Part shown: positions 1 to 64,000 of the stretch, piece after piece | Layout of the letters: each line of letters begins with the position of its first letter | Numbering within the stretch: the first letter of the stretch is position 1 | Assembly: GCF_020907405.1 (NCBI RefSeq) | Contig: NZ_JAJJOE010000004.1 | Span: forward strand, 372,001 to 436,000 | Reading direction: 5' to 3' | From: Arthrobacter sp. zg-Y769 | GTDB taxonomy: Bacteria; Actinomycetota; Actinomycetes; Actinomycetales; Micrococcaceae | Length of the DNA stretch: 64,000 nt | Notes under the pieces: generated by a model | Database searches by the model: none | Told to the model about the DNA's origin: nothing | What the model saw: the letters and a program-made list of their open reading frames with translations, nothing else | Position numbers and translations under genes: made by a program

Positions 1-708
1 CGCCACGGCGTTCACGCGGATGCCCTTGGGTGCAAGCTGCTGGCCCAGGCCCTTGGTGAAGTTGTTGATGGCCGCCTTGGTGCTGGCGTAGTCCAGCAGG
101 TCGGCGGACGGCTCGTAGGCCTGGATCGAGGTGGTGTTGATGATGCTCGATCCAGCCGGCAGGTGCTTCAGCGCAGCCTTCGTCACCCGGAAGAACGAGT
201 AGATATTGGTCTTGAAGGTGTGGTCCAGCTGCTCGTCGGAGAGATCTTCGAGGTTCTCCACGGCAATCTGCTTGCCGGCGTTGTTGACCAGGATGTCCAG
301 ACCGCCCAGGGCCGAAACGGCATCCTCAACCAGCTGGCGGCAGTACTCGGGATCCTTGAGATCACCGGGAAGCCTCACCAGCTTGCGGCCGGTCTTCTCG
401 ACCACCTCGGCAATGTGCTGGGCGTCCGGCTCCTCCTCGGGGAGGTAGGAGATGGCGACGTCGGCGCCTTCCCGTGCGAAGGCGATGGCCACTGCCGCGC
501 CGATGCCGGAGTCGCCGCCGGTAATGAGCGCCTTGCGGCCCTCCAGACGGCCGGTGCCGCGGTAGGTGTCCTCGCCGTGGTCCACGTGCGGGGTCATGTC
601 CTTATCCAGGCCCGGCTCGGGCTGGTCCTGGACGGGCGGTGCGATGGACGGGTACCGGTCCACCGGGTTCTGGAAGGTGTACTGGTCCGACTTGTTGCCG
701 TTGGTCAT
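1..708 (-). CDS. SDR family oxidoreductase, YghA / general stress protein 39-like (3' end cut by window)
   Basis: NAD(P)-dependent short-chain dehydrogenase of the long-N-terminus YghA/GsiB-neighbour type (usually about 290-300 aa). The first 236 codons are present and the C-terminus lies beyond base 1. A roughly 55-residue leader rich in Pro/Asp precedes the Rossmann fold, as is typical of this subfamily. The cofactor motif TGGDSGIG is at residues 63-70, NNAG near 142-145, and the catalytic Ser194, Tyr207 and Lys211 (YASTK) are all present. The ATG at 708 is preceded by a purine-poor leader (GTGGGAACTTCT). Members of this group are often general-stress genes with unknown physiological substrates, and the neighbouring UspA gene fits a stress setting. 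The family call is firm; the substrate is not known. Confidence 0.85.
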   Translation of the reverse strand, partial: MTNGNKSDQYTFQNPVDRYPSIAPPVQDQPEPGLDKDMTPHVDHGEDTYRGTGRLEGRKALITGGDSGIGAAVAIAFAREGADVAISYLPEEEPDAQHIAEVVEKTGRKLVRLPGDLKDPEYCRQLVEDAVSALGGLDILVNNAGKQIAVENLEDLSDEQLDHTFKTNIYSFFRVTKAALKHLPAGSSIINTTSIQAYEPSADLLDYASTKAAINNFTKGLGQQLAPKGIRVNAVA

Positions 709-929
709 AGAAGTTCCCACTTTCGGTAGGTCAGTCCATTCGGGCGGTCCTGTTCGGACCGCCGTAATAGGCGGGCGCTCACGCTAACGTAAGCATGCTT
801 ATTACCCTATGCCCGATTGTCAGTTCTACTCAAGTCCGCGGTTCCACCGCGCAATTCGCCGCTGCTCTGGCCCTGCCCGCCGCCGGGGGCGCAAACTGCT
901 GCTTATCCAACTGCCCTGGAAGGAACACC

Positions 930-1370
930 ATGACTGAGGGAACCCGGAAACGGATTGTGGTCGGAGTCGATGGTTCGGAGGAGTCGCTGGAGGCGCTTCG
1001 CCTGGCCCGTCGGCTGGCGGACCTGTTGGACTGCCGTATTGATGCCATCACGGTGTGGGAGTTTCCGGCAATGCTGGCCACGCCGTTTCCCACCACCGAA
1101 TGGTCGCCGCGGGTGGAAGCCGAGCGAGGCCTGGCCGAGGCGGTGGAAGCAGCCTTCGAAGGGAAGGGCATTCCTGAGGATCTAACCCAGTCAGCGGTGG
1201 CCGGGCAGACCGCCGGGGTGCTGATGGAAGCCAGCCGCGGGGCGGAGATGCTGGTGGTGGGCAACCGCGGGCGCGGCGGTTTCGCCGGGCTGCTGCTCGG
1301 TTCCGTCAGCACTACTGTGGCCGCGCACGCCTACTGCCCGGTGCTGATCGCCCGGCCGCACCGGGACTAA
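930..1370 (+). CDS. Universal stress protein, UspA family
   Basis: Single-domain 146-aa UspA protein, a cytoplasmic ATP-binding stress protein usually acting as a dimer. The N-terminal strand is VVGVDGSEES. The nucleotide-binding signature G-x2-G-x9-G-S is at residues 111-125 (GNRGRGG...LLGS), so this is probably an ATP-binding member rather than a non-binding one. The start at 930 is chosen because GGAAGGAA lies just upstream and the domain begins about 7 residues in; an in-frame upstream extension to 795 has no homologous look. It converges on the MFS gene, which ends 15 nt away; the junction holds only a very short CCCC/GGGG hairpin. Confidence 0.9.
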   Translation: MTEGTRKRIVVGVDGSEESLEALRLARRLADLLDCRIDAITVWEFPAMLATPFPTTEWSPRVEAERGLAEAVEAAFEGKGIPEDLTQSAVAGQTAGVLMEASRGAEMLVVGNRGRGGFAGLLLGSVSTTVAAHAYCPVLIARPHRD

Positions 1371-1384
1371 CCCCCGCACGGGGA

Positions 1385-2908
1385 CTAGCGGTGAGCCGGA
1401 ACCCGGCGCAGCAGCACCCCTGCACCCACGGCAGCCAGCACCATGGTGACCACGCCGATCAGCGAGGTGATGTTGACGCCGGAGTCGAAGGCGGCCTGTG
1501 CCGAATGCAGCAGCGCCGAGCCCGCCTCGGCAGGCAGGCCCCGGGCAGCCTCCACCGCTCCGCCGAGGGTTTCTCCGGCCGAAGCAGCCTGCTCGGGATC
1601 CAGCCCGGACGGAACGGTGACGCCGTTGCGGTAGGCCGCGGTCAGGATGCTGCCCAGCACGGCAGTGCCCAGGACGGATCCGATCTCATAGGCGGTCTCG
1701 GAAATAGCCGAGGCGGATCCGGCGCGGGACGGCGGAACGCTGGCCAGGATCAGGTCATTGGAAATGGTTTCCGCGGCCCCCACGCCCACGCCGAGCAGCA
1801 GGAACGCGATGACCAGTTCGAGCACGGTCACCGACTCCCCCGCAGCGAAAACCAGGGCATAACCGGCTCCGTTGAAGAGCAGCCCGCCGGCCACCACAAT
1901 CGCCGGGCGGACCCGCTTCACCAGGGGCACCACAGCCAGGCCGGTGATGATGGTCAGCACCAGGCCGGGGAGCATGGTCAGGCCGGCTTCGATGGGTGTC
2001 TGTCCCACCACCAGCTGCAGGTGCTGGGACAGGAAGAAGATGAAGCCCACCATGGCGAACAGGCTGAGCAGGTTCGCGGCAATGGAGCCGGTGAAGACCG
2101 GGTTCCGGAACAGCCGGACGTCGAGCATCGGCTTTTCCCGCGAGAGCTGGCGGCGGACAAACAGGAAGCCGAGCACCAGGCCGACGCCGATGAACGGCAG
2201 GCCCGACCCGGCGCCGTCGTGCGCGAACTCCTTGATGCCGTACGTCACCGAGAGCATGGCCCCCATCACCAGCACAACGCCGAGAATGTCGACGGCGCCG
2301 GGACTGGGGTCCTTGGACTCCGGCAGCAGGATCGGGGCAAAGATCAGCAGGGGAAGCAGCACCGGAATGGACAGCAGGAACACCGAGCCCCACCAGAAGT
2401 GCTCGAGCAGGACGCCGCCGACGATCGGGCCGAGGGCCGCGCCGCCGGAGAAACCGGCCGCCCAGATGGCCACCGCGATGCGGCGCTGCGACGGGTCGGT
2501 GAAGATGTTACGGATCAGCGACAGCGTGGCGGGCATCAGCATGGCACCGAAGACACCCATCAGGGCTCGGGCCACGATCAGCAGCGCCGCCGAGGGCGCA
2601 AACGCGGCCACCAGGGAGAAGACGCCGAAGCCCACACTGCCGATCATCAGCAGGCGGAGCCGGCCGATCCGGTCGCCGAGGCTGCCCATGGGCACCAGCA
2701 GGCCGGCCAGGACCAGGGCGTAGACATCCACGATCCACAGCAGTTCGACGCCGGTGGGTGCCAGTGCCTGCGACAGCGACGGGATGGCGAAGCTCAGGAC
2801 GTTGTTGTCGATGGAGATGAGCAGAACGGGCAGCATCAGGACTGCGAGTCCCCACCATTCGCGCGTGCCTGCACGCGTAACTGCGGGATTTTCCTGGACC
2901 GCCAGCAC
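1385..2908 (-). CDS. MFS transporter, DHA2 (EmrB/QacA) drug:H+ antiporter family
   Basis: Predicted 507-aa inner-membrane proton antiporter with about 14 hydrophobic segments, the DHA2 architecture. Family motifs are visible: an early Asp-containing helix (LLISIDNNVLSFAIP), motif A between helices 2 and 3 (GSLGDRIGRLRLL), and a motif-C-like Gly/Pro-rich helix 5 (SGGAALGPIVGG). The start is the GTG at 2908 because AAGGAGGAAG lies immediately upstream; the open frame continues upstream but encodes nothing recognisable. It is divergent from a TetR gene with a palindrome between them, the usual arrangement of a regulator-controlled multidrug exporter. The exported compound cannot be read from sequence. 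Confidence 0.9.
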   Translation of the reverse strand: MLAVQENPAVTRAGTREWWGLAVLMLPVLLISIDNNVLSFAIPSLSQALAPTGVELLWIVDVYALVLAGLLVPMGSLGDRIGRLRLLMIGSVGFGVFSLVAAFAPSAALLIVARALMGVFGAMLMPATLSLIRNIFTDPSQRRIAVAIWAAGFSGGAALGPIVGGVLLEHFWWGSVFLLSIPVLLPLLIFAPILLPESKDPSPGAVDILGVVLVMGAMLSVTYGIKEFAHDGAGSGLPFIGVGLVLGFLFVRRQLSREKPMLDVRLFRNPVFTGSIAANLLSLFAMVGFIFFLSQHLQLVVGQTPIEAGLTMLPGLVLTIITGLAVVPLVKRVRPAIVVAGGLLFNGAGYALVFAAGESVTVLELVIAFLLLGVGVGAAETISNDLILASVPPSRAGSASAISETAYEIGSVLGTAVLGSILTAAYRNGVTVPSGLDPEQAASAGETLGGAVEAARGLPAEAGSALLHSAQAAFDSGVNITSLIGVVTMVLAAVGAGVLLRRVPAHR

Positions 2909-2969
2909 GGCTTCCTCCTTGTGGAACTGCGTTAGGAATTCATCACGGGAAATACCCGAAAAACTACTG

Positions 2970-2985
2970 TACCGTCTAGACTGTA
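2970..2985. promoter_or_regulatory. Palindromic operator between exporter and TetR genes
   Basis: TACCGTCTAGACTGTA reads as TAC-N-GTCTAGAC-N-GTA, an almost perfect 16-bp dyad centred on CTAG. It lies in the 126-nt divergent gap between the DHA2 exporter (start 2908) and the TetR gene (start 3035). Position and symmetry fit a TetR dimer site repressing both genes. Confidence 0.6.
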
Positions 2986-3034
2986 TGGTGGCAATCTGCG
3001 GCCCTTTCGCTGGCTGATGGCGTAGCGTGAAGTC

Positions 3035-3601
3035 ATGCCCAACTCTCGTCCCGCCCGGGACCGTATCCTCGATGCCTACGAGGAGCTGCTCATCAACGAA
3101 GGCCCCCGCGGCGCCACCCTGGACGCCGTCGTCGCGCGCGCCGAAGTTTCCAAAGGCGGCCTGCTGTATCACTTCAAGAACAAGGAAGCGATGGCCGGTG
3201 CCCTGATCGAGAAGCTCCGCGGGCTCGCTGCCACTGATCTGCAGACCATGCGCGAGGATCCGGAAGGGCCGGCGCGGTATCTGGTCCGCAGCTCGGTCTA
3301 CGTCGGCAGCGAGCTGGACCGGGCCCTGATCGGCGTCGTCCGCCTGGCGCAGGCCTCCGACCCCGTGGCCTCGGAGTTGCTGCAGGACATCCACCGCAGC
3401 TGGTTCGACCTGGTCCACGACGAGGTGGGCGATCCGGGCATTGCCCGCGCCATCACCCTGCTGGCCGACGGTCTGTATTACAACGAGGGCCTGCCCGGCG
3501 GCTGGCCGCAGGCCACCCGTGACAGCCGCACGCATTCGGTAGCGGACCTGCTGGAAATCGTGGACGTGCTCAAGTCCCACGCCCGGCAGGCCCGGACGTA
3601 G
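3035..3601 (+). CDS. TetR/AcrR family transcriptional repressor
   Basis: 188-aa one-component regulator. The N-terminal HTH spans roughly residues 8-55 and includes the canonical recognition-helix stretch VSKGGLLYHFKNKEAM. The all-helical C-terminal half is the ligand pocket and carries no recognisable motif. A TAGCGT -10 hexamer at 3023-3028 sits 6 nt before the ATG and there is no Shine-Dalgarno sequence, so the transcript is probably leaderless. It is divergent from the DHA2 exporter across the 2970-2985 palindrome, so the likely role is ligand-relieved repression of exporter and self. Confidence 0.88.
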   Translation: MPNSRPARDRILDAYEELLINEGPRGATLDAVVARAEVSKGGLLYHFKNKEAMAGALIEKLRGLAATDLQTMREDPEGPARYLVRSSVYVGSELDRALIGVVRLAQASDPVASELLQDIHRSWFDLVHDEVGDPGIARAITLLADGLYYNEGLPGGWPQATRDSRTHSVADLLEIVDVLKSHARQART

Positions 3602-3627
3602 CCAACCCTCGCACACGCGCACGGCAT

Positions 3628-3682
3628 TTCCCCGCGGTTTGGGGAAAACCGCAGGGATCCGGACAAACCGCAGGGCCGGCTG
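3628..3682. repeat. Intergenic CCGCGGTTTGGGG / AAACCGCAGGG repeat, copy 1
   Basis: A compact copy of a repeat family also present at 26833-26915, 28381-28462 and 31404-31548. It contains GCGGTTT, GGGGAAAACCGCAGGG and ACAAACCGCAGGG in inverted arrangement. It lies in the 141-nt gap between the TetR and RraA genes and is probably an extragenic palindromic (REP/MITE-like) element. Confidence 0.6.
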
Positions 3683-3742
3683 ACAGCCACCCCTCGGCGT
3701 GGCAGGATGATTCGCTGCAGTGCCGTCTGTCACAGTGGTGCC

Positions 3743-4210
3743 ATGAAAACAAGCACAGCTGACCTGTACGACGAACGCGGCGACGAGCTGGCCTCGGTGT
3801 CCCTGCAGTTCCAGGACCTGGGCGGGCATGTGGGCTTCACCGGCCCGATCCGCACCGTCCGCTGCCGGGAGGACAACGGCATCATCAAGTCTCTGCTGAA
3901 CTCCCCCGGCGACGGCGCGGTGCTGGTGGTCGACGGCGCCGGGTCGTTGAACACCGCCCTGATGGGGGACCTGATTGCCGGGGCCGCCGTGGAGAACGGC
4001 TGGGCCGGCGTCGTTATCAACGGCGCCATCCGTGACCGTGCCGCCGTCGCCAAGCTGCCGCTGGGCGTGAAGGCGCTGGGATCGAATCCGCGCAAGAGCG
4101 CCAAGGACGCTGTCGGTGAAATCGATGTTCCCGTAGAGTTCGGCGGCGTCACCTTCCGTCCCGGCGCAACGCTCTACGCCGACGAGGACGGGATCCTCGT
4201 CGAACCCTAG
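3743..4210 (+). CDS. RraA family protein (HMG/CHA aldolase - RNase E inhibitor-like fold)
   Basis: 155-aa single-domain RraA-fold protein, near the usual 160 aa. Conserved features are the substrate-site loop LMGDLIAGAAVENGWAGVV and the Arg-Asp of GAIRDR, which in the aldolase members bind substrate and metal. Such proteins are annotated either as ribonuclease activity regulator RraA or as 4-hydroxy-4-methyl-2-oxoglutarate aldolase; in actinobacteria without classical RNase E regulation, the class II metal aldolase/oxaloacetate decarboxylase role is at least as likely. The start at 3743 is the first ATG before the conserved domain. It lies 8 nt upstream of a hydrolase gene and is probably co-transcribed with it. 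Family confident, reaction uncertain. Confidence 0.85.
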   Translation: MKTSTADLYDERGDELASVSLQFQDLGGHVGFTGPIRTVRCREDNGIIKSLLNSPGDGAVLVVDGAGSLNTALMGDLIAGAAVENGWAGVVINGAIRDRAAVAKLPLGVKALGSNPRKSAKDAVGEIDVPVEFGGVTFRPGATLYADEDGILVEP

Positions 4211-4218
4211 GAGTCCCC

Positions 4219-4818
4219 ATGGCCAACGTCCTGCTCTTCCACCACGCGCTCGGCCTGACCTCCGGCATGGATGCCTTCGCCGAGGTCCTGCGCGAAGCGG
4301 GCCACACGGTGACGGTGCCCGATCTCTATGATGGGCGTACCTTCACCGATCTGGAGGACGGGGTGGCCTATGCCCAGAAGATCGGCATGGACACCATCGA
4401 AGAGCTCGGCGTCAGTATTGCGAACCGGTTCCCTGCGGAAATGGTCTATATCGGCTTCTCGCTCGGTGTGATCCCGGCGCAGCGGCTGGCGCAGACCCGG
4501 CCCGGTGCCCGTGGCGCGGTGCTGGTCAGCGGCTGCATCCCGCTTGGCGCCTTCGCCGACACCTGGCCGGACGGCGTGCCGGTGCAGATCCACGGCATGG
4601 ACGCCGATGAGGAATTCGTGGACAGCGGGGACCTCGACGCCGCGGAGAACCTGGCCGCGTCCACGCCGGACGCCGACCTTTTCCTCTACATGGGTGCCTC
4701 GCACCTGTTCGCGGACATCAGCCAGCCGGATTACGACATGGACGCCGCGTTCACCCTCACCCGGCTGGTGCTCCAGCTGCTCAGCCGGGTGGACAGCGGA
4801 GCGGAAACCGCCGGTTGA
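4219..4818 (+). CDS. Dienelactone hydrolase family protein (Ser nucleophile)
   Basis: 199-aa alpha/beta hydrolase of the dienelactone hydrolase family. The N-terminal LLFHHALGLTSGMDAFAEVLREAGH is typical. The nucleophile elbow reads GFSLG with Ser81 where classical dienelactone hydrolases carry Cys; the acid is Asp128 or Asp130 and the base His162 (GASHLF). With Ser, a general esterase/lactonase role is more likely than true dienelactone hydrolysis. The gene follows rraA by 8 nt with TAGGAG spanning the stop, so the two form an operon. It converges on the minus-strand SDR gene, with 47 nt between them. Confidence 0.85.
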   Translation: MANVLLFHHALGLTSGMDAFAEVLREAGHTVTVPDLYDGRTFTDLEDGVAYAQKIGMDTIEELGVSIANRFPAEMVYIGFSLGVIPAQRLAQTRPGARGAVLVSGCIPLGAFADTWPDGVPVQIHGMDADEEFVDSGDLDAAENLAASTPDADLFLYMGASHLFADISQPDYDMDAAFTLTRLVLQLLSRVDSGAETAG

Positions 4819-4865
4819 CCGGCACCTGTACCTGCGCCCATGAGGTAGCGAACCACCTCGGCAGA

Positions 4866-5675
4866 CTAGTGTGTCACTGCTGCCGACAATCCGCCGTCAA
4901 CGGGCAGGCACACTCCGTTGATGTACCCGGCCTCGTCCGAGGCAAGGAAGAGGGCCGCGCGCGCAACATCGAAGGAGTCCCCCATCTTTCCCGTAGGGCT
5001 CAGCTTGTTCCGCGCTGCCACCATGGCCTCAACCGATTCGTAACTGCCCGCGATCTGCTTGTACATCATCGGCGTTTCCATCAACCCGGGGGCAATTGAG
5101 TTGGCCCTGATCCCTTGTGCGGCGTATTCCAGGGCTACATTCACAGTGAACTGGATGAGACCTCCTTTACTCGCGGAATAGCTTGGATAGTTGTACCCCA
5201 GGTAACGCAGCCCGCCTATCGAGGCAATGTTCACAATCGACCCTCTGCCCTGTTCCAGGAACAGGGGCAGCACGTGTTTTGTGGAGAGGAAGGCTCCGGT
5301 TAGATTGACGTCGAGGACAAATTTCCATTCCTCCAGGGACATCTCCACCGGGCCTCCCATACGGGCGATTCCGACATTGTTGTGCAGGACGTGCGGATTG
5401 CCCAACAGGGCGACACACTCCTCCACTGCCGCCTTCACGGCATCGCTGTCTGACACGTCGGCAACAGCTCCACCCCACTTGCCGCCTGCCGGGCGGGCAG
5501 AGTCCAGGCACTTGAGCGTATTGGCCAGGGCACGCTCGGAAGCATCCACGATGAACACATCCGCCGCCTCTTGCGCGTAGGTCAACGCCGCTGCCAACCC
5601 GTTGTTCATTTCCCCTTCCTGCGATCCTCCCCCGAAGATGATGATGGTCTTGCCCGCCATCCGTCCCGGAACCAT
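4866..5675 (-). CDS. SDR family oxidoreductase, last gene of the TRAP/E1 catabolic cluster
   Basis: 269-aa short-chain dehydrogenase with an unusual cofactor loop: GGGSQEGEMNNG replaces the ordinary TGxxxGIG. This form occurs in an SDR branch and is not decay, because the rest of the enzyme is intact (HNNVG, catalytic Ser in NIASIGG, YSASKGG with Tyr and Lys, and a C-terminal GVCLPVDGG). The start is at 5675, two nt after the E1 beta stop, so it is translationally coupled. MAGK, five codons downstream, is an alternative start. It is likely to oxidise or reduce a hydroxyl/keto intermediate of the pathway run by the cluster; the substrate is unknown. Confidence 0.85.
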   Translation of the reverse strand: MVPGRMAGKTIIIFGGGSQEGEMNNGLAAALTYAQEAADVFIVDASERALANTLKCLDSARPAGGKWGGAVADVSDSDAVKAAVEECVALLGNPHVLHNNVGIARMGGPVEMSLEEWKFVLDVNLTGAFLSTKHVLPLFLEQGRGSIVNIASIGGLRYLGYNYPSYSASKGGLIQFTVNVALEYAAQGIRANSIAPGLMETPMMYKQIAGSYESVEAMVAARNKLSPTGKMGDSFDVARAALFLASDEAGYINGVCLPVDGGLSAAVTH

Positions 5676-5677
5676 GC

Positions 5678-6682
5678 TCAGACCTTTACCGTTGCATTGC
5701 GGAGAGCAAGAACGCTGGCAACTATCTCCGCCTCGGCAGGGATGACCGCACTTTCGAGCTTCTCGCTGTAAGGGATGGGGCTCCTGCTCCCGCCAAGGCG
5801 CCGAGGCGCCGCGTCCAAGTCATTCCAGGCTTCCTCCACCACGGAGGCAACGAATTCGGCACCCCACCCGTAGTCACGGACGGCTTCATGGGCAACAAGC
5901 AGATGCCTCGTTTTGCGCACCGAAGTGATGACGGTGTCCATATCGAAGGGGTACAAGGTTCTGGGATCGATAACTTCGATGCTGATGCCGTGTTCGTCCT
6001 GTAGGACTTGTGCGGCAGCGAGGGAGCGCTTCAGCATTTGCTGAGTTGCGACGACGGTTGCATCGGTGCCTTGCCGGGCGATGCGGGCCTGGCCAAACGG
6101 TATGGGCTCAAAGCTCACCGGCCCCTTGTCGTAGTACAGGTTCTTGTGCTCAAGGAAAATCGTGGGGTTGTTGCTGGCCACGGCAGTCCGCAGGAGGCCG
6201 TAAGCATCGCCCGGCGATCCGGGCACCACAACTTCCAGACCGGGAATGTGGGCAAAGAGGGTTTCCAGCGACTGCGAATGCTGGCCGGCCTTCCCTATTC
6301 CCGAACCTCCGTTTGTACGCAACACGAAAGGCACGTCGAACTGCCCGCCGAACATGTAGCGCGCTTTCGCGGCCTGGTTGATGATGCCGTCAAAGCCGAG
6401 GAAACTGAAGTCCGAATACATGATCTCGAGGATCGGCCGTGACCCCTTCATCGCAGCCCCGACGGCTGCAGAAATCATGACCTCTTCGCTGATGGGTGTG
6501 TCACGTACGCGGTCGGATCCGAAGTCGGTGACCAGCTTTTTGGTAACTCCGTAGATCCCTCCACCTGTGCCCCACGTGGTGATGTCCTCCCCCATCACAA
6601 ACGCAGTGGGGGTGTCCTCGAGGATGTCATGCAGCGCTGCATTCAGTGCGCGCCAGGTGCTGAGCGTCTTCACGGTCTTCAT
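5678..6682 (-). CDS. ThDP-dependent 2-oxoacid/acetoin dehydrogenase E1 component, beta subunit
   Basis: 334-aa transketolase-like pyrimidine-binding plus C-terminal domain protein, the normal size for the beta half of an alpha2beta2 E1 (PdhB/AcoB/BkdA2 type). Recognisable blocks are the N-terminal MGEDITTWGTGGGIYGVTK, DTPISE, the conserved LEIMYSDF region and the C-terminal VAHEAVRDYGWGAE. With the alpha subunit it would decarboxylate a 2-oxoacid or cleave an acetoin-like alpha-hydroxyketone and pass the acyl group to a lipoyl lysine. The start overlaps the alpha stop by four bases (ATGA). The cluster encodes a separate lipoyl domain but no E2 acyltransferase or E3, so the acyl acceptor route is unclear. 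Confidence 0.88.
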   Translation of the reverse strand: MKTVKTLSTWRALNAALHDILEDTPTAFVMGEDITTWGTGGGIYGVTKKLVTDFGSDRVRDTPISEEVMISAAVGAAMKGSRPILEIMYSDFSFLGFDGIINQAAKARYMFGGQFDVPFVLRTNGGSGIGKAGQHSQSLETLFAHIPGLEVVVPGSPGDAYGLLRTAVASNNPTIFLEHKNLYYDKGPVSFEPIPFGQARIARQGTDATVVATQQMLKRSLAAAQVLQDEHGISIEVIDPRTLYPFDMDTVITSVRKTRHLLVAHEAVRDYGWGAEFVASVVEEAWNDLDAAPRRLGGSRSPIPYSEKLESAVIPAEAEIVASVLALRNATVKV

Positions 6683-7656
6683 GCCACGGTCTCCTGATAT
6701 ACATCGGTTGTCGCTGTGGATACATCGGGGAAAGGTGAATTGCGGGCAAATTCCTCCGCGGCGTCCATCTCGCGGGATACTTCCGCCTGTATTTCCAGCC
6801 AGCGTTCCTGCGTCAGGACGTCTGCCTCAATGAGGGTGGCGACCAAGCGGGCAATGGGGTCTTTATCTCGCCACTGCTGAACCTCATCGGGTTTTCGGTA
6901 TATTTCCGTATCACCTGCCATATGGCCCAGATACCGATAAGTGTCGGCAACTATGAGGGTGGGTCCATCGCCGTCGCGCCCGCGCGCCACGGCGTCGGCG
7001 GCTGCACGGTAGACATCTTCCAAGTCCATGCCGTCCACATTCACAGAGTGAACTCCATAGGCAATGCCGCGCTGCGCCAGATCCGGTTGGGCGACCATCT
7101 GCTCAATTGACGCTGACTGGGCGTAATGGTTGTTCTCACAGACAAACAGCACGGGAAGATTCCAGATCGCTGCAAGATTCAGGGCTTCCGCCAGGACACC
7201 CTGGTTGGAGGCGCCGTCGCCAAAGTACGCAACGGAGACAGCTGTTGTGTTTTGCATCTTGGCGGCAAGGGCGGCTCCCGTAGCGAGGCCGATACCGGCT
7301 CCGACAATTCCGTTGGTGCCGAGGATTCCCAGCTCTTTCACGCCGATATGCATGGATCCACCCTTGCCCTGGCCGTACCCGTCCTGCCGGCCGAGAATTT
7401 CCGCCATGGTTCGCCCCGGATCGGAACCGCGAGCCAGGCAGTGTGCATGGCCACGGTGGTTACTCGCAATCGAGTCCTCCTCCCCCAGTGCCAGGGAGAT
7501 CCCGACGGCAACCGCTTCCATGCCGACCGAAGGGTGTGTTGAACCTCGGATTAGTCCTTCGTCGGCCAGTTCCGGCATTTTGCTTTCAAATTCCCGAATT
7601 GATGCCATAAGGCGGAGGCCCGCCATGCCGTGGTTGTGTGCGTCATAAGTTGTCAT
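6679..7656 (-). CDS. ThDP-dependent 2-oxoacid/acetoin dehydrogenase E1 component, alpha subunit
   Basis: 325-aa E1 alpha subunit. The ThDP/Mg motif is clear: it starts GDGASNQG and ends about 25 residues later in CENNHYAQS. ThDP-fold landmarks such as GKGGSMHIG and GIVGAGIGLATGAA match acetoin dehydrogenase AcoA and the PDH/BCDH alpha family. Length agrees with AcoA (about 325). Substrate choice (acetoin, pyruvate, branched-chain or another 2-oxoacid) cannot be decided from these motifs. It lies 9 nt after the lipoyl-domain gene and overlaps the beta subunit by ATGA, so alpha and beta are coupled for equal output. Confidence 0.88.
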   Translation of the reverse strand: MTTYDAHNHGMAGLRLMASIREFESKMPELADEGLIRGSTHPSVGMEAVAVGISLALGEEDSIASNHRGHAHCLARGSDPGRTMAEILGRQDGYGQGKGGSMHIGVKELGILGTNGIVGAGIGLATGAALAAKMQNTTAVSVAYFGDGASNQGVLAEALNLAAIWNLPVLFVCENNHYAQSASIEQMVAQPDLAQRGIAYGVHSVNVDGMDLEDVYRAAADAVARGRDGDGPTLIVADTYRYLGHMAGDTEIYRKPDEVQQWRDKDPIARLVATLIEADVLTQERWLEIQAEVSREMDAAEEFARNSPFPDVSTATTDVYQETVA

Positions 7657-7665
7657 GGTGTGCTC

Positions 7666-7893
7666 CTACGAAATAGTGGCGATGCTCTCATCGACCGAGA
7701 TGATGTCACCCTCTTTAGCTGTGAGGGATATGGTCCCGGCGCGGGGAGCAGTGATCTCGTTGCTGGTTTTGGATGTCTCCAGTTCGGCAATAGGCTGTCC
7801 CTCGGTGACCTCCTCGCCGTCCTCCACAAGCCATTCGGTCAGCTCGGCTTCTCCTTCATCCCCAAGGAAATCGGTAGTTAGTAGGACATTCAT
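7666..7893 (-). CDS. Free-standing lipoyl (biotinyl/lipoyl) carrier domain
   Basis: 75-aa protein consisting only of a lipoyl hammerhead domain. The modification site is Lys42 in ELETSKTSNEI, and the mirrored Gly turns (EDGEEVTEGQPI and KEGDIISVDES) are present. In E2 proteins this domain is followed by a peripheral-subunit-binding domain and an acyltransferase; here the gene stops after the domain. It overlaps the PPC-domain gene by ATGA and precedes E1 alpha by 9 nt, so it is probably the acyl acceptor or swinging arm for this E1. Catalytic E2 and E3 would have to come from elsewhere, or the acyl group may go directly to another acceptor. Confidence 0.85.
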   Translation of the reverse strand: MNVLLTTDFLGDEGEAELTEWLVEDGEEVTEGQPIAELETSKTSNEITAPRAGTISLTAKEGDIISVDESIATIS

Positions 7894-8831
7894 GCCAGTG
7901 CCTCTTTCTGGTGCTCGGGGAGATCGGTTCCCCCCGGGATGGGGTTGAGTTCCTGGATCAGGAGTTCAAAGGTGACAGCAACCGGGTTTTCCCCGGGGAC
8001 AAGGGTGCCTGCGTGAACCTGCCCGTATTTGTCGACAAGGGTGCAGTTGATGGTGACCTCCGGTTCGCCTGCCGTGTTCGTCGTGAGCAGCCCGACAAGA
8101 GTCGCTACTTCGGTACCAGGCCCCTCAACCCTGACCGGCCCCCGCTCTGCGGGCCCGGTGAGGGTTGCCCCGATGAGGCTGCCGATTCCGCCCCTGATGG
8201 CTGCGGTTCGTATGCCGGCGGATGCGCAAATGGTTTTGACGGCCGAGGTGATGTCCTCGTTGGGACAGACTCGGGCGATAACTGAGCGGCAAGTCTCTCC
8301 CCGCTCCCGCTGGTTTTCCGGCATGGTCGAATCCTTTACGAGTTGGGGCGTGAAAACCGGCATCGCAGTTTCGGGGTCGTCCGCACTAACGAGGTCGACG
8401 TCGTGCAAGGCATGAAGCACAACAACCGGGGGGCTCTGCCCGATCTGCGTTTCCGGCCAGATGTGGCCCGCCTGCAGCACCCCGTCCGGAGTGGTCCAGA
8501 GGCAGTGACTATGGATAAAGGGACTTCCGTCCCTGGAGCCCAAGGTGGCCGCACCGAGAATCAAATTGGCCTGGGGAGTGGTCCGGGTAGCGCTGTAGCT
8601 GACCGTTCTTTCATGTGTTCCGTCTGCCGGCACGCAGTAGCTGACAGGTGAAAGTGACCCCCCCGACAACTCGGCTATTCCGTTCCGCGCCCCGATGCCA
8701 TGCAATGCATCAAAGAGTTGGCTCACTAGGGGTTGTCCGGGCTTAAGCCGGATTACTGCTGAGGACATGCGTGACTCAAAGGCGATCAACCGCGGTCTAG
8801 TCTGCGGTCCAGGGTGAACAAGTGTCAGCAT
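7890..8831 (-). CDS. Tandem PPC (DUF296) domain protein of the TRAP/E1 cluster
   Basis: 313-aa protein with two PPC/DUF296 domains (about residues 25-165 and 180-296). Domain 1 has the metal-site style motif with His107, His109 and His123 (FIHSHC, then AGHIW). In domain 2 the equivalent region is HAGTL, retaining only His273, so it is probably degenerate. PPC domains form trimers and occur in plant AT-hook proteins and in uncharacterised bacterial proteins; no enzyme activity is established. I chose the ATG at 8831 because a predicted operator (8909-8921) lies inside the longer open frame that starts at 8930. The Shine-Dalgarno is weak at both starts. The gene overlaps the lipoyl gene (ATGA). 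Confidence 0.7.
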   Translation of the reverse strand: MLTLVHPGPQTRPRLIAFESRMSSAVIRLKPGQPLVSQLFDALHGIGARNGIAELSGGSLSPVSYCVPADGTHERTVSYSATRTTPQANLILGAATLGSRDGSPFIHSHCLWTTPDGVLQAGHIWPETQIGQSPPVVVLHALHDVDLVSADDPETAMPVFTPQLVKDSTMPENQRERGETCRSVIARVCPNEDITSAVKTICASAGIRTAAIRGGIGSLIGATLTGPAERGPVRVEGPGTEVATLVGLLTTNTAGEPEVTINCTLVDKYGQVHAGTLVPGENPVAVTFELLIQELNPIPGGTDLPEHQKEALA

Positions 8832-8908
8832 TGCGACTCGTTTCTTGCTCGAGGGTGGTGAGCAGTTACGAGGCCGGGTTCCGGGGTTTGGAATGACCTC
8901 TTTAGAAA

Positions 8909-8921
8909 TTGGTACTACCAA
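8909..8921. promoter_or_regulatory. FadR-type operator, perfect TTGGTA-C-TACCAA palindrome
   Basis: TTGGTACTACCAA is an exact odd dyad in the gap between the upstream SDR (ends 8950) and the PPC gene (start 8831). It matches the sites at 12844, 12914, 12935 and 13729. This suggests that the PPC-lipoyl-E1-SDR segment has its own regulated promoter. Confidence 0.6.
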
Positions 8922-8949
8922 GAGATGCAAAATAAGAGGGGTCCCACAT

Positions 8950-9714
8950 TCAGCCGATGGCAGCTCCGCCGCAGACCTTGAGAGTGTCGCCGGTGACGAA
9001 GGCTGCTTCGGGTGAAGCGAGGTAGGAGACGGCTGCGGCTACCTCGACGGGCGTTCCGAGCCGTTTGATGGCCTGGTTGTCAAAGGAGTAGCTCATGTTG
9101 TCGGTCATCGGCGTCTCGATAGGGCCGGGGGCAACGGTGTTGCAGGTGATGCCGAGGGTTCCGACTTCTTTCGCCACCCATTTGGTGAATGCGATGACCC
9201 CGCCCTTTGACGCTGCGTAGGAGGGGCCGGACCGTCCTGCCCCGTCCCCTGAGGCATAGGGGCCGCCCATAATCCCGCTGATCGAGCTGATGTTGATGAT
9301 GCGGCCATCGCCTTGGTTCTTCATATGGGGATAAATGGCCGCTTGGGTGAAAAGAAACGTTCCTCGCAAATTGGTCTCGATATCGCGAGTCCAGGTTTCG
9401 TCATCCATGGTTTCGAGGTCAATTCGCCCGCATGTGCCTGCATTGTTAACCACAATGTCGACTGTTCCGAAGGCGTCGACAACCGATTGCACGCATGCTG
9501 ACACCTCTGCCCGGCTCCGAACGTCTACGGCGGCCGTCATAACCTTCCTGCCCGTGCGGTCCGTGATGTCCCGCGCTGCCTCGGTGGCGTCGATGACGTC
9601 AACTATGCAAACATCGGCGCCCTGCTCGGCAAGACGCAAGGCGATCGCGTGTCCGATACCGCGGGCGCCGCCGGTGACGATTGCACTCTTTCCGGCGAGT
9701 GTTTCCACATTCAT
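8950..9714 (-). CDS. SDR family oxidoreductase (3-oxoacyl-ACP reductase/FabG-like) of the TRAP cluster
   Basis: 254-aa classical SDR. TGGARGIG is at residues 14-21, followed by NNAGTCG, the catalytic Ser in NISSISG, YAASKGG (Tyr/Lys) and the C-terminal VTGDTLKVCGG. The start is at 9714, where AGGAGG is correctly spaced; the in-frame extension upstream to 9783 is ignored. It follows the TRAP permease gene (DctM, stop at 9737) by 22 nt on the same strand, so it is likely to perform the first oxidation of the imported substrate, or the reverse reduction. The exact substrate is unknown. Confidence 0.85.
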   Translation of the reverse strand: MNVETLAGKSAIVTGGARGIGHAIALRLAEQGADVCIVDVIDATEAARDITDRTGRKVMTAAVDVRSRAEVSACVQSVVDAFGTVDIVVNNAGTCGRIDLETMDDETWTRDIETNLRGTFLFTQAAIYPHMKNQGDGRIINISSISGIMGGPYASGDGAGRSGPSYAASKGGVIAFTKWVAKEVGTLGITCNTVAPGPIETPMTDNMSYSFDNQAIKRLGTPVEVAAAVSYLASPEAAFVTGDTLKVCGGAAIG

Positions 9715-9736
9715 GTGGCCTCCTGGTTGATGCCCA

Positions 9737-11236
9737 TTACAGGCCGAGAAGATCGGGAAGGAAATTGCTGAGTGCGGGCACAAACGTCACCAGCATGAGG
9801 ACGCCGAGGCCCGCCAGGAAGAACGGCCAGATACCCTTGATTGCTTCTCCGAAGGGGATTTTGGCGATGCCGGCCGCAACGAACAGGTCGATCCCCACAG
9901 GCGGCGTGACCAGCCCAAGCGCAAGGTTAACCGTCATAAACACCCCAATTGTGGTCATGTCCATTCCCAGTTCCAGCAGCACCGGGACAAAGAGCGGGAT
10001 GAAGAGATAGAAGGCGGAAATGGCGTCCAGGAACATGCCTGCGATCAGGAGGACCAAATTGATGAGCAGGACAAGGATCACCGTGTTGCTGGTCAGCGAC
10101 AGAAGGCCTTCAGCAACGGTCTCTGCAATCTGATACTTCGTGATCACGTACGCAAAGAGTGTCGCTGTAGCGATGATGAACATAATGCGCGCGGCTTGCA
10201 CGCCCGCAGTGGCAAAAATCTTGTAAACATCCGCGACCTTCAGGTCCCTCATCACAAACAAACCGATAATCAGGGCATAGACCGCAGCCACGGCGGCCGA
10301 TTCAGTAGGCGTGAAGACGCCACCGTAGATTCCGCCCAAGATGATAAAAGGCATCATGAGCCCTGGGATGGCACGGACCAGCGCTTTACGGATCACTCGT
10401 GCCGGTGCCCGCGTGGTTCGGATTTGGATAGAGGTATCGTGCGGAATGTCCGCAAGGGTCATGGTGGCAGGATTCGCACGTTCCGGCCCGACCTCGGCGG
10501 CACCCTGACGCGGAGCGACATCCGGGGTCGATGGGGCTGCCCCTCCAGCATCGGGCGCTGTCCCACCCGCCGGATCTTTGGGACGGCCCAGGGCGTGCGC
10601 TGCGTGCAGCTTTGCACTTGCCTTGGCCTGCTCCATTTCCCTGGGCAAAAACCGGGCGACCAGGTAGAACGCAAGGCCCATGCACAGTCCCGGCAGCACA
10701 CCTGCGGCGAAGAGCCGTCCGATGGAGATGCGTTCGTAGTCGCTCGCTACTACGGCGAAGACGATGAATGCGATGCTGGGTGGGATTACGATTCCCATCT
10801 CGCCGGCGCTTGCCACCAGGGCTGCAGCATGCCGTTTTTTGTACCCGTGTTTTGCGAGAGCGGGGATTAGTATTCCGCCCAGCGCTGCCACTGTTGCCGG
10901 TCCCGATCCGGAGATCGAGGAGAACACCAGAGCCGCCAGAATGGTGGTGAGTGCGATTCCGCTTTTGCGGTGCCCGACGCAGGCGTCGGCGAGTTCGATC
11001 AGCCGGGCGGAGATGCCCGTCAGTTCCATGATGACGCCAGCCAGTATGAAGAACGGGATGGCGAGGAGAGTTTCGGAGGCCATTGATGCGTACATGATTC
11101 CCGACGACGGGAACAGTGCGTTCACGCCCTGCATGTACAGGATGGTTACTAAGGAGGAGATGCCCATCGAAAAGGCGACAGGAACACCGAGGAAAAGCAA
11201 AAGTAGGAATGATCCGAAGAGAACGAGCTCAAGCAT
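9737..11236 (-). CDS. dctM: TRAP transporter large permease subunit, DctM family
   Basis: 499-aa polytopic membrane protein, the ion-coupled large subunit of a tripartite periplasmic (TRAP) carboxylate importer. Family marks include an N-terminal hydrophobic hairpin, SGSGPATVAALGGILIPAL, PPSIAFIV and the C-terminal LGLVTPPVGIDLFVAAGIA. DctM proteins are normally about 425-430 aa; the excess is a Pro/Ala/Gly-rich cytoplasmic linker at roughly residues 200-280, between the two helical bundles. The start at 11236 has GGGAGGGTAACC upstream; the frame open to 11392 overlaps dctQ and is rejected. dctQ ends 4 nt before this start. Confidence 0.92.
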   Translation of the reverse strand: MLELVLFGSFLLLLFLGVPVAFSMGISSLVTILYMQGVNALFPSSGIMYASMASETLLAIPFFILAGVIMELTGISARLIELADACVGHRKSGIALTTILAALVFSSISGSGPATVAALGGILIPALAKHGYKKRHAAALVASAGEMGIVIPPSIAFIVFAVVASDYERISIGRLFAAGVLPGLCMGLAFYLVARFLPREMEQAKASAKLHAAHALGRPKDPAGGTAPDAGGAAPSTPDVAPRQGAAEVGPERANPATMTLADIPHDTSIQIRTTRAPARVIRKALVRAIPGLMMPFIILGGIYGGVFTPTESAAVAAVYALIIGLFVMRDLKVADVYKIFATAGVQAARIMFIIATATLFAYVITKYQIAETVAEGLLSLTSNTVILVLLINLVLLIAGMFLDAISAFYLFIPLFVPVLLELGMDMTTIGVFMTVNLALGLVTPPVGIDLFVAAGIAKIPFGEAIKGIWPFFLAGLGVLMLVTFVPALSNFLPDLLGL

Positions 11237-11240
11237 GTGG

Positions 11241-11756
11241 TTACCCTCCCGGCAGGAGCTGGCTTGAGCTCTGCTCGTCATGTTGAATAGCGGTGACGGC
11301 CATCTGCACCACTCGAACCATGCCCAGGACGGCTCCGAGGGGTAGCGCGAGCGACAGAAGCCACTGCGGCAGTCCGAGTGCCGGGGTTGCACGGCCCCGA
11401 TCGAATTGGCTAGCGACCATGTCCCACCCCAGCCACAGGAGGATGGCCAGGAAGGTGAACATCGCGACGGCTATCGCGATGACCACGATTTTGCGCAGGA
11501 TCGGGCGGGCAACGTCTTGGAGGATGGTGAAGGCCGGGTGTGCGTTCATGCGGATGGCGGCCGAGGTTCCGATCATGATCAGGTACACGGCCAGACCTAC
11601 AACGAGTTCGTTGCTCCACGAGAGCGAAGCATGAAGCGCATAACGGCTGACAACATTCACGAACGCCAGAAGCGTGATGCTCGCAAAGGTGGCGACAATC
11701 AGTGCGTTCTCGAGCGAAGTCAGCGTGCGGTCGAAAGTGGATGCGACTGCCTTCAT
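11241..11756 (-). CDS. dctQ: TRAP transporter small permease subunit, DctQ family
   Basis: 171-aa four-helix membrane protein of the TRAP importer. Hydrophobic segments are near residues 18-38, 50-66, 90-112 and 132-150, and helix 2 is preceded by the family-typical SWSNELV, a conserved Trp-Ser-Asn-Glu. It works with DctM in the membrane and docks the solute-bound DctP. The start lies 2 nt after the dctP stop, and its own stop is 4 nt before dctM, giving a tight P-Q-M order. Confidence 0.88.
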   Translation of the reverse strand: MKAVASTFDRTLTSLENALIVATFASITLLAFVNVVSRYALHASLSWSNELVVGLAVYLIMIGTSAAIRMNAHPAFTILQDVARPILRKIVVIAIAVAMFTFLAILLWLGWDMVASQFDRGRATPALGLPQWLLSLALPLGAVLGMVRVVQMAVTAIQHDEQSSSQLLPGG

Positions 11757-11758
11757 CG

Positions 11759-12769
11759 CTATTTGGGCTTCACTGCTTCAGCGAGATCTGCTGTCCACAC
11801 CGATTCATATTTGTCGTAAATCGGCCCCATGGAATCACGGAAGACGGAAACCTGTTCCTCATTGAGTTCGGTGACAGTCATCGTCGACTTCATTTCCGCG
11901 AGCTGCTCCTCGCCGCGTTCACGGTTGGTCTTCTTCTGCAGTTCGTTGGCCTCGGCGGCTGCCTTCTGAACGAGTTCTTTATCGGAATCGCTCAGCTCCT
12001 CATACATGTCCTTGTTCATGCCCAGCATGAGCGGGTCGTAAATGTAGTTCCAGACAGTCAGATACTCCTGGACTTCCATCAGGCCGTTGGAGGCAATCAC
12101 GTCGTAGGGATTCTCCTGGCCGTCGATGGTTCCGTTTTGCAGCGAGGTGAATACTTCGCTGAAGTTCATGGTGATCGGGTCTGCATCCATTGCGGAATAG
12201 ATGTCGAGGAACATGCTCGAGCCGGGAACCCGAAACTTCAATGCCTTCAGGTCCTCGGGGGCGACAATCTCTTTGCTGTTGTTCGTGATCTGACGGAACC
12301 CTGACTCCCCGAACCCAAGGAGTTCAACCCCCTGCTCGTTGGCGAGTTCCTTGTAGGCATCGAGTGCCCCGGCTTCAATGGCCGCGTCTGCTTCCTCGTA
12401 GTCCTTATAGAGGAATGGAGCATTGATGGCCCCGTATCGGGGATCAATGCCGGAGTAGATGATGGTTGAGTTGTAGGAAAAGGCTTTGTCACCGTTCATT
12501 AGTTGTTCGACGCCGGCAGCCGCATCTCCACCGGAGAGCTGCTCATTTGCGTAGACGTTAACCGTGATGCGTCCATCGCTCTCTTCATTGAGAATCTCCG
12601 CGAACCGCTCGGCACCCAAGTACCAACTCGACGTATCGCTTACGGTCACGGTGAAGTCCCAGTTATATGTCTCCCCTTCTTCCCCGGCACCTGCGTTACT
12701 GGATCCGGAACCACACGCGGTTAGCATCAGCGCGGCGGTCAGTACGGGAACAATGTGCTTCGCCTTCAT
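11759..12769 (-). CDS. dctP: TRAP transporter solute-binding lipoprotein, DctP family
   Basis: 336-aa extracytoplasmic binding protein. The N-terminus MKAKHIVPVLTAALMLTACG is a lipoprotein signal with lipobox LTAC (Cys19), expected for a Gram-positive TRAP receptor. The mature domain has the DctP/TAXI-like fold, including the carboxylate-clamp region where a conserved Arg is expected (KALKFRVPGS near residue 166-175) and the VTMNFSEVFTSLQNGTIDGQENP-type stretch with conserved Gly-Gln-Glu-Asn-Pro. The ligand is therefore likely an organic acid anion. The start at 12769 has AAGGAGGAGAAG upstream. The 5' region carries three regulator-like sites (12844-12947). Confidence 0.9.
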   Translation of the reverse strand: MKAKHIVPVLTAALMLTACGSGSSNAGAGEEGETYNWDFTVTVSDTSSWYLGAERFAEILNEESDGRITVNVYANEQLSGGDAAAGVEQLMNGDKAFSYNSTIIYSGIDPRYGAINAPFLYKDYEEADAAIEAGALDAYKELANEQGVELLGFGESGFRQITNNSKEIVAPEDLKALKFRVPGSSMFLDIYSAMDADPITMNFSEVFTSLQNGTIDGQENPYDVIASNGLMEVQEYLTVWNYIYDPLMLGMNKDMYEELSDSDKELVQKAAAEANELQKKTNRERGEEQLAEMKSTMTVTELNEEQVSVFRDSMGPIYDKYESVWTADLAEAVKPK

Positions 12770-12843
12770 TCTTCTCCTCCTTGAGTGATACTCCCCCAGC
12801 AACGGTGGTTGTCTGGCGGAGGGCGGTGCGGTGATGCGCGAGG

Positions 12844-12856
12844 TTGGATTAACCAA
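12844..12856. promoter_or_regulatory. FadR-type operator TTGG-ATTAA-CCAA
   Basis: TTGGATTAACCAA follows the TGG-N5-CCA pattern and lies about 75 nt upstream of the dctP start. It is one of three such sites in the intergenic region between dctP and its regulator gene. Confidence 0.55.
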
Positions 12857-12913
12857 GTTCAAACACAGGTGCAACGTCGGTGTGGCACTGCGAATACCCC
12901 CAGTGTGTCGTAG

Positions 12914-12926
12914 TTGGTACTACCAG
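12914..12926. promoter_or_regulatory. FadR-type operator TTGG-TACTA-CCAG
   Basis: TTGGTACTACCAG is nearly identical to the perfect site at 8909-8921. Its centre is 21 bp, two helical turns, from the centre of the next site (12935-12947), consistent with cooperative binding on one face of the DNA. Confidence 0.6.
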
Positions 12927-12934
12927 ACAAGAGT

Positions 12935-12947
12935 CTGGAGTAACCAG
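12935..12947. promoter_or_regulatory. FadR-type operator CTGG-AGTAA-CCAG
   Basis: CTGGAGTAACCAG has perfect CTGG/CCAG arms with a 5-nt centre. It is the second member of a 21-bp-spaced pair upstream of dctP. Confidence 0.55.
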
Positions 12948-13012
12948 ATTTAAATACTTTTGTGTGCGCAACCCCGCACGGCAGGAGCACGGGGGAAGCT
13001 CCTGCGGCTCCG

Positions 13013-13702
13013 CTAAGTCGTGTGATTTATGAGTTCATCAAGCCAGGAGAAGTGATCGTCAACGGCCATAACTGCGGCACCTTCATCTCCGGACTGCACC
13101 GCTTCCAGAATCGCCCGATGCAGGATGCGCATTCGGACCCGGTCCTGGTCGAGTGCGAGGTGCCGCATGGTATTGGACAGGACCGTCGAGAGGACCTTGG
13201 CGAAAAACACCAGCCCTTGCGATCCCGAGGCATTAAAGAGGGCTTGATGGAATGCCATGTCTGCCGCATGCAGTTCAGATGAGTCATCAGAGGCATCCAT
13301 GCGGTCCACCGCTACGGCCATGTGGGCGCAGTTGACGTGGTCAACTCGCCTCGCCGCTTCAATCGCTGCCTGCCGTTCCAGCGCCACACGAACCGGCACC
13401 AGGGAATCAACAGTTATTTTCGATCCCATCAGCCCCAGGGTCAGCACTTCACTAACCGTTTCCGGACGAAGCCCGATGACGAAAGTTCCAGCCCTGTCCC
13501 TTCGCTCCAAAACACCCAGCGACTCCAGCCGGCCTATCCGGTCTCGAAGAGCGGTCCGGCTCACATTGAACCGCAGCGCCTGCTCGCGTTCACTTGGCAG
13601 GCGGTCTCCCGGTTCCATAGTGACAATCTGATTCATGAGCATGCCCATGATCGCGTCGCCGAAAAGCAAATCCTGAGAAGCCGTAGGCGGCTGAAACTCC
13701 AT
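13013..13702 (-). CDS. GntR family regulator, FadR/FCD subfamily, of the TRAP cluster
   Basis: 229-aa regulator. The winged HTH is N-terminal (PSEREQALRFNVSRTALRDRIGRLESLGVLERR), followed by a helical FCD ligand domain from about residue 85, with metal-site-style His residues in ADMAFHQALFNASG and a C-terminal DDHFSWLDELI. Members bind small carboxylates. The start at 13702 is preferred because a TGG-N5-CCA site (13729-13741) would lie inside the coding frame if the more distal GTG were used; AGAAGG is upstream. It lies upstream of dctP on the same strand, separated by about 240 nt with three operator-like sites, and probably represses itself and the cluster. Confidence 0.88.
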   Translation of the reverse strand: MEFQPPTASQDLLFGDAIMGMLMNQIVTMEPGDRLPSEREQALRFNVSRTALRDRIGRLESLGVLERRDRAGTFVIGLRPETVSEVLTLGLMGSKITVDSLVPVRVALERQAAIEAARRVDHVNCAHMAVAVDRMDASDDSSELHAADMAFHQALFNASGSQGLVFFAKVLSTVLSNTMRHLALDQDRVRMRILHRAILEAVQSGDEGAAVMAVDDHFSWLDELINHTT

Positions 13703-13728
13703 GCGTTGATGGTACCTTCTGGGGCAAA

Positions 13729-13741
13729 CTGGTATTACCAC
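13729..13741. promoter_or_regulatory. FadR-type operator in front of its own gene (CTGGTATTACCAC)
   Basis: The core TGGTATTACCA (13730-13740) is a TGG-N5-CCA dyad located 27 nt upstream of the regulator start. It suggests autoregulation. Confidence 0.55.
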
Positions 13742-13763
13742 TGCTGCCTCACACAGCGAACCT

Positions 13764-13813
13764 GCCGCTTAAGCGGCACAGCTGCGGCACCCGCACCGGA
13801 TACCGCAGCTGTG
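13764..13813 (-). terminator. Terminator-like hairpins after the CitE-like gene
   Basis: Two adjacent dyads follow the minus-strand CitE-like stop codon: an 11-bp perfect stem (CACAGCTGCGG at 13777-13787 with CCGCAGCTGTG at 13803-13813) and the palindrome GCCGCTTAAGCGGC (13764-13777). No long U-run follows. They would insulate the regulator promoter from read-through. Confidence 0.5.
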
Positions 13814-13828
13814 TGGAACGAATAATTT

Positions 13829-14674
13829 CTAGGCGTTCCAGAGTCCGTAGGAGTCCGCCAGCGAGGAGATCTTCTGGGCGCGGGCCAGGCGCGGCAGGTA
13901 GGAGCCGTCGCCCACCACGGCTCCGGCGGCATGCGCCTCCAGCAGCTCGTGGGCCCAGGTGATTTCGGATTCGCTCGGCGAGAGACCCTGATTGATGAAG
14001 TCCGTGGCCTCGGGCATCAGGCACAGCTTGCCGGTCATGCCCATGCTCTGCGTGACCTTGCAGGCTTCCAGCAGCTTTTCACCCAGTGCGCCGACGGTGG
14101 GACCGTCGATCGGGCCGGGCAGCTGGCCGACGCGGGAGGCGACCACGAGCTTGGAGCGGGCGTAGGCCAGTGCCATCGGATCATCCGAGGCGCCGGTGTC
14201 GCGGCGGAAATCGCCGACGCCGAATGCGAGGCGGAAGGTGCCCGGCGCGCTGGCGATGGCGGTGGCATTTTCAATACCCAGGGCCGATTCCACCAGGGCC
14301 AGCACCGGGGTGCCGGCCTGCAGGCGCATGGCGGTGTGCGTGACCTGCTCGGGCTTTTCGGTCATGGCGAGCATCACGCCGCGCAGGCCGGGGGCCTTCG
14401 AGAGGGCAGCGAGGTCATCGGCCCAGTAGTCGGTTTCGATGCCGTTGACGCGCACCCACGCGGTCATGCCGGTGGAGAGCGCCTCGACGACGCGTTCGCG
14501 GGCTTCGGCCTTGCCGCCGGCGGGAACGGCATCTTCCATGTCGAAGACCACCGAATCGGCCTCGGACGCCAGCGCCGGTGCAAAATTTGCTTCATCTGCG
14601 GCGGAGGCCAGCAGCCAGGAACGGGACAGTTTGGCGGGGAGGGCAGCTGCGCGGCTGTTTCGGAAGGGGGCCAT
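13829..14674 (-). CDS. HpcH/HpaI aldolase / citrate lyase beta-like (CitE superfamily) protein
   Basis: 281-aa TIM-barrel CoA-ester lyase-like protein. Diagnostic features are DSVVFDMEDAVPAGGKAEAR (acidic metal ligands), AWVRVNGIETDYWADD, LALVESALGIENA (Glu ligand) and the GVGDF-R-DTG loop. Typical CitE-like stand-alone proteins are 270-300 aa and include malyl-CoA, citramalyl-CoA and (3S)-malyl-CoA lyases or thioesterases. It lies 104 nt downstream of the allantoinase fusion on the same strand, so a link to disposal of glyoxylate from purines (malyl-CoA chemistry) is attractive but inferred. The specific reaction is not determined. Confidence 0.8.
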   Translation of the reverse strand: MAPFRNSRAAALPAKLSRSWLLASAADEANFAPALASEADSVVFDMEDAVPAGGKAEARERVVEALSTGMTAWVRVNGIETDYWADDLAALSKAPGLRGVMLAMTEKPEQVTHTAMRLQAGTPVLALVESALGIENATAIASAPGTFRLAFGVGDFRRDTGASDDPMALAYARSKLVVASRVGQLPGPIDGPTVGALGEKLLEACKVTQSMGMTGKLCLMPEATDFINQGLSPSESEITWAHELLEAHAAGAVVGDGSYLPRLARAQKISSLADSYGLWNA

Positions 14675-14778
14675 AAATAAGACATTACTTTCACGGCTGG
14701 CGGTTCCGAAAATGCGACGGCCGTCATGTGGCCACCGTCACCCCTGTGCGGTGGGCGCCCGGCCACCGTTGACTTCCG

Positions 14779-16938
14779 CTACGCCTCGCCCCGGCGCAGC
14801 AGCCGGCCGGCGGGAACGCCAGGGTCGACGTCGACGCCGGCCAGCAGCGTGCGGCGCACAACGCCGGTGAGCCGCTTCCCCGCGTACGGCGTGACCGGAT
14901 TCCGGTGCTGCAGAGCCGCCGGATCCACGGTGAAGGTTTCCGCCGGCGCGAAGACCGCGAAGTCCGCGTCCCGGCCCGGCACAATGCCGCCCTTCCGGTC
15001 CAGCCCGGCCAAAGCAGCGGGAGCCGCGGACATCCAGTGCACCACCCGCTCCAGCGAAATCCCCCGGGTACGGGCCTCGGTCCAGATCAGCGCCAGCCCC
15101 AGCTGCAGCGAAGACACCCCGCCCCAGGCAACACCGAAGTCCCCGCGCACCAGGTCCTTCAGGTCCTGGGTGCTGGGCGAATGGTCCGACACGATGCAGT
15201 CGATGGTTCCGTCCGCCAGGCCGGCCCAGAGCTGTTCCCGGTTCGCGTCCGCGCGGATCGGCGGGCAGCATTTGAACGCCGTGGCGCCGTCCGGAATCTC
15301 CTCGGCCGTCAGCGTCAGGTAGTGCGGGCAGGTTTCGGCGGTGAGGCGGACGCCGTCGTCCTTCGCCGCGCGGATCAGCGGCAGCGCCTCGGCGGAGGAC
15401 AGGTGCAGGATATGCGCCCGCGCTCCGGTGCGCCGTGCCGCCTCAATGACCTGCCCGACGGCGCTGTTTTCCGCTTCCGGCGGCCGCGAGGCCAGGAAGC
15501 CGGCGTACTGCGGACCGGCCGGGGTGTCCCGGATCTGGCCCGGGTCCTCGGCGTGGACGATCAGCAGGGCGTCGACGGTCTTCAGTTCGGCGAGGACGGT
15601 TTCCATTTCCGCCGGTTCCAGGTGCGGGAATTCGTCGACGCCGGAGTGGACCAGGAAGCATTTGAAGCCGAACACGCCGGCGTCGTGCAGGGGACGCAGG
15701 TCCGCTTCGTTTCCCGGAACGGCTCCGCCCCAGAACCCGACGTCGACGGCGGCCTGCGGCGCCGCGCAGGCCCGCTTGATCTCCAGCGCCTCCACGGTCA
15801 CCGTGGGCGGGATGCTGTTCAGCGGCATGTCGATCAGGGTAGTGATGCCGCCGGCCGCCGCCGCCCGGGTGGCCGAGGCGAACCCCTCCCACTCGGTGCG
15901 CCCGGGCTCGTTCACGTGCACGTGGGTGTCCACCAGTCCGGGCAGCAGCGTTTCATCGTCGGCCAGTTCCAGCAGCCGCTCCCCCGCCAGCCCGGCACCC
16001 AGGGGGACGACGGCGGCAATCGAGCCGTCCCGGACGGCCACTTCGGCCGGGACAATTCCTTCCGGGGTGAGGACGGCGTTGCCGCGGATCACCAGGTCGT
16101 AGCGGTCTGCCACCGGCTTCCCAGCGGCAGCCGCCTCCGGCTCCAACCAGTCAAACGCCCCGGAAACCGGCGCCGCGTATTCCAGCGACACCTCCCCGCG
16201 GTAACCGCCGCTGCGACTCGCCCGGATCCAGTCCGCCAGGGGCAGGGTTCCGGTTCCGGGTGCCCCGCGGCCGGGCGCATCGGCAATCTGGACGTGCCCG
16301 AACCGGCCGGCGTCGGCGGCCACCAGCGCCGCCACGTCGTCGCCGTTCACCGCCAGATGGTAGAAATCGGCGAGCAGCGCCGTGTTGGCGGCCCCGGCGG
16401 CGTGCATCCGGTCCAGCACCGCGAACACGTCCGCCGCGGTTTTCAGGGGATAGTCCGGGGCGCCGCTGAGCGGTTCCAGCAGCACGGTTCCGCCGAAGGG
16501 CGCGACGGCGCGGGCCCCCTCCAGCAGGTTCCGCCCGGCTTCGGCGTCCTGCTCCTGGGGGCTAAAGCGGGGGTTGCGGTTGCCGTAGAGGGCGTTGAAC
16601 AGCCGGCAGCCCAACCGTTCGCCGATTCCCGCCACCACCTGCACGTTGGCCCGGAAGTCCGCTCCCCGGTCCGGCAGGGAGGGCAGGCCCCGTTCGCCCG
16701 CGGGCATTGCCCCGGCGTCGAAGTTCAGGGCCCCCAGCCGCACCCCGGCGTCGCGGATGGCTGCCTCGAACTCCGCCACCTGCGCCTGCGGCGGCACCGG
16801 TTCGGTAAACGGCCACCAGAACTCCACGGTGTCGAAGCCCGCGGCGCGCGCGGCGGCCGGGCGTGCCAGCAGTGGCAGTTCGGTGAACAGAATGGAGCAG
16901 TTCACCGAGTATCCGGCGCGGGTACCGTCGTGCATCAC
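14779..16938 (-). CDS. Hydroxypyruvate isomerase - allantoinase fusion protein
   Basis: 719-aa single reading frame with two complete enzymes. Residues 8-265 are a hydroxypyruvate isomerase (Hyi, xylose-isomerase-like TIM barrel) with the expected metal ligands Glu155 (LLEPLSG), Asp191/His194 (ADFYH), Gln217 (HVQIAD) and Glu253 (SLEY). Residues 279-719 are an allantoinase (AllB, cyclic amidohydrolase): [10 protein letters not shown] with His339/His341, the carbamylated-Lys region [23 protein letters not shown] and the SDHSPS Asp. There is no stop or frame change at the junction (an Ala/Gly/Pro-rich linker near 268-277). Allantoin would be opened to allantoate, while Hyi handles the glyoxylate-derived hydroxypyruvate/tartronate semialdehyde arm. 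The start overlaps the AllE stop (ATGA). Confidence 0.88.
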
Positions 16939-17759
16939 CGGCCTCCCAGCAGGACCTGGCGGTTCACGTCCTTATAAAGGAGGTAGCGGAAGTTCGACGG
17001 GCCGCCGGCGTAACAGGCCTGCGGGCAGAACGCCCGCAGGGACAGATAGTCGCCTTCCTCCACCTCCACCCAGTCCTGGTTGAGCCGGTACACGGCCTTG
17101 CCCTCGAGCACGTACAGCCCGTGCTCCATCACATGGGTTTCGGCAAACGGAATCACGGCACCGGGTTCAAAGGTCACCACGTTCACGTGCATGTCATAAG
17201 CGACGTCGTCCACCGGGATCATCCGGGTGGTGCGCCATTTGTTGTCCGTGCCGGGCATCGGCGTCGGCGCGATGTCCGCCTCGTTGCCGAAGACCGGCGC
17301 CGGGGTGTGTCCCGGCAGCGGCTGGTGTGCCTTGCGGATCCAGGCGAACTTCGCCGGTTCCTGCCCCTCGTTGAACGCGCCCCACAGCGTTTCGGGCGGC
17401 AGGTAGGCGAACCCGCCCGGGGTCAGCACATGGTCCCGGCCCAGCCGGCGGACGGTCAGGGTGCCCTCGAGGACGAAAATAAAGGACTGCACTTCAAGTT
17501 CCGGTTCGGGCGCCCGGGAACCGCCGCCCGGGGCCACCTCCATCAGGTACTGGGCGAAGGTAGTGGCGCCGCCCGCCACCGGCCGGTTCAGGATCCAGGC
17601 GCGGGTATCGGTCCATTCGGGCAGCACGCTGACCACGATGTCCCGCAGCACGCCGCGCGGAATCACAGTGTAGGCCTCGGTGACCACAGCCCGTCCGGTG
17701 AGCAGCTCGGTCTGGGCGGGCAGGCCGCCCTCGGGGGCGTAGTAGCGGGGCGTGTTCAC
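16935..17759 (-). CDS. allE: (S)-ureidoglycine aminohydrolase, bicupin AllE
   Basis: 274-aa bicupin, the usual length. AllE hydrolyses (S)-ureidoglycine from allantoate to (S)-ureidoglycolate and ammonia, using Mn. Family features are the N-terminal [45 protein letters not shown], and the C-terminal metal cupin with [27 protein letters not shown] (His/Glu ligands). The start codon is a GTG at 17759 overlapping the upstream gene's stop as TAGTG, and its own stop overlaps the allantoinase fusion start. Allantoate amidohydrolase (AllC) is not visible in the window. Confidence 0.9.
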
Positions 17760-19081
17760 TAGCGGACCTTTTCGTCGGCGGCGGTGGAGGGGCGGGTAGC
17801 GCGGGGGTGGGCCAGGGCGGCAAGTTCGACGCCGGTCAGCCCGGTGTCCCGCGCAATCTCCGCCTCGGTGAGCGCTCCGCAGAGCATTCCCCGATGGACA
17901 AACCGGGCCAGCGCGCGGGCGGTGGCCGGTTCGTCGAGCACGCTGCCGCCGCGTTTCTGCACGTAACTGCGCAGGCGCGCCGCGGCGTCGTCGTACCCCT
18001 CCCGGTAAAAGGCGTACGTCGCCAGGAAGCGGGTGGGCAGCTGCGCCGGGTGCAGGTCCCAGCCCTGGTAGAAGCCGTGTTCCAGAGAGCGGCGCACCAG
18101 CCGGGCGTGCAGTTGCCAGGCGGAACGGATCTCGGCGGGCGTGCCCAGCGGCAGGATGTTGGTGGAGCCGTCCGAAAGCCGGACGCCGGTGCCGGCGGCG
18201 GCCACCTGCATCACGGCCTTGGCGTAGTCCGCGGCCGGATGCTCCATAGACTGGTAGGCCGCGGCGATCTGCACCGAATCGGAATAGTCGTAGGTGCCGT
18301 AGTGCAGGGCGGAGACCCGGCCCTTGGCCCGGTGGATCAGCTGCGCGGCGGGCACCGTGCCGTTGGCGGCCAGGACCAGCTGCGGGGTTTCCACCTGCAC
18401 CTCGAACCGCAGCCGCCCTTCGGGCAGCCCGTGGGCGTCCTCCAGCAGTTCGCAGATGTAGACCATGGCCTCGACCTGTTCCACGGTGGAGACCTTGGGC
18501 AGGGTCAGCACCAGTCCCTCCGGCAGCGGACCGGCGGCCACCAGGCCGGCCAGGAACAGGTCCAGGGTGCGGACGCCGCGGGCGCGGGTGGACGCTTCGA
18601 AGGACTTGAACCGGATGCCGACAAACGGCGGGGCGGTTCCGGCCGCCACGGCCTCGGCCACGGCGGCGGCCGCCTGCCGGGCATGGCCGTCCTCCTCGTC
18701 GTCGGGCCGGAGTCCGTACCCGTCCTCGAAGTCCAGGCGTAGGTCCTCGATCGGTTCGGTGCGCAGCTTCGCCTCCACCAGCGGCACGACGGCGTCGGCC
18801 ACGCGGGCGTCCAGGCCCAGCCGGTCCGCCAGCTCAGCGAGGGATCCGTGCGCGGCCAGGGCGGCCAGCGCGTCCTCGCCCCAGCTTTCGGGCAGGGCGG
18901 GCACGCAGCGGTCCGCCGGAACATAGACGGTGTGCACGGGCTGCCGGGTGCCGTCGTCGCCCGGGTAGGCCGCGGTGAGCAGCCGGTCCGTGTCCGCGAG
19001 GACGGCATCGAGCCGGGCCAGGTGCTCGACGCCGAGGACGGGTTCATCCGCGGCGGCGGAGTCCCGGGAGCGAGGGAGCAT
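17759..19081 (-). CDS. DUF6986 family protein (aldolase/PEP-utilising TIM-barrel-like) in purine operon
   Basis: 440-aa protein of an actinobacterial family found beside uricase and allantoin genes. It has a CitE/HpcH-like look: RLDFEDGYGLRPDDEEDGHA (acidic cluster), GIRFKSFE, LTLPKV, FEVQVETPQLVL (Glu) and ALHYGTYDYSD. Function is not established; it may act on a C2-C4 product of ureidoglycolate/glyoxylate metabolism. The start at 19081 is chosen because its ATG overlaps the uricase TGA as TGATG, matching the coupling style of the operon; a longer frame beginning at 19108 would overlap uricase by 28 nt. Confidence 0.75.
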   Translation of the reverse strand: MLPRSRDSAAADEPVLGVEHLARLDAVLADTDRLLTAAYPGDDGTRQPVHTVYVPADRCVPALPESWGEDALAALAAHGSLAELADRLGLDARVADAVVPLVEAKLRTEPIEDLRLDFEDGYGLRPDDEEDGHARQAAAAVAEAVAAGTAPPFVGIRFKSFEASTRARGVRTLDLFLAGLVAAGPLPEGLVLTLPKVSTVEQVEAMVYICELLEDAHGLPEGRLRFEVQVETPQLVLAANGTVPAAQLIHRAKGRVSALHYGTYDYSDSVQIAAAYQSMEHPAADYAKAVMQVAAAGTGVRLSDGSTNILPLGTPAEIRSAWQLHARLVRRSLEHGFYQGWDLHPAQLPTRFLATYAFYREGYDDAAARLRSYVQKRGGSVLDEPATARALARFVHRGMLCGALTEAEIARDTGLTGVELAALAHPRATRPSTAADEKVR

Positions 19082-20025
19082 CAGCAGAACCCGCCCACGG
19101 TGTTCCACACCGATGCATCCGGGTCCGTGCCCTCACGCAGTACGGAGGCTTCGATCAGCCCGTAGGGGCGGTCCGCGGCGAAGAACACCTCGTTGGGGTT
19201 GTCCAGGCCAAACGGTGTCAGGTCCACCAGGAAGTGGTGGTTATTCGGCAGCGAGAGGCGGACTTCAACGATCTCCGGGTGGGCGGCAATCACGGCCTTG
19301 CCCATTTCATACATGCTCTGCTGCAGGGCCAGGGAGTGCGTCCCGGCGAAGGCATCCAGCAGCAGGGTCCGCGCCGAGGCATAGAGAGAGGTGAAATCCA
19401 GTGCGGCCAGGTCCGCGTCCGGGGCGTAGCGCCATTTGGCCGTGACGTCGGTGGCGAGGATCCGGTCAGTGGTTTCGGCGAGGGTGGTGTAGCGGTCCCG
19501 CGGGAAGCCGTGGAACTCGGAGCCGGTGGATTTGAGCACGGTCAGGCCGCTGATCCCGGAGACCAGCTGCCGCTCCCCGGCGGCGGACAGCAGCAGGGCG
19601 GTGCGGACTTCGGACTTGTCCTTGGCGAAGGCATGGTCGTGGTTGCTGATCCGGTTCCAGAAGTACTGCTCCGCGGCCCAGCGTCCGCCGGTGACCCAGC
19701 CGAATTCCCCGGTGAAGTGCTGCTCCAGGCGGAGCAGGAACGCCTCGGGTGAGCCGACGCCGTCGCGGGCGAAGGCGTAGATGGTGTTCTTCTGCGTATC
19801 GGTGGCCACCACGGAGGAGTTGTCCCCCTGCGTGTGGGCCGCATCGAAGTCGCCGTGCAGCTGGGAGGTGACGCTGAGGTCCTCGAGCTGGTGCCGGGCA
19901 GTGTCGCGGGTGACCTTCACCAGCCGGACCTCGGCCTTGCCGTACTGGTTGCGGCCGAGCACGACCCCCTCCACACCCGCCGTGGCGGTGTTGCCCCCCG
20001 CGGGGGCCTGTTTCGCTTCTGTCAT
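19081..20025 (-). CDS. Urate oxidase (factor-independent uricase)
   Basis: 314-aa uricase, near the usual 300 aa. It converts urate plus O2 to 5-hydroxyisourate and H2O2. Two T-fold halves are present; hallmarks are VVATDTQKNTIYAFAR (the Thr of the catalytic Lys-Thr dyad), LKSTGSEFHGFPRDRYTTL (substrate-binding Phe/Arg region) and LPNNHHFLVDLTPFGLDNPNEVFFAADRPYGLIE (Asn and His of the active site). The start at 20025 lies 3 nt after the HIU hydrolase stop with GAGGAAG upstream. The C-terminus lacks an SKL-type peroxisomal tag, as expected in a bacterium. The operon order D-H-uricase gives the complete urate-to-(S)-allantoin route. Confidence 0.95.
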   Translation of the reverse strand: MTEAKQAPAGGNTATAGVEGVVLGRNQYGKAEVRLVKVTRDTARHQLEDLSVTSQLHGDFDAAHTQGDNSSVVATDTQKNTIYAFARDGVGSPEAFLLRLEQHFTGEFGWVTGGRWAAEQYFWNRISNHDHAFAKDKSEVRTALLLSAAGERQLVSGISGLTVLKSTGSEFHGFPRDRYTTLAETTDRILATDVTAKWRYAPDADLAALDFTSLYASARTLLLDAFAGTHSLALQQSMYEMGKAVIAAHPEIVEVRLSLPNNHHFLVDLTPFGLDNPNEVFFAADRPYGLIEASVLREGTDPDASVWNTVGGFC

Positions 20026-20028
20026 GGC

Positions 20029-20370
20029 TCAGCTTCCTCGGTAGGTGGAGTAGGCAAACGGGCTCAGCAGCAGCGGAACGTGGTAGTGCTGGCCCGGATC
20101 GGTGAGGCTAAAGGTCAGGGAGACGCTGGGGAAGAAGGTGTCCGTTCCCGTGGCGGCGAAGTAGGCGCCGGTGGCGAAATCGATCCGGTAGGTGCCCGGT
20201 TCCAGTTCCGCCGGGCCGAGGCTGCCGATCCGGCCGTCCCCGTCGGTGGTTCCCTCGCCCACCCGGGTCGCGCCGTCGTCGCGCAGGAACCAGAGGGAGG
20301 CGGCGACGCCGGCGGCGGGCTTTCCGGCGCCGGTGTCCAGGATGTGGGTGGTGACGTGGCTGCGGCTCAT
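20029..20370 (-). CDS. uraH: 5-hydroxyisourate hydrolase (transthyretin-like)
   Basis: 113-aa transthyretin-related protein that hydrolyses 5-hydroxyisourate to OHCU. Signature elements are the N-terminal THILDTGAGKPAAGV with the catalytic His, an internal Arg/Asp region (YRIDFATGAYF), the HYHVPLLLSPFAYSTY segment, and the C-terminal tetrapeptide YRGS that distinguishes HIU hydrolases from true transthyretins. The start overlaps the UraD stop by ATGA. Confidence 0.95.
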   Translation of the reverse strand: MSRSHVTTHILDTGAGKPAAGVAASLWFLRDDGATRVGEGTTDGDGRIGSLGPAELEPGTYRIDFATGAYFAATGTDTFFPSVSLTFSLTDPGQHYHVPLLLSPFAYSTYRGS

Positions 20371-20894
20371 GCGTTCAGCAGTCCTTCGAGTCGGAGGATG
20401 GCGATGTCCCGCAGCTGGGCTGCAACGACGGGGAGTTCCTCGGTGTCGTTGTGCTGCAGTCGTTCTTCGAGGACGGCGAGGATGTCCTCGGCGCTGCGGC
20501 CGGCGGCACGGATGAGGAAAACGCGTCCAAACCGGTCTTCATACGCCCGGTTGCCGGCCTGCAGCCGGTCCTGGATCTCCTCGAGTCCGCTCACGGACTC
20601 CTGCTCCCGGCGGGAAAGCCGTGCTTCGGCGCCGCTGCCCTTCGGGCTGTCGCCGATGCGCGGGTGGTGGGCCAGGGCGGCGTCGATCTCCGCCTCGGTG
20701 AAGTCCGGGGCGGCAAGTTCCGCGAAGCTCAGCAGCTCGCCGGGGGTGGCGAACGGGCGGGCGGCGGCCACCTCGTTGCACCACCGGGGAATGTCGGCGC
20801 AGGGGCGCAGCATCTCCTCCGCGTCCCGCCGGGACGCGGTGTTGAACGCGGCGAGGAAATCCGGTGCTTCTGTCGGCACGTCTTCTGAGGGCAC
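20367..20894 (-). CDS. uraD: 2-oxo-4-hydroxy-4-carboxy-5-ureidoimidazoline (OHCU) decarboxylase
   Basis: 175-aa all-helical decarboxylase giving (S)-allantoin. It has the catalytic His in AHHPRIGDSPKG, the upstream LLSFAELAAPDFTEAEIDAAL, and the C-terminal NRAYEDRFGRVFLIRAAGRS block. It begins with GTG at 20894 and is the first gene of the minus-strand purine operon uraD-uraH-uricase-DUF6986-allE-hyi/allB. The upstream region carries an inverted repeat at 20976-20989. Confidence 0.93.
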   Translation of the reverse strand: MPSEDVPTEAPDFLAAFNTASRRDAEEMLRPCADIPRWCNEVAAARPFATPGELLSFAELAAPDFTEAEIDAALAHHPRIGDSPKGSGAEARLSRREQESVSGLEEIQDRLQAGNRAYEDRFGRVFLIRAAGRSAEDILAVLEERLQHNDTEELPVVAAQLRDIAILRLEGLLNA

Positions 20895-20975
20895 GGGTGT
20901 CAGCTTTCAGTCAGGACTCTTCCGCCGCCGGCGCTGGACACCCTTGACCATCGGCGTCGCCGACTTGATTCGATG

Positions 20976-20989
20976 TTCCGGAAACGGAA
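20976..20989. promoter_or_regulatory. TTCCG-N4-CGGAA inverted repeat upstream of the purine operon
   Basis: TTCCGGAAACGGAA is a 14-bp dyad about 80 nt upstream of the uraD start. Its form resembles IclR-family sites, and IclR-type AllR proteins control allantoin genes elsewhere. No IclR gene is in the window, so the assignment is inference. Confidence 0.4.
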
Positions 20990-21118
20990 TTTATATTTGG
21001 GACAGTCTGTTCGCCGCCGATGTGTCTGTCAAGGAACATATGCAACCCGCCGTATTACCGCGGATTAGTTTGGGCGCTGTTCCGCGGACCCTTCCGGAAC
21101 GCGAAGACCGGTTCCAGA

Positions 21119-21655
21119 ATGATTCCTATGGACCGCTCCACGGGACAGCGGATGGCACGGAAAACAAGCCGGCGAAAGGCCCCAACCGGGTTTGGCCGCG
21201 CCTGCCTCTGGACGGCCTGCGCCGCCGGGCTGCTGCACGCCGCATTCAGCCTCTACTGGGCGCTGGGCGGCCGATGGCTGCTGGACACCGTGGGCCAGTG
21301 GGCGGTGCAGGAATCCGCCGACGCGCCGCTGCGGACCGGGCTGCTGCTTGGAGCTGTGGCACTGGCCAAGGCGGCAGCCGCAGTGATTCCGGTGGCGGCG
21401 GCGTACGGCCGGTTCCCCTGGCCGGGCCTGTGGCGGACGGTGAGCTGGATCGGCGCCGTGGTGTTGGTTCTGTACGGCGGTGCGAACACGGTGGTCAGCA
21501 ATGCCGTGCTCGCCGGGCTGATCCGCCCGGACACCGGGTATGACCGCATGGCGACGATCGGGCATGCCTGGCTCTGGGACCCGTTGTTCCTGCTGTGGGG
21601 CCTGGCCCTGCTTGGTTATCTCGTACTGTCCCGTGCCGGACGGGATAACCGCTAG
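21119..21655 (+). CDS. DUF3995-like membrane protein
   Basis: Predicted membrane protein of about 178 aa with four hydrophobic segments and the DUF3995 look (SLYWALGGRWLLDTVG near the first helix, then GHAWLWDPLFLLWGLALL near the last). Function is unknown. The start is uncertain: ATG codons at 21119 and 21128 are both possible, neither with a good Shine-Dalgarno, and the frame is open to 21020. It lies between the divergent uraD operon and the xanthine dehydrogenase genes and shows no clear functional tie to either. Confidence 0.6.
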   Translation: MIPMDRSTGQRMARKTSRRKAPTGFGRACLWTACAAGLLHAAFSLYWALGGRWLLDTVGQWAVQESADAPLRTGLLLGAVALAKAAAAVIPVAAAYGRFPWPGLWRTVSWIGAVVLVLYGGANTVVSNAVLAGLIRPDTGYDRMATIGHAWLWDPLFLLWGLALLGYLVLSRAGRDNR

Positions 21656-21942
21656 GAACGCGTCGGCGGGAGGGACATCATTTCCGGCGAGGTATCCCTA
21701 GGGCGGGGACCGCGTGGTACGCTTCCCTGCAATTACCGGGGCATTAGGGTTTTAGTGCCGGATATGCACAACGGCAAATGACATTCTTTTCCGCCCGTAA
21801 TTGATAAGCAATGCGTCTCGAAATAGGTGACTGAGCTGCGGATTTAGGGGCTTCTGCGCGTTATTCCGGCAGGGTGAACTTCCCGCTTTAGTGCTGGGCT
21901 AGCCGGTGGCGTTTGCCACCCCTTGCTGGAGGGTAGGCCGCG
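21656..21942. other. 287-nt intergenic region upstream of the XdhC-like gene
   Basis: No reading frame with coding character is seen. It is AT-richer than the flanks and includes stretches such as GTAATTGATAAGCAATGCG, so it probably holds the promoter of the xanthine dehydrogenase operon. I could not identify a convincing operator or terminator. Confidence 0.4.
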
Positions 21943-23121
21943 ATGTTGGACATGTTGGAGGAATTGGCAGCCGCCACGGCAGGGGACCTGCCCTGCGCCG
22001 CGGCAACCATCGTCCGAGCCTCCGGGTCGGTTCCCCGACCGGTGGGCACCACCATGCTGATCAGCGGCACCGGGAGAGTCCATGGGTCGCTTTCGGGCGG
22101 CTGCGTGGAGGCCGCCGTCGTCGCCCTCGCCGAGGACGTCCTCGCCGACGGCTGCCCGCGGCTCGAGTCCTTCGGGTACAGCGACACCGATGCGTTCGCC
22201 GTCGGACTCAGCTGCGGCGGCACCCTGGACGTCTTCATCGCTCCGGTCCTCCCCGGCTGGATCCCGTCCGTTCCGGCTGCCGGCACGCCCTGCGCCCTGA
22301 TCCGGCGGATCGACGACGGCGCGGGCGCGCGTCCGGTGTTTATCGAGGACCCGGCCGGGACGGCCGCCACGCCGGCAGGTCTGCTTTCCACCCACGGTCC
22401 CGCACTGGCCGCGCTGCTGGGCACGGATCCGGCGCGTGCCGCCGCCCGCCTCGCTCCCCTTCTGGCTTCGGGCCGTACCGGCGTCGTCGAGCTGCGCGGC
22501 GGACAGCGGGGCTCAGCGTCCGGCGGGCCGGACTGCGACGGCGGCAGCACCGTCCTGTTCCTGGAGTCCCGGCTGGCGCCGCCGCGGCTGGTGCTCATCG
22601 GCGCGAACGATTTTTCCGCCGCCCTCGCCCGGCAGGGACGCCTGCTCGGCTACCGCGTGACCATCTGCGATGCCCGGCCGCTCTTCACCACGCCGGACCG
22701 TTTTCCCGACGCCCACCAGGTACGCGTGCAGCGGCCGGCGGACTACCTCCGGGACGAGGCTGTCGCCGGGCGGCTGGATGCCCGGACGGTGGTCTGCGTC
22801 CTCAGCCATGACGCCCGGTTCGATGTCCCTGCCCTCACCGAGGCCCTCCGCCTGGACCTCGCCTATGTGGGGGCCATGGGGTCCCGCCGCACCCACGACG
22901 CACGCATGGCCGCCCTGCGAAAATCCGGGCTGACCGGCGTCGAGCTGGCGAAGCTGCACTCCCCCATCGGCCTCGACATCGGTGCAGCCACTCCCGAGGA
23001 GACCGCGGTGTCCGTCTTCGCCGAAATCGTGGCCGCCCGGTCCGGGGCTGCGGCGAGCGGCCAGCCGCTGGGCGCAGTTTCCGGCCCCATCCATCCCGTC
23101 AACCGGCTCCACGCCAGCTGA
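21943..23121 (+). CDS. XdhC/CoxI family protein (molybdenum cofactor insertion/maturation)
   Basis: 392-aa XdhC-family protein. The N-terminal XdhC/CoxI domain has ASGSVPRPVGTTMLIS, GSLSGGCVEAAV and the conserved LSCGGTLDVFIAPV. The C-terminal Rossmann domain has LVLIGANDFSAALARQGRLLGYRVTICDARP and the closing AYVGAMGSRRTHDARM...LHSPIGLDIGAATPEE. Such proteins bind and sulfurate Mo cofactor and insert it into xanthine dehydrogenase. The usual Rossmann GAG is here GAN, a small deviation. It is the first gene of a three-gene plus-strand operon, 9 nt before the FAD subunit. Confidence 0.9.
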   Translation: MLDMLEELAAATAGDLPCAAATIVRASGSVPRPVGTTMLISGTGRVHGSLSGGCVEAAVVALAEDVLADGCPRLESFGYSDTDAFAVGLSCGGTLDVFIAPVLPGWIPSVPAAGTPCALIRRIDDGAGARPVFIEDPAGTAATPAGLLSTHGPALAALLGTDPARAAARLAPLLASGRTGVVELRGGQRGSASGGPDCDGGSTVLFLESRLAPPRLVLIGANDFSAALARQGRLLGYRVTICDARPLFTTPDRFPDAHQVRVQRPADYLRDEAVAGRLDARTVVCVLSHDARFDVPALTEALRLDLAYVGAMGSRRTHDARMAALRKSGLTGVELAKLHSPIGLDIGAATPEETAVSVFAEIVAARSGAAASGQPLGAVSGPIHPVNRLHAS

Positions 23122-23130
23122 GGAAACCCC

Positions 23131-23985
23131 ATGGACCTGCCCACCGTTTCCGAGCTGATCCGCACCGCGGACCCGCAGCACTGGCGCCCCGGCGACGCCT
23201 GGCTCGCCGGCGGCACCGTACTGTTCTCCTACGGCAGCGACACCCTGCAGCGGCTGCTGGACCTCACCGCCGCCGGCTGGGAACCGCTGGCGATGAACGA
23301 CGACGGACTCGAGATTGCCGCCACCTGCACCATCGCGGAACTGTATACGTTCCCGGGCGCCGTCCCGCCCCGGGTGCGGCAGGCCTGGCCGGCGCTGGAC
23401 CTGATGCAGCCGTGCTGCGACTCGTTTGTGGCCTCCTTCAAGGTTTGGAACGTCTCCACGGTCGGCGGGAACATCTGCACCGGCCTGCCCGCCGGGCCCA
23501 TGACCTCGCTGGCCGCGGCGCTCGACGGCACCGCACTGGTCCTCTCCCCCGGCGGCACCGTGCGTCGGGTGCCGGTGGCCGAACTCGTCATCGGCGACGG
23601 CCGTACCGCGCTGGCACCCGGGGAACTGCTGCGCAGCATCACGCTTCCTGCCACGGCGCTGCGTGCCCGCACCGCGTTCCGGCGGCTCTCGCTGACGAAC
23701 CTGGGCCGGTCCGGGGTGCTGCTGATCGGCCGGACCGATGAGGACGGCAGTTTTGTCCTCACCGTCACCGCGGCCACGAAACGACCGGTCCAGCTGCGCT
23801 TTCCGTCCCTGCCGGACGCCGCCGGGCTGGGGGCCGGTTTAGCGGAAGCGATTGATGCCGGACTCTGGCACGACGACGTGCACGGGCTGCCCGCATGGCG
23901 GCGGGACATGACCTATCGGCTGGCGGAGGAGATCCGCGCCGAACTTGCTGCACCCGCACCCGCACCGGAGGACGGTTCCCTGTGA
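23131..23985 (+). CDS. Xanthine dehydrogenase family FAD-binding subunit
   Basis: 284-aa molybdopterin-dehydrogenase FAD-binding (CoxM/XdhB-like) protein. It has the FAD-binding AGGTVLFSYG near the N-terminus, the second FAD loop VWNVSTVGGNICTGLPAGPM (residues about 105-125), and the C-terminal CO-dehydrogenase flavoprotein-like domain with FRRLSLTNLGRSG. It passes electrons from the 2Fe-2S clusters to NAD+ or another acceptor. It ends in a GTGA overlap with the catalytic subunit gene. The operon context with uricase supports hypoxanthine/xanthine as substrate. Confidence 0.9.
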   Translation: MDLPTVSELIRTADPQHWRPGDAWLAGGTVLFSYGSDTLQRLLDLTAAGWEPLAMNDDGLEIAATCTIAELYTFPGAVPPRVRQAWPALDLMQPCCDSFVASFKVWNVSTVGGNICTGLPAGPMTSLAAALDGTALVLSPGGTVRRVPVAELVIGDGRTALAPGELLRSITLPATALRARTAFRRLSLTNLGRSGVLLIGRTDEDGSFVLTVTAATKRPVQLRFPSLPDAAGLGAGLAEAIDAGLWHDDVHGLPAWRRDMTYRLAEEIRAELAAPAPAPEDGSL

Positions 23986-26804
23986 CGTACCGGATCAACA
24001 ACGCCGAGGTGGACGCCGCGCCTTTCCCCGGCCAGTGCCTCCGCACCTTCCTGCGCGAACAGGGCACCCTGGGCGTCAAGAAGGGCTGCGACGCCGGCGA
24101 CTGCGGCGCGTGCACCGTACATGTGGACGGCCGGCCCGTGCACAGCTGCCTGTACCCGGCGGTCCGCGCCGAGGGCCGGGAGATCACCACCATCGAAGGC
24201 CTGGCCGACGGCGCGGGCCTGGCCGATGGCGAGGCGCTGCATCCGATGCAGCAGCAGTTCCTGGACGCGCAGGGTTTCCAGTGCGGGTTCTGCACCGCCG
24301 GCATGGTGATGACCGCCGCCACCTTCGACGAGCAGCAGAAAGCGAACCTGCCCCGGAACCTCAAGGGCAACCTCTGCCGCTGCACCGGCTACCGGGCCAT
24401 CGAGGACGCGGTCTGCGGGCACCGGCACACCGAGGCGGACACCGCGTCCGACGGCGGGCCACGGACCGTCGGGGCCAACGTGGCCGCCCCGGCCGGACCG
24501 GACATCGTCACCGGCCGCGCCCGCTACACCCTGGATGTCCCGGCGGAGGAGCTGCCCGGGCTGCTGCATCTGAAGATCCTGCGCTCCCCGCACGCCCATG
24601 CCCGGATCCTGTCCATTGATGCGAGCGCCGCCCTGGCCGTGCCCGGCGTTGAAGCGGTGCTGACCCACGAGGACGCCCCGGACCAGCTGTTCTCCACCGC
24701 CCAGCACGAACTGCACACCGACGATCCCGACGACACCCGGGTACTGGACAGCGTGGTCAGGTTCCGCGGCCAGCGGGTGGCCGCCGTCGTCGCCGACACC
24801 GTGGGCGCTGCGGCCGCGGGTGTGCGTGCGTTGAAAGTCGACTACGAAATACTGCCCGCCGTGCTGGACCCCGCTGCAGCCCTGGCACCTGGAGCTCCGG
24901 AGGTCCATCCCGGGACCGCCGGAAATGTCGTGGCGGAACTGCATTCCGACATCGGCGACGTCGACGCAGGACTCGCCGCGGCCGACGTCGTGCATGAGAA
25001 CACCTACTACAGCCAGCGGCTGCAGCATGTGGCGCTGGAGACGCACGGGTCGATCGCGTCCTTCGATGACCTGGGCCGGCTGGTGGTGCGGACCTCCACG
25101 CAGGTGCCGTTCCTGGTCCGGCGGACGCTGTGCCGGGTCTTCGGGCTGAAGCTCGCCTCGGTGCGCGTGCTCGCCGGCCGGGTGGGCGGCGGGTTCGGCG
25201 GCAAGCAGGAAGTACTCACCGAGGACCTCGTTGCGCTGGCCGCGTTGAAGCTGAACCGGCCGGTGCAGCTGGAACTGACCCGCGAGGAGCAGTTCACTGC
25301 CACCACCACCCGGCATCCCTTCGCCGTGAAGGTCCGGGCCGGTGCCGCCGCGGACGGCACGCTGACCGCCCTGGCTCTGGATGTGACTGCCAATACCGGG
25401 GCCTACGGCAACCACGCCCCCGGCGTGATGTTCCACGGCTGTGGGGAATCCGTGGCCGTTTACAGGTGCGCCAACAAGAAAGTGGATGCCCGCTCCGTCT
25501 ACACCAACACTCTGCCGTCCGGGGCGTTCCGCGGCTACGGGCTGAGCCAGATGATCTTCGCGATCGAGTCCGCCATGGACGAACTCGCCCGCGGACTGGG
25601 CATGGATCCGCTGGACTTCCGCCGCCGCAACGTGGTGGCCCTGGGTGACCGCATGGTGTCCACCGCCCCCGAACCCGCCGAGGACGTGCACTACGGCAGC
25701 TACGGCCTGGACCAGTGCCTGGAGCTGGTGTCTACTGCTCTCGCTGCAGGGCGGCAGCGGGCGGAGACCTCCGGGGCGGCACTTTCCGTTTCGTCCGAGC
25801 TTTCCGTTTCGTCCGGCGCGGCCGACGACGGCGGGTGGCTGGTGGGCGAGGGCACCGCCGTCGCCATGATCGACACCGTGCCGCCGCGCGGGCACATCAG
25901 CCACGCGAAGATTTCCCTGCGCGAGGACGGCCGGTACGGGCTCGACGTCGGCACCGCCGAGTTCGGTAACGGCACCACCACCGTGCACGCGCAGCTGGCC
26001 TCGACGGCGCTGCACACCACCGCGGACCGGGTGGTGATCCGGCAGTCGGACACCGATCTGGTGGACCACGACACCGGTGCGTACGGCTCCACCGGCACCG
26101 TGGTGGCGGGCAAGGCGTCACTGGCCGCGGCGGAGGAACTGGCCACCCTGCTCAAGGGCTTCGCCGCGTCCCTGTTTCACCACACCTCGGCGCAGGTGCA
26201 TCTGCTGGCGGACGCGGTGGAGTGCGGCGGCGAGCGGGTGCCGCTGGCCGACGTCGCCGCCCGGGCCCGCGAGGAAGGCATTGACCTGTCGGCGGAGGGC
26301 CGGTGGGGCGGCACCCCGCGGTCGGTGGCCTTCAACGTGCAGGGCTTCCGGGTGGCGGTGCATGCGGGAACCGGGGAGATCCGGATCCTGCAGAGCGTGC
26401 ATGCTGCGGACGCCGGCGTCGTCGTCAATCCGCTGCAGTGCCGCGGCCAGATCGAGGGCGGCATTGCCCAGGCCCTCGGTGCGGCATTGTTCGAGGAGGT
26501 GCGGATCGACGCCGAGGGCACGGTGGAAACCCGGATCCTGCGCGAGTACCACGTCCCCACGTTCGCCGACGTGCCGCGCACGGTGATCTTCTTTGCCGAC
26601 ACGGACGATTCGCTGGGACCGATGGGCGCCAAGTCCATGAGCGAGAGTCCGTTCAATCCGGTGGCGCCGGCGCTGGCCAATGCGCTGCGGGATGCCACCG
26701 GTATCCGGTTCGCCCGGACGCCGTTTGCCCGGGACCGGGTGTACCTGGGGCTGCGGGCTGCACGCGTTCCGGTGGAACGGGAGGCTGCCGCTCCGGCTGT
26801 GTAG
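23982..26804 (+). CDS. Xanthine dehydrogenase: fused 2Fe-2S and molybdopterin-binding catalytic subunit
   Basis: 940-aa polypeptide joining two normally separate subunits. Residues 1-155 are the iron-sulfur part, with a plant-type 2Fe-2S motif (GCDAGDCGACTVHVDGRPVHSC) and an alpha-helical 2Fe-2S domain (CGFCTAGM...LCRCTGY). From about residue 175 on is the Mo-cofactor-binding large subunit: RVGGGFGGKQE, GAFRGYGLSQ, and the C-terminal GAKSMSESP with the Glu base. The start is the GTG at 23982 (GGAGG upstream, GTGA overlap); the open frame further upstream is inside the FAD-subunit gene. A Ser/Val repeat (LSVSSELSVSSG) marks a flexible insert near residue 600. Likely hydroxylates hypoxanthine/xanthine to urate. 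Confidence 0.9.
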   Translation: MTYRINNAEVDAAPFPGQCLRTFLREQGTLGVKKGCDAGDCGACTVHVDGRPVHSCLYPAVRAEGREITTIEGLADGAGLADGEALHPMQQQFLDAQGFQCGFCTAGMVMTAATFDEQQKANLPRNLKGNLCRCTGYRAIEDAVCGHRHTEADTASDGGPRTVGANVAAPAGPDIVTGRARYTLDVPAEELPGLLHLKILRSPHAHARILSIDASAALAVPGVEAVLTHEDAPDQLFSTAQHELHTDDPDDTRVLDSVVRFRGQRVAAVVADTVGAAAAGVRALKVDYEILPAVLDPAAALAPGAPEVHPGTAGNVVAELHSDIGDVDAGLAAADVVHENTYYSQRLQHVALETHGSIASFDDLGRLVVRTSTQVPFLVRRTLCRVFGLKLASVRVLAGRVGGGFGGKQEVLTEDLVALAALKLNRPVQLELTREEQFTATTTRHPFAVKVRAGAAADGTLTALALDVTANTGAYGNHAPGVMFHGCGESVAVYRCANKKVDARSVYTNTLPSGAFRGYGLSQMIFAIESAMDELARGLGMDPLDFRRRNVVALGDRMVSTAPEPAEDVHYGSYGLDQCLELVSTALAAGRQRAETSGAALSVSSELSVSSGAADDGGWLVGEGTAVAMIDTVPPRGHISHAKISLREDGRYGLDVGTAEFGNGTTTVHAQLASTALHTTADRVVIRQSDTDLVDHDTGAYGSTGTVVAGKASLAAAEELATLLKGFAASLFHHTSAQVHLLADAVECGGERVPLADVAARAREEGIDLSAEGRWGGTPRSVAFNVQGFRVAVHAGTGEIRILQSVHAADAGVVVNPLQCRGQIEGGIAQALGAALFEEVRIDAEGTVETRILREYHVPTFADVPRTVIFFADTDDSLGPMGAKSMSESPFNPVAPALANALRDATGIRFARTPFARDRVYLGLRAARVPVEREAAAPAV

Positions 26805-26832
26805 GGCTGGTTGCCCTCCTGTTTGTGCATTC

Positions 26833-26915
26833 TCCCTCCGGTTTGGGAAATCCCTGCCACTGCGCAGCGCAGGGATTTCCCAAACCATGCGGTTTTTCCC
26901 AAACCGGAGGGATCC
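26833..26915. repeat. Intergenic hairpin repeat, copy 2 (18-bp perfect stem)
   Basis: Inverted repeat with 18-nt perfect arms: GGTTTGGGAAATCCCTGC at 26840-26857 and its reverse complement at 26869-26886, loop CACTGCGCAGC. A second AAACCGGAGGGATCC arm follows (to 26915), pairing with CTCCCTCCGGTTT at the left edge. It lies between the convergent xanthine dehydrogenase and membrane-protein genes, so it could also act as a bidirectional terminator. Confidence 0.75.
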
Positions 26916-26971
26916 GGCCAGATTTCCCGCGCTGAGAACCCCGGCGAGGAAACAACCCCGGGCAACCGGGC

Positions 26972-27955
26972 TCAGGCTGGCGTGGTGCCCCGGCCGGCGA
27001 AGCTCAGCACGGGCCGCTTCCAGGCCGCCCACGCGCTGACCACGCCCACGACAGAGCAGGTGACATAGAAGACCCCGGGTTGGATCCCGATGAGCCCAAT
27101 AGCCGTGTTGCCCCCGAGGCCGAGGAACATGCCGGAAAGCGGGAGGGAAGTCAGGGGGATGAGGACAAGGCAGGCCCAGGGTCGCACCTTCGGCCCGGCA
27201 GCGGCCAGAAGCGCGGCAAGGACCACCAGCTCCAGGGCCCACCAGGCCAACCGCTGGTCGTTGATGAGGTAGGGGCCTCCCCAGAAGGTGCGCTGGGCTC
27301 CGCCGCCTTGAAGATAGCTGGTGAGGGTGAGGAAAACACCAAGGACCGGCGCGCCGATGAGTACAACCTTTCGGAGCACCGGGGTCCGGATGGGGTCACC
27401 GGACAACGTCAGCAGACCCGTTACTCCAAAGACGGCAAACACCAGGGGATGAACCGGGATGGGTGGATCCGTGACCCCGAGGAAGACCGTCAGAGCGATG
27501 CTTGCAGCGACGGAAGCCAGCTGCAGGACTATGGCAGTAGTGCGCCGTCCGGCTGCCCGGGCTCCGAACGCCGCGACGGTCAGGATAAAAACGATCGCAG
27601 CGGGAGTGGTGAACGCTCCGAACGGATTATCCACCAGGTTGTAGCTGTTCCAGCGGAACCACCGGCCCACCTCGCCAAGGACCATCATCACCAGCGCGAG
27701 CGCGGTACCTGAGATGGCCCCGATGGCAGCCATTCGGTCCCGACTGCGGCTCGGCAGGACCTGGTTCACCCGCGCGACGGTTCCGTGCAACGCCAGCTGC
27801 AGCAGCTCCGGTCGGGTCGGCTTCCCCCTTCCTTCGCCAGCTGCGACGTCGAGCAGCACCCCCAGGAACTCCTCGCCGTGCCGCGCGCGCCAGCCGGCAG
27901 GGTAGGCCCTCAACGCCCGACGATATCGCTCCTCCATTGCAGCTGATTCGCTCAT
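26972..27955 (-). CDS. Membrane protein paired with PadR regulator (copy A)
   Basis: 327-aa protein with a soluble N-terminus (RYRRALRAYPAGWRARHGEEFLGVLLDVAAGEGRGK, about 45 residues) and roughly seven to eight hydrophobic segments. The same N-terminal signature (RALxAYPxxWRxxxGEELxGVLLxVA) appears in the 28889-29917 protein, so the two are paralogues. Function is unknown; such PadR-coupled membrane proteins often affect the envelope or efflux. The start overlaps the PadR gene stop by four bases. Confidence 0.7.
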   Translation of the reverse strand: MSESAAMEERYRRALRAYPAGWRARHGEEFLGVLLDVAAGEGRGKPTRPELLQLALHGTVARVNQVLPSRSRDRMAAIGAISGTALALVMMVLGEVGRWFRWNSYNLVDNPFGAFTTPAAIVFILTVAAFGARAAGRRTTAIVLQLASVAASIALTVFLGVTDPPIPVHPLVFAVFGVTGLLTLSGDPIRTPVLRKVVLIGAPVLGVFLTLTSYLQGGGAQRTFWGGPYLINDQRLAWWALELVVLAALLAAAGPKVRPWACLVLIPLTSLPLSGMFLGLGGNTAIGLIGIQPGVFYVTCSVVGVVSAWAAWKRPVLSFAGRGTTPA

Positions 27956-28290
27956 GCCAGCGCCCCATTGGTCCTGACGCGCAGGCTCTGCCGCGCGGCG
28001 TCTGCGGCGGCCTCCATCCGGTCGGCCTCCCTTTTCAATGCGTCCGCCCCGTTGTCCGTCAGTGCGTAGTACCGGCGGAGCCGTCCCGCCACTACTTCCT
28101 CGCCGGCGTCCTCCACCAGACCCTCCTCCTGAATGCGGTCCAATGTCGTGTAGAGGCTGCCGGGTTTGAGCGACACCCTCCCACCGGAAAGCTTCTTGGT
28201 TTCCGTCAGCAGGGAGTAGCCGTGGTGCCTACCCCTGGCTAACGCGGTCAGGATCAGGAAGGTGGGTTCGCGCATCTCTCGGGTGCTCAT
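27952..28290 (-). CDS. PadR family transcriptional regulator (copy A)
   Basis: 112-aa PadR-like winged-helix regulator: REMREPTFLILTALARGRHHGYSLLTETKKLSGGRVSLKPGSLYTTLDRIQEEGLVE, then the wing RRYYALTDNGADAL. The start at 28290 is chosen because TATATT sits 6 nt upstream, a -10 for a leaderless transcript; an upstream in-frame ATG at 28314 would place that box inside the gene. It is divergent from copy B (28554-28892), with which it shares length and about two-thirds of residues by eye. It probably represses itself and the coupled membrane protein. Confidence 0.88.
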   Translation of the reverse strand: MSTREMREPTFLILTALARGRHHGYSLLTETKKLSGGRVSLKPGSLYTTLDRIQEEGLVEDAGEEVVAGRLRRYYALTDNGADALKREADRMEAAADAARQSLRVRTNGALA

Positions 28291-28380
28291 GGAAGCAATA
28301 TATGTATGTGACATGAATATGGCGAGGATTTACGGCCTCCCGGATCAGGACCAGGCCAACCCCTGCGGCCTGTCTCGATC

Positions 28381-28462
28381 CCCGCGGTCTGTGACAATCC
28401 CTGCGCTGCGCGGCGCAGGGATTGCGACAAACCGCAGGATTCTTGCCAAACCGGAGGGATCT
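28381..28462. repeat. Intergenic hairpin repeat, copy 3
   Basis: Imperfect inverted repeat of about 23-nt arms (GCGGTCTGTGACAATCC... against ...GGGATTGCGACAAACCGC) around CTGCGCTGCGCGGCGCAGGG, followed by a CCAAACCGGAGGGATC arm. It lies in the divergent gap between the two PadR genes. The core CCCTGCGC-N-GCGCAGGGATTG is shared with the copy at 31480. Confidence 0.7.
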
Positions 28463-28553
28463 CACGACCACCGAAGCTATCCGAAGTAAACGTGACCCAA
28501 CCGTTATATACATTTCTTCCCTATATTCAGTTTTTCTGACTATTGTTCTGGGC

Positions 28554-28892
28554 ATGAGCAAGCATGAGATGCGCGAACCGACCTTCCTGGTCCTCTCCGC
28601 CCTGGCTGACGGACCCAAGCACGGCTACGCCCTGATCGCCGAGACGAAGGATCTCTCCGGCGGCCGGGTGAAGCTGCAGCCCGGCACCCTCTACGGGGTG
28701 CTGGACCGACTGCGGGAGGACGGGCTGGTGGAGATTTCCGGCGAGGACGTCGTGGACGGCCGCGCCCGCCGCTACTACCGGATTACAGACGGCGGCGCCG
28801 CCACTCTCGCTCGGGAAGCGGACCGTCTGGCCGCCAACGCCCGGCAGGCGATGTCCAAGCTCCGGCTTCGGGCAGCGCAGGCCGGGGCATGA
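28554..28892 (+). CDS. PadR family transcriptional regulator (copy B)
   Basis: 112-aa PadR protein: KHEMREPTFLVLSALADGPKHGYALIAETKDLSGG..., LQPGTLYGVLDRLREDGLVE, wing RRYYRITDGGAATL. The start is at 28554, with TATTGT exactly 7 nt upstream and no Shine-Dalgarno, so it is probably leaderless. A longer upstream frame runs through the repeat and is rejected. The promoter shares an ATACAT-containing AT-rich block with copy A, a candidate PadR site. The stop overlaps the membrane protein gene by ATGA. Confidence 0.88.
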   Translation: MSKHEMREPTFLVLSALADGPKHGYALIAETKDLSGGRVKLQPGTLYGVLDRLREDGLVEISGEDVVDGRARRYYRITDGGAATLAREADRLAANARQAMSKLRLRAAQAGA

Positions 28893-29917
28893 CCGGGGGC
28901 GCCTCCAAACTGGAGGCCGCCTACACCCGGGCCTTGTGCGCCTACCCGCGCCGCTGGCGCCGGGAGCAGGGCGAGGAACTGATCGGCGTGCTGCTCTACG
29001 TCGCCCGGTCCGAGCAGCGCACCAGGGCCACCCCGGCCGAACTGTTCAACCTCGTGGGAAACGGCCTGGCAACCCGCGGCCTGGAACTGCTTGGCAGCGT
29101 GGGTCGGCGGCGGCGCAACGTCATCGCCTTCACCGCCACGGTGTTGGCCACCTACCTTGCGCTCACCCTGACCCTGCTGGGCGAATGGGGTCCGTGGGTC
29201 CGGCCGGGCACGCTGCGCTGGCGCCCCACCGGCGAGGGATTCGGGGAGGCGTTCCTGGCCGCGGGGCCGTTCACCACGGCGGCCGCAGCGGTTTATCTGG
29301 CGCTGCTCGCCGGATTCGTTGCCGCGCTGACCGGCCGGCAGTCCATGCGCCGGACCCTGCATCTCAGCGCGGCAGTCACGGCTCCGTTGATCCCCCTCTC
29401 TGGCGCGGTAACGGGAATCCTCGCACCGCCCCTTACTCCCATGCTGCTGCTGAGCGGCCTGGCGCTGCTGGCCCTCATCGGCAATCCCGCTGCCAGCGCT
29501 TCCCGCCGTGTCCTGCTGGCTGCCGTTACGGCAGGTGTGTCGTTCGCGGGTCTGTCGCTGGCCGTAAGCCGGCTCTCCGGCGGTGCCGCCCTGTTCTTCT
29601 ACGACGCCACAAGCGTGCTTGCCGTCGACGCCCGGTCTCTGACACTGGCAGCGGCGGCGTTGATGCTGGCCGTCGGAATGGTCCTGGTCAGCGCAACCCG
29701 TCTGATCCCCTGGACGGCTGGCCTGGCCGTGGCATCGGTGCCGTTGCTGGTCCGGCTCTGGTCTGGAGGTTCCCTCGAAACCTGGCTTGCCGCCTCGGGA
29801 TTACCCGGTCCCGTTACCGCTCACTGGGAATGGTCGTTCCTCGTACTGGCCTTGGCCACTGCAGCACTGACCGCCGCGGACCAGCAGATCCGGTCCCGAC
29901 TTCTCCGAACCGCCTGA
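28889..29917 (+). CDS. Membrane protein paired with PadR regulator (copy B)
   Basis: 342-aa protein with soluble N-terminus (AYTRALCAYPRRWRREQGEELIGVLLYVARSEQRTR) and about eight hydrophobic segments spread from residue 75 to 330. It is a paralogue of the 26972-27955 protein by N-terminal motif and gene order. No enzymatic motif is visible. Translation is coupled to the PadR gene through an ATGA overlap. Confidence 0.7.
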   Translation: MTGGASKLEAAYTRALCAYPRRWRREQGEELIGVLLYVARSEQRTRATPAELFNLVGNGLATRGLELLGSVGRRRRNVIAFTATVLATYLALTLTLLGEWGPWVRPGTLRWRPTGEGFGEAFLAAGPFTTAAAAVYLALLAGFVAALTGRQSMRRTLHLSAAVTAPLIPLSGAVTGILAPPLTPMLLLSGLALLALIGNPAASASRRVLLAAVTAGVSFAGLSLAVSRLSGGAALFFYDATSVLAVDARSLTLAAAALMLAVGMVLVSATRLIPWTAGLAVASVPLLVRLWSGGSLETWLAASGLPGPVTAHWEWSFLVLALATAALTAADQQIRSRLLRTA

Positions 29918-30046
29918 CCTGCACCCCCAGCTTCCCCGCCCCACCAGCACTGCCTGCTCCACCTGATTACTGCTGTCGTTCTGCGGACATGCTCCCGATG
30001 AGCTGGTCCGGCACCGCACCTTGGATTCAGTCTCGAAAGGCACATC

Positions 30047-31012
30047 ATGAACCGCAACCGCTTCTCCCCCGCTGCGCCCGCACCGGCCGCCGGCCCCGTC
30101 ACCCCGGCCCGCCGTCGTCGTTACCTCGCCGGGTTCGGGGTCATCGCCTTCGGAGCCGCCGCTCTCGCTGGCTGTGCCGCCGATTCCGGCCTGGCACCGG
30201 TTTCGGAGTCTTCGGCCGACCCGTTCGAAATCTATTTGGCCGAAGATATGGACGCCATTCATTTGGCCCAGGACACCCTCCGCTTGCAGTGCTACGCGGA
30301 CAACGGCTATCCCGAATATGAGGCGTTCATGCCGGAGGAACCGGCAGTGCAGTGGCGCGCGGATCTGCTGGACCAGCTCACCGTTGCGGACGCCTTCTTC
30401 GAAAGCGTGCAGGACGCCACGTCCAGCGGGCTCCGCGGCGAACAGTCCGGCCCGTCGCCGGCCAAGGTCTTTGTGCATGACGACGCCTTCGAGGCAGTGT
30501 CCGAAGCCTGCAACACGAAGGCCTGGGCTGCACTGGGAGACAACGCCGAGCAGAGCCTCATCGACTACAACCGGCTCAGCAGCAAGCTGGCCGGCGGCCT
30601 GGCCGACCGGACGTTTGAGGCCCTGGCACCCCTCCAGCAGGAAGTGGTCCAGTGCCTGATCGACGCCGGGGAGCCGGTGACGCCGGCGTCCGACAAGCTG
30701 TACGGCTTCACGTCGGACATCGAGCTCGGCACGGCGGTGGAATACCCCGAACGCAGCGGCCCGAAGCAGGCTTCCGGTGTGGAGATCATTCCCGCCGACG
30801 TCGAAATCACCTACACGCCCACTCCCGCCGAAGCGGCCCTGGCCGTGGAGTATTACAACTGCTCCTTGGAAACAGGCGTGCGGGACGAATTCGACGCCCT
30901 GATTCTTGAGACCAAGAAGGAAGTTGTCGCCGAGCACGCCGCGGAATTGGAGAAAGCCAACCCCCGGATGGCGGAACTGGCCGCCACCGCCCGCGAACTC
31001 ACCGCCCGCTAG
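30047..31012 (+). CDS. Hypothetical lipoprotein
   Basis: 321-aa predicted secreted lipoprotein. After a Pro/Ala-rich n-region with Arg cluster (PARRRR) comes a hydrophobic stretch ending in the lipobox ALAGC (Cys about residue 43). The mature part is acidic and helical, with the conserved-looking pair of cysteines LQCYADNGYPEYEAF and VVQCLIDAGEPVTP, plus NCSLETGVRDEF near the end. No family recognised. GAAAGG precedes the ATG. A strong hairpin follows the stop. Confidence 0.75.
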   Translation: MNRNRFSPAAPAPAAGPVTPARRRRYLAGFGVIAFGAAALAGCAADSGLAPVSESSADPFEIYLAEDMDAIHLAQDTLRLQCYADNGYPEYEAFMPEEPAVQWRADLLDQLTVADAFFESVQDATSSGLRGEQSGPSPAKVFVHDDAFEAVSEACNTKAWAALGDNAEQSLIDYNRLSSKLAGGLADRTFEALAPLQQEVVQCLIDAGEPVTPASDKLYGFTSDIELGTAVEYPERSGPKQASGVEIIPADVEITYTPTPAEAALAVEYYNCSLETGVRDEFDALILETKKEVVAEHAAELEKANPRMAELAATARELTAR

Positions 31013-31020
31013 TCCCGGGT

Positions 31021-31051
31021 GCCGGTGCCCGACCGAGCGGCGGGCACCGGC
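31021..31051 (+). terminator. Rho-independent-like hairpin after the lipoprotein gene
   Basis: An 11-bp perfect stem (GCCGGTGCCCG at 31021-31031 with CGGGCACCGGC at 31041-31051), 9-nt loop, begins 8 nt after the stop codon. There is no U-tract, as is common for actinobacterial terminators. Confidence 0.6.
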
Positions 31052-31084
31052 GTCGTCGGCATCCTGTGAACACGGGACCTCGCT

Positions 31085-31231
31085 TCAGCGTCGGGTAACT
31101 GACCGGCCCAGCACATCATGTGCGCGCACCGACGCGGCGGGGGCACGCCGTTGTCCGGCCGGCCCGGCCAGCACGAGGGTGGCAAGGATCATCGCCGCGC
31201 CCAGGCACTGGCCGGGACTGAGCGACTGCCA
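31085..31231 (-). pseudogene. Possible C-terminal remnant of a DMT/EamA transporter
   Basis: The minus-strand frame reads WQSLSPGQCLGAAMILATLV and then a basic tail to a stop at 31085, which resembles the last transmembrane helix of EamA/DMT permeases (xLxxGQxLGAALILAxxxL). Nothing EamA-like is recognisable upstream, where frames are broken and then enter the repeat region. Only this fragment supports the call. Confidence 0.3.
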
Positions 31232-31403
31232 AGCTGGACTCCTGACGCTTTGCCTTCCGCTTGCTGGTCCGCTGCTGCAGGCCTTCCACCTGCAGGGCTT
31301 CCCAGCTGGCGGGGCGGCCGGACCGGGTGAGCCCGGGCTTCCACCCCGTCCTGGAGACGGTAATGAAGGAATAGAGGGCCCCCGGGGGCGACGGCGGGCG
31401 AAT
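31232..31403. other. Non-coding stretch between remnant and tandem repeat
   Basis: GC-rich sequence with no coding frame I can support and no clear regulatory element. Taken with the remnant before it and the repeats after it, the whole 31.05-31.79 kb interval looks like decayed intergenic DNA. Confidence 0.35.
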
Positions 31404-31479
31404 CCCTGCGGTTTGTCCAGTTCCCTGCGATCTGTCCAGTTCCCTGCGGTTTGTCCAGTTCCCTGCGGTATGTCCAGTT
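31404..31479. repeat. Four tandem 19-bp repeats
   Basis: Four head-to-tail units of the 19-mer CCCTGCGGTTTGTCCAGTT starting at 31404, 31423, 31442 and 31461. Units 2 and 4 differ at one or two central positions (GATCTG, GGTATG). The array abuts copy 4 of the intergenic hairpin repeat and uses the same CCCTGCGGTTTG word. Confidence 0.85.
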
Positions 31480-31548
31480 CCCTGCGCCGCGCGGCGCAGG
31501 GATTGCCGCAAACCGCAGGGTTTTCCCCAAACCGAGGGAATACGGGCG
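31480..31548. repeat. Intergenic hairpin repeat, copy 4
   Basis: CCCTGCGCCGCGCGGCGCAG is a near-perfect palindrome, followed by GGGATTGCCGCAAACCGCAG and a CCCCAAACCGAGGGAA arm. Sequence and order match copies 2 and 3. Confidence 0.7.
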
Positions 31549-31788
31549 GGGACCGAGGGAATTCCGGTCCGGATTCCGACAATCCAGCAGCGGCGGACCC
31601 ACCGTGAGCCAGCTGTGCCGGTGCCCACCGTCACGGCGGGCACCCGCTAGACTCTGGCGGAGAAGACGCGGCGGGTCCCGCAGCTGCACTCCGGCGGGAT
31701 CGCTGGCTGGGTTCTACCGGGACAGCAGTCGACGTCCCGGAAGACATTCGGGAGCCTGTCTCCGTTCCAGAGCTGGAAGAAGCAAGAA

Positions 31789-32595
31789 ATGCCCGGTTTC
31801 ATCCCCACCCCGCCGCCGATCCGCGTTCCGGGTCCGATGCCGTTCACCGGTGCGGGCCAGCAGGCAACGACGGCGGCCCTGCCCCTTATCCCGGACATCC
31901 GCGACACACGCCCCACCGTCCGGGGAGGGAAGGCCGGCCCGCCCCTGGAAGCGCACCGGGTAAGCGTCCTCCGTGATGATCCGGGCAAGGCAGACGTCCG
32001 GGCCCTGCTCGCCGAAAACCGCGACCTGCTGTATCCCGCCGGAACAGTGGCTGCGGGCCTGACTCCTCCGTCCCTGCGGGACCCCTCGGTCACCTTTTGG
32101 ACGGTCCGCGAGGACGGCGCCCTGTTGGGCTGCGGTGCATTAAAGGAGCTCGCTGCCGCGCCCGGGGGTGCAGGTGGATACGGGGAAATCACCTCGATGC
32201 GGACGGTCGAAGCAGCCCGCGGACGCGGCGTCGCCCAGTTGCTCCTGCAGCAGATCATCACCAACGCCCGCGCCCGCGGTTATGCCGCCTTGCTGCTGGA
32301 AACCGGCACACAGGAGTTCTTCGCCTCATCCCGGCGGCTGTACCAGCGCCACGGCTTCACCGCCTGCCCGCCGTTTGGCAACTACCGCGCCGACCCCAGC
32401 AGCACCTTTATGCGCCTGAACCTGCAGGCCACCGCCCCGGCGCAGGCAGCGGCCGCAGCCGTTCCCGACGCCGCCGTTCCGGACGCAACCCCCGCGGGCA
32501 AGGTCTATGCCAAGCCCGGAACCCTGACGGAGATCCTGGCCGCGCAACGGGCCCTGGCATCAGCCCCGATACCGAACCCGCGGCGGCGGCGCTAA
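31789..32595 (+). CDS. GNAT family N-acetyltransferase with extended termini
   Basis: 268-aa protein whose middle (about residues 55-205) is a GNAT domain: VTFWTVREDGALLGCGALKEL, acetyl-CoA loop AARGRGVAQLLL, and RLYQRHGFTACPPFGNY. The first 50 residues are Pro-rich and probably disordered, and the last 60 are Ala/Pro-rich, so a later start is possible; none has a better ribosome site. Its GNAT core is strongly similar to the following gene, so the two are a tandem duplication. The acceptor substrate is unknown. Confidence 0.75.
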   Translation: MPGFIPTPPPIRVPGPMPFTGAGQQATTAALPLIPDIRDTRPTVRGGKAGPPLEAHRVSVLRDDPGKADVRALLAENRDLLYPAGTVAAGLTPPSLRDPSVTFWTVREDGALLGCGALKELAAAPGGAGGYGEITSMRTVEAARGRGVAQLLLQQIITNARARGYAALLLETGTQEFFASSRRLYQRHGFTACPPFGNYRADPSSTFMRLNLQATAPAQAAAAAVPDAAVPDATPAGKVYAKPGTLTEILAAQRALASAPIPNPRRRR

Positions 32596-32623
32596 TCTTC
32601 AGCGCATCCGGGAGAGGAACACC

Positions 32624-33112
32624 GTGAAGCTGCAGCTCGACAATCCTGGCCGGGAAGACGTACTCAAGCTGCTGGCCGAGCATCTCGCCGACATGTTCGC
32701 CACCTCCCCGGCCGAAAGCGTACATGCCTTGGACCCCGCCGCCCTGCAGGCCCCGGCCATAACCTTCTGGACCGTGCGTGAGGACGGGCAGCTGCTGGGT
32801 TGCGGCGCGCTTAAGCAGCTCGGCCCGCACCAGGGCGAGATCAAGTCCATGCGCACCGCCGAAGCTGCCCGCGGACGCGGCGTCGGAACACGCATCCTGC
32901 AGATGATCGTCGTCGAGGCACGGTCCCGCGGCTACGCCGCCCTGCTGCTGGAAACCGGCACCCAGGACTTCTTCGCGCCCGCGCGGCGGCTTTACCAGCG
33001 GCACGGCTTTCGGCCCTGCCCGCCGTTCGGCGGCTACACCGCGGATCCCAACAGCATCTTTCTGCGCCTGGATCTGGGCAGCGTCCCGCCGGCCGGCCCG
33101 CACGAAGAATAG
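32624..33112 (+). CDS. GNAT family N-acetyltransferase (tandem paralogue)
   Basis: 162-aa single-domain GNAT: TFWTVREDGQLLGCGALKQL, MRTAEAARGRGVGTRIL, YAALLLETGTQDFFAPARRLYQRHGF, CPPFGGYTADPNSIFLRLDL. GTG start at 32624 with GGAGAGGAAC upstream, 28 nt after the previous stop. The overall form matches small-molecule or amino-acid acetyltransferases such as YjgM/PA4866-type proteins; the target is not known. Confidence 0.85.
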   Translation: MKLQLDNPGREDVLKLLAEHLADMFATSPAESVHALDPAALQAPAITFWTVREDGQLLGCGALKQLGPHQGEIKSMRTAEAARGRGVGTRILQMIVVEARSRGYAALLLETGTQDFFAPARRLYQRHGFRPCPPFGGYTADPNSIFLRLDLGSVPPAGPHEE

Positions 33113-33160
33113 GGAGCACTCCGGCAAGCTGCCGGAACCCCGCCGTCTAAACTGGCAGGC

Positions 33161-34420
33161 ATGGCAATCTCAACGGCGGACCCGGCGCCCCGCACCCGTA
33201 CCCGGATCCTCTGGTTCGCCCTCGGACTTCCGGTTGCGCTGGTTCTGGTGGTCCTCGGCGCGCAGATCCACGGTCTGGATTTCACCGTGTACCGGGAAGG
33301 CGCCCGGGCCTTCCTCGGCCTGGGCGAACACCGGCTGTATGACCCGTCCCTGGTCGAAACGGACACCCGCGGCCTGCCGTTCACGTATCCGCCCTTTGCC
33401 GCCCTGCTGCTGACGCCGTTCGCGGTCCTGCCCGAGGCCGTGGGGCTGGTCCTGCTGACGGCGACGTCGTGCGCCTGCCTGGTGCTGACCGCCGTCCTCG
33501 TTGCGCGCTACCTGCAGGAAAACGAAGTGCTGCCGGAGAAGCTGCACACCGCGCTGGGCGGCAGCGCCGGCGTGGCCGTCCTCGCCACTCTGCTGATCGG
33601 CGTGCTCGGACCGTGGCGCGAAGGCCTGGGCTTCGGCCAGATCAACCCGATGCTGATGCTGCTAATCGTCGCGGACCTGCTCCGGCCGGCGTCGTCAAAG
33701 GTGCCGCGCGGCATCCTCATCGGACTCGCGGCCGGCATCAAGCTCACGCCGCTGGCCTTCGGGCTGATCTTCCTGGTCCGCCGCGACTGGCGGGCCATCC
33801 TGGCCATGGGTGCCGCGTTCGCCGCGACCATTGCCGTCGGTTGGCTCGCGTCACCGGAGCAGTCGCGGGCCTTCTGGTTCGACTCGCTCTTCAATTCCGA
33901 CCGCGTCGGCGACACCACGGACATGTACAACGTGTCGCTGAATTCGTTCCTCACGCATCTGGGCACCCCCGAGGCACTGCAGCGTCCGCTCTGGCTGCTG
34001 GCCTCGGCCGCCGTCGTTGTGCTGGGTTTCCTCGCCATCCGCCGTTCGGACGCGCGCGGCGACACCCTGGCTGCGATCAGCGCGAACGCCGTCGTGATGC
34101 TCGCGATCTCGCCGATTTCCTGGTTCCACCACTGGGTCTGGATCGCGCTGGTGCTGCCGGCGCTGTGGGTGGCGGTACGACGACGGCGGGCCGGGGTCCG
34201 CGCCGCAGGCATCGCCCTGCTGGTGGTGCTGGTGCCGGTGTTTATGCTGTCCTCGATCACCGTCACGATGATGCTGACCGGCGTCGTCAGCGGCCAGGGC
34301 CCGGCAGCGCTGGAGCTGTTCACCGGTCTGGGCGTGGTGCTGCCGGTCGCGGCGCTGGCGTTCTGGGCCACCGCTCCGGTGCCGGCGCGTGACCATTCGT
34401 TGCATGGATACCTGCCATAG
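33161..34420 (+). CDS. GT87-like (DUF2029) polyprenyl-phosphate mannosyltransferase
   Basis: 419-aa membrane protein with about ten to eleven hydrophobic helices and the GT-C fold signature of actinobacterial alpha-mannosyltransferases: the early extracytoplasmic loop GLDFTVYREGARAFL with the catalytic-type Asp, PLTYPPFA-like PFTYPPFAALL, GQINPMLMLLIVADLL, AAGIKLTPLAFGLIFLVRRDW and SPISWFHHWVW. These enzymes take mannose from polyprenyl phosphate to extend lipomannan/lipoarabinomannan-type glycans. A TAAACT box 7 nt before the ATG suggests a leaderless message. The neighbours give no further clue. Confidence 0.82.
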   Translation: MAISTADPAPRTRTRILWFALGLPVALVLVVLGAQIHGLDFTVYREGARAFLGLGEHRLYDPSLVETDTRGLPFTYPPFAALLLTPFAVLPEAVGLVLLTATSCACLVLTAVLVARYLQENEVLPEKLHTALGGSAGVAVLATLLIGVLGPWREGLGFGQINPMLMLLIVADLLRPASSKVPRGILIGLAAGIKLTPLAFGLIFLVRRDWRAILAMGAAFAATIAVGWLASPEQSRAFWFDSLFNSDRVGDTTDMYNVSLNSFLTHLGTPEALQRPLWLLASAAVVVLGFLAIRRSDARGDTLAAISANAVVMLAISPISWFHHWVWIALVLPALWVAVRRRRAGVRAAGIALLVVLVPVFMLSSITVTMMLTGVVSGQGPAALELFTGLGVVLPVAALAFWATAPVPARDHSLHGYLP

Positions 34421-34443
34421 GAAAAGAGTGCTTCCACAACTAC

Positions 34444-34457
34444 GTGATGGCGATCAC
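34444..34457. promoter_or_regulatory. CRP-type site GTGA-TGGCGA-TCAC
   Basis: Perfect GTGA-N6-TCAC dyad (followed by A) about 35 nt upstream of the first start codon of the extradiol operon. It matches the CRP/GlxR consensus TGTGA-N6-TCACA. Confidence 0.55.
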
Positions 34458-34458
34458 A

Positions 34459-34487
34459 GTTAGGTTCTGAAAAGCTCAGCACCTAAC
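34459..34487. promoter_or_regulatory. GTTAGGT-N15-ACCTAAC inverted repeat in the extradiol operon leader
   Basis: Arms GTTAGGT (34459-34465) and ACCTAAC (34481-34487), with inner CTGA/TCAG also pairing, make an 11-of-12 bp dyad immediately before the start codon. It may be a repressor operator or an mRNA hairpin near the ribosome site. Confidence 0.5.
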
Positions 34488-34491
34488 GAAT

Positions 34492-35523
34492 GTGAGAAAG
34501 CCCGTGGAACGACTCCTCGCCCATCTGGCACACCTGGAAATCAGCAGCCCCGATGTCGCGGCCTCCACCCGGTTCTATGTGGAGAACTTCGGCATGCGCC
34601 TGGTTGATTCCCTTGACGGCGTTTCCTATCTGCGCTGCTGGGGTGACCACTACCGGTACAGCCTGGTGGTACGGCCGGGGGAAGAACCGTCCCTGGCAAA
34701 CATGGCCTGGCGCACGGCGTCCGCTGAGGCGCTCGAGGCAGCGGCGGCAAACGTGGAAGCCGCGGGAGTGCAGGGCGAATGGATTCCGGGCGGGCATGCG
34801 CACGGCAAGGCCTATCAATTCACCGGCCCCTACGGGCACCCGATGAAACTGTTCTACGAGGTGGAGCCGTACGTAGCGGAACCCGGTTTGGCATCCATCT
34901 ACCCGGACCGGCCGGAACGCCGGAGCAGCCACGCCGCGGCGCCGCGCTTCCTGGATCACGTGACCGTGGCCAGCAGCGATGTCACCGGGTTCGCCGACTG
35001 GTACAGCGCCGTCCTGGGCTTCCGGATCATGGCCTTCACTACCTTGGACGAGGCGCCGATCACCGTCTTCTCCGTGCTTACCACCAATGAAAAATCGCAC
35101 GATTTGGGGGTGGTCATGGATACCTCGGGCCGGGCCGGACGCGTCAACCACATTGCGTTCTGGGTGGATACCCATGAGGACCTGCTCCGCGCTGCAGATG
35201 TGCTGATGGAAAACGGCACGCCGATGGAATATGGCCCCTCCATCCACGGCATCGGCGAGCAGAACTTCCTGTACTTCCGGGAGCCGAGTGCGCTGCGGGT
35301 GGAACTGAACTCGGGCGGCTACCGCAACTACGTGCCGGACTGGGAGCCGCGCACCTGGACGCCTTCCCAGGGCTCAAACAACTTCTACCGCAACGGGACC
35401 ATGCCGCATTCGCTGACCGAATCCTTCCCGTTGGCGGACGGGTTCACCGCCACGGAGGAAGGCGCCTCGGAGGAAATGAAACAAGCGCTGCTCAACCCCT
35501 ACGCCAAGCACGGCAGGGGCTGA
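34492..35523 (+). CDS. Extradiol ring-cleavage dioxygenase, catechol 2,3-dioxygenase-like (VOC superfamily)
   Basis: 343-aa type I extradiol dioxygenase with two vicinal-oxygen-chelate domains. The Fe/Mn ligands are intact in the C-terminal domain: His156 (FLDHVTV), His220 (VNHIAFW) and Glu271 (LRVELNS); a conserved active-site Tyr follows in GGYRNYVPDW. It cleaves a catechol next to the hydroxyls to a semialdehyde or ketone. Start codons are GTG at 34492 or 34504 (the latter closer to a GAGAAAG); ligand numbering uses the first. It leads a six-gene operon with FAH-type, cyclase, monooxygenase and decarboxylase genes. Which catechol is used is not decided by sequence. Confidence 0.85.
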   Translation: MRKPVERLLAHLAHLEISSPDVAASTRFYVENFGMRLVDSLDGVSYLRCWGDHYRYSLVVRPGEEPSLANMAWRTASAEALEAAAANVEAAGVQGEWIPGGHAHGKAYQFTGPYGHPMKLFYEVEPYVAEPGLASIYPDRPERRSSHAAAPRFLDHVTVASSDVTGFADWYSAVLGFRIMAFTTLDEAPITVFSVLTTNEKSHDLGVVMDTSGRAGRVNHIAFWVDTHEDLLRAADVLMENGTPMEYGPSIHGIGEQNFLYFREPSALRVELNSGGYRNYVPDWEPRTWTPSQGSNNFYRNGTMPHSLTESFPLADGFTATEEGASEEMKQALLNPYAKHGRG

Positions 35524-35527
35524 GTCG

Positions 35528-36493
35528 ATGACCTACTCGCTGATCACGTTTCGGGACCCGGGCACAGGTGAGACCCGGGCCGGGCTGGAATCCGGCGGCC
35601 GCGTCCTGCCGCTGACTGACGCGAACCTGGACCTCCCCGGAGACAGGCTCACCCTGGAAGCGGTAGTCGAACACTGGGACAAAGCCGAGGGCCAGTTGGA
35701 CCGGCTCGCGGAAGAGCCGAGCGCAGGCTGGCTGGACTACGCGGACCTCACGGTGCTTGTGCCGCTGCGGCCGCAGCAGGTCCTGCAGGCCGGGGCCAAT
35801 TACCGCCAGCACGTCATTGACCTGGCAGTGGCGCACCGCGACGGTGAAGGCACGGAGGAGGAAATCCGGGCACGGACCGCCGCCACGATGGATCGGCGGG
35901 CAGCCGAGGGCACCCCGTACTTTTTCATCGGCCTCCCGACGGCGATGGCCTCCGCCACCGAGGACCTGGTGCTCCCGGGCTACAGCCAGGCCCATGACTG
36001 GGAACTGGAGCTCGCCGCCGTCGTCGGCAAGCGGGCCTTCCGCGTGAGCCCCGAGGAGGCCCTGGAATACGTCTTCGGCTACACGATGGTCAACGACATC
36101 ACTACCCGGGACCTGGTCTTCCGCAAGGACATGCCGGCCATCGGCAGCGACTGGTACCGGTCTAAGAATGCCCCGGGTTTCCTGCCGACCGGACCGCTGG
36201 TGCTGCCCGCAAAGTTCGTGGCCGATCCGCAGGACCTGATGGTAACGCTGCGGCTCAACGGCGAAACCATGCAGGCGGAATCGACCGCGGACATGATCTT
36301 CACCGTGGCCCAGCTGGTTTCACATGCTTCCCAGCAGATGCCGCTGCTGCCCGGGGACCTGGTCCTGACCGGCAGCCCCGCCGGCAACGGGGCCCACTGG
36401 GGGCGGATGCTCCGCGACGGCGACGTTATGGAAGGCACGATTACCGGGTTGGGAACGCAGCTTGTGCGCTGCAGGGATGAGGTGGCACCGTGA
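35528..36493 (+). CDS. Fumarylacetoacetate hydrolase (FAH) family protein
   Basis: 321-aa FAH-fold enzyme. It has an N-terminal cap-like region followed by QAGANYRQHVIDL, the metal site with DWELELAAVVGKRAF (Glu ligands), GYTMVNDITTRDLVFR (Asp ligand) and the C-terminal LLPGDLVLTGSPAGNG. Members hydrolyse C-C bonds of acylpyruvates or isomerise/decarboxylate meta-cleavage products. It follows the dioxygenase by 4 nt, so it probably acts on the ring-cleavage product. It overlaps the cyclase gene as GTGA. Confidence 0.85.
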   Translation: MTYSLITFRDPGTGETRAGLESGGRVLPLTDANLDLPGDRLTLEAVVEHWDKAEGQLDRLAEEPSAGWLDYADLTVLVPLRPQQVLQAGANYRQHVIDLAVAHRDGEGTEEEIRARTAATMDRRAAEGTPYFFIGLPTAMASATEDLVLPGYSQAHDWELELAAVVGKRAFRVSPEEALEYVFGYTMVNDITTRDLVFRKDMPAIGSDWYRSKNAPGFLPTGPLVLPAKFVADPQDLMVTLRLNGETMQAESTADMIFTVAQLVSHASQQMPLLPGDLVLTGSPAGNGAHWGRMLRDGDVMEGTITGLGTQLVRCRDEVAP

Positions 36494-37500
36494 CCGGAAT
36501 CAATGCCGAAGACCAAGAGATCATCCGCCGCAACGACCCGATGGGAAGCATCGAGGCGATGGCCGCCGCGCACAACAACTGGGGCCGCTGGGGGCCGGAC
36601 GATGTCCTGGGCACCCTGAATTTCATCGACGAGGCGAAGCGGGTCGAGGCCGCCGGGCTGGTCCGCACCGGGCAGACGTTCTCCCTCTCCCAGCCGTTCG
36701 ATACCAACGGCCCCCAGAAGGGCTGGCGCCGCCGGACCAACCCGGTGCACACCATGACGGATACCGGCACCGACGCAGAGTTCGGCGACCAGGGATTTCC
36801 GCACGGCATCGGCGGAGCCGACGACTACATCGCCATGCCGCTGCAGTGTTCCACGCAGTGGGACGGACTCGGCCACATTTTCGACCGGGGAAAGGCCTGG
36901 AACGGCCGCCGCGCCGGTTCGGTGGTGACCAGCGAAGGGGACCTGGTCACCGGGATCCAGACCGCGGCGGCGCAGATCGTCACCCGGGGCGTGCTGCTCG
37001 ACGTCGGGCGGGCGCTCGGCCCCGCACTGGGCAGTGACGACGGCGAGCTGCCGGACGGATACGCCATCACTGCCGAGGACATCGAAGCCACCATCGAGAA
37101 GCAGGGGCCCAGCTCGGCGATCCGGCGCGGAGACATCGTGGTGCTGCGCACCGGCCAATACGCCCGAACCCTGCGCCAGGGATGGGGCGAGTACGCAGGA
37201 GGTCCGGCGCCGGGACTGTCCTTCGGCATGGCACCCTGGCTGCATAAAAGCGAGATCGCCGGAATCGCCACCGACACGTGGGGCTTCGAGGTCCGGCCCA
37301 ATGAATTCGACACGGCTTTCCAGCCGCTGCACCAGATCGCCATCCCCAACCTCGGCCTCTTCCTGGGTGAAATGTGGGATCCGGAGCAGCTCGCCGCATC
37401 CTGCGCCGCCGACGGCCGGTACGACTTTCTGCTGACGGCCGCACCCCTGCCCATCACCGGGGCAGTCGGCTCGCCGGTCAATCCCATCGCCGTGAAGTAA
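36490..37500 (+). CDS. Cyclase family protein (kynurenine formamidase-like metal hydrolase)
   Basis: 336-aa member of the cyclase/KynB-like fold. Features are the long N-terminal region, NPVHTM, the metal-loop QCSTQWDGLGHIFDRG (in place of the canonical HxGTHxDxPxH), RRGDIVVLRTG and the C-terminal LPNLGLFLGEMW-like IAIPNLGLFLGEMW. Such proteins hydrolyse amides or lactones. The first metal-ligand motif is modified (ST in place of HxGTH), so the metal set may differ. In the operon it may open a lactone or remove a formyl group from an intermediate. GTG start. Confidence 0.8.
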   Translation: MTGINAEDQEIIRRNDPMGSIEAMAAAHNNWGRWGPDDVLGTLNFIDEAKRVEAAGLVRTGQTFSLSQPFDTNGPQKGWRRRTNPVHTMTDTGTDAEFGDQGFPHGIGGADDYIAMPLQCSTQWDGLGHIFDRGKAWNGRRAGSVVTSEGDLVTGIQTAAAQIVTRGVLLDVGRALGPALGSDDGELPDGYAITAEDIEATIEKQGPSSAIRRGDIVVLRTGQYARTLRQGWGEYAGGPAPGLSFGMAPWLHKSEIAGIATDTWGFEVRPNEFDTAFQPLHQIAIPNLGLFLGEMWDPEQLAASCAADGRYDFLLTAAPLPITGAVGSPVNPIAVK

Positions 37501-37544
37501 CCCGCTACATAATCCGCCGGAATGAAAACAAAGGAGTTTGCATC

Positions 37545-38672
37545 ATGGCAGCTGTGAGCAAGGTAGGCATTGTCGGTTCGGGCGCAGCCGGGTTAACGGC
37601 GGCGATTCTGCTGGCCGACGCCGGCGTGGATGTGGAAGTCCTGGAGAAGGAATCCGGTCCGTCCCCGCTCGGATCCGGGATCACCCTGCAGGGCAACGCC
37701 CTGCGCATCTTCCGCCAGCTCGGCATCTGGGAGGAAATCGCCACCAAGGGCTTCGCCTTCAGCGAGCTCGGCCTCCGCGCCCCGGATCCTGCGGGCACCG
37801 TGCTCTCCGTCGTTGACGACGTCCGGACCGGCGGGGCGGACCTGCCCGCAACGCTGGGGATGTACCGGCCGGACCTCGCCGACGCGCTCCGCCGCCGCGC
37901 CGCCGACGCCGGAGCGCGCATCAGCTACGGCAGGAGGGTCAAGGGCGTGGAACAGGACGGCGGTTCGGTCACGGTCATTACCGACGACGGCGAGCGGCTT
38001 CCCTACGACCTGCTGATCGGCGCGGACGGGCTCCACTCGGCCGTGCGTGCGGCGATCGGCATCACCACCGAACCGGAACCCACCGGGATGGGCATCTGGC
38101 GGGCGTTCGTGGAACGGCCCGCCGACGTGGTCCGCACCGACCTGACCTATGGAGGGCCCTGCTATATCGCCGGGTACTGCCCCACCGGCCAGAACAGCAT
38201 GTACGCCTACCTGGTTGAGGATGCCCAGGACCGCAGGGTCGAGGACGGACCGCAGATCATGGCCGGTCTCGCAGCGGCCTACGGCGGGCCGTGGAAGGAA
38301 ATCCGGACCAGCCTGGACCACAGTGCGAGGATCAACTACACCCGGTTCACCACCCATCTGGTGGACGGACCCTGGAACCGGGGCCGGGCGGTGATCATCG
38401 GGGACGCCGCGCACAGCTGCCCTCCCACCATTGCCCAGGGTGTTGCCCTGGCCGTGGAGGACGCGGCGGTCCTGGCCGATCTGCTGACCAGCCGCGGCGA
38501 ACTGGATGACAGCCTCTGGGCGGCCTTTACGGAGCGGCGGCTGGAACGGGCCAGGATCGTCATCCAGGGATCGGTGCAGCTGGGGCAGTGGATGCTCGAC
38601 GGGCAGATCCGGGACGCCGATGTTCCGGGCGTGATCGCAACGGTGGCGGCAGCAGTAAGCCAGCCCGCATGA
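37545..38672 (+). CDS. FAD-dependent aromatic monooxygenase (PHBH fold)
   Basis: 375-aa group A flavoprotein monooxygenase. The ADP-binding GSGAAGLTAAILLADAG begins at residue 11, the DG motif is LLIGADGLHSAVRAAIG, and the second FAD motif is GDAAHSCPPTIAQGVALAVEDA. Such enzymes hydroxylate phenolic acids with NAD(P)H and O2, which would supply the catechol to the dioxygenase upstream. AAGGAG precedes the ATG at 37545; the longer open frame upstream lies inside the cyclase gene and is rejected. The stop overlaps the amidohydrolase start (ATGA). Confidence 0.88.
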   Translation: MAAVSKVGIVGSGAAGLTAAILLADAGVDVEVLEKESGPSPLGSGITLQGNALRIFRQLGIWEEIATKGFAFSELGLRAPDPAGTVLSVVDDVRTGGADLPATLGMYRPDLADALRRRAADAGARISYGRRVKGVEQDGGSVTVITDDGERLPYDLLIGADGLHSAVRAAIGITTEPEPTGMGIWRAFVERPADVVRTDLTYGGPCYIAGYCPTGQNSMYAYLVEDAQDRRVEDGPQIMAGLAAAYGGPWKEIRTSLDHSARINYTRFTTHLVDGPWNRGRAVIIGDAAHSCPPTIAQGVALAVEDAAVLADLLTSRGELDDSLWAAFTERRLERARIVIQGSVQLGQWMLDGQIRDADVPGVIATVAAAVSQPA

Positions 38673-39787
38673 GCGGACAGCAGCCCGGCGCCCCGGTGGT
38701 GGACGTGCATGCCCACGTCCTGCTGCCGGCACTGCAGGAGTACGTGGCGGCCAGCGCTCCGGCGGAGTTCGCCGCTTCGCAGGAGCTCGATGCCCGGCGG
38801 CAGGGACCTGAATCGCTGACAGTCTCCGGCGCCATGATCCGGGACCGCTGGCCGCGGCTGGTGGACCTGTCCCGTCGGCTCGCGGACATGGATGCCGCGG
38901 GAGTCGACGTGCAGCTGGTGTCCCCCTCGCCGTCGCACTATTACTACTTCGCCGGTGCCGGGCTCGGGGCGGAAATTGCCCGCCGGGCCAATACCGCGGT
39001 CATGGAGCTGGTGGCGTCCGCCCCCGGCCGGCTGGCGGGACTGGGGCTCGTTCCCCTGCAGCACCCGGAAGCCATGGTGGCGGCACTGGACCACGCGGTG
39101 CTGGACTGCGGCCTGCTGGGGGTGGAGATCGGGTCCTACGCACCCGCCATTGACCGTCTCCCGGGGCAGGAACCGAACGCCGGGACCGTGGAACTGTCCG
39201 ACCCCCGGCTGGAACCTTTCTGGGCCCGCGCCGAAGAACTCGGCGCACTGGTTTTCCTGCATCCGTTCGGCTGCTCGCTGGATGAGCGGCTGGACCGGTT
39301 CTACCTGGCCAATACCGTCTCGCAGCCGGCGGAGAACGCCGTCGCCCTCTCGCACCTGATCTTCGCCGGGGTGCTGGACCGCTACCCGGAGCTGCGGCTC
39401 ATCGCGGCACACGGCGGCGGATACCTGCCCACCACGCTCGGCCGGTCGGACCATGCCTGGCGGGTCCGGCCGGACGCACGCGGCTGCGCTGCCCCGCCGT
39501 CGTCGTACATCAGCCGCCTGTGGTTCGACTCGCTCACCCACAGTCCCGTCGAACTGCGCGCGCTGGCCGGGGCCGCCGGGCCGGACCGGATCCTGCTGGG
39601 CTCGGATTATCCGTTCGACATGGGCTCGGAAGACCCGGTAGGGGACGTCCGCACCGCCGGTCTTTCCGTCCGGGAGGAGCAGGGAATCCTCGGCGGCAAT
39701 GCCGCAGCCCTCGGGATCCGTGCCGGCCGTGCAGAGACCGGAGCCAACGGTGCCGCACCCAGGGAAGGAATTGAAATCGATGGTTAA
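38669..39787 (+). CDS. Amidohydrolase family protein, ACMSD-like decarboxylase
   Basis: 372-aa TIM-barrel metal enzyme of amidohydrolase family 2. Metal ligands are HxH at His14/His16 (VDVHAHVLLP), a His in VFLHPFGCS, the AAHGGGYLP His, and the final Asp in LLGSDYPFDMG. This group contains ACMS decarboxylase, gamma-resorcylate and 6-methylsalicylate decarboxylases. In this operon it probably decarboxylates an aromatic acid or ring-cleavage product. The start is at 38669 (ATGA overlap). Confidence 0.85.
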   Translation: MSGQQPGAPVVDVHAHVLLPALQEYVAASAPAEFAASQELDARRQGPESLTVSGAMIRDRWPRLVDLSRRLADMDAAGVDVQLVSPSPSHYYYFAGAGLGAEIARRANTAVMELVASAPGRLAGLGLVPLQHPEAMVAALDHAVLDCGLLGVEIGSYAPAIDRLPGQEPNAGTVELSDPRLEPFWARAEELGALVFLHPFGCSLDERLDRFYLANTVSQPAENAVALSHLIFAGVLDRYPELRLIAAHGGGYLPTTLGRSDHAWRVRPDARGCAAPPSSYISRLWFDSLTHSPVELRALAGAAGPDRILLGSDYPFDMGSEDPVGDVRTAGLSVREEQGILGGNAAALGIRAGRAETGANGAAPREGIEIDG

Positions 39788-40784
39788 GCTCGCACGCTGG
39801 AACGACGGCGGCGAGGTCCGCTCCGGCTTCATCCATGAGGACCGCGCCTACGGGCTTCCCGCAGGACAGACCGCCAATGACCTGCTCGAGGCCGGGTTGG
39901 ACGAAACCCTGGCAACTGCGGAACGGGTCATCGGAGGCCCCTCATCCGCGCCGCTGTCCTCAGTGGTGCTGCTGGCCCCGCTGGTGCCGGCCACCCTGCG
40001 TGACTTTGTTGCCTTCGAGGAACACGTCGAGGGGATGCGGATCAGCATCGACGGCGCACCCGGCGTGATGGAGGAGTGGTACCAGGCCCCCACCTTCTAT
40101 TTCAGCAATCCGCACACCATCCGGGCCACGGATGAAGAGATTGCTATTCCGGCCGGCTGCAGCCAGCTGGATTTCGAAACGGAGGTCGCCGCCGTCATCG
40201 GCCGGGTTCCCGGCAGCAGCGGCACCAACCTCAGCGCAGCGCAGGCGCAGCAGCACATCTTCGGTTACACGGTCTTCAACGACTGGTCCGCCCGGGACCT
40301 GCAGCGCCGGGAGATGAAGGTCAGCCTGGGCCCGTGCAAGGGAAAGGACTTCGCCGGCACCCTGGGTCCCTGGATCGTCACTGCCGACGAGTTCGAGGAC
40401 CGGCACGACTCCGACGGCTTCCTGGCCCTGCGGATGAGCGTGGACGTCAACGGGTCCAGGGTCGGCGAGGATCTGCTGTCCAACATGGGCTGGCCGTTTG
40501 CCGAGCTGGTGGCCTACGCCTCGCAGGATTCACGGGTGCTCCCGGGCGATGTGCTGGGGTCCGGCACCTGCGGCAGCGGCTGCCTCGCCGAGCTGTGGGG
40601 ACGTCTCGGTGATCAGGCTCCGCCGCCCCTGCAGACAGGGGACAGCGTCAGCATGACGGTGGAGGGCATCGGCACCATCACGAACACTGTGGGACCCCGT
40701 CGTGAAGCATCCACCCTGGTGCGTGCCCGGCCCCGGCAGCGCCTGCCGCGCAGTTACGACGGCGCCGCGGCGGCGCGGGGCTGA
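39780..40784 (+). CDS. Fumarylacetoacetate hydrolase (FAH) family protein, second copy in the operon
   Basis: 334-aa FAH-family enzyme distinct from the 35528 copy. The N-terminal domain includes the EEHVEGM region. FAH metal/active-site blocks are LDFETEVAAVIGR, GYTVFNDWSARDLQRREMKVSLGPCKGKDF and VLGSGTCGSGCLAE, which is closer to true fumarylacetoacetase/acylpyruvase than to isomerases. The start at 39780 overlaps the amidohydrolase end by 8 nt, with GGAAGGAA upstream. It ends 4 nt from the convergent LysR gene. Likely the final C-C hydrolysis giving central metabolites. Confidence 0.85.
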   Translation: MVKLARWNDGGEVRSGFIHEDRAYGLPAGQTANDLLEAGLDETLATAERVIGGPSSAPLSSVVLLAPLVPATLRDFVAFEEHVEGMRISIDGAPGVMEEWYQAPTFYFSNPHTIRATDEEIAIPAGCSQLDFETEVAAVIGRVPGSSGTNLSAAQAQQHIFGYTVFNDWSARDLQRREMKVSLGPCKGKDFAGTLGPWIVTADEFEDRHDSDGFLALRMSVDVNGSRVGEDLLSNMGWPFAELVAYASQDSRVLPGDVLGSGTCGSGCLAELWGRLGDQAPPPLQTGDSVSMTVEGIGTITNTVGPRREASTLVRARPRQRLPRSYDGAAAARG

Positions 40785-40788
40785 ACCG

Positions 40789-41745
40789 TCAGGGCCGCGG
40801 TGTCCCGCCGACCTTCGCCAGGCGGGTTACGACGCTGGTCTCCGGGTGCCGCTGGGCGCAGGCGCGCTGGACCACGGACCGGAGCCACAGGCTGGCCGGG
40901 TCCTGGGCCCGGCTGGGGTGCCAGAACATGGCCTCCACCAGCACGGGTTCCGTTTCCGCAGGAAATTCAATGATCGAAATCCCTGCTCCCCGCTGCGATT
41001 TGAGGGCGAGCATTTTCGGAACCACCGCCACCAGGTCCGTCCCTTCGACGAGCAGCGGGAGGGCAAGCAACCCGGATACCTGCGCGGCGACCCGGCGTTC
41101 AATTCCCAGCGTCTCCCAGAAGAGGTCTGCAGGGGTTTTGATGGATGCCCCGAAGTTGCCCACCGCGTGCGGGAGCCTGCCCAGGTCCTCCGCACGGAGG
41201 GGGTCCGCCTGCAGGATGGCGTTCCCGGAATCGACCACCGCCACAAAGCTGTCCCGGAAGACCGCTTTTTTCTCCCCGGGCAGGGAGTACCCGGTGGGTC
41301 CGACCATCAGGTCGCAGCGGGTGAAATCGGCCTGGTGCAGGGGCATCGCATCTCCCGAGACAACGTTCACGCTGACACCGGGTGCCTCAACCTGCAGGAT
41401 GCGGCGCAGCGGTTCCAGAATCACCGTTGCCGCGTAGTCCGACGCTGCAATGGTGAACTCGCGGTCGCTGGTGAAGGGATCGAACCTGCTCCGGATGCCG
41501 GTGACCCGGTCCAGGCCCTGCAGCGCCTCGTCCACCAGCGGGACCAGGTCCTGTGCCAGCGGGGTGAGCTCGAAGTGCCTGCCGGAACGGACGAGCAGTT
41601 CGTCGTCGAAATAGCGGCGCAGCCGGGAGAGGGCGGCACTTGTAGCCGGCTGACTCAGCTGCAGGTGTTCCGCCGTCCTCGAGACATTGCGCAGCTGGAG
41701 CAGGGCCTGAAGCGTCGGCAGGAGGTTCAGATCGATGGACTTCAT
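40789..41745 (-). CDS. LysR family transcriptional regulator
   Basis: 318-aa LTTR. The N-terminal HTH begins MKSIDLNLLPTLQALLQLRN and contains SRTAEHLQLSQPATSAALSRLRRYFDDELLVR; the C-terminal periplasmic-binding-like effector domain follows. The start at 41745 fits the family; an ATG at 41757 is equally possible. It converges on the aromatic operon and follows the ABC permease gene by 70 nt on the same strand, so it could regulate either; no site is assigned. Confidence 0.88.
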   Translation of the reverse strand: MKSIDLNLLPTLQALLQLRNVSRTAEHLQLSQPATSAALSRLRRYFDDELLVRSGRHFELTPLAQDLVPLVDEALQGLDRVTGIRSRFDPFTSDREFTIAASDYAATVILEPLRRILQVEAPGVSVNVVSGDAMPLHQADFTRCDLMVGPTGYSLPGEKKAVFRDSFVAVVDSGNAILQADPLRAEDLGRLPHAVGNFGASIKTPADLFWETLGIERRVAAQVSGLLALPLLVEGTDLVAVVPKMLALKSQRGAGISIIEFPAETEPVLVEAMFWHPSRAQDPASLWLRSVVQRACAQRHPETSVVTRLAKVGGTPRP

Positions 41746-41815
41746 GGGGGACAGCATAGGCGAGCGGCTACTGGGCTCACCTTCTTCTCGTCGCGGCGGT
41801 TGAGCTGCCCTTCCA

Positions 41816-42886
41816 CTACGTCCCTTCGCCCGAACGGCGCCGGCCGAGATAACTGGACAGCCCGACGGCGACAAGAAGCGCCACGCCGTTAAAGACCTGG
41901 TCCACCCAGTTGGCAGCGCCGCTCAGTGTCAGGCCGCTGACGCTGACCGCCACGAACAGCACTCCGAACACGGTTCCGACAACGTTGAAGCGGCCCGGCA
42001 ATATGGCGGTTGCTCCCAGGAAGACAGCAGCCAAGGCAGGGAAAAGCAGGTAGGTTCCATTGTCCGCATTGGCCCCGCCCGTTCGTGCCGCAAGGATGAC
42101 CCCTGCCAGCCCGGCCAAAGTTCCGGAGAGGCAAAAGGCGGTCTGTGTGTACCGGCGCAGCGGCAGGCCCACCAGGACGGCGGCCCGATTGTTGGACCCG
42201 ATGGCGTAGAGGGCGCGGCCGAAGGGAGTATGCGTCAGGAGATACCAGGCCAGGAAAGCGAGCACTGCCACCACGTACACCACCCGCGGCAGGCCCAGCC
42301 AGCTGCTGCTGCCGAACGTGGTGAACGCCGGATCCACGCCGATGATGGCTAGCCCGCCGGTGTACCACTGGATGAGTCCGCCCAGAAGTGTGGCCATGCC
42401 GAGGGTGGAGACGAAGGCGTTCATCCCAAACCGTGCCACAAGCAGTCCGTTTACCGCTCCCACAACGGCAGCTACTGCCACTCCGAGCAGGCAGGACAGC
42501 CACAGCGGCAGCGAAAAATGCGCCATGGAGGCTGCAGTGACTACGCTGCTCAGGACCGCGATACCGCCAACCGAGAAATCAAAGTGCCCTGCGACAAGGG
42601 GAAATATCAGGGCGAGGGCGACAAGAGTAACGACGGACTGGTTTGCCAGCACCACCGAGACGTTGGCGCCGCTCAGAAAGACAGTGGAGCTGGCCGGGAA
42701 AACGCCGAAGAAGGCGATGATCAGGACCAGCAGCAGCGGCAGGGCAAAACGTTCCAGGTGCGCGCCCAGAAGCCGGCCTCCCGCGCTGCGTTGCGGCCGG
42801 GTCCGGGAGCCTTCCGACCCGGCCGGGCCGGCAACTTTGGCCTCCCGGGCCTCGAGGGATCCTGCCGGTGCGTGACTGCTATCCAT
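41816..42886 (-). CDS. ABC transporter permease, RbsC/AraH-like (carbohydrate-type)
   Basis: 356-aa membrane protein with about ten helices of the ribose-type (BPD_transp_2) permease family: GHFDFSVGGIAVLSSVV, GAVNGLLVARFGMNAFVSTLGMATLLGGL (conserved loop), FGRALYAIGSNNRAAVLVGLPLRRYTQ (ATPase-coupling helix). The first 45 residues are a soluble, charged N-terminal extension. It overlaps the ATPase stop by 8 nt. The neighbouring aromatic operon suggests that the importer may carry a catechol precursor rather than a sugar; this is inference. Confidence 0.88.
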   Translation of the reverse strand: MDSSHAPAGSLEAREAKVAGPAGSEGSRTRPQRSAGGRLLGAHLERFALPLLLVLIIAFFGVFPASSTVFLSGANVSVVLANQSVVTLVALALIFPLVAGHFDFSVGGIAVLSSVVTAASMAHFSLPLWLSCLLGVAVAAVVGAVNGLLVARFGMNAFVSTLGMATLLGGLIQWYTGGLAIIGVDPAFTTFGSSSWLGLPRVVYVVAVLAFLAWYLLTHTPFGRALYAIGSNNRAAVLVGLPLRRYTQTAFCLSGTLAGLAGVILAARTGGANADNGTYLLFPALAAVFLGATAILPGRFNVVGTVFGVLFVAVSVSGLTLSGAANWVDQVFNGVALLVAVGLSSYLGRRRSGEGT

Positions 42887-44522
42887 TAGTCTTCTGATCC
42901 TTCTTGGGGGCGTGGATGGTGTGATTTGCGGCCATCACGGCGGCGGCAAGCGTGCTGCGTTCGGTGTCCGCGGGGTCAAGATCCGCGACGATACGGCCTT
43001 CCACCAGGACCAGGATCCGGTCGCACAGCTCGGCGAGTTCGTCGAGGTCGCTGGAGGCCACCAGCACTCCGCACCCTTGTGCTGCGATGTCCCGCAGCGA
43101 CCGGTAGATATCCCGGCGGGAGGTCACATCGACTCCCTGCGTTGGTTCGTCGAGCAGGAGCAGCCGGGGTTTTCGCCGCAACCAGCGTGCCAGGATCACC
43201 TTCTGCTGGTTGCCGCCGGAGAGCCTGCTGATCGGGATCTCTATTCCGTCAGCGCGAACCGAATGGTCGGCCAGCAGCCGGTGGGTATCCTCACGTTCCA
43301 TCCGCAGGTTCATCACGAGCCTGCGCCAGTAGCGCCCGATGACGGTGGCAGAGGCGTTTTCCCGGACTCCGAGGTCCAGGAAGGCTGCGTCCCGGTGGCG
43401 GTTTTCCGGTACGAAGACGACGCCGGAACGAACCGCGTCCGCGGGAGAGGACGGTTCATGGGGCGCATCGTCCAGGCTCATGCTTCCGCCGGTCAGAGCG
43501 GTGTCTCCGAAAATCGCGCGCAGGACGGTAGAGCGGCCTGAACCTGCCAGCCCGGCCAGTCCCACGATTTCCCCGGATGCCACCGAAAGGTTTACGTCAG
43601 TCAGCGGGTATCTGGAAAGATCCCTGCCTTCAAAGAGGGGGCTTCGCGCGCCGGCTCCCGGGGCCTTCGGCGCCGGAGTTCGATGCACAACCTCATCGCC
43701 GGCGGGACCGGCGCCCGACATCATGTCAACGATGGCAGCGATGGACGTATCAGCCACGGGTCCGCCGCCGGCAACGATGCCGTCGCGGAGCACCGTTACG
43801 TGGTCTGCAACTTCCTCGATTTCACGAAAACGGTGCGTCACCAGCACGATTGTCTGCCCGTGGTTGGCACGGGAGCGCAGTGCCGCCATCAGTTCCCTGG
43901 ACTCGTCCTCAGCCAGAGACGCCGTCGGCTCGTCCAGCAGCAGCGTGTATTCGCTGTCCTGCTGGTCGGCGAGGGCCCGCGCCACGGCCACCATGGTTTT
44001 TTGGCTGGGCCGCAGCGAACCCAATCGGTCGGTTGCCCGGGCCGCAATGGCGTAGTGCGCAAGCAACCCATCCACCCGGTTCTGCAATTCCCGCCAACGG
44101 ATCCCGTGCAGCGCATTGGTGGGGAAGCCCGCGTCCAACGCGAAATTCTCCGCCACGCTCAGGGAATCGAACAGGCCAAGATCCTGATGAACAAACCTCA
44201 GTCCGGCGGCACGCGCGCGGCGCGGGGTCACCTGCCGGGCCGGAAGGGTTTCGCCGTGGACGCTGATTGTGCCTGCATCGGCCTGGTAGACGCCGGCGAG
44301 GCATTTGATTACCGTCGATTTGCCCGACCCGTTGCCCCCGAGCAGCGCATGGATGGTTCCAGCGGTAACCGTCAGGTCCACGCCCGAGAGCGCATTGGCG
44401 CCGGCGAATGACTTCACCAGTCCGTGTGCGGCCAAGGCAACGGCCCCCGCTTGGTCATCCGCACGTTCCGTGCCCCCGGCTGCCGCGGGCACGGAACGGC
44501 GGTTTTCGTTATGCGCAGCCAC
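42879..44522 (-). CDS. ABC transporter ATP-binding protein, RbsA-like (two ATPase domains)
   Basis: 547-aa tandem-NBD ATPase. Domain 1 has Walker A GGNGSGKST and LLLDEPTASLAED; the usual LSGGQ is replaced by SLRPSQKTMVAV, as in RbsA-type N-domains. Domain 2 has the degenerate Walker A LAGSGRSTVLRAIFGD, the intact signature SGGNQQKVILARWL and LLLDEPTQGVDV. The start is taken as the GTG at 44522, which overlaps the binding-protein stop as TAGTG with GGAGG about 12 nt upstream; a TTG at 44534 is less likely. It powers the importer with the permease at 41816. Confidence 0.9.
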   Translation of the reverse strand: MAAHNENRRSVPAAAGGTERADDQAGAVALAAHGLVKSFAGANALSGVDLTVTAGTIHALLGGNGSGKSTVIKCLAGVYQADAGTISVHGETLPARQVTPRRARAAGLRFVHQDLGLFDSLSVAENFALDAGFPTNALHGIRWRELQNRVDGLLAHYAIAARATDRLGSLRPSQKTMVAVARALADQQDSEYTLLLDEPTASLAEDESRELMAALRSRANHGQTIVLVTHRFREIEEVADHVTVLRDGIVAGGGPVADTSIAAIVDMMSGAGPAGDEVVHRTPAPKAPGAGARSPLFEGRDLSRYPLTDVNLSVASGEIVGLAGLAGSGRSTVLRAIFGDTALTGGSMSLDDAPHEPSSPADAVRSGVVFVPENRHRDAAFLDLGVRENASATVIGRYWRRLVMNLRMEREDTHRLLADHSVRADGIEIPISRLSGGNQQKVILARWLRRKPRLLLLDEPTQGVDVTSRRDIYRSLRDIAAQGCGVLVASSDLDELAELCDRILVLVEGRIVADLDPADTERSTLAAAVMAANHTIHAPKKDQKTNG

Positions 44523-45694
44523 TACTTGCCCCAAGCCTCCAGATACGCCTGCTTGAAATCAATTTCCGGGTTGTACGTGAAGGAGGTGCCGTCGGCGGGC
44601 ATATTGGTTTCCGCGTCCACCACCTGGAGCCCGACGCCGGAGGCGGCAATCTCCTGATCAGCCATCAGCCTCAGCGCGGTGTCCACACCGGACCAGCCGT
44701 CCCACTCCAGGCTGAAGGTAACGGATGCATCCTGGCCTTCGCCTGCCGCAATCAGGTCCAGGTTGCTGCGTTGACCGAAGGTGCCGATGACGGCCAGATC
44801 GTCAGAACGCTGGGAAGACACAATGGCCTGCGAGAGACCTGCCAGGAACCAGCCGTCCAGCGGCACGGAGATGGCGTTGGCATCCGGCGCCTGGAGCAGG
44901 GCGGTGGAGAGCTTCTGTGCCATGGTGCCGCTCGCCGCGTCCTGGTTGCTCAGCTGCAGTGTTCCCACGACTTCGCAGGTGTCACAGTCCGCAAGGGCGG
45001 CGTTCAAGCCGTCGCTGATCCAGGGTCCGAACCTGGCGTCGGCAAACGTCACTTCCAGCAGCTTCAGATCGCCGTCGGTCTGGCCTATCAGCCAGTCTGC
45101 CTGCAATTTACCGACCATGTTCCACCACTGCTCGTTGTCCAGTCCGTCCAGCTTCTTGGTTATGCCGGAGTACAGCGGCTCGCCGCCGTCGATGTCACAG
45201 TCGTTGGCTCCGACCCCCACCGTGGTAATTCCCGCCGCGCGTGCTTCCTCGAGGGGACCCTGGAAACTGGAGCAGTCCTGGCCCATCACAAGGATCACGT
45301 CCGCGTCGGCACCCACACCCTGACGGATGCAGCTGGCCCAACCGTTGGGATTGAGTTGGCCGTCACAGATGTTGCTTTGCCAGCCGATGGCTTCCGCCGC
45401 ATCCGCCGCAGCTTGGGAAGGTGTCGAGCAGGTCACCTGTGACTGTCCGCAGGAGACAATCCAGGCCGTGAGGTCTTCGGGGACTGGAACCGATTCGGTG
45501 GGCGGGGTGCCGACCGTACCTTCATAGGCGGCGGCCAAAGCGTCGGTGCTCCCGGAGGTTGCTGCCGAAGCGGATTGTGCGTCAGCGGGTTCATCCTCTG
45601 CAGTTGCCGTACTGCAGGATGCCAGGGCGAGGCTGGCAATCAGCAAGGCGCTGAGTGCGCCCCGGACTTTCATTCTCGGCTTCATGCTTCTCAT
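44522..45694 (-). CDS. ABC transporter substrate-binding lipoprotein (sugar-type, PBP1 family)
   Basis: 390-aa lipoprotein. The N-terminus has two Arg/Lys-rich turns and a hydrophobic core ending in LASC (Cys about 27), followed by a Ser/Ala/Asp linker. The mature domain has Rbs-type periplasmic features (AWIVSCGQSQVTC, ILVMGQDCSSF, TTVGVGANDCDIDG, DGWSGVDTALRLMA) and an unusually high Cys content, suggesting disulfides. The start at 45694 is the ATG with GGAGA upstream; the frame opens further but begins with TTG. Ligand not known. Confidence 0.85.
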   Translation of the reverse strand: MRSMKPRMKVRGALSALLIASLALASCSTATAEDEPADAQSASAATSGSTDALAAAYEGTVGTPPTESVPVPEDLTAWIVSCGQSQVTCSTPSQAAADAAEAIGWQSNICDGQLNPNGWASCIRQGVGADADVILVMGQDCSSFQGPLEEARAAGITTVGVGANDCDIDGGEPLYSGITKKLDGLDNEQWWNMVGKLQADWLIGQTDGDLKLLEVTFADARFGPWISDGLNAALADCDTCEVVGTLQLSNQDAASGTMAQKLSTALLQAPDANAISVPLDGWFLAGLSQAIVSSQRSDDLAVIGTFGQRSNLDLIAAGEGQDASVTFSLEWDGWSGVDTALRLMADQEIAASGVGLQVVDAETNMPADGTSFTYNPEIDFKQAYLEAWGK

Positions 45695-45723
45695 CGGGTC
45701 TCCATTGACAGTCAAAGTGAAGC

Positions 45724-45737
45724 GTGACGTACATCAC
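45724..45737. promoter_or_regulatory. CRP-type site GTGA-CGTACA-TCAC
   Basis: Perfect GTGA-N6-TCAC dyad 30 nt upstream of the ABC binding-protein start, comparable in form and position to the site at 34444-34457. Confidence 0.55.
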
Positions 45738-45923
45738 GTTTCAACCACTGTGAAGGAGCCGGACTATGTGAGGAAGGGACTAATTGGGATACCTCGTATT
45801 TGCGAAACGGATAACCACCTGTGCGGGCCAGGCAAAGGAACACTTGGGCCGGCCGTTAACCAGAAACTCTGCGGGGATGGAAACCAGGAACCGAGGCAGG
45901 ATTGGCCGCAGTCTTCCCATCCG

Positions 45924-46475
45924 CTAGGGCAGGTATCCGCCATCTGGCCAGCCCAGGGCCAAGTACATCTCCGGCACTCCGGCATACTCCCGGTCCAGTC
46001 CGGGAAAGTGCTGCAGGCCGGCGGCCAGGGCGGTCCGGCGCGAGCCGGTGTTCGTCGTCGTCGTGCGGGCCAGGATCGGCAGCTCCGGCAGCAGCTTCCG
46101 GCCGCGCCGGACCGCTTCCGTTGCTCCCTCTTTCGCGTAGCCCCGACCCCAGGCCGCCGGGTCGTAGCGGTAATACAGGTTAAGCATGGTTCGGCCGTCC
46201 ACCACGGCGCGCTGCAGTCCGGTGAAGCCGATGACCGCGTCCGGGGCCTCGTGTTCAGCCACCGCCCAGTAGCCGAAGCCCTCGCGGTCCCAGTGGTCCA
46301 GGAAATCCTGCAGGGACCTGGCCACGGATTCCGCGGTGGGGGTCTGCGGATTGTGCCGGTTGGTCCGGGGGTCCGTGTGGATCCGGATGGCGGCATCGTA
46401 GTCCGCCCGTTCGAGCCGGCGCAGCAGCAGGCGCTCGGTGCTCACGGGGGTCCAGTCGCTCGGGTCTTGGCGCAT
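45924..46475 (-). CDS. GNAT family N-acetyltransferase, RimJ/RimL-like
   Basis: 183-aa acetyltransferase of the ribosomal-protein-alanine type: ERLLLRRLERADYDAAIRIHTDPRTN, GYWAVAEHEAPDAVIGFTGLQRA, NLYYRYDPAAWGRGYAKEGATEAVR (acetyl-CoA loop), NTGSRRTALAAGLQ. The target could be a ribosomal N-terminus or a small amine. It stands alone, about 230 nt from the ABC operon. Nothing unusual in composition. Confidence 0.85.
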   Translation of the reverse strand: MRQDPSDWTPVSTERLLLRRLERADYDAAIRIHTDPRTNRHNPQTPTAESVARSLQDFLDHWDREGFGYWAVAEHEAPDAVIGFTGLQRAVVDGRTMLNLYYRYDPAAWGRGYAKEGATEAVRRGRKLLPELPILARTTTTNTGSRRTALAAGLQHFPGLDREYAGVPEMYLALGWPDGGYLP

Positions 46476-46515
46476 GCGCCCATCCTAAGCGGGGCCTCCC
46501 CCCGGTTCCGTTCAA

Positions 46516-46545
46516 CAGGCTCAGGGGAATCGAACCCCTGACCTG
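46516..46545 (-). other. tRNA 3'-end-like fragment (T-arm and acceptor side)
   Basis: On the minus strand, CAGGTCAGGGGTTCGATTCC followed by CCTGAGCC looks like a tRNA T-stem, TTCGATT loop and start of the 3' acceptor strand. No matching anticodon stem, D-arm or 5' acceptor is found in the adjoining 60 nt. It may be a fragment left by integration at a tRNA 3' end, or chance. Confidence 0.35.
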
Positions 46546-46581
46546 CCAGCCGACCATGGGCAGCAAGGTATTCTTCCGAGC

Positions 46582-46782
46582 ATGACAATTCCCGGGGGCA
46601 CTGAATCCGACAACCGCTCAAGTGACGCCATCATGTATTTCTGTGGTGCGGTCGCCATGTTGATGTTCGCAATACTCGCTTTCGGAAATGCGGCCGAATG
46701 GTTCGACTACGTTTCCGGTGCCATTTGGCTCGGCCTCGCTGCGGCACTTGGCTACCGGGGCTTCCGCCGGGGAACGGTCTGA
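46582..46782 (+). CDS. Small membrane protein, function unknown
   Basis: 66-aa protein with two hydrophobic helices (about residues 17-36 and 43-60) and a basic C-terminus (RGFRRGTV). TATTCT lies 7 nt before the ATG with no Shine-Dalgarno, supporting a leaderless gene. No family recognised. Confidence 0.55.
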   Translation: MTIPGGTESDNRSSDAIMYFCGAVAMLMFAILAFGNAAEWFDYVSGAIWLGLAAALGYRGFRRGTV

Positions 46783-46805
46783 GCCGGATCACCTCGAGGC
46801 CTCCA

Positions 46806-47282
46806 ATGAAACCCAGAGCGTTCCCTTTCTCCCCGACTTCCGCCACCTCCCTCATGGTCGGTGACCTGGTCCCGGTGCAGGGCTCGTCCGGCAATTGGGC
46901 GTGCCTGCAGGTTGTGGAACTTGAGCCTCGGGTGCGCACGAATTTCATCATTGCCCTGCTGCCTTGGCGCGGCGGATCGGCGCCCGGCACCGCCGAGGTG
47001 ACGGGACTCGTCCCGCTTGAACGAGCATTGACCCGGATCGAAATCTTCACTGAAGGCCACCTGCAGGTGATCGGGAATGCAGAACCGAACGATGAAGGGC
47101 AAGAGCGCTGGTACAGCCTTGGCTATGGGGGCCTGGCAACGTCGGTGTGGGGCTGGAAGGCGACGATCCGGCTTGCCCAGGACGCTGCGGACGGCGGGGT
47201 TCCCTCGCGGATCCGGACTAATCCAGCACTCGCGCCACGTGCTCTAGCCAGCGCGCAACAACGGCCAGCTCCGGGGCACTGA
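46806..47282 (+). CDS. Immunity protein 26 (Imm26)-like or uncharacterised protein, with 3' overlap
   Basis: 158-aa frame beginning MKPRAFPFSPTSATSLMVGD. The LMVGDLVPVQGSSGNWACLQVV opening resembles Imm26-type proteins (a GDxxxxPxxxGxxxxGxV beta start), but the identity is weak. The last 21 or so codons (RTNPALAPRALASAQQRPAP) overlap the 3' end of the convergent MarR gene by about 65 nt and look like read-through; the real C-terminus may have been truncated or frameshifted near 47215. No toxin partner is visible. Confidence 0.45.
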   Translation: MKPRAFPFSPTSATSLMVGDLVPVQGSSGNWACLQVVELEPRVRTNFIIALLPWRGGSAPGTAEVTGLVPLERALTRIEIFTEGHLQVIGNAEPNDEGQERWYSLGYGGLATSVWGWKATIRLAQDAADGGVPSRIRTNPALAPRALASAQQRPAPGH

Positions 47283-47697
47283 ACCCGTCGGTGATCTTTC
47301 CGTTCAGCTCGCCCAGGGCGGATTGGACGACGCCGAGCGCAGCCTTCCCGTCGGCGGTCAGGTTCACCCGGATGGTGCGGCGGTCGGCCGGATCAGGTGC
47401 CCGGGTGACGAGCCCGGCTTTCTCCAGCCGGGACAGCAGCCCGCTTAGCCCGGCCGGCGAGGCGTCCACGGCTTCGGCCACCTCGCCGGTGCTCGCGCCG
47501 GGACGGGTAGCCAGATACAGCAGCACCCCGGAGGCTGCCGCGCTGAGGCCGCGGTCCTCGCCCCGGCGTCCGATCCACCGCCGCAGCCTCCGCTCGGCGG
47601 TCAGCGTCAGGAAGACCAGTCGCGGCGGACGCCGCCGGCCGGCGTCGCCCAGCCCGCCGCCGTCGCCCATCCCGCCGGCGTCGTCGGGCGCGGTCAT
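47218..47697 (-). CDS. MarR family transcriptional regulator
   Basis: 159-aa MarR. After a flexible Gly/Asp-rich N-terminus comes the winged HTH: LSAAASGVLLYLATRPGASTGEVAEAVDASPAGLSGLLSRLEKAGLVTRAPDPADRRTIRVNLTADGKAAL. The start at 47697 overlaps the hydrolase stop (ATGA); the longer open frame upstream is a shadow of the hydrolase gene. It probably represses the hydrolase-marR operon through the palindrome at 48579-48600. Confidence 0.87.
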   Translation of the reverse strand: MTAPDDAGGMGDGGGLGDAGRRRPPRLVFLTLTAERRLRRWIGRRGEDRGLSAAASGVLLYLATRPGASTGEVAEAVDASPAGLSGLLSRLEKAGLVTRAPDPADRRTIRVNLTADGKAALGVVQSALGELNGKITDGFSAPELAVVARWLEHVARVLD

Positions 47698-48590
47698 GTC
47701 CGGTTCGCGATCCGTCCGTCCAGCCAGGCGAGGATCTCGGGCCACAGCTTGTCCTTGACGCCGCGCCGGAAGAAGCCCATGTGCCCGATCGAGGGTACCC
47801 CGGCGTCGTCGGGCGAGTAGGTGCGCCGCTCCAGCGGGGCGTTGGTGAGCCGGCTGTAGATGGCGTTGATCTGTCCCGGCGTGGCCCAGAGGTCGTCGGT
47901 GAAGCCGATGGACAGCACCTCGGTCTTGACCCGGGCCGCGCGTTCGGCGGCGTCCATGCTCGGGTCGTCGAAGAAGTAGTTGGGCCGTCGGGACCACTTG
48001 CTCCACTCGAGCATGGCGCCGCCGGGCATGTCCTCCCCCAGGCCCATTTTCCGGCCCGGCACTGCGCCGAGCAGCCGGCTGGTGGCCGGGCCGAGGACCC
48101 GCAGGACCAGTCCCACGCGCAGCCGTTCCTTCGGATCCTGGATGGCTCGGGTGACACCGGCGTGCGAGGCCACGGCCACGAAGCCCAGCAGTCCGTCGGT
48201 GCCGTTGTCCAGGGCCATCGCATGGCCGCCGATGCTGTGCCCGACGGCCAGGCGCGGCAGCTCCGGGAACCGCGCGGCCATCCACTCCGCGGCGGCCGGA
48301 ACGTCCTGGGCCATCCAGTCGCGCATCCGCAGCTTCCGGTTGGCCTTCGGACTGCCGGAGGCACCGGTTCCGCGGTAGTCGTAGGTCAGGACCGCGTACC
48401 CGTTTTCGGCCAGGTATTCGCTGAAGCCGGTGTAGAGGCGCTCGGCCACCGCCGTGGCGGGGTGGATGACGACGGCGGCGCGGGGCGCGTCGTCGGCCGG
48501 CAGGCGCACGGTGCCGGCGAGCGCACCGCCCGCAGGGACGGGGATGCTGATTCGTTCGGACGTGACTGCTGCCACACTATTATTTCGCAT
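47694..48590 (-). CDS. Alpha/beta hydrolase
   Basis: 298-aa protein of the alpha/beta hydrolase (Hydrolase_4-like) group: AAVVIHPATAVAERLYTGFSEYLAENGYAVLTYDYRGTGASG, nucleophile elbow GHSIGG, acid in TDDLWATP, and the terminal IGHMGFF with the catalytic His. Substrate unknown. The ATG at 48590 lies inside a palindrome and 7 nt from a TAGATT -10 box, so the transcript is probably leaderless; GTG at 48575 is an alternative. First gene of the operon with marR. Confidence 0.82.
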   Translation of the reverse strand: MRNNSVAAVTSERISIPVPAGGALAGTVRLPADDAPRAAVVIHPATAVAERLYTGFSEYLAENGYAVLTYDYRGTGASGSPKANRKLRMRDWMAQDVPAAAEWMAARFPELPRLAVGHSIGGHAMALDNGTDGLLGFVAVASHAGVTRAIQDPKERLRVGLVLRVLGPATSRLLGAVPGRKMGLGEDMPGGAMLEWSKWSRRPNYFFDDPSMDAAERAARVKTEVLSIGFTDDLWATPGQINAIYSRLTNAPLERRTYSPDDAGVPSIGHMGFFRRGVKDKLWPEILAWLDGRIANRT

Positions 48591-48600
48591 GCGAAGTAAT
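48579..48600. promoter_or_regulatory. MarR-type operator covering the hydrolase start codon
   Basis: A 22-bp dyad with one mismatched pair: ATTA-T-TTCGCATGCGAA-G-TAAT. It overlaps the TAGATT -10 (48603-48598, minus strand) and the ATG at 48590, so binding would block RNA polymerase directly. Confidence 0.6.
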
Positions 48601-48664
48601 CTACACGGGACAGCGGGTTCCGGGTACCCCGCCCCCGGGTCCATCGGGTACATATGGACCCCCG

Positions 48665-49201
48665 TTAGTGGACGATGCCGGATCGCACCTCATCACCGAC
48701 CGCCTCGCCGTTTTGCTGAGCCCTCAACGCTTCGACCGCGGTGTGCAAATCCTCCTGCAGTTTGTTCGTCCGGTTTCGCTCCTGCTTGAGTTCCGCTTCT
48801 AACGACTCAATGGTCCGGTCGCGCTCCCTTAGTCGATCAGACAGAGCCTTCGCGTCCTCCTGGATTCGCCGTGCCGTCTCATCCAGATCAGCCCGCATCT
48901 CAGGCACTTTCTTCGGTGCGGTCTCAGTCCGCATCGTCTTCTGCGTTATCTGCTCCAAGTTCACACCACGAACACCCTTAAGCAGCTCCCCAATGGCGCC
49001 CGGCCTCCAGTCAAAGAACTTCTCGATCCTCTCCTGCGACCCCTTGCGCGGAATCGCCTGCCCCGTCTCAATTGCATACAGAGATCGCGCCGACAGCCCC
49101 ACCGCATCCGACAGAGACAGCCTGGTTTCCCCTGCTGCCTTGTACGCCTCCGTGATCAGACTTCCCAAACGCTTTTTCGCTTCTTCCTGGTGTGTGCTCA
49201 T
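48665..49201 (-). CDS. XRE-type helix-turn-helix protein with coiled-coil tail
   Basis: 178-aa protein. The N-terminal HTH lies about residues 10-60 (LSLSDAVGLSARSLYAIETGQAIPRKGSQERIEKFFDW). The C-terminal 90 residues are strongly charged with heptad pattern (DLDETARRIQEDAKALSDRLRERD, SLEAELKQERNRTNKLQEDL), a long coiled coil. ATG at 49201. The pattern suits a plasmid/phage-type or developmental DNA-binding regulator that oligomerises; the precise role is unknown. It sits beside a truncated gene and other isolated genes. Confidence 0.7.
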   Translation of the reverse strand: MSTHQEEAKKRLGSLITEAYKAAGETRLSLSDAVGLSARSLYAIETGQAIPRKGSQERIEKFFDWRPGAIGELLKGVRGVNLEQITQKTMRTETAPKKVPEMRADLDETARRIQEDAKALSDRLRERDRTIESLEAELKQERNRTNKLQEDLHTAVEALRAQQNGEAVGDEVRSGIVH

Positions 49202-49227
49202 GCCACCTAGTATGCCGAGAGACGGAA

Positions 49228-49506
49228 TCAGGCACGTTGCCATACTCGCCGGCAGAAGTTTTGAGGTGCCGGACCGTCAGTCCTCCACACGACCGACAAC
49301 GTAGATGTTGCCCTCGGCAATAGGAACCCCACCCGGTCACCGGAGCCGATGCCGAGGGCTGCAAGTGAACCGGCGGCACGGGCACTCAATTCAACCAGCG
49401 CCGCGTAAGTCATCACGCTGTCGCCGATCCTCAGCGCGGGACTGTCCGGTGAGCGGGCTGCGCTATCGCTGAGGATACTGGCGAGATTCGGCTTGGCAGG
49501 CTCCAT
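49228..49506 (-). pseudogene. Truncated acyl-CoA synthetase (AMP-dependent ligase), N-terminal fragment
   Basis: The first 65 residues (ILSDSAARSPDSPALRIGDS, MTYAALVELSARAAGSLAAL, GSGDRVGFLLP) are a normal N-terminus of the ANL superfamily of adenylating enzymes (about 500-550 aa). The rest diverges (RATSTLSVVWRTDGPAPQNF) and stops at 49228, missing the AMP-binding and catalytic motifs. It appears to be a remnant truncated by deletion. Confidence 0.6.
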
Positions 49507-49533
49507 TGGTCTACAGGCGGTGCAGGCAGAAAG

Positions 49534-50481
49534 CTAGACCACCACCAGCTCCGTTTTATCTGCCCCGTGGTCGGCCAGCGCGACGCTCTGGATCGCCGGG
49601 TCGTCGTACGTGTTCCAGTAGTAGGTCATCGTCAGGGATGAGAAGAGCCCGGTGTAGGTGGTCTTCTCAAACTCGCCCGAGCCCATGGCCGCGCTTCCCT
49701 CCACCATCGCGACCTGCTGCAGCGTGTGGAACGCGCGGCTGACGTTCTCCTCTTCGGTCGTCTTGGGCGGGTAGTGCGCGTGGACGTAGGCCGCGCGGAC
49801 AAACCGCGACGGCGAGTAGTAGTCGCCGGGGATCCCCCGCATCAGCGACCCCGAGCCGAACGGGGCCAGGTGCGCCTGATTGAGCACGACCTCCTCGGGG
49901 AAATCCGGCGAGGCATTGAGGTAGTTGCGCAGGTTCTCGTGGTGCCAGGCGAAGCCGGGCTGGTTTGCCAGGACGTCGACGTCGTCGTGAAAGACGTGCA
50001 TACCGTCGCTCGTGTACTCCACGACGATGGCGCGCGTCGAGTCGCCGATCAACCAGTGCAGCAACGAGCTCGGGTACTTTTCGTTGATCGGCCGGTCCAC
50101 AATGACAACTGTGTCCAGGGCCGCCTCGACCTCGTCGACGGTGCTGAACTGGGAGGCCACCCAGAGCGGGAACTCGAATGCGGCCACATTCGTCGCGCCG
50201 TCGACCGGTGCCGGTGCGTACTCCGCGTACCCCGGAAAGTTAAGGCCGCCGACGGCCAGGCCTGCCTCATTGCCGCAGTCGAAGTACAGCGGCGTGTCTT
50301 CCTGGACAATGCCCATGCCGATGACCGCATGCTGGATCTTCGGCACCGCCCCGAAGGGTGATTTGGTGGTGTACCCGGTGGGCGTCACCACCACCCGCTC
50401 CCCGAAGTCAGACGTCCAGTCGAGGTTGCGGGCGAAATAGAGGTTGCCGCTGCCGTCCGAGAACCTGATGCCTGTGCACAT
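49534..50481 (-). CDS. Choloylglycine hydrolase family protein (bile salt hydrolase / penicillin V acylase-like)
   Basis: 315-aa Ntn-hydrolase. MCTGIRFSDG places the nucleophile at Cys2 once Met1 is removed, and Arg18 and Asp21 (FARNLDW) match the conserved active-site residues. Further conserved spots are GGLNFPGY, LHWLIGDSTRAIVVEY, LANQPGF and FVRAAYVHAHYP. Such enzymes hydrolyse linear amides (conjugated bile salts, penicillin V, N-acyl homoserine lactones). In a soil actinobacterium, N-acyl amide or AHL substrates are more plausible than bile salts. The start is at 50481, with AGGGAG upstream; the frame is open further upstream but has no such motif. Confidence 0.9.
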   Translation of the reverse strand: MCTGIRFSDGSGNLYFARNLDWTSDFGERVVVTPTGYTTKSPFGAVPKIQHAVIGMGIVQEDTPLYFDCGNEAGLAVGGLNFPGYAEYAPAPVDGATNVAAFEFPLWVASQFSTVDEVEAALDTVVIVDRPINEKYPSSLLHWLIGDSTRAIVVEYTSDGMHVFHDDVDVLANQPGFAWHHENLRNYLNASPDFPEEVVLNQAHLAPFGSGSLMRGIPGDYYSPSRFVRAAYVHAHYPPKTTEEENVSRAFHTLQQVAMVEGSAAMGSGEFEKTTYTGLFSSLTMTYYWNTYDDPAIQSVALADHGADKTELVVV

Positions 50482-50703
50482 ATTGATGCTCCCTGTTTTG
50501 GCGAAGCCCTGGCGGTGCTTCGCCTGTTCGGTGGACCTATGCCGGAGAAGCTGCCCAGGAGTTACGGTGCCGACCAGCCCGCACCCTCGGTGCACTTTCA
50601 GGTTAGGTCCGAACCCGCGCCGGCGGCAGTCTCCTCGCCCTTCTCGAACCCGAACCGGCGCAAGTCATCGTGCACGAGGGGCTAGGTGCCTATAAAGGGA
50701 ACC

Positions 50704-51390
50704 ATGATGGACGTCCCCGACGCCCCGCTGGAGGTCTCCCTCCCCTTCACGGGGAAATGGAAGGTGCAGAACAGCCCCCTGCGCCGGGTGCCCAGCCACG
50801 GCACGCATCTGCTCGCCACCACCTACGCCATCGATTTTGTGGGCGTGGACGACGCCGGACGGTCGGCCCCCACGGTCAGCTGGCGCACCGCGTTGGGCAC
50901 CGAGCCGCCGGAGCTGTTCTTCGCCTTCGGGCGTCCGGTCCTGGCTCCGGTCAGCGGGCAGGTGGTCATCGTGCACGACGGCGAAGACGACCACGAAGCC
51001 CGCCGGTCGCAGCTGGCGCTGGTGCCGTACATGCTGGGGCAGCAGGGCCGGCTGCGGCAGGGCGCCGGTGCGATTGCCGGGAATTACATCCTCATCGCAA
51101 CGGCCGACGGCGGCGCAGTGGTTGGGGTGATGCACCTGCGGTCCGGGTCGATCCGGGTTGGCACCGGCGAACACGTCGACGAGGGCCAGCACATCGGGGA
51201 CTGCGGAAACTCCGGCAACTCCACGCAGCCCCACGTGCATGTGCAGGCCATGGACGGGGCCGATCCGTGGACCGCCCGCGGGCTGCCGCTGGTGTTCCGG
51301 TCCTTCGGCGAGAAGCCCGCCCACGGACGCACGTTCCTTCCCCGCGAGAACATGCTGCCGCAGGAGGCTTCCACGGTGGAAGCGCCCTAG
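50704..51390 (+). CDS. M23 family (LytM-type) metallopeptidase-like protein
   Basis: 228-aa protein with M23 features: HGTHLLATTYAIDFV (Zn ligands near His and Asp), VLAPVSGQVVIVHDG, NYILIATADGG, VVGVMHLRSGSI (His), GNSGNSTQPHVHVQAMDG (HxH motif). No obvious signal peptide, which is unusual for a cell-wall endopeptidase, so it may act inside or be a non-classical family member. ATG at 50704 with AAAGGGAACC upstream; the frame is also open from 50686. Confidence 0.78.
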   Translation: MMDVPDAPLEVSLPFTGKWKVQNSPLRRVPSHGTHLLATTYAIDFVGVDDAGRSAPTVSWRTALGTEPPELFFAFGRPVLAPVSGQVVIVHDGEDDHEARRSQLALVPYMLGQQGRLRQGAGAIAGNYILIATADGGAVVGVMHLRSGSIRVGTGEHVDEGQHIGDCGNSGNSTQPHVHVQAMDGADPWTARGLPLVFRSFGEKPAHGRTFLPRENMLPQEASTVEAP

Positions 51391-51535
51391 CGCGGAGATA
51401 CTTCCCAAACCGGTCGCGCTGCAGCCGGAGGTCCGTCCGCCGACACAGCATCCCCCGAAATGGTGCGGATGTTGCCTGATGTGAAAACAACAGCCCCACC
51501 AGCACCAATTCGTGGGACGCCGTGCGCCTGCGGCG

Positions 51536-51595
51536 ATCGAAACTGCACAAATTACCGATTTTCGGACGGAAAACGGTAATTTGTGCAGTTTCGAT
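51536..51595. repeat. 60-nt near-perfect hairpin (22-bp stem plus 5-bp inner stem)
   Basis: Left arm 51536-51557 begins ATCGAAACTGCACAAATTAC and is exactly complementary to 51574-51595. Inside, TTTTC/GAAAA (51559-51563, 51569-51573) pairs further around the loop GGACG, with A51558 bulged. It lies between the convergent M23 and HpaI genes. Probably a mobile or REP-type element or strong bidirectional terminator. Confidence 0.8.
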
Positions 51596-51654
51596 TTCCA
51601 GCGGTCGCCGGCTCTCAGCGGCTACGGCGGTGCCGGACGGTGAAACAGTGGAAA

Positions 51655-52455
51655 TCAGTAACTCGCCCGGGCGCCGTCGTCCGCAGATGAAATGAACTTC
51701 GCTGCCAGGGCCTCGCTGCCCCGGGCCAGCAGGGCGACGTCGGCCCCCACCAGGATGAAGTCCACACCGGCCTTGATATAGCGGCGGGCGGTGGCCTCGG
51801 CAAAGGCATTCACGCCCACCGGTTTCCCGGCCGCCTTCACCGCCCGGATGCAGTGCTCGACGGCGGCAATCACGTCGGGATGCTCCTGCTGGCCGAGATG
51901 GCCCATGGACGCGGCGAGGTCCGCCGGCCCGATGAACAGCCCGTCCACCCCGTCGACGGCGGCAATCGCCTCCACGTTTTCGACGGCGGCGGCGGTCTCG
52001 ATCTGCACCAGCAGCGTCACGGACTCCGCGGCGTGCTCGAGGTACCCCTCGATCCGGTTCCAGCGCGACGCGCGGGCCAGTGCACTGCCCACCCCGCGGA
52101 TACCGAGCGGCGGATACCGTACACCCCGGACCAGGTCGGCGGCCTGTTCCGGGGTGTCGACCATGGGAATCAGCAGGTTCTGCGCCCCCAGGTCCAGGTA
52201 CTGCTTGAGCAGCACCGCATCCCCGGACGGCGGACGCACCACAGCAGTGACCGGATAACCGTGCACCGCCTGCAGCTGGGCGAGCAGGGATTCCAGCCCG
52301 TTGGGACTGTGCTCGGCGTCGATCAGCAGCCAGTCCAGGCCTGACCCGGCACAGATTTCGGCGACCAGCGGGCTGCCGGAACAGACCCACATACCGGTCT
52401 GCCGGCCGCCGCCGGCCAGCCGGGCGGCGAAGGTTTCCTCTACTCGAAGCGGCAT
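51655..52455 (-). CDS. hpaI: 4-hydroxy-2-oxoheptanedioate aldolase (HpaI family)
   Basis: 266-aa class II metal aldolase that splits 4-hydroxy-2-oxoheptane-1,7-dioate into pyruvate and succinate semialdehyde. Conserved elements: TGMWVCSGSPLVAEICAGSGLDWLLIDAEHSPNG (catalytic His), VRPPSGDAVLLKQYLDLGAQNLLIPMVDT (Arg), VQIETAAAVEN (Glu ligand) and GLFIGPADLAASMGHLGQ (Asp ligand). The start at 52455 overlaps the HpaH stop by 16 nt. It is the last step encoded in the hpa operon. The closely related family also includes KDG/rhamnonate aldolases, but the operon settles the assignment. Confidence 0.88.
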   Translation of the reverse strand: MPLRVEETFAARLAGGGRQTGMWVCSGSPLVAEICAGSGLDWLLIDAEHSPNGLESLLAQLQAVHGYPVTAVVRPPSGDAVLLKQYLDLGAQNLLIPMVDTPEQAADLVRGVRYPPLGIRGVGSALARASRWNRIEGYLEHAAESVTLLVQIETAAAVENVEAIAAVDGVDGLFIGPADLAASMGHLGQQEHPDVIAAVEHCIRAVKAAGKPVGVNAFAEATARRYIKAGVDFILVGADVALLARGSEALAAKFISSADDGARASY

Positions 52456-53225
52456 GTGATGGTTCCCAACGGTCCGTAGTCGGCAAAGACGGTGTCGCCC
52501 TTGTATACCCACATCGGGCGGGTGAAGGAGCCGGCGAGGATGATTTCCCCGGCCTCCAGCGAAGTGCCGTGCACGGCAAGCTTGTTCGCCAGCCAGTACA
52601 CGCCCGCCGCCGGATGGTTGAGCACCCCGGCGGCCACACCGGTTTCCTCGATGCCCTGGTTGCGGTACAGCAGCGCCGACACCCAGCGCAGGTCCACGTC
52701 GGCAGGCTTCACCGGGTTTCCGCCCACCACCATGGCGCCCATCGCCGCGTTGTCCGCGATGGTGTCCACGATGGTCCGGCCCTCCATCTCGATCCGGGAG
52801 TCCAGGATTTCCAGTGCGGGCACCACGTAGTCCGTGGCATCCAGGACGTCGAACAGCGTGCAGTTCGGCCCGGAGAGCGGCTTGCCCAGCACGAACGCCA
52901 GCTCCACCTCCACCCGCGGATGCGTGTAGCGGTCCCACTCCAGGGTGCAGCCGTTTTCCAGCACCATGTCATCGAGAATGACGCCGTAGTCGGGTTCGGT
53001 GATGCCGGTCGCGGCCTGCATGGCCTTGGAGGTGAGGCCGATCTTGTGCCCGGCCAGGGACCGCCCGGAGGCGATCAGCCGTTCCCGCCACAGGTTCTGC
53101 ACCGCGTAGGAGTCCTCGATGGTCATGTCCGGGTAGCGCGCGGTCAGGCGCGGCACCGGGGTGCGGGTGCGCTGGGCTTCGAGCAGCTCATCGGCCACCG
53201 CCCGGAGGGTCTGTTTATCTAACAC
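52440..53225 (-). CDS. hpaH: 2-oxohept-3-ene-1,7-dioate hydratase (HpaH)
   Basis: 261-aa hydratase of the FAH/MhpD superfamily: YAVQNLWRERLIASGRSLAGHKIGLTSKAMQAATGITEPDYGVILDDM, HPRVEVELAFVLGKPLSGPN (metal Glu), LEILDSRIEM, and GTSLEAGEIILAGSFTRPM. It adds water to 2-oxohept-3-ene-1,7-dioate. GTG start at 53225 with AAAGGAA upstream; the frame open upstream is not homologous. Followed directly by hpaI. Confidence 0.9.
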   Translation of the reverse strand: MLDKQTLRAVADELLEAQRTRTPVPRLTARYPDMTIEDSYAVQNLWRERLIASGRSLAGHKIGLTSKAMQAATGITEPDYGVILDDMVLENGCTLEWDRYTHPRVEVELAFVLGKPLSGPNCTLFDVLDATDYVVPALEILDSRIEMEGRTIVDTIADNAAMGAMVVGGNPVKPADVDLRWVSALLYRNQGIEETGVAAGVLNHPAAGVYWLANKLAVHGTSLEAGEIILAGSFTRPMWVYKGDTVFADYGPLGTITCRFE

Positions 53226-53308
53226 GGCGATTCCTTTGGGTTCAGAGGGTGCAGCGAGTTGGAGGGTGCGACGACGACGACGCGGGGCTGGCGCCGTCGT
53301 CGGGCGGT

Positions 53309-54412
53309 CTAGAGCTGGGTGCCGATCTTGAAGCCCTGCGCGGCTTCGCCCGCGGAGCCGCCGCCGTCGTCGTCGGGACGGGTGTAGGAGAAGCCGTCCG
53401 CGCCGATGGTGACCGCCATTTCGGAGGTTTCGGTGCGGGCGGTGAGCGGCTGCGGGTTGCCGTCCAGGTCCAGCACCAGGGAGGCCTCGGTGTACCAGGA
53501 CGGGACCACGGGGTTGCCCCACCAGTCGCGGCGCTGGTTGTCGTGGACGTCCCAGGTGATGGTGGGGTTGTCCGGATCGCCGGTGTAGTAGTCCTGCGTG
53601 TAGATCTCGATGCGGTGGTCGTCCGGGTCGAGGATGTAGAGGTAGAAGGCGTTGGAGACGCCGTGCCGGCCGGGGCCGCGTTCGATCCGGTCGGAGATGC
53701 GCAGGGCGCCCATCTTGTCGCAGATCTGGATGATGTTGTGCTTTTCGTGCGTGGCGAAGGCCATGTGGTGCATGCGCGGGCCGTCGCCGCCGGTCAGCGC
53801 GGTGTCGTGGACGGTGTGCTTGCGGTGCATCCAGGCGGCGTAGGTGACGCCGTCGGAATCCTTGATGTCCTCGGAGACGCGGAAGCCCAGGTCCTCCAGG
53901 TAGGCGCGGCCGCGGGGCACGTCCGGGGTGACCTGGTTGAAGTGGTCCAGGCGGACCAGTTCCCCGGCGGAGTAGAGGTCGTAGCGCTGGGTGAGGCGTT
54001 CCACGTGCTCGGTTTCGTAGAAGAACTCGTAGGGGAAGCCCAGCGGGTCCTCCACGCGCACGGAGTCGCCGATGCCCTTGGTGAAGCCGTCCTGCCGGCG
54101 TTCGGTGCGGCAGCCCAGTTCCTGGTAGTACGCCTCGGCCACGTCCACGTCTTCGGGGGTGCGGACGCGGTAGGCCAGGGCGGCGACGGCGGCCATCGGT
54201 CCCTTGCGCAGCACCAGGTTGTGGTGGATGAACTCCTCGAGGGAGCGCAGGTAGATGGCGTTCTCGTCCTCTTCGGTGACATGCAGGCCGAGGACGTCCA
54301 CGTAAAACTTCCGGGACCGTTCCAGATCGGTGACCACCAGGTCCGTGTAGGCGCAGCGGACAATGTCCGGCGGGGCGATGCTGGGGGTGGGAATGCGGTT
54401 TTCGATCTCCAT
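53309..54412 (-). CDS. hpaD: 3,4-dihydroxyphenylacetate 2,3-dioxygenase (homoprotocatechuate dioxygenase)
   Basis: 367-aa extradiol dioxygenase of the same size and type as the Arthrobacter MndD (Mn) and Brevibacterium HPCD (Fe) enzymes. VOC domains carry the ligands His157 (RLDHFNQV), a His in RMHHMAFATHEKHN, and the Glu in HRIEIYTQDYYTGDPDNPT, and the typical tail (FYTRPDDDG-like). Whether it uses Mn or Fe cannot be told from these residues. The start is ATG 54412 with AAAGGAG. It opens the ring of homoprotocatechuate between C2 and C3. Confidence 0.93.
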   Translation of the reverse strand: MEIENRIPTPSIAPPDIVRCAYTDLVVTDLERSRKFYVDVLGLHVTEEDENAIYLRSLEEFIHHNLVLRKGPMAAVAALAYRVRTPEDVDVAEAYYQELGCRTERRQDGFTKGIGDSVRVEDPLGFPYEFFYETEHVERLTQRYDLYSAGELVRLDHFNQVTPDVPRGRAYLEDLGFRVSEDIKDSDGVTYAAWMHRKHTVHDTALTGGDGPRMHHMAFATHEKHNIIQICDKMGALRISDRIERGPGRHGVSNAFYLYILDPDDHRIEIYTQDYYTGDPDNPTITWDVHDNQRRDWWGNPVVPSWYTEASLVLDLDGNPQPLTARTETSEMAVTIGADGFSYTRPDDDGGGSAGEAAQGFKIGTQL

Positions 54413-54455
54413 GGTTTTGCTCCTTTGCAAAAGGCGGGGAAGTGTCGGGGAGGGC

Positions 54456-55973
<1,518 letters not shown>

Positions 55974-55999
55974 GGGGTGTTCCTCTTTCGTCGTTTGCG

Positions 56000-56716
56000 T
56001 TAGATCGGGGAGGGCGGCTGGTGGCTTTGGGCCAGGAAGGCGTTGAGCGTGTTGGTGCGGTGCGCGCGGGCGGCGTGCTCGACGTCGGGGGCCGGGGCGT
56101 GTGCCTCGATCAGGCCCAGCAGCGCCTCGTGTTCCTGCACCGAGGCGTGCGCCCGGTCCGGGACGTACCGGAAGACGGAGGAGCGCATGCGGCCCAGCCG
56201 GTTCCAGCCGCGGTGGACCAGGTCGAGGATGTGCGGATTGGGGCAGCGGGCGTAGAGCAGGGCGTGGAACTCGGTATTCAGGGCGGTGAAGCGGACCGGG
56301 TCGAAGTTGTTCAGGACCTCGCGCATCTGGTTGTTGAGGTCCCGGGCCTTCGCCAGTTCCTCGGCGCTGATGTCCGGGGCGGCCAAGGCGGTGGCGGCGC
56401 CTTCGATGATGCTGAGGGTCTGCATGGTGTGCAGGTACTGGTCCGGGTCGATGCCGGCCACGGTGGCGCCGACGTTGCGGACAAAGTGCACCAGCCCTTC
56501 GGCTTCGAGCCGGCGGATGGCTTCGCGGACGGGGACCACGCTGCAGCCCATCTCGGTAGCGATGCTGCTGAGCACCAGGCGGTAGCCCGGGCTCAGTTCG
56601 CCGCCGAGGATGCCGTCCTTCAGCTGGGCATAGGCCTGCTCCGACTTGGAGCCGGTGGCGGTGGCTGTGCTGGCGGCTTGCCCGGTGCTGCTCGCCGTCC
56701 GGCTCACGCTGCTCAT
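56000..56716 (-). CDS. GntR family regulator (FadR/FCD subfamily) of the hpa operon
   Basis: 238-aa regulator with a Ser/Thr/Ala-rich N-terminal extension of about 25 residues, a winged HTH (SIATEMGCSVVPVREAIRRLEAEGLVHF) and an FCD ligand domain (NTEFHALLYARCPNPHILDLVHRGWNRL, EHEALLGLIEAHAP). ATG at 56716 overlaps the FAH-RraA stop (ATGA), so the regulator is part of the operon. It probably binds the 24-bp dyad at 58209-58232 and responds to a pathway acid. Confidence 0.85.
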   Translation of the reverse strand: MSSVSRTASSTGQAASTATATGSKSEQAYAQLKDGILGGELSPGYRLVLSSIATEMGCSVVPVREAIRRLEAEGLVHFVRNVGATVAGIDPDQYLHTMQTLSIIEGAATALAAPDISAEELAKARDLNNQMREVLNNFDPVRFTALNTEFHALLYARCPNPHILDLVHRGWNRLGRMRSSVFRYVPDRAHASVQEHEALLGLIEAHAPAPDVEHAARAHRTNTLNAFLAQSHQPPSPI

Positions 56717-58197
56717 GCCTGTTCCGCTGCCCAGGCCTCGTACTTTTCCTTCCAGGCGGCGTTCATAGGGTAGAGCCCGTCCACGCCGTGGCCGGCCTTC
56801 ACCATTTGTGCGATGAACTCTTCCTGGTGTTCCTGCTTCAGGCACGCCTCCACCAGCTCCTCGGCGAGGGCCGGCGGGATGACGAGGATGCCGTCGTCGT
56901 CGGCCACGATGATGTCGCCGGGCTGCACGGTGGCGCCGCCGCAGGCGATGGTGATGTCGGTGTCCCAGGGGACGTGTTTACGGCCAAGCACGGCGGGGTG
57001 CGGGGTGGCGCAGTAGACGGGCAGGTCAATGCCGGCGACGGTGGAGTAGTCGCGGACGCCGCCGTCGGTGATGATGGCGGCGGCGCCGTTGTGCTTGGCG
57101 CGCAGGGCGAGGATGTCGCCCAGGGTGCCGGTGCCCTTTTCGCCGCGGGCTTCCATGACCAGGATTTCGCCGTCGCCGACGGAGTCGATGGCGCGTTTCT
57201 GCGCGTTGTAGCCGCCGCCGTGGGTCTTGAAGAGGTCCTCACGGTTGGGCACGAAGCGCAGGGTGCGGGCGGTGCCGACCACCTTGCGGCCGGGGCGGGT
57301 GCCGGTGAGGCCGTCGATCGAGACGTTGTTCAGGCCGCGGGCGCGCATCTGGGAGGACAGGGTGGCCGTCGCGACGGATTCGAGCTTCGCCTTGAGTTCC
57401 GGGGGAAGGATTTTGGCCTGCTCCTCCTGCGTTTCCTGCTGCGGGGCGAGGCCGGCCTTTTCCGCGGAGCCCCAAGCTTCTTCGCGCTGCTTGTCGTCGA
57501 TCTTCGGCTGCGCGCCGAAGGAGGCCAGCGGCGTGATGCCGTCGGTGACGGTGGTGGCGAGCCGGCCGGTGGTTTTATCCGCGCCGGGGACGTCCACTTC
57601 AACTTCGAGGCGGTCACCGGGGACGGCCACGGAGGCGCCGGCAGGGGTGCCGGTGAGGATCAGGTCGCCCGGTTCCAGGGTGAGCAGCTGGGAGAGGTCG
57701 GCGACCAGCTGACTAAAGGGGAAGAGCAGGTCTGCGGTGGTGTCATCCTGCGCGAGTTCCCCGTTGACCCAGGTGCGGATGCGCAGGGCCGCGGGGTCGA
57801 CGTCGGCCGCGTTGAGGATGTGCGGGCCCACGGGGGTGAAGCCGTCGCCGCCCTTGGAGCGGAGGTTGGAGCCTTTGTCTGCCCAGCGCAGGTCGTACAC
57901 GCCCAGGTCGTTGCTGGCGGTCACTCCCCCGACGTAGCTCCAGGCGTCTTCGATGCTCACGCGGCGGGCGGTCTTGCCGATGATGAGGGCGATTTCGCCT
58001 TCGAAGCCGAGGAGTTCGCAGCCGGCGGGGCGTTCCACGCTGCCGCCGGTCAGGGCCAGGGAGGAACTGGGCATGAGAAAGTACGAGGGCTGTTCCGGGG
58101 TGCGTCCGCGTTCTGCTGCCCGCGAGGGGTAGTTGATGTGGACGGCGATGACCTTGCCGGCCTGCTTCAGCGTGTCCTTCGTGGCGTCGTTGCCCAT
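56713..58197 (-). CDS. Bifunctional FAH - RraA fusion, probable HpaG-equivalent decarboxylase/isomerase
   Basis: 494-aa fusion. Residues 1-240 are an FAH-family domain with HINYPSRAAERGR, LLGFEGEIALIIGKTARR (metal Glu), GVTASNDLGVYDLRWADKGSN (Asp) and LTLEPGDLILTGTPAG, the HpaG isomerase type. Residues about 265-494 are an RraA-fold domain with GARGLNN-like region, AIITDGGVRDYSTVA (Arg-Asp) and the C-terminal DDDGILVIPP. Enteric HpaG joins two FAH domains to decarboxylate and isomerise the 5-oxo-pentene-tricarboxylate intermediate; here the second half is an RraA aldolase/decarboxylase-type domain that could supply the decarboxylation. First gene of the operon. Confidence 0.8.
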   Translation of the reverse strand: MGNDATKDTLKQAGKVIAVHINYPSRAAERGRTPEQPSYFLMPSSSLALTGGSVERPAGCELLGFEGEIALIIGKTARRVSIEDAWSYVGGVTASNDLGVYDLRWADKGSNLRSKGGDGFTPVGPHILNAADVDPAALRIRTWVNGELAQDDTTADLLFPFSQLVADLSQLLTLEPGDLILTGTPAGASVAVPGDRLEVEVDVPGADKTTGRLATTVTDGITPLASFGAQPKIDDKQREEAWGSAEKAGLAPQQETQEEQAKILPPELKAKLESVATATLSSQMRARGLNNVSIDGLTGTRPGRKVVGTARTLRFVPNREDLFKTHGGGYNAQKRAIDSVGDGEILVMEARGEKGTGTLGDILALRAKHNGAAAIITDGGVRDYSTVAGIDLPVYCATPHPAVLGRKHVPWDTDITIACGGATVQPGDIIVADDDGILVIPPALAEELVEACLKQEHQEEFIAQMVKAGHGVDGLYPMNAAWKEKYEAWAAEQA

Positions 58198-58208
58198 GTC
58201 TCTCCTGC

Positions 58209-58232
58209 ATCAAGTACGAAATCGTATATGAT
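58209..58232. promoter_or_regulatory. 24-bp dyad upstream of the hpa operon (GntR operator candidate)
   Basis: Symmetric arms ATCA...TGAT outside and TACGA-N2-TCGTA inside, with 2-nt mismatched linkers, centred about 24 nt upstream of the 58197 start codon. It overlaps a CRP-like ATGA-N6-TCAC. Confidence 0.55.
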
Positions 58233-58242
58233 CAGGGTCACA
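58229..58242. promoter_or_regulatory. CRP-like site ATGA-TCAGGG-TCAC upstream of hpa
   Basis: One base off the GTGA half-site; the TCACA half is perfect. 32 nt from the hpa operon start codon, like the sites at 34444 and 45724. Confidence 0.4.
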
Positions 58243-58621
58243 TGTGGTGCGGGTCACGTCAAGGGCGTGGTGGGATGACTAGCTGCTTGCCCCGAGCACC
58301 CCCATTCGCTTTCACCGGCTACATGATCCCAAAGAATCTCCAGAACACTTGACCGGCCGCCCTCGACCCACCTAGGTGGCGCGGGACCTTTCCATGGGAC
58401 TCTGACTCACCGAAAACGACCAACTCGCGGAGATGCGCCCGACAGTTGGTTATTCATCAACCTTTCCATGGCGAGCAGGAGCAGGCCGGCCGGCATGGCT
58501 CGAATCAGGAGCAGAATTCAATGCCCGTGAATTCAATGATCGGTGCCCTGCCTGCTATTACCCCAACGGCCCCAACAGCCTTGCGCGGATCTTCATTCGA
58601 CAACTGATAAACATCGACCGG
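58243..58621. other. 379-nt intergenic region between hpa and KdgT operons
   Basis: No reading frame with coding character. It contains a direct repeat GAATTCAATG (around 58517 and 58531). The AT-richer composition begins here and continues to the window end. No terminator or gene remnant I can support. Confidence 0.4.
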
Positions 58622-58650
58622 TTGACCAATCGTGATGCAGATCATAGAGT
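58622..58650 (+). promoter_or_regulatory. Promoter of the KdgT-like permease operon with embedded CRP-like site
   Basis: TTGACC (-35, 58622-58627), 17-nt spacer, TAGAGT (-10, 58645-58650). The spacer holds GTGA-TGCAGA-TCAT (58632-58645), one base from a CRP dyad. The start codon is about 70 nt downstream. Confidence 0.55.
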
Positions 58651-58727
58651 CTTGCGTAGTCATGGGCGGCACTAACCCTGCGGCACACTCACGTCAGGAA
58701 GCTGACCCGATTCAAAGGCAAAACAAA

Positions 58728-59816
58728 ATGGCTAAGTCTCATAGCTCTCGCGGTGGGCTCCAGGGCGTGGGGCGCGTTCTGGGAAAGATTCCAGGCGCTG
58801 CAATGATCATTCCGCTGTTCCTTGGCGCACTCATCAACACTTTCCTTCCTGAACTACTGGATATTGGTAGCTTTACCACTGCTCTGTTCCGAGACGGCAC
58901 GGGCGCGCTCCTTGCACTCTTCTTCTTTTGCCTCGGAGCCCAACTCGATCTCCGCACGGCGCCGGTAACGCTCGAAAAGGGCTTCGCTATCCTTATCGGC
59001 AAGGTGGGAATTGGTATCGCCATTGGGCTTGGCGTTGCCTTCCTCGCGCCCGGGGGAACGCTTTTCGGGTTGCTTCCACTCGCGATCATCGCGGCAATGA
59101 CGAATTCAAACTCAGCTCTTTACGTCGCACTAACCAAGCAGTTTGGCAATGCCAGCGACCGCGGTGCCATCTCAGTCGTTGCAATGAATGACGGTCCGTT
59201 CTTCACCATGATCGCCCTTGGGGCAGCCGGACTCGCTTCCTTCCCTATCGAGATGCTAATTGGCATCCTGCTTCCCTTGTTCATTGGGTTCTTTGTAGGA
59301 AATGTGAGTGGAACGGCCCGCGAATTCCTCAAGCCGGGAGAAGCACTTACCATCCCGTTTATTGGATTCGTAGTGGGCACGGGTATCGATTTCGGAACCT
59401 TCGTGCAGGCAGGACTCCCCGGCGCCCTGCTTGGAGTGATGACCGTCGTATTCTCCGGCGGTGCGGCCATGGGCGTGCTCTGGGTTATACATGTCATCCG
59501 CCGGCGTCCGAAGCCGGCACGCAACCTTATCGCTGGCGCTGCGGAGTCGACGACTGCCGGCAACGCGATCGCCACGCCCGCGGCGATTACGCTTGTCGAT
59601 CCAAGCTTTGCCGGTATCGAAGCTGTCGCCACCGCCCAAATCGCGGCGGCGACTGTCGCTACCGCGATTATCGTCCCATTCCTGGTCGCAGCCATCTCGC
59701 GCTGGCAAGATCGGCGCGGGGTTGGTCCAGCGCAGGAAGACGAGTGGAACTTTGGGCGCAATAGGGAGCCGGCAGCTGAGGAAAATCCGGCACCTGAGGA
59801 AAGTGCCGTCCGATAG
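58728..59816 (+). CDS. 2-keto-3-deoxygluconate permease (KdgT) family transporter
   Basis: 362-aa membrane carrier with about ten helices and KdgT-family landmarks: KIPGAAMIIPLFLGALINTFLPE, GAQLDLRTAP, KVGIGIAIG, AAMTNSNSALYVALTKQFG, VAMNDGPFFTMIALG, GAAESTTAGNAIATPAAI. KdgT proteins import 2-keto-3-deoxygluconate and related sugar acids; the downstream glycerate kinase and racemase fit uptake of a hydroxy- or keto-acid. The start at 58728 follows AAAGGCAAAAC; the longer upstream frame would run through the promoter region. C-terminus is a Glu/Pro-rich tail. Confidence 0.85.
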   Translation: MAKSHSSRGGLQGVGRVLGKIPGAAMIIPLFLGALINTFLPELLDIGSFTTALFRDGTGALLALFFFCLGAQLDLRTAPVTLEKGFAILIGKVGIGIAIGLGVAFLAPGGTLFGLLPLAIIAAMTNSNSALYVALTKQFGNASDRGAISVVAMNDGPFFTMIALGAAGLASFPIEMLIGILLPLFIGFFVGNVSGTAREFLKPGEALTIPFIGFVVGTGIDFGTFVQAGLPGALLGVMTVVFSGGAAMGVLWVIHVIRRRPKPARNLIAGAAESTTAGNAIATPAAITLVDPSFAGIEAVATAQIAAATVATAIIVPFLVAAISRWQDRRGVGPAQEDEWNFGRNREPAAEENPAPEESAVR

Positions 59817-59909
59817 CGGGGAAGTTCAGGCTCATTCCGCTGCGACACCGTCTCCGGCGCATCAGAGCAGCAATGACTTGATTGCTTACGACAGGCAAGG
59901 ACGGATGCA

Positions 59910-60638
59910 GTGATGAACTCCCATAAAACTACGCTCGAGGTGTGGCATAAGTTTCGACCAGTCACGGGGACGCAATCCGTAGCTGACATCGTGCAAAGCA
60001 TCATCCGGGGAGCGACCGAATCCGGTCTCGCCCAAGGAGACAAACTGCCACCCGAACGTCACCTCGCCGAGATGCTAGGAATAGGACGCTCACAACTTCG
60101 TGAAGCGCTCAAATGTCTGGATGTCTTGGGGTTTATCAGCATCAGGCAGGGAGACGGCACCTATCTTTCATCAAGCCCTGCGAGCTTATTGCCAAAGGTG
60201 ATTTCCTGGGGCCTTCTCCTCGACACCAACGAAGCTCACCAGCTCATCGAGGCGCGGAGCTACTTGGAGAATATCCTTGTCCGTCTTGCCGCAGAACGCA
60301 GCACGCCCGAGGATCGGCATCTGATCGGATTCGAATTGAGTCGGATGAGATATGCCGCAAAGGCAACTGAGTTTGCGGATGCCGATTCTCAGTTTCATCT
60401 GGCTATCGCACGCGCCGCCCATAACTCTGTTCTGTCGTCAACACTAGAAAGCATAAAGTCGCTTTTGCAGGCGTGGATTGTTCGCGTGATCAGTTTTGCC
60501 GAGAATCAAAGCGAAATCCTCCACCAGCATGAGCGCATTCTGGAGGCAATCAATGCCGCAGATCCCGATGCTGCGGCTGCCGCGATGGACCAACACATCA
60601 CTGAAGCCACGCAACACCTACAATCGGCGCTTGAATAG
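59910..60638 (+). CDS. GntR family regulator (FadR/FCD subfamily) of the hydroxyacid island
   Basis: 242-aa regulator: TQSVADIVQSIIRGATESGLAQGDKLPPERHLAEMLGIGRSQLREALKCLDVLGFISIRQGDGTYL (HTH), then FCD helices with ADADSQFHLAIARAAHNSVL (Asp/His ligands) and HQHERILEAINAADPDAAAAAMDQHI. It is likely a ligand-responsive repressor of the surrounding permease, kinase and racemase genes. Codon use is AT-richer than in the hpa operon. Confidence 0.88.
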   Translation: MMNSHKTTLEVWHKFRPVTGTQSVADIVQSIIRGATESGLAQGDKLPPERHLAEMLGIGRSQLREALKCLDVLGFISIRQGDGTYLSSSPASLLPKVISWGLLLDTNEAHQLIEARSYLENILVRLAAERSTPEDRHLIGFELSRMRYAAKATEFADADSQFHLAIARAAHNSVLSSTLESIKSLLQAWIVRVISFAENQSEILHQHERILEAINAADPDAAAAAMDQHITEATQHLQSALE

Positions 60639-60809
60639 TTCCAGGGTTTTACTTTATTTAGGACTGGAATGAAATCGGCACACTCACTAGTCTCGCCAGG
60701 CCCCAACAGGCGGGCTCCTTTTCAGGAGAAAACACATAATGTACATTGATTTACGTAGATTTCTTCGCCCCCGAACGCTCAACCTGCCGCGAGACGCGAG
60801 GGAAGCTTG

Positions 60810-61946
60810 ATGACTATGTTCGATTCACTGCATTCGAAGAGCCACCGGGTGGTTATGGCTCCCGATTCATTCAAAGGCACCATGGATGCCAGGGACGTCG
60901 CCGCAGCAATGCGTAAGGGATGGGCCGCGGAACGGCCGCAGGACCATGTCACATTGGCACCCATGGCTGACGGAGGCGAAGGCACATTGGAGGCATTTGC
61001 ATTCGCCTACCCAACCGCCAAACGATGCCCGATTACCGTGCAGGGTCCAGATAACCGGAACGTTCAGACTGAGTGGCTTCTGCTACCCGACGGCCGCGCG
61101 GTTATAGAACTCGCTTCGACAAGCGGCATTACTCTCATTGGGACCCCGGATCCGTTGGGAGCGCACACACGCGGGTTTGGTCAGGCCATTCGCGCTGCCC
61201 ACGCTGCTGGCGTGAACGGAATGATCCTCGCAGTGGGCGGAAGCTGCTCTACTGATGGCGGCGTCGGAGCCCTTCGGGAGCTCGGCGCAGTGTTCCGCGA
61301 CGAGAACGGAGAGGAAATAGCGGACGGTGGAGCGGGTTTGTCCCACTGCATGGACGTCGACTTAGAGTCGTTGCTTGATCTGCCTCCAAATGGGGTTGAG
61401 GTTCTGTGCGACGTCACCAATCCGCTGTGTGGGGATCTTGGGGCAGCCCGAGTATTCGGTCCTCAGAAAGGCGCGACCGAAAAGGACATATCTTTTCTCG
61501 ACAACGCCCTCCAGCAACTTGTTCATGCAGTTTCCCAGCATAACCAGGGCGCTGCGAAGCTCGCTGTCACACCCGGCGCCGGAGCCGCTGGTGGAATGGC
61601 CTACGGACTCCTCCTATGGGGAGCGCAGATAGCCGCCGGATCACAGGCTGTGGGAGACGCTCTAGGCCTTCCGGGCATAATTTCCTCGGCCGATATGGTG
61701 ATCACAGGAGAGGGTCGCTTCGATCGGCAAAGCGCGGCCGGAAAGGTTCCTTCCTACATACTCCGGCTCGCCGCCCTCCAGGGCATTCCAGCCGCACTGG
61801 TAGCGGGGCAAATAGAGGGACCGGTTTCCGGATTCACGAGCAGCTGTTCGTTGTTGGAGTTAGCCGGAAGCGCTGCAGAAGCTATGGCCTCTCCAGGTCG
61901 GTGGGTTGTTCAGGCTACGGCCAAGATCGCCACTCAGAACCGCTAG
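60810..61946 (+). CDS. Glycerate kinase (GarK/GlxK family, glycerate 2-kinase type)
   Basis: 378-aa two-domain kinase. Matches: VVMAPDSFKGTMDARDVAAAMRKGW, PMADGGEGTLEAF, GLPLAR-type region around ELASTSGITLIG, VGGSCSTDGGVGAL, EVLCDVTNPLCGDLGAARVFGPQKGAT, TPGAGAAGGMAYGLLL and ITGEGRFDRQSAAGKVP. It phosphorylates D-glycerate, giving 2-phosphoglycerate in most GarK/GlxK enzymes. GAGGGAAG lies 7 nt before the ATG at 60810. It follows the FadR-type regulator by about 170 nt. Confidence 0.92.
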   Translation: MTMFDSLHSKSHRVVMAPDSFKGTMDARDVAAAMRKGWAAERPQDHVTLAPMADGGEGTLEAFAFAYPTAKRCPITVQGPDNRNVQTEWLLLPDGRAVIELASTSGITLIGTPDPLGAHTRGFGQAIRAAHAAGVNGMILAVGGSCSTDGGVGALRELGAVFRDENGEEIADGGAGLSHCMDVDLESLLDLPPNGVEVLCDVTNPLCGDLGAARVFGPQKGATEKDISFLDNALQQLVHAVSQHNQGAAKLAVTPGAGAAGGMAYGLLLWGAQIAAGSQAVGDALGLPGIISSADMVITGEGRFDRQSAAGKVPSYILRLAALQGIPAALVAGQIEGPVSGFTSSCSLLELAGSAAEAMASPGRWVVQATAKIATQNR

Positions 61947-62314
61947 AACAGCCGCGGTCCCCCCAACCTAATTCACCGGGGTAGGTACGATGTAATGAGT
62001 TTGTGGGGGTTAGCAGATGGAGAGGTAGAGTTGCGGTTGCCCCAACATCACAGAAGAGTTGTTTGATCCCGCTGCATAGACTGCTAATCGATGCCGTGGG
62101 CCGCATTCTTTCACGATGCTGCAGCTATGCCGGACAAAGTCCTCTGATATATGGCCAAGCTGATCGCAGACCAAGGCAACGGGAAACGTGTGAGCTTTGT
62201 GCCTTATCCACATCCCACAACGAGCCTGATTTGCGCGCAACCAGTTTTATTTGATCGTGTTCAATGCGCAGGGTACGCCAGTGGGCAGATCTCGAGCAGC
62301 ACAGGAGTAATAGC
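61947..62314. other. 368-nt intergenic region between glycerate kinase and LarA
   Basis: No coding frame that I can support; short frames here lack homology. It includes AT-rich runs such as CCAGTTTTATTTGATCGTG shortly before the next gene, so it probably holds a promoter. No clear terminator hairpin with a U-run. Confidence 0.4.
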
Positions 62315-63622
62315 ATGCAGGAAACCGATACGACATCGATTGCAGTGGAAATCGCCTACGGCAAGACGGGCCTTACGGTTGAGTTGCCAGCCGACCGCAC
62401 TACAGTAGTCACTCCGCTTCAACAGGCAGCGGCAAACGACATACCTGCCACACTTCGCGCCGCCCTCGCGAATCCCGTCGCCGGTCCCCCGCTGCGTGAT
62501 GTGGTCCGGCCTGGCCAGACCATCGCTGTCTCCATGTGCGACTCCACACGCCCTCAGCCACGGGAACTAATGATCCGTGCGTTGCTTGAGGAGCTCGAGG
62601 GAATAGCTACCCGTGAGGATTTCGTGCTTCTGGTTGCCACCGGTACCCACCGGGGCAATACCGACGAAGAGATCCGCGGCATGATTGGTGATGATCTTGC
62701 CGATACCATGCGTGTCATCAACCACGACGGCCGCGACCCTAATGAGTTGGCATGGCTCGGAACTTATGGTGAGGGCGTGCCGGTATGGCTCAACCGCCAC
62801 TGGGTCGAGGCAGATGTCAAAATTACAACGGGCTTCGTGGAACCCCATTTCTTCGCGGGTTTCAGCGGAGGCCCCAAACTCGTGGCTCCGGGGCTAGCAG
62901 GTTTGGAAACGGTCCTCACGCTGCACAATGCAGAAAGGATCGGAAGTCCCCAAGCTACCTGGGCCGTCTGTGAGGGAAACCCCGTCCACGACGACATCCG
63001 CGCGATCGCCTCTCAAACCGGCGTGGACTTCGCGTTCGACGTCGTCCTGAATCGAGAACAGAAAGTCGTTCAGGCGTTCGGCGGCGAACTACTTCCCATG
63101 CACGCTGCGGCTCGCCAGCTCGTCCGCGAGGTTTCCATGCGGCCGGTACCGCAGAAGTACGACATCGTCATCACGACGAATGCAGGGTTCCCCCTTGATC
63201 AGAACGTTTACCAATCAGTCAAGGGCATGACGGCGGCGGCAACGATCGTCAAGCCTGGCGGACTCATCATCTGCGCCGCTGAGTGCAGCGATGGGTTCCC
63301 CGATCATGGCTCTTTCCGCGAAGTCCTGGCCTCCGCGCCCACGCCCGCTGATCTTCTTCGCACCATCTCAGAGCGGACCGAAACCGTTCCTGACCAGTGG
63401 CAGGTACAGGTTCTCGCCCGGGTTCTCGCTACCGCCCGCGTCGGCATGCACACGACGTACCTCACCGATGAGCAATTACGAACTGCCCATCTCTTCCTTG
63501 TCGAAGACATTGCCCAGGCTGTAGCCGACGAGCTGAAGGCTGTGGGCCCCCACGCCCGTATCTGTGTGCTTCCAGAGGGTCCTCAAACCATTCCCTATCT
63601 CTCTGAGGAGACGCAACAATGA
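62315..63622 (+). CDS. LarA-family nickel-dependent 2-hydroxyacid racemase
   Basis: 435-aa protein with the LarA fold, which holds the nickel-pincer nucleotide (NPN) cofactor and interconverts D/L 2-hydroxyacids by hydride transfer. Key residues equivalent to the lactate racemase set are present: His112 (ATGTHRGNTDEE), His178 (VEPHFFAG), Lys188 (SGGPK, the covalent cofactor lysine) and His204 (LTLHNAERI). Beyond the core, lengths match (about 425 aa). The family now includes racemases and epimerases for several 2-hydroxyacids, so lactate is not assured. ATG at 62315 with AGGAGTAATAGC upstream. The stop overlaps LarE (ATGA). Confidence 0.88.
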   Translation: MQETDTTSIAVEIAYGKTGLTVELPADRTTVVTPLQQAAANDIPATLRAALANPVAGPPLRDVVRPGQTIAVSMCDSTRPQPRELMIRALLEELEGIATREDFVLLVATGTHRGNTDEEIRGMIGDDLADTMRVINHDGRDPNELAWLGTYGEGVPVWLNRHWVEADVKITTGFVEPHFFAGFSGGPKLVAPGLAGLETVLTLHNAERIGSPQATWAVCEGNPVHDDIRAIASQTGVDFAFDVVLNREQKVVQAFGGELLPMHAAARQLVREVSMRPVPQKYDIVITTNAGFPLDQNVYQSVKGMTAAATIVKPGGLIICAAECSDGFPDHGSFREVLASAPTPADLLRTISERTETVPDQWQVQVLARVLATARVGMHTTYLTDEQLRTAHLFLVEDIAQAVADELKAVGPHARICVLPEGPQTIPYLSEETQQ

Positions 63623-64000
63623 GTGTTTTGCTCGATCGACTGAAGGAGCGACTGGCTCAGGAGGACAAGCTCATCGTGGCGTTCTCCGGCGGAGCCGACT
63701 CGGCATTACTTGCAACCGTCGCACATCAGGTGCTGGGTGATCGAGCTGTTGCGGTCACCGCAGTGTCGGCCAGTCTACCCACGTCCGAGCGACGGGCAGC
63801 GAAGAAATTTGCCCGTGAGCAGGGAATCACTCACGTTGAGGTCTGCACAGACGAATTGGACAATGAACAGTACGTCGCCAATGACGGCAACCGCTGCTTC
63901 CACTGCAAAAGCGCACTCTTTGACGCCCTGGTTCCGCTGGCAAACCTCATGGGTGCCCGGATGGCTCTAGGAACGAATTTGGATGATCTTGGTGACCACC
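63619..64000 (+). CDS. larE: LarE, sulfur transferase for the nickel-pincer cofactor (3' end cut by window)
   Basis: The first 127 codons are seen; the window ends inside the gene. PP-loop ATPase motif SGGADS at residues 23-28, then DGNRCFHCKSALF, and GTNLDDLGDH. LarE sacrificially inserts sulfur into the pyridinium bis-carboxylate precursor of NPN. Whether it uses a single cysteine or an Fe-S cluster cannot be told, as the later cysteines lie outside the window. Immediately downstream of LarA (ATGA overlap). LarB and LarC are not in the window. Confidence 0.9.
   Translation, partial: MSVLLDRLKERLAQEDKLIVAFSGGADSALLATVAHQVLGDRAVAVTAVSASLPTSERRAAKKFAREQGITHVEVCTDELDNEQYVANDGNRCFHCKSALFDALVPLANLMGARMALGTNLDDLGDH

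What the first reader, a model, noticed from the sequence alone, without database searches (positions are those of the whole stretch)
4866..13741. Complete catabolic cluster with unknown substrate: TRAP importer + two SDRs + tandem PPC + free lipoyl domain + ThDP E1
One coherent minus-strand unit contains regulator, importer and six metabolic genes. The combination of a PPC/DUF296 protein with an E1-alpha/beta pair and a stand-alone lipoyl protein, without E2/E3, does not match acetoin, branched-chain or pyruvate operons known to me. The TRAP receptor implies an organic acid. A plausible scheme is SDR oxidation to a 2-oxo or alpha-diketo intermediate, cleavage by E1 and acyl transfer to the lipoyl carrier. 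The scheme and the role of the PPC protein are inference.
Basis: partly seen in the sequence, partly recalled or inferred. Interest (0 to 1): 0.75.

Follow-up and report, generated by a model that had tools for sequence, protein, structure and literature searches.

The report
Catabolic operon with PPC decarboxylase-fold enzyme
An actinobacterium carries a compact, self-regulated gene set that appears to import an unknown organic acid, oxidise it, decarboxylate it with a protein from a family usually labelled DNA-binding, and split the product with an acetoin-type enzyme; if shown, that protein family would gain a metabolic role.

Summary
The genes are real and in the stated order: gntR, dctPQM, SDR1, tandem PPC, free lipoyl protein, E1-alpha, E1-beta, SDR2. 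The dctPQM-to-E1-beta order recurs in five other genomes. One palindrome (TGGTANTACCA) precedes gntR, dctP and the PPC gene: three sites in 64 kb, none expected. No E2 or E3 lies in the window; candidates exist elsewhere in the genome.

Two results change the interpretation. E1 groups with acetoin dehydrogenases, not with four other E1 of the genome. After single PPC proteins, the closest solved folds found for the tandem PPC protein are acetolactate decarboxylases, then PTD012, a zinc protein recently assigned as a ketogulonate decarboxylase. An invariant HxH...GH triad fits a metal site.

Best model: TRAP imports a 2,3-dihydroxy or sugar acid; SDR1 makes a 2-hydroxy-3-oxo acid; PPC decarboxylates it to an acyloin; E1 cleaves that onto the free lipoyl carrier. 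Gene content, order, operators, E1 group and fold are shown. Substrate, chemistry and fate of the acyl-lipoyl group are inferred. In Alphaproteobacteria the same PPC type sits beside an acyl-CoA synthetase, usually with a thiolase and never E1, so its reaction could differ. New variant of a known kind.

The parts
13013..13702 (-). FadR-type GntR/FCD regulator (likely start ATG 13702; 13741 is an upstream in-frame GTG)
   Evidence: PF00392 and PF07729; start codons
13730..13740 (.). operator-like palindrome TGGTATTACCA before gntR
   Evidence: 3 in window, mean 0 in 100 shuffles
12915..12925 (.). operator-like palindrome TGGTACTACCA before dctP
11759..12769 (-). dctP, TRAP solute receptor
   Evidence: PF03480, TIGR00787 over cut-off; nearest solved chain 4p8b
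11241..11756 (-). dctQ, TRAP small permease
   Evidence: PF04290
9737..11236 (-). dctM, TRAP large permease
   Evidence: PF06808; TIGR00786 over cut-off
8950..9714 (-). SDR1, classical short-chain dehydrogenase (TGGARGIG, YAASK)
8910..8920 (.). operator-like palindrome TGGTACTACCA before the PPC gene; points to separate control of PPC-lipoyl-E1a-E1b-SDR2
7890..8831 (-). tandem PPC/PCC (DUF296) protein, 313 aa, acetolactate-decarboxylase fold, HxH...GH triad H107/H109/H123 in the N-terminal domain
7666..7893 (-). stand-alone lipoyl domain, 75 aa, ETSK motif with predicted lipoyl lysine K42, no cysteine
   Evidence: PF00364; ETSK, ETAK or ETGK in ten relative loci
6679..7656 (-). E1 alpha, acetoin-dehydrogenase-like ThDP subunit (NHRGHAHCLARG)
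5678..6682 (-). E1 beta
   Evidence: PF02779 and PF02780
4866..5675 (-). SDR2, short-chain dehydrogenase with an unusual GGGSQEGEMNNG nucleotide-binding motif

Best explanation
This is a catabolic regulon for an imported carboxylate, probably a 2,3-dihydroxy acid or sugar acid. DctPQM takes it up. SDR1 oxidises C3 to give a 2-hydroxy-3-oxo acid. The tandem PPC protein, a metal enzyme of the acetolactate decarboxylase fold, decarboxylates this to an alpha-hydroxy ketone (acyloin). The acetoin-type E1 cleaves the acyloin with ThDP to an aldehyde and an acyl group, which it passes to the free lipoyl protein in place of an E2-bound lipoyl arm. An E2 and E3 encoded elsewhere then release acyl-CoA and reoxidise the lipoyl group. 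SDR2 acts on a substrate stereoisomer or on the product. The FadR-type regulator controls the units through TGGTANTACCA operators. Gene content, order, the palindromes, the E1 group and the PPC fold are shown. Every reaction, and the binding of the regulator, is inferred.
Against: Profile comparison of PPC with acetolactate decarboxylases is no better than controls (E 0.017 against 0.049 and 0.39). Foldseek's 50 listed rows hold no acetolactate decarboxylase. Eight of the nine VIA alignments are to the C-terminal domain, which lacks the triad, and cover about 105-120 of 313 residues, so a shared active site is not shown in three dimensions. In Alphaproteobacteria the protein sits by an acyl-CoA synthetase in 11 of 11 fetched stretches, a thiolase in 8 of 11, a TRAP receptor in 1 of 11 and E1 in 0 of 11, so its reaction may differ. 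The E1 clade occurs without tandem PPC in loci L031-L034 and in the whole genomes of L031, L033 and L034. The relaxed palindrome also occurs in 13 unrelated loci. DctP is only 26% identical to 4p8b, on a poor model (pLDDT 60.3). No local E2, so the last step is unexplained.
Confidence: 0.4

Rival explanations
1. A 2-oxoacid route: an SDR oxidises an imported 2-hydroxy acid to a 2-oxo acid, E1 decarboxylates it and loads the acyl group on the free lipoyl protein; PPC does some other step.
For: E1a carries the general E1_dh family and scores best with a PDH alpha model, below its cut-off (341.5 against 393.85 bits); SDRs fit hydroxy acid oxidation; TRAP imports carboxylates.
Against: E1a groups with acetoin dehydrogenases and not with four other E1a of the genome; PPC is left without a role although its frame overlaps the lipoyl gene by 4 bases.
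Confidence: 0.22
2. PPC does a different metal-dependent reaction (isomerisation, lyase or hydrolase) on an intermediate shared with the alphaproteobacterial PPC/acyl-CoA synthetase/thiolase clusters; E1/lipoyl and synthetase/thiolase are alternative ways to cut the same carbon chain.
For: 11 of 11 alphaproteobacterial stretches have the synthetase and 8 of 11 the thiolase; four of six plasmid loci also have a TRAP receptor (L013, L014, L025 annotated); one fold can host other reactions.
Against: Two other branches of the fold, acetolactate decarboxylase and PTD012, both decarboxylate such keto acids (PMC12435205, passages).
Confidence: 0.2
3. A trimmed acetoin/2,3-butanediol operon that uses E2 and E3 from elsewhere; PPC and TRAP are accessory.
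For: Acetoin-type E1; both SDRs match the BudC butanediol dehydrogenase model, below its cut-off; E2 and E3 exist elsewhere in the genome; L033 keeps a stand-alone E2 catalytic domain beside lipoyl-E1a-E1b.
Against: No AcoX, E2 or E3 gene and no sigma-54 regulator among the ten genes; a carboxylate-type importer is part of the unit, whereas acetoin is neutral; the E1 clade has a long stem (0.8).
Confidence: 0.1
4. PPC is a DNA-binding or regulatory protein, as the family is often annotated, and takes no part in the chemistry.
For: Database names such as 'putative DNA-binding protein'; plant PPC proteins carry AT-hooks (abstracts in the listing).
Against: A GntR regulator and palindromes are already present; the invariant residues look catalytic; overlap with the lipoyl gene.
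Confidence: 0.08

Closest known systems
Acetoin dehydrogenase operons (for example L154 Mycetohabitans, L152 Enterococcus)
   Same: E1 alpha of the same broad group with the HRGHxHC motif; lipoyl-dependent
   Different: No E2, E3, AcoX-like kinase or sigma-54 regulator in the cluster; lipoyl domain is a separate 75-aa protein; TRAP importer, PPC and FadR-type regulator instead
Alpha-acetolactate decarboxylase (PF03306; 4bt2, 5xne)
   Different: No PF03306 match; histidine spacing differs; activity untested
PTD012/C11orf54, beta-ketogulonate decarboxylase (1xcr)
   Different: Different family (DUF1907); human pentose metabolism
Proteobacterial clusters of PPC with acyl-CoA synthetase (for example Sinorhizobium pSymB, L025)
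   Same: Tandem PPC of the same type; TRAP importer and SDRs in L025
   Different: Acyl-CoA synthetase and thiolase where the actinobacterial cluster has lipoyl-E1a-E1b; TRAP receptor in only 1 of 11 sampled alphaproteobacterial stretches
Single lipoyl-domain carriers GcvH and LbpA
   Same: Free protein carrying one lipoyl domain (PMC6067878, passages)
   Different: Neighbours are E1 genes; no cysteines, unlike most LbpA

Membership tests
Acetoin dehydrogenase complex | E1 alpha of the AcoA group | tested here: met
   Tree of 52 rows and motif; which operons are aco rests on their annotation and my reading
Acetoin dehydrogenase complex | E2 (AcoC) and E3 (AcoL) in the operon | tested here: not met
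   PF00198 and TIGR01350 searches of the own genome: no match in the window
Acetoin dehydrogenase complex | acoX, typical of acetoin clusters (PMC3543383, passages), and an AcoR regulator | tested here: not met
   None among the ten cluster genes; the regulator is GntR/FCD
Acetoin dehydrogenase complex | Cleaves acetoin | not testable with these tools
   Needs an enzyme assay
2-oxoacid dehydrogenase complexes | E1 groups with 2-oxoacid dehydrogenase E1 | tested here: not met
   Apart from four other E1a of the genome, three of which have an E2 catalytic domain within about 3 kb; their substrates are not shown
Alpha-acetolactate decarboxylase PF03306 | Match to the family profile | tested here: not met
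   PF03479 in 5 of 5 members; the only other family was Glyoxalase in one member, E 0.14
Alpha-acetolactate decarboxylase PF03306 | Fold | tested here: met
Alpha-acetolactate decarboxylase PF03306 | Three-His zinc site in the equivalent place | tested here: inconclusive
   Triad invariant in 12 of 12 and aligned with the HxH...GGH of AF0104; no 3D overlay was possible; profile comparison not above controls
PPC/PCC (PF03479) | Family profile, here in tandem | tested here: met
Stand-alone lipoyl carriers (GcvH, LbpA) | Separate protein with one lipoyl domain and acceptor lysine | tested here: met
   lipoylation itself not shown
Stand-alone lipoyl carriers (GcvH, LbpA) | Partner genes of glycine cleavage or hdr type | tested here: not met
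   None among the ten cluster genes; E1a and E1b are the partners in the window and in all nine loci of the clade
TRAP DctPQM importer | All three subunits | tested here: met

The most novel reading that the evidence does not exclude
Tandem PPC/DUF296 proteins are a new class of metal-dependent 2-hydroxy-3-oxo acid decarboxylases, a third enzymatic branch of the acetolactate decarboxylase fold, and here feed an acyloin to an E2-less acetoin-type E1 that works with a diffusible lipoyl carrier: an undescribed catabolic route with an undescribed architecture for a lipoyl-dependent dehydrogenase.
Probability: 0.35. Interest if true: 0.8.

Novelty: new variant of a known kind. Interest (0 to 1): 0.62.

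Why it matters
PPC/DUF296 proteins occur in bacteria, archaea and plants and are often annotated as DNA-binding. A co-regulated cluster in which one stands between a dehydrogenase and an acyloin-type E1, with a decarboxylase fold and an invariant histidine triad, makes an enzymatic role directly testable. The cluster also poses a clear question: whether an E1 can load a free lipoyl protein without an E2 of its own. It may lead to an unknown substrate of TRAP importers.

Tried and rejected
Tried without gain: paper searches for DUF296 with TRAP, lipoyl and E1 (0 papers), with acetolactate decarboxylase (69 papers, 20 listed, 17 of them on plant AT-hook genes), with acyl-CoA synthetase and thiolase (425 papers, none of the 20 listed holds DUF296), AF0104/ALDC, stand-alone lipoyl terms (3 papers, one used), acetolactate decarboxylase structures (one paper's passages read, not about its zinc site), 4P8B. 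Profile comparison of PPC with acetolactate decarboxylases was not above controls. SDR structures gave no substrate. The DctP model was poor, so its fold ranking only repeats the sequence ranking. A single-sequence PPC search in Actinomycetota found only the own genome, 1 of 396.

Considered and rejected: an ordinary acetoin operon (no E2, E3, AcoX or AcoR in the cluster); inclusion of the neighbouring HpcH, Hyi-AllB, RraA, DLH or TetR genes (none near the cluster in 9 of 9 loci); a further regulon member at C19:29298 (the palindrome lies inside a 605-aa frame; the reversed control pattern occurs 10 times in the genome against 4, so the genome-wide count alone is no evidence).

Rows left out of counts: the tree used 39 of the 80 loci and four of six other own E1a matches (L117 gave no alignment, the weak L118 was not tried). 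The 12-row PPC alignment left out L014 and the split PPC pairs. Six of 63 plasmid records with a PPC match were read.
Full report
Observation. Refined starts are gntR 13702, dctP 12769, dctM 11236, SDR1 9714 and PPC 8831. The genes fall into gntR, dctPQM-SDR1, and PPC-lipoyl-E1a-E1b-SDR2, with a 118-base gap before PPC and spacings of -4, 9, -4 and 2 bases inside the last unit.

Regulation. The palindrome TGGTANTACCA occurs three times in the window, before gntR, dctP and PPC; the mean in 100 shuffles is 0. The relaxed form TGGTNNNACCA occurs four times against 0.6 expected; the fourth, at 34121, is unrelated. A scan of 155 loci for the relaxed form lists 27. Six are distinct loci of the E1 clade (L026, L028, L029, L030, L031, L032) with ten sites, each before dctP, SDR2, PPC or the lipoyl gene (gene positions). 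Eight are copies or overlapping fetches of these or of the window. Thirteen are unrelated loci, so the relaxed form is not specific. L020, L033 and L034 have none. In the own genome the strict form has four places, three here and one inside a long frame on C19.

Distribution. E1a at E <= 1e-90 was found in 4 of 395 genomes of the window's family, own included. The genome-contig scan kept 80 of 289 confirmed loci. Nine loci are 61-76% identical; the rest are 50% or less. The order dctPQM-SDR1-PPC-lipoyl-E1a-E1b is found in L026/L027, L028, L029, L030 and L020, with SDR2 and GntR present in each but placed variably. L032 has TRAP, SDR2, lipoyl-E1a-E1b and a single-domain PPC with HFH...GH just upstream of GntR. 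L031 has SDR2-lipoyl-E1a-E1b followed by two ETF genes and a cytochrome b561-like gene. L033 has lipoyl-E1a-E1b followed by a stand-alone E2 catalytic domain. Lipoyl-E1a-E1b thus looks like a module, and TRAP-SDR1-PPC an addition.

E1 group. In a tree of 52 E1a rows the window and nine relatives form a clade (100/100) within a group of 48 that holds Mycetohabitans L154 (sigma-54 regulator, NAD kinase-like gene, E1a, E1b, annotated acetoin dehydrogenase E2) and Enterococcus L152 (sigma-54 regulator, E3, E1a, E1b, E2, 2,3-butanediol dehydrogenase). The names AcoR and AcoX for the first two genes are my reading. Four other E1a of the genome stand apart, on a 100/100 branch. The motif is HRGHGHC in L152 and L154, HRGHAHC in the window, and TYR or SYR in the four own E1a. 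Not all relatives fit: L023 and L024 and L155 deviate, and L026 and L030 have T for C. E2 catalytic domains and lipoamide dehydrogenases of the genome lie outside the window.

Proteobacterial relatives. In a sample of the class of G789, an Azospirillaceae genome, 11 of 289 genomes had a tandem or split PPC. In the stretches fetched around them an acyl-CoA synthetase lies nearby in 11 of 11, a thiolase in 8 of 11 (in L145 about 5 kb away), a TRAP receptor in 1 of 11, E1 or lipoyl genes in 0 of 11. Of six plasmid loci read, five have the synthetase, four the thiolase, four a TRAP receptor, none E1; L014 and L025 among them supplied the query proteins. This is the strongest reason for caution about the PPC reaction.

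Importer. DctP's nearest solved relative is 4p8b (E 5.1e-47), then 4p47 and 7bbr, the last titled a sugar acid binding protein. The fold ranking also puts 4p8b first although the model is poor. A review lists 2-acetolactate and six-carbon aldonic acids among TRAP ligands (PMC5812351, passage). I recall that 4p8b was solved with 2-acetolactate; no call shows it.

Mechanism. I propose import, SDR1 oxidation to a 2-hydroxy-3-oxo acid, PPC decarboxylation to an acyloin, and E1 cleavage onto the free lipoyl protein, with E2/E3 in trans. All reactions are inference from families and context. The free lipoyl protein is comparable to GcvH and LbpA as a single-domain carrier (PMC6067878, passages) but has other partners. 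It also resembles a detached E2 lipoyl domain, as in L033.

Verdict. By membership it is neither an acetoin dehydrogenase operon nor an acetolactate decarboxylase, but it most likely works like the two in series. No paper on this gene set turned up in the listings, which cover only openly licensed PMC papers.

Noticed in passing
window 14779-16938 (-): A 719-aa fusion of a xylose-isomerase-like TIM barrel and an amidohydrolase, next to a two-cupin protein (16935-17759) and an HpcH/HpaI protein (13829-14674); I read it as a hydroxypyruvate isomerase-allantoinase fusion in a purine/allantoin unit.
   Followed up: partly
L026 and L027: Two identical 20,960-base copies of the cluster and flanks, about 236 kb apart and inverted on one Agrococcus contig; a recent duplication or an assembly artefact.
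   Followed up: partly
window 4866-5675 (-): SDR2 and its orthologues have GGGSxxGxxNNG in place of the usual TGxxxGxG: exact in the window and five of seven relatives, slightly changed in L026 and L030.
   Followed up: partly
L119 (G000:C6:43000-54000): A second E1a-E1b-lipoyl set without an E2 catalytic domain in the same genome; the lipoyl frame is 150 aa and is followed by an alpha/beta hydrolase-like frame, which looks like a split AcoC-type E2 (the hydrolase name is my reading).
   Followed up: no
L137-L147, L010, L012-L014, L025: Proteobacterial loci with tandem or split PPC beside an acyl-CoA synthetase, often a thiolase and in several cases TRAP and SDR genes: possibly an undescribed catabolic pathway.
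   Followed up: partly
L031:12033-14727: ETF beta, ETF alpha and a cytochrome b561-like gene directly after lipoyl-E1a-E1b, which may be a flavin/quinone electron route in place of E3 there.
   Followed up: no
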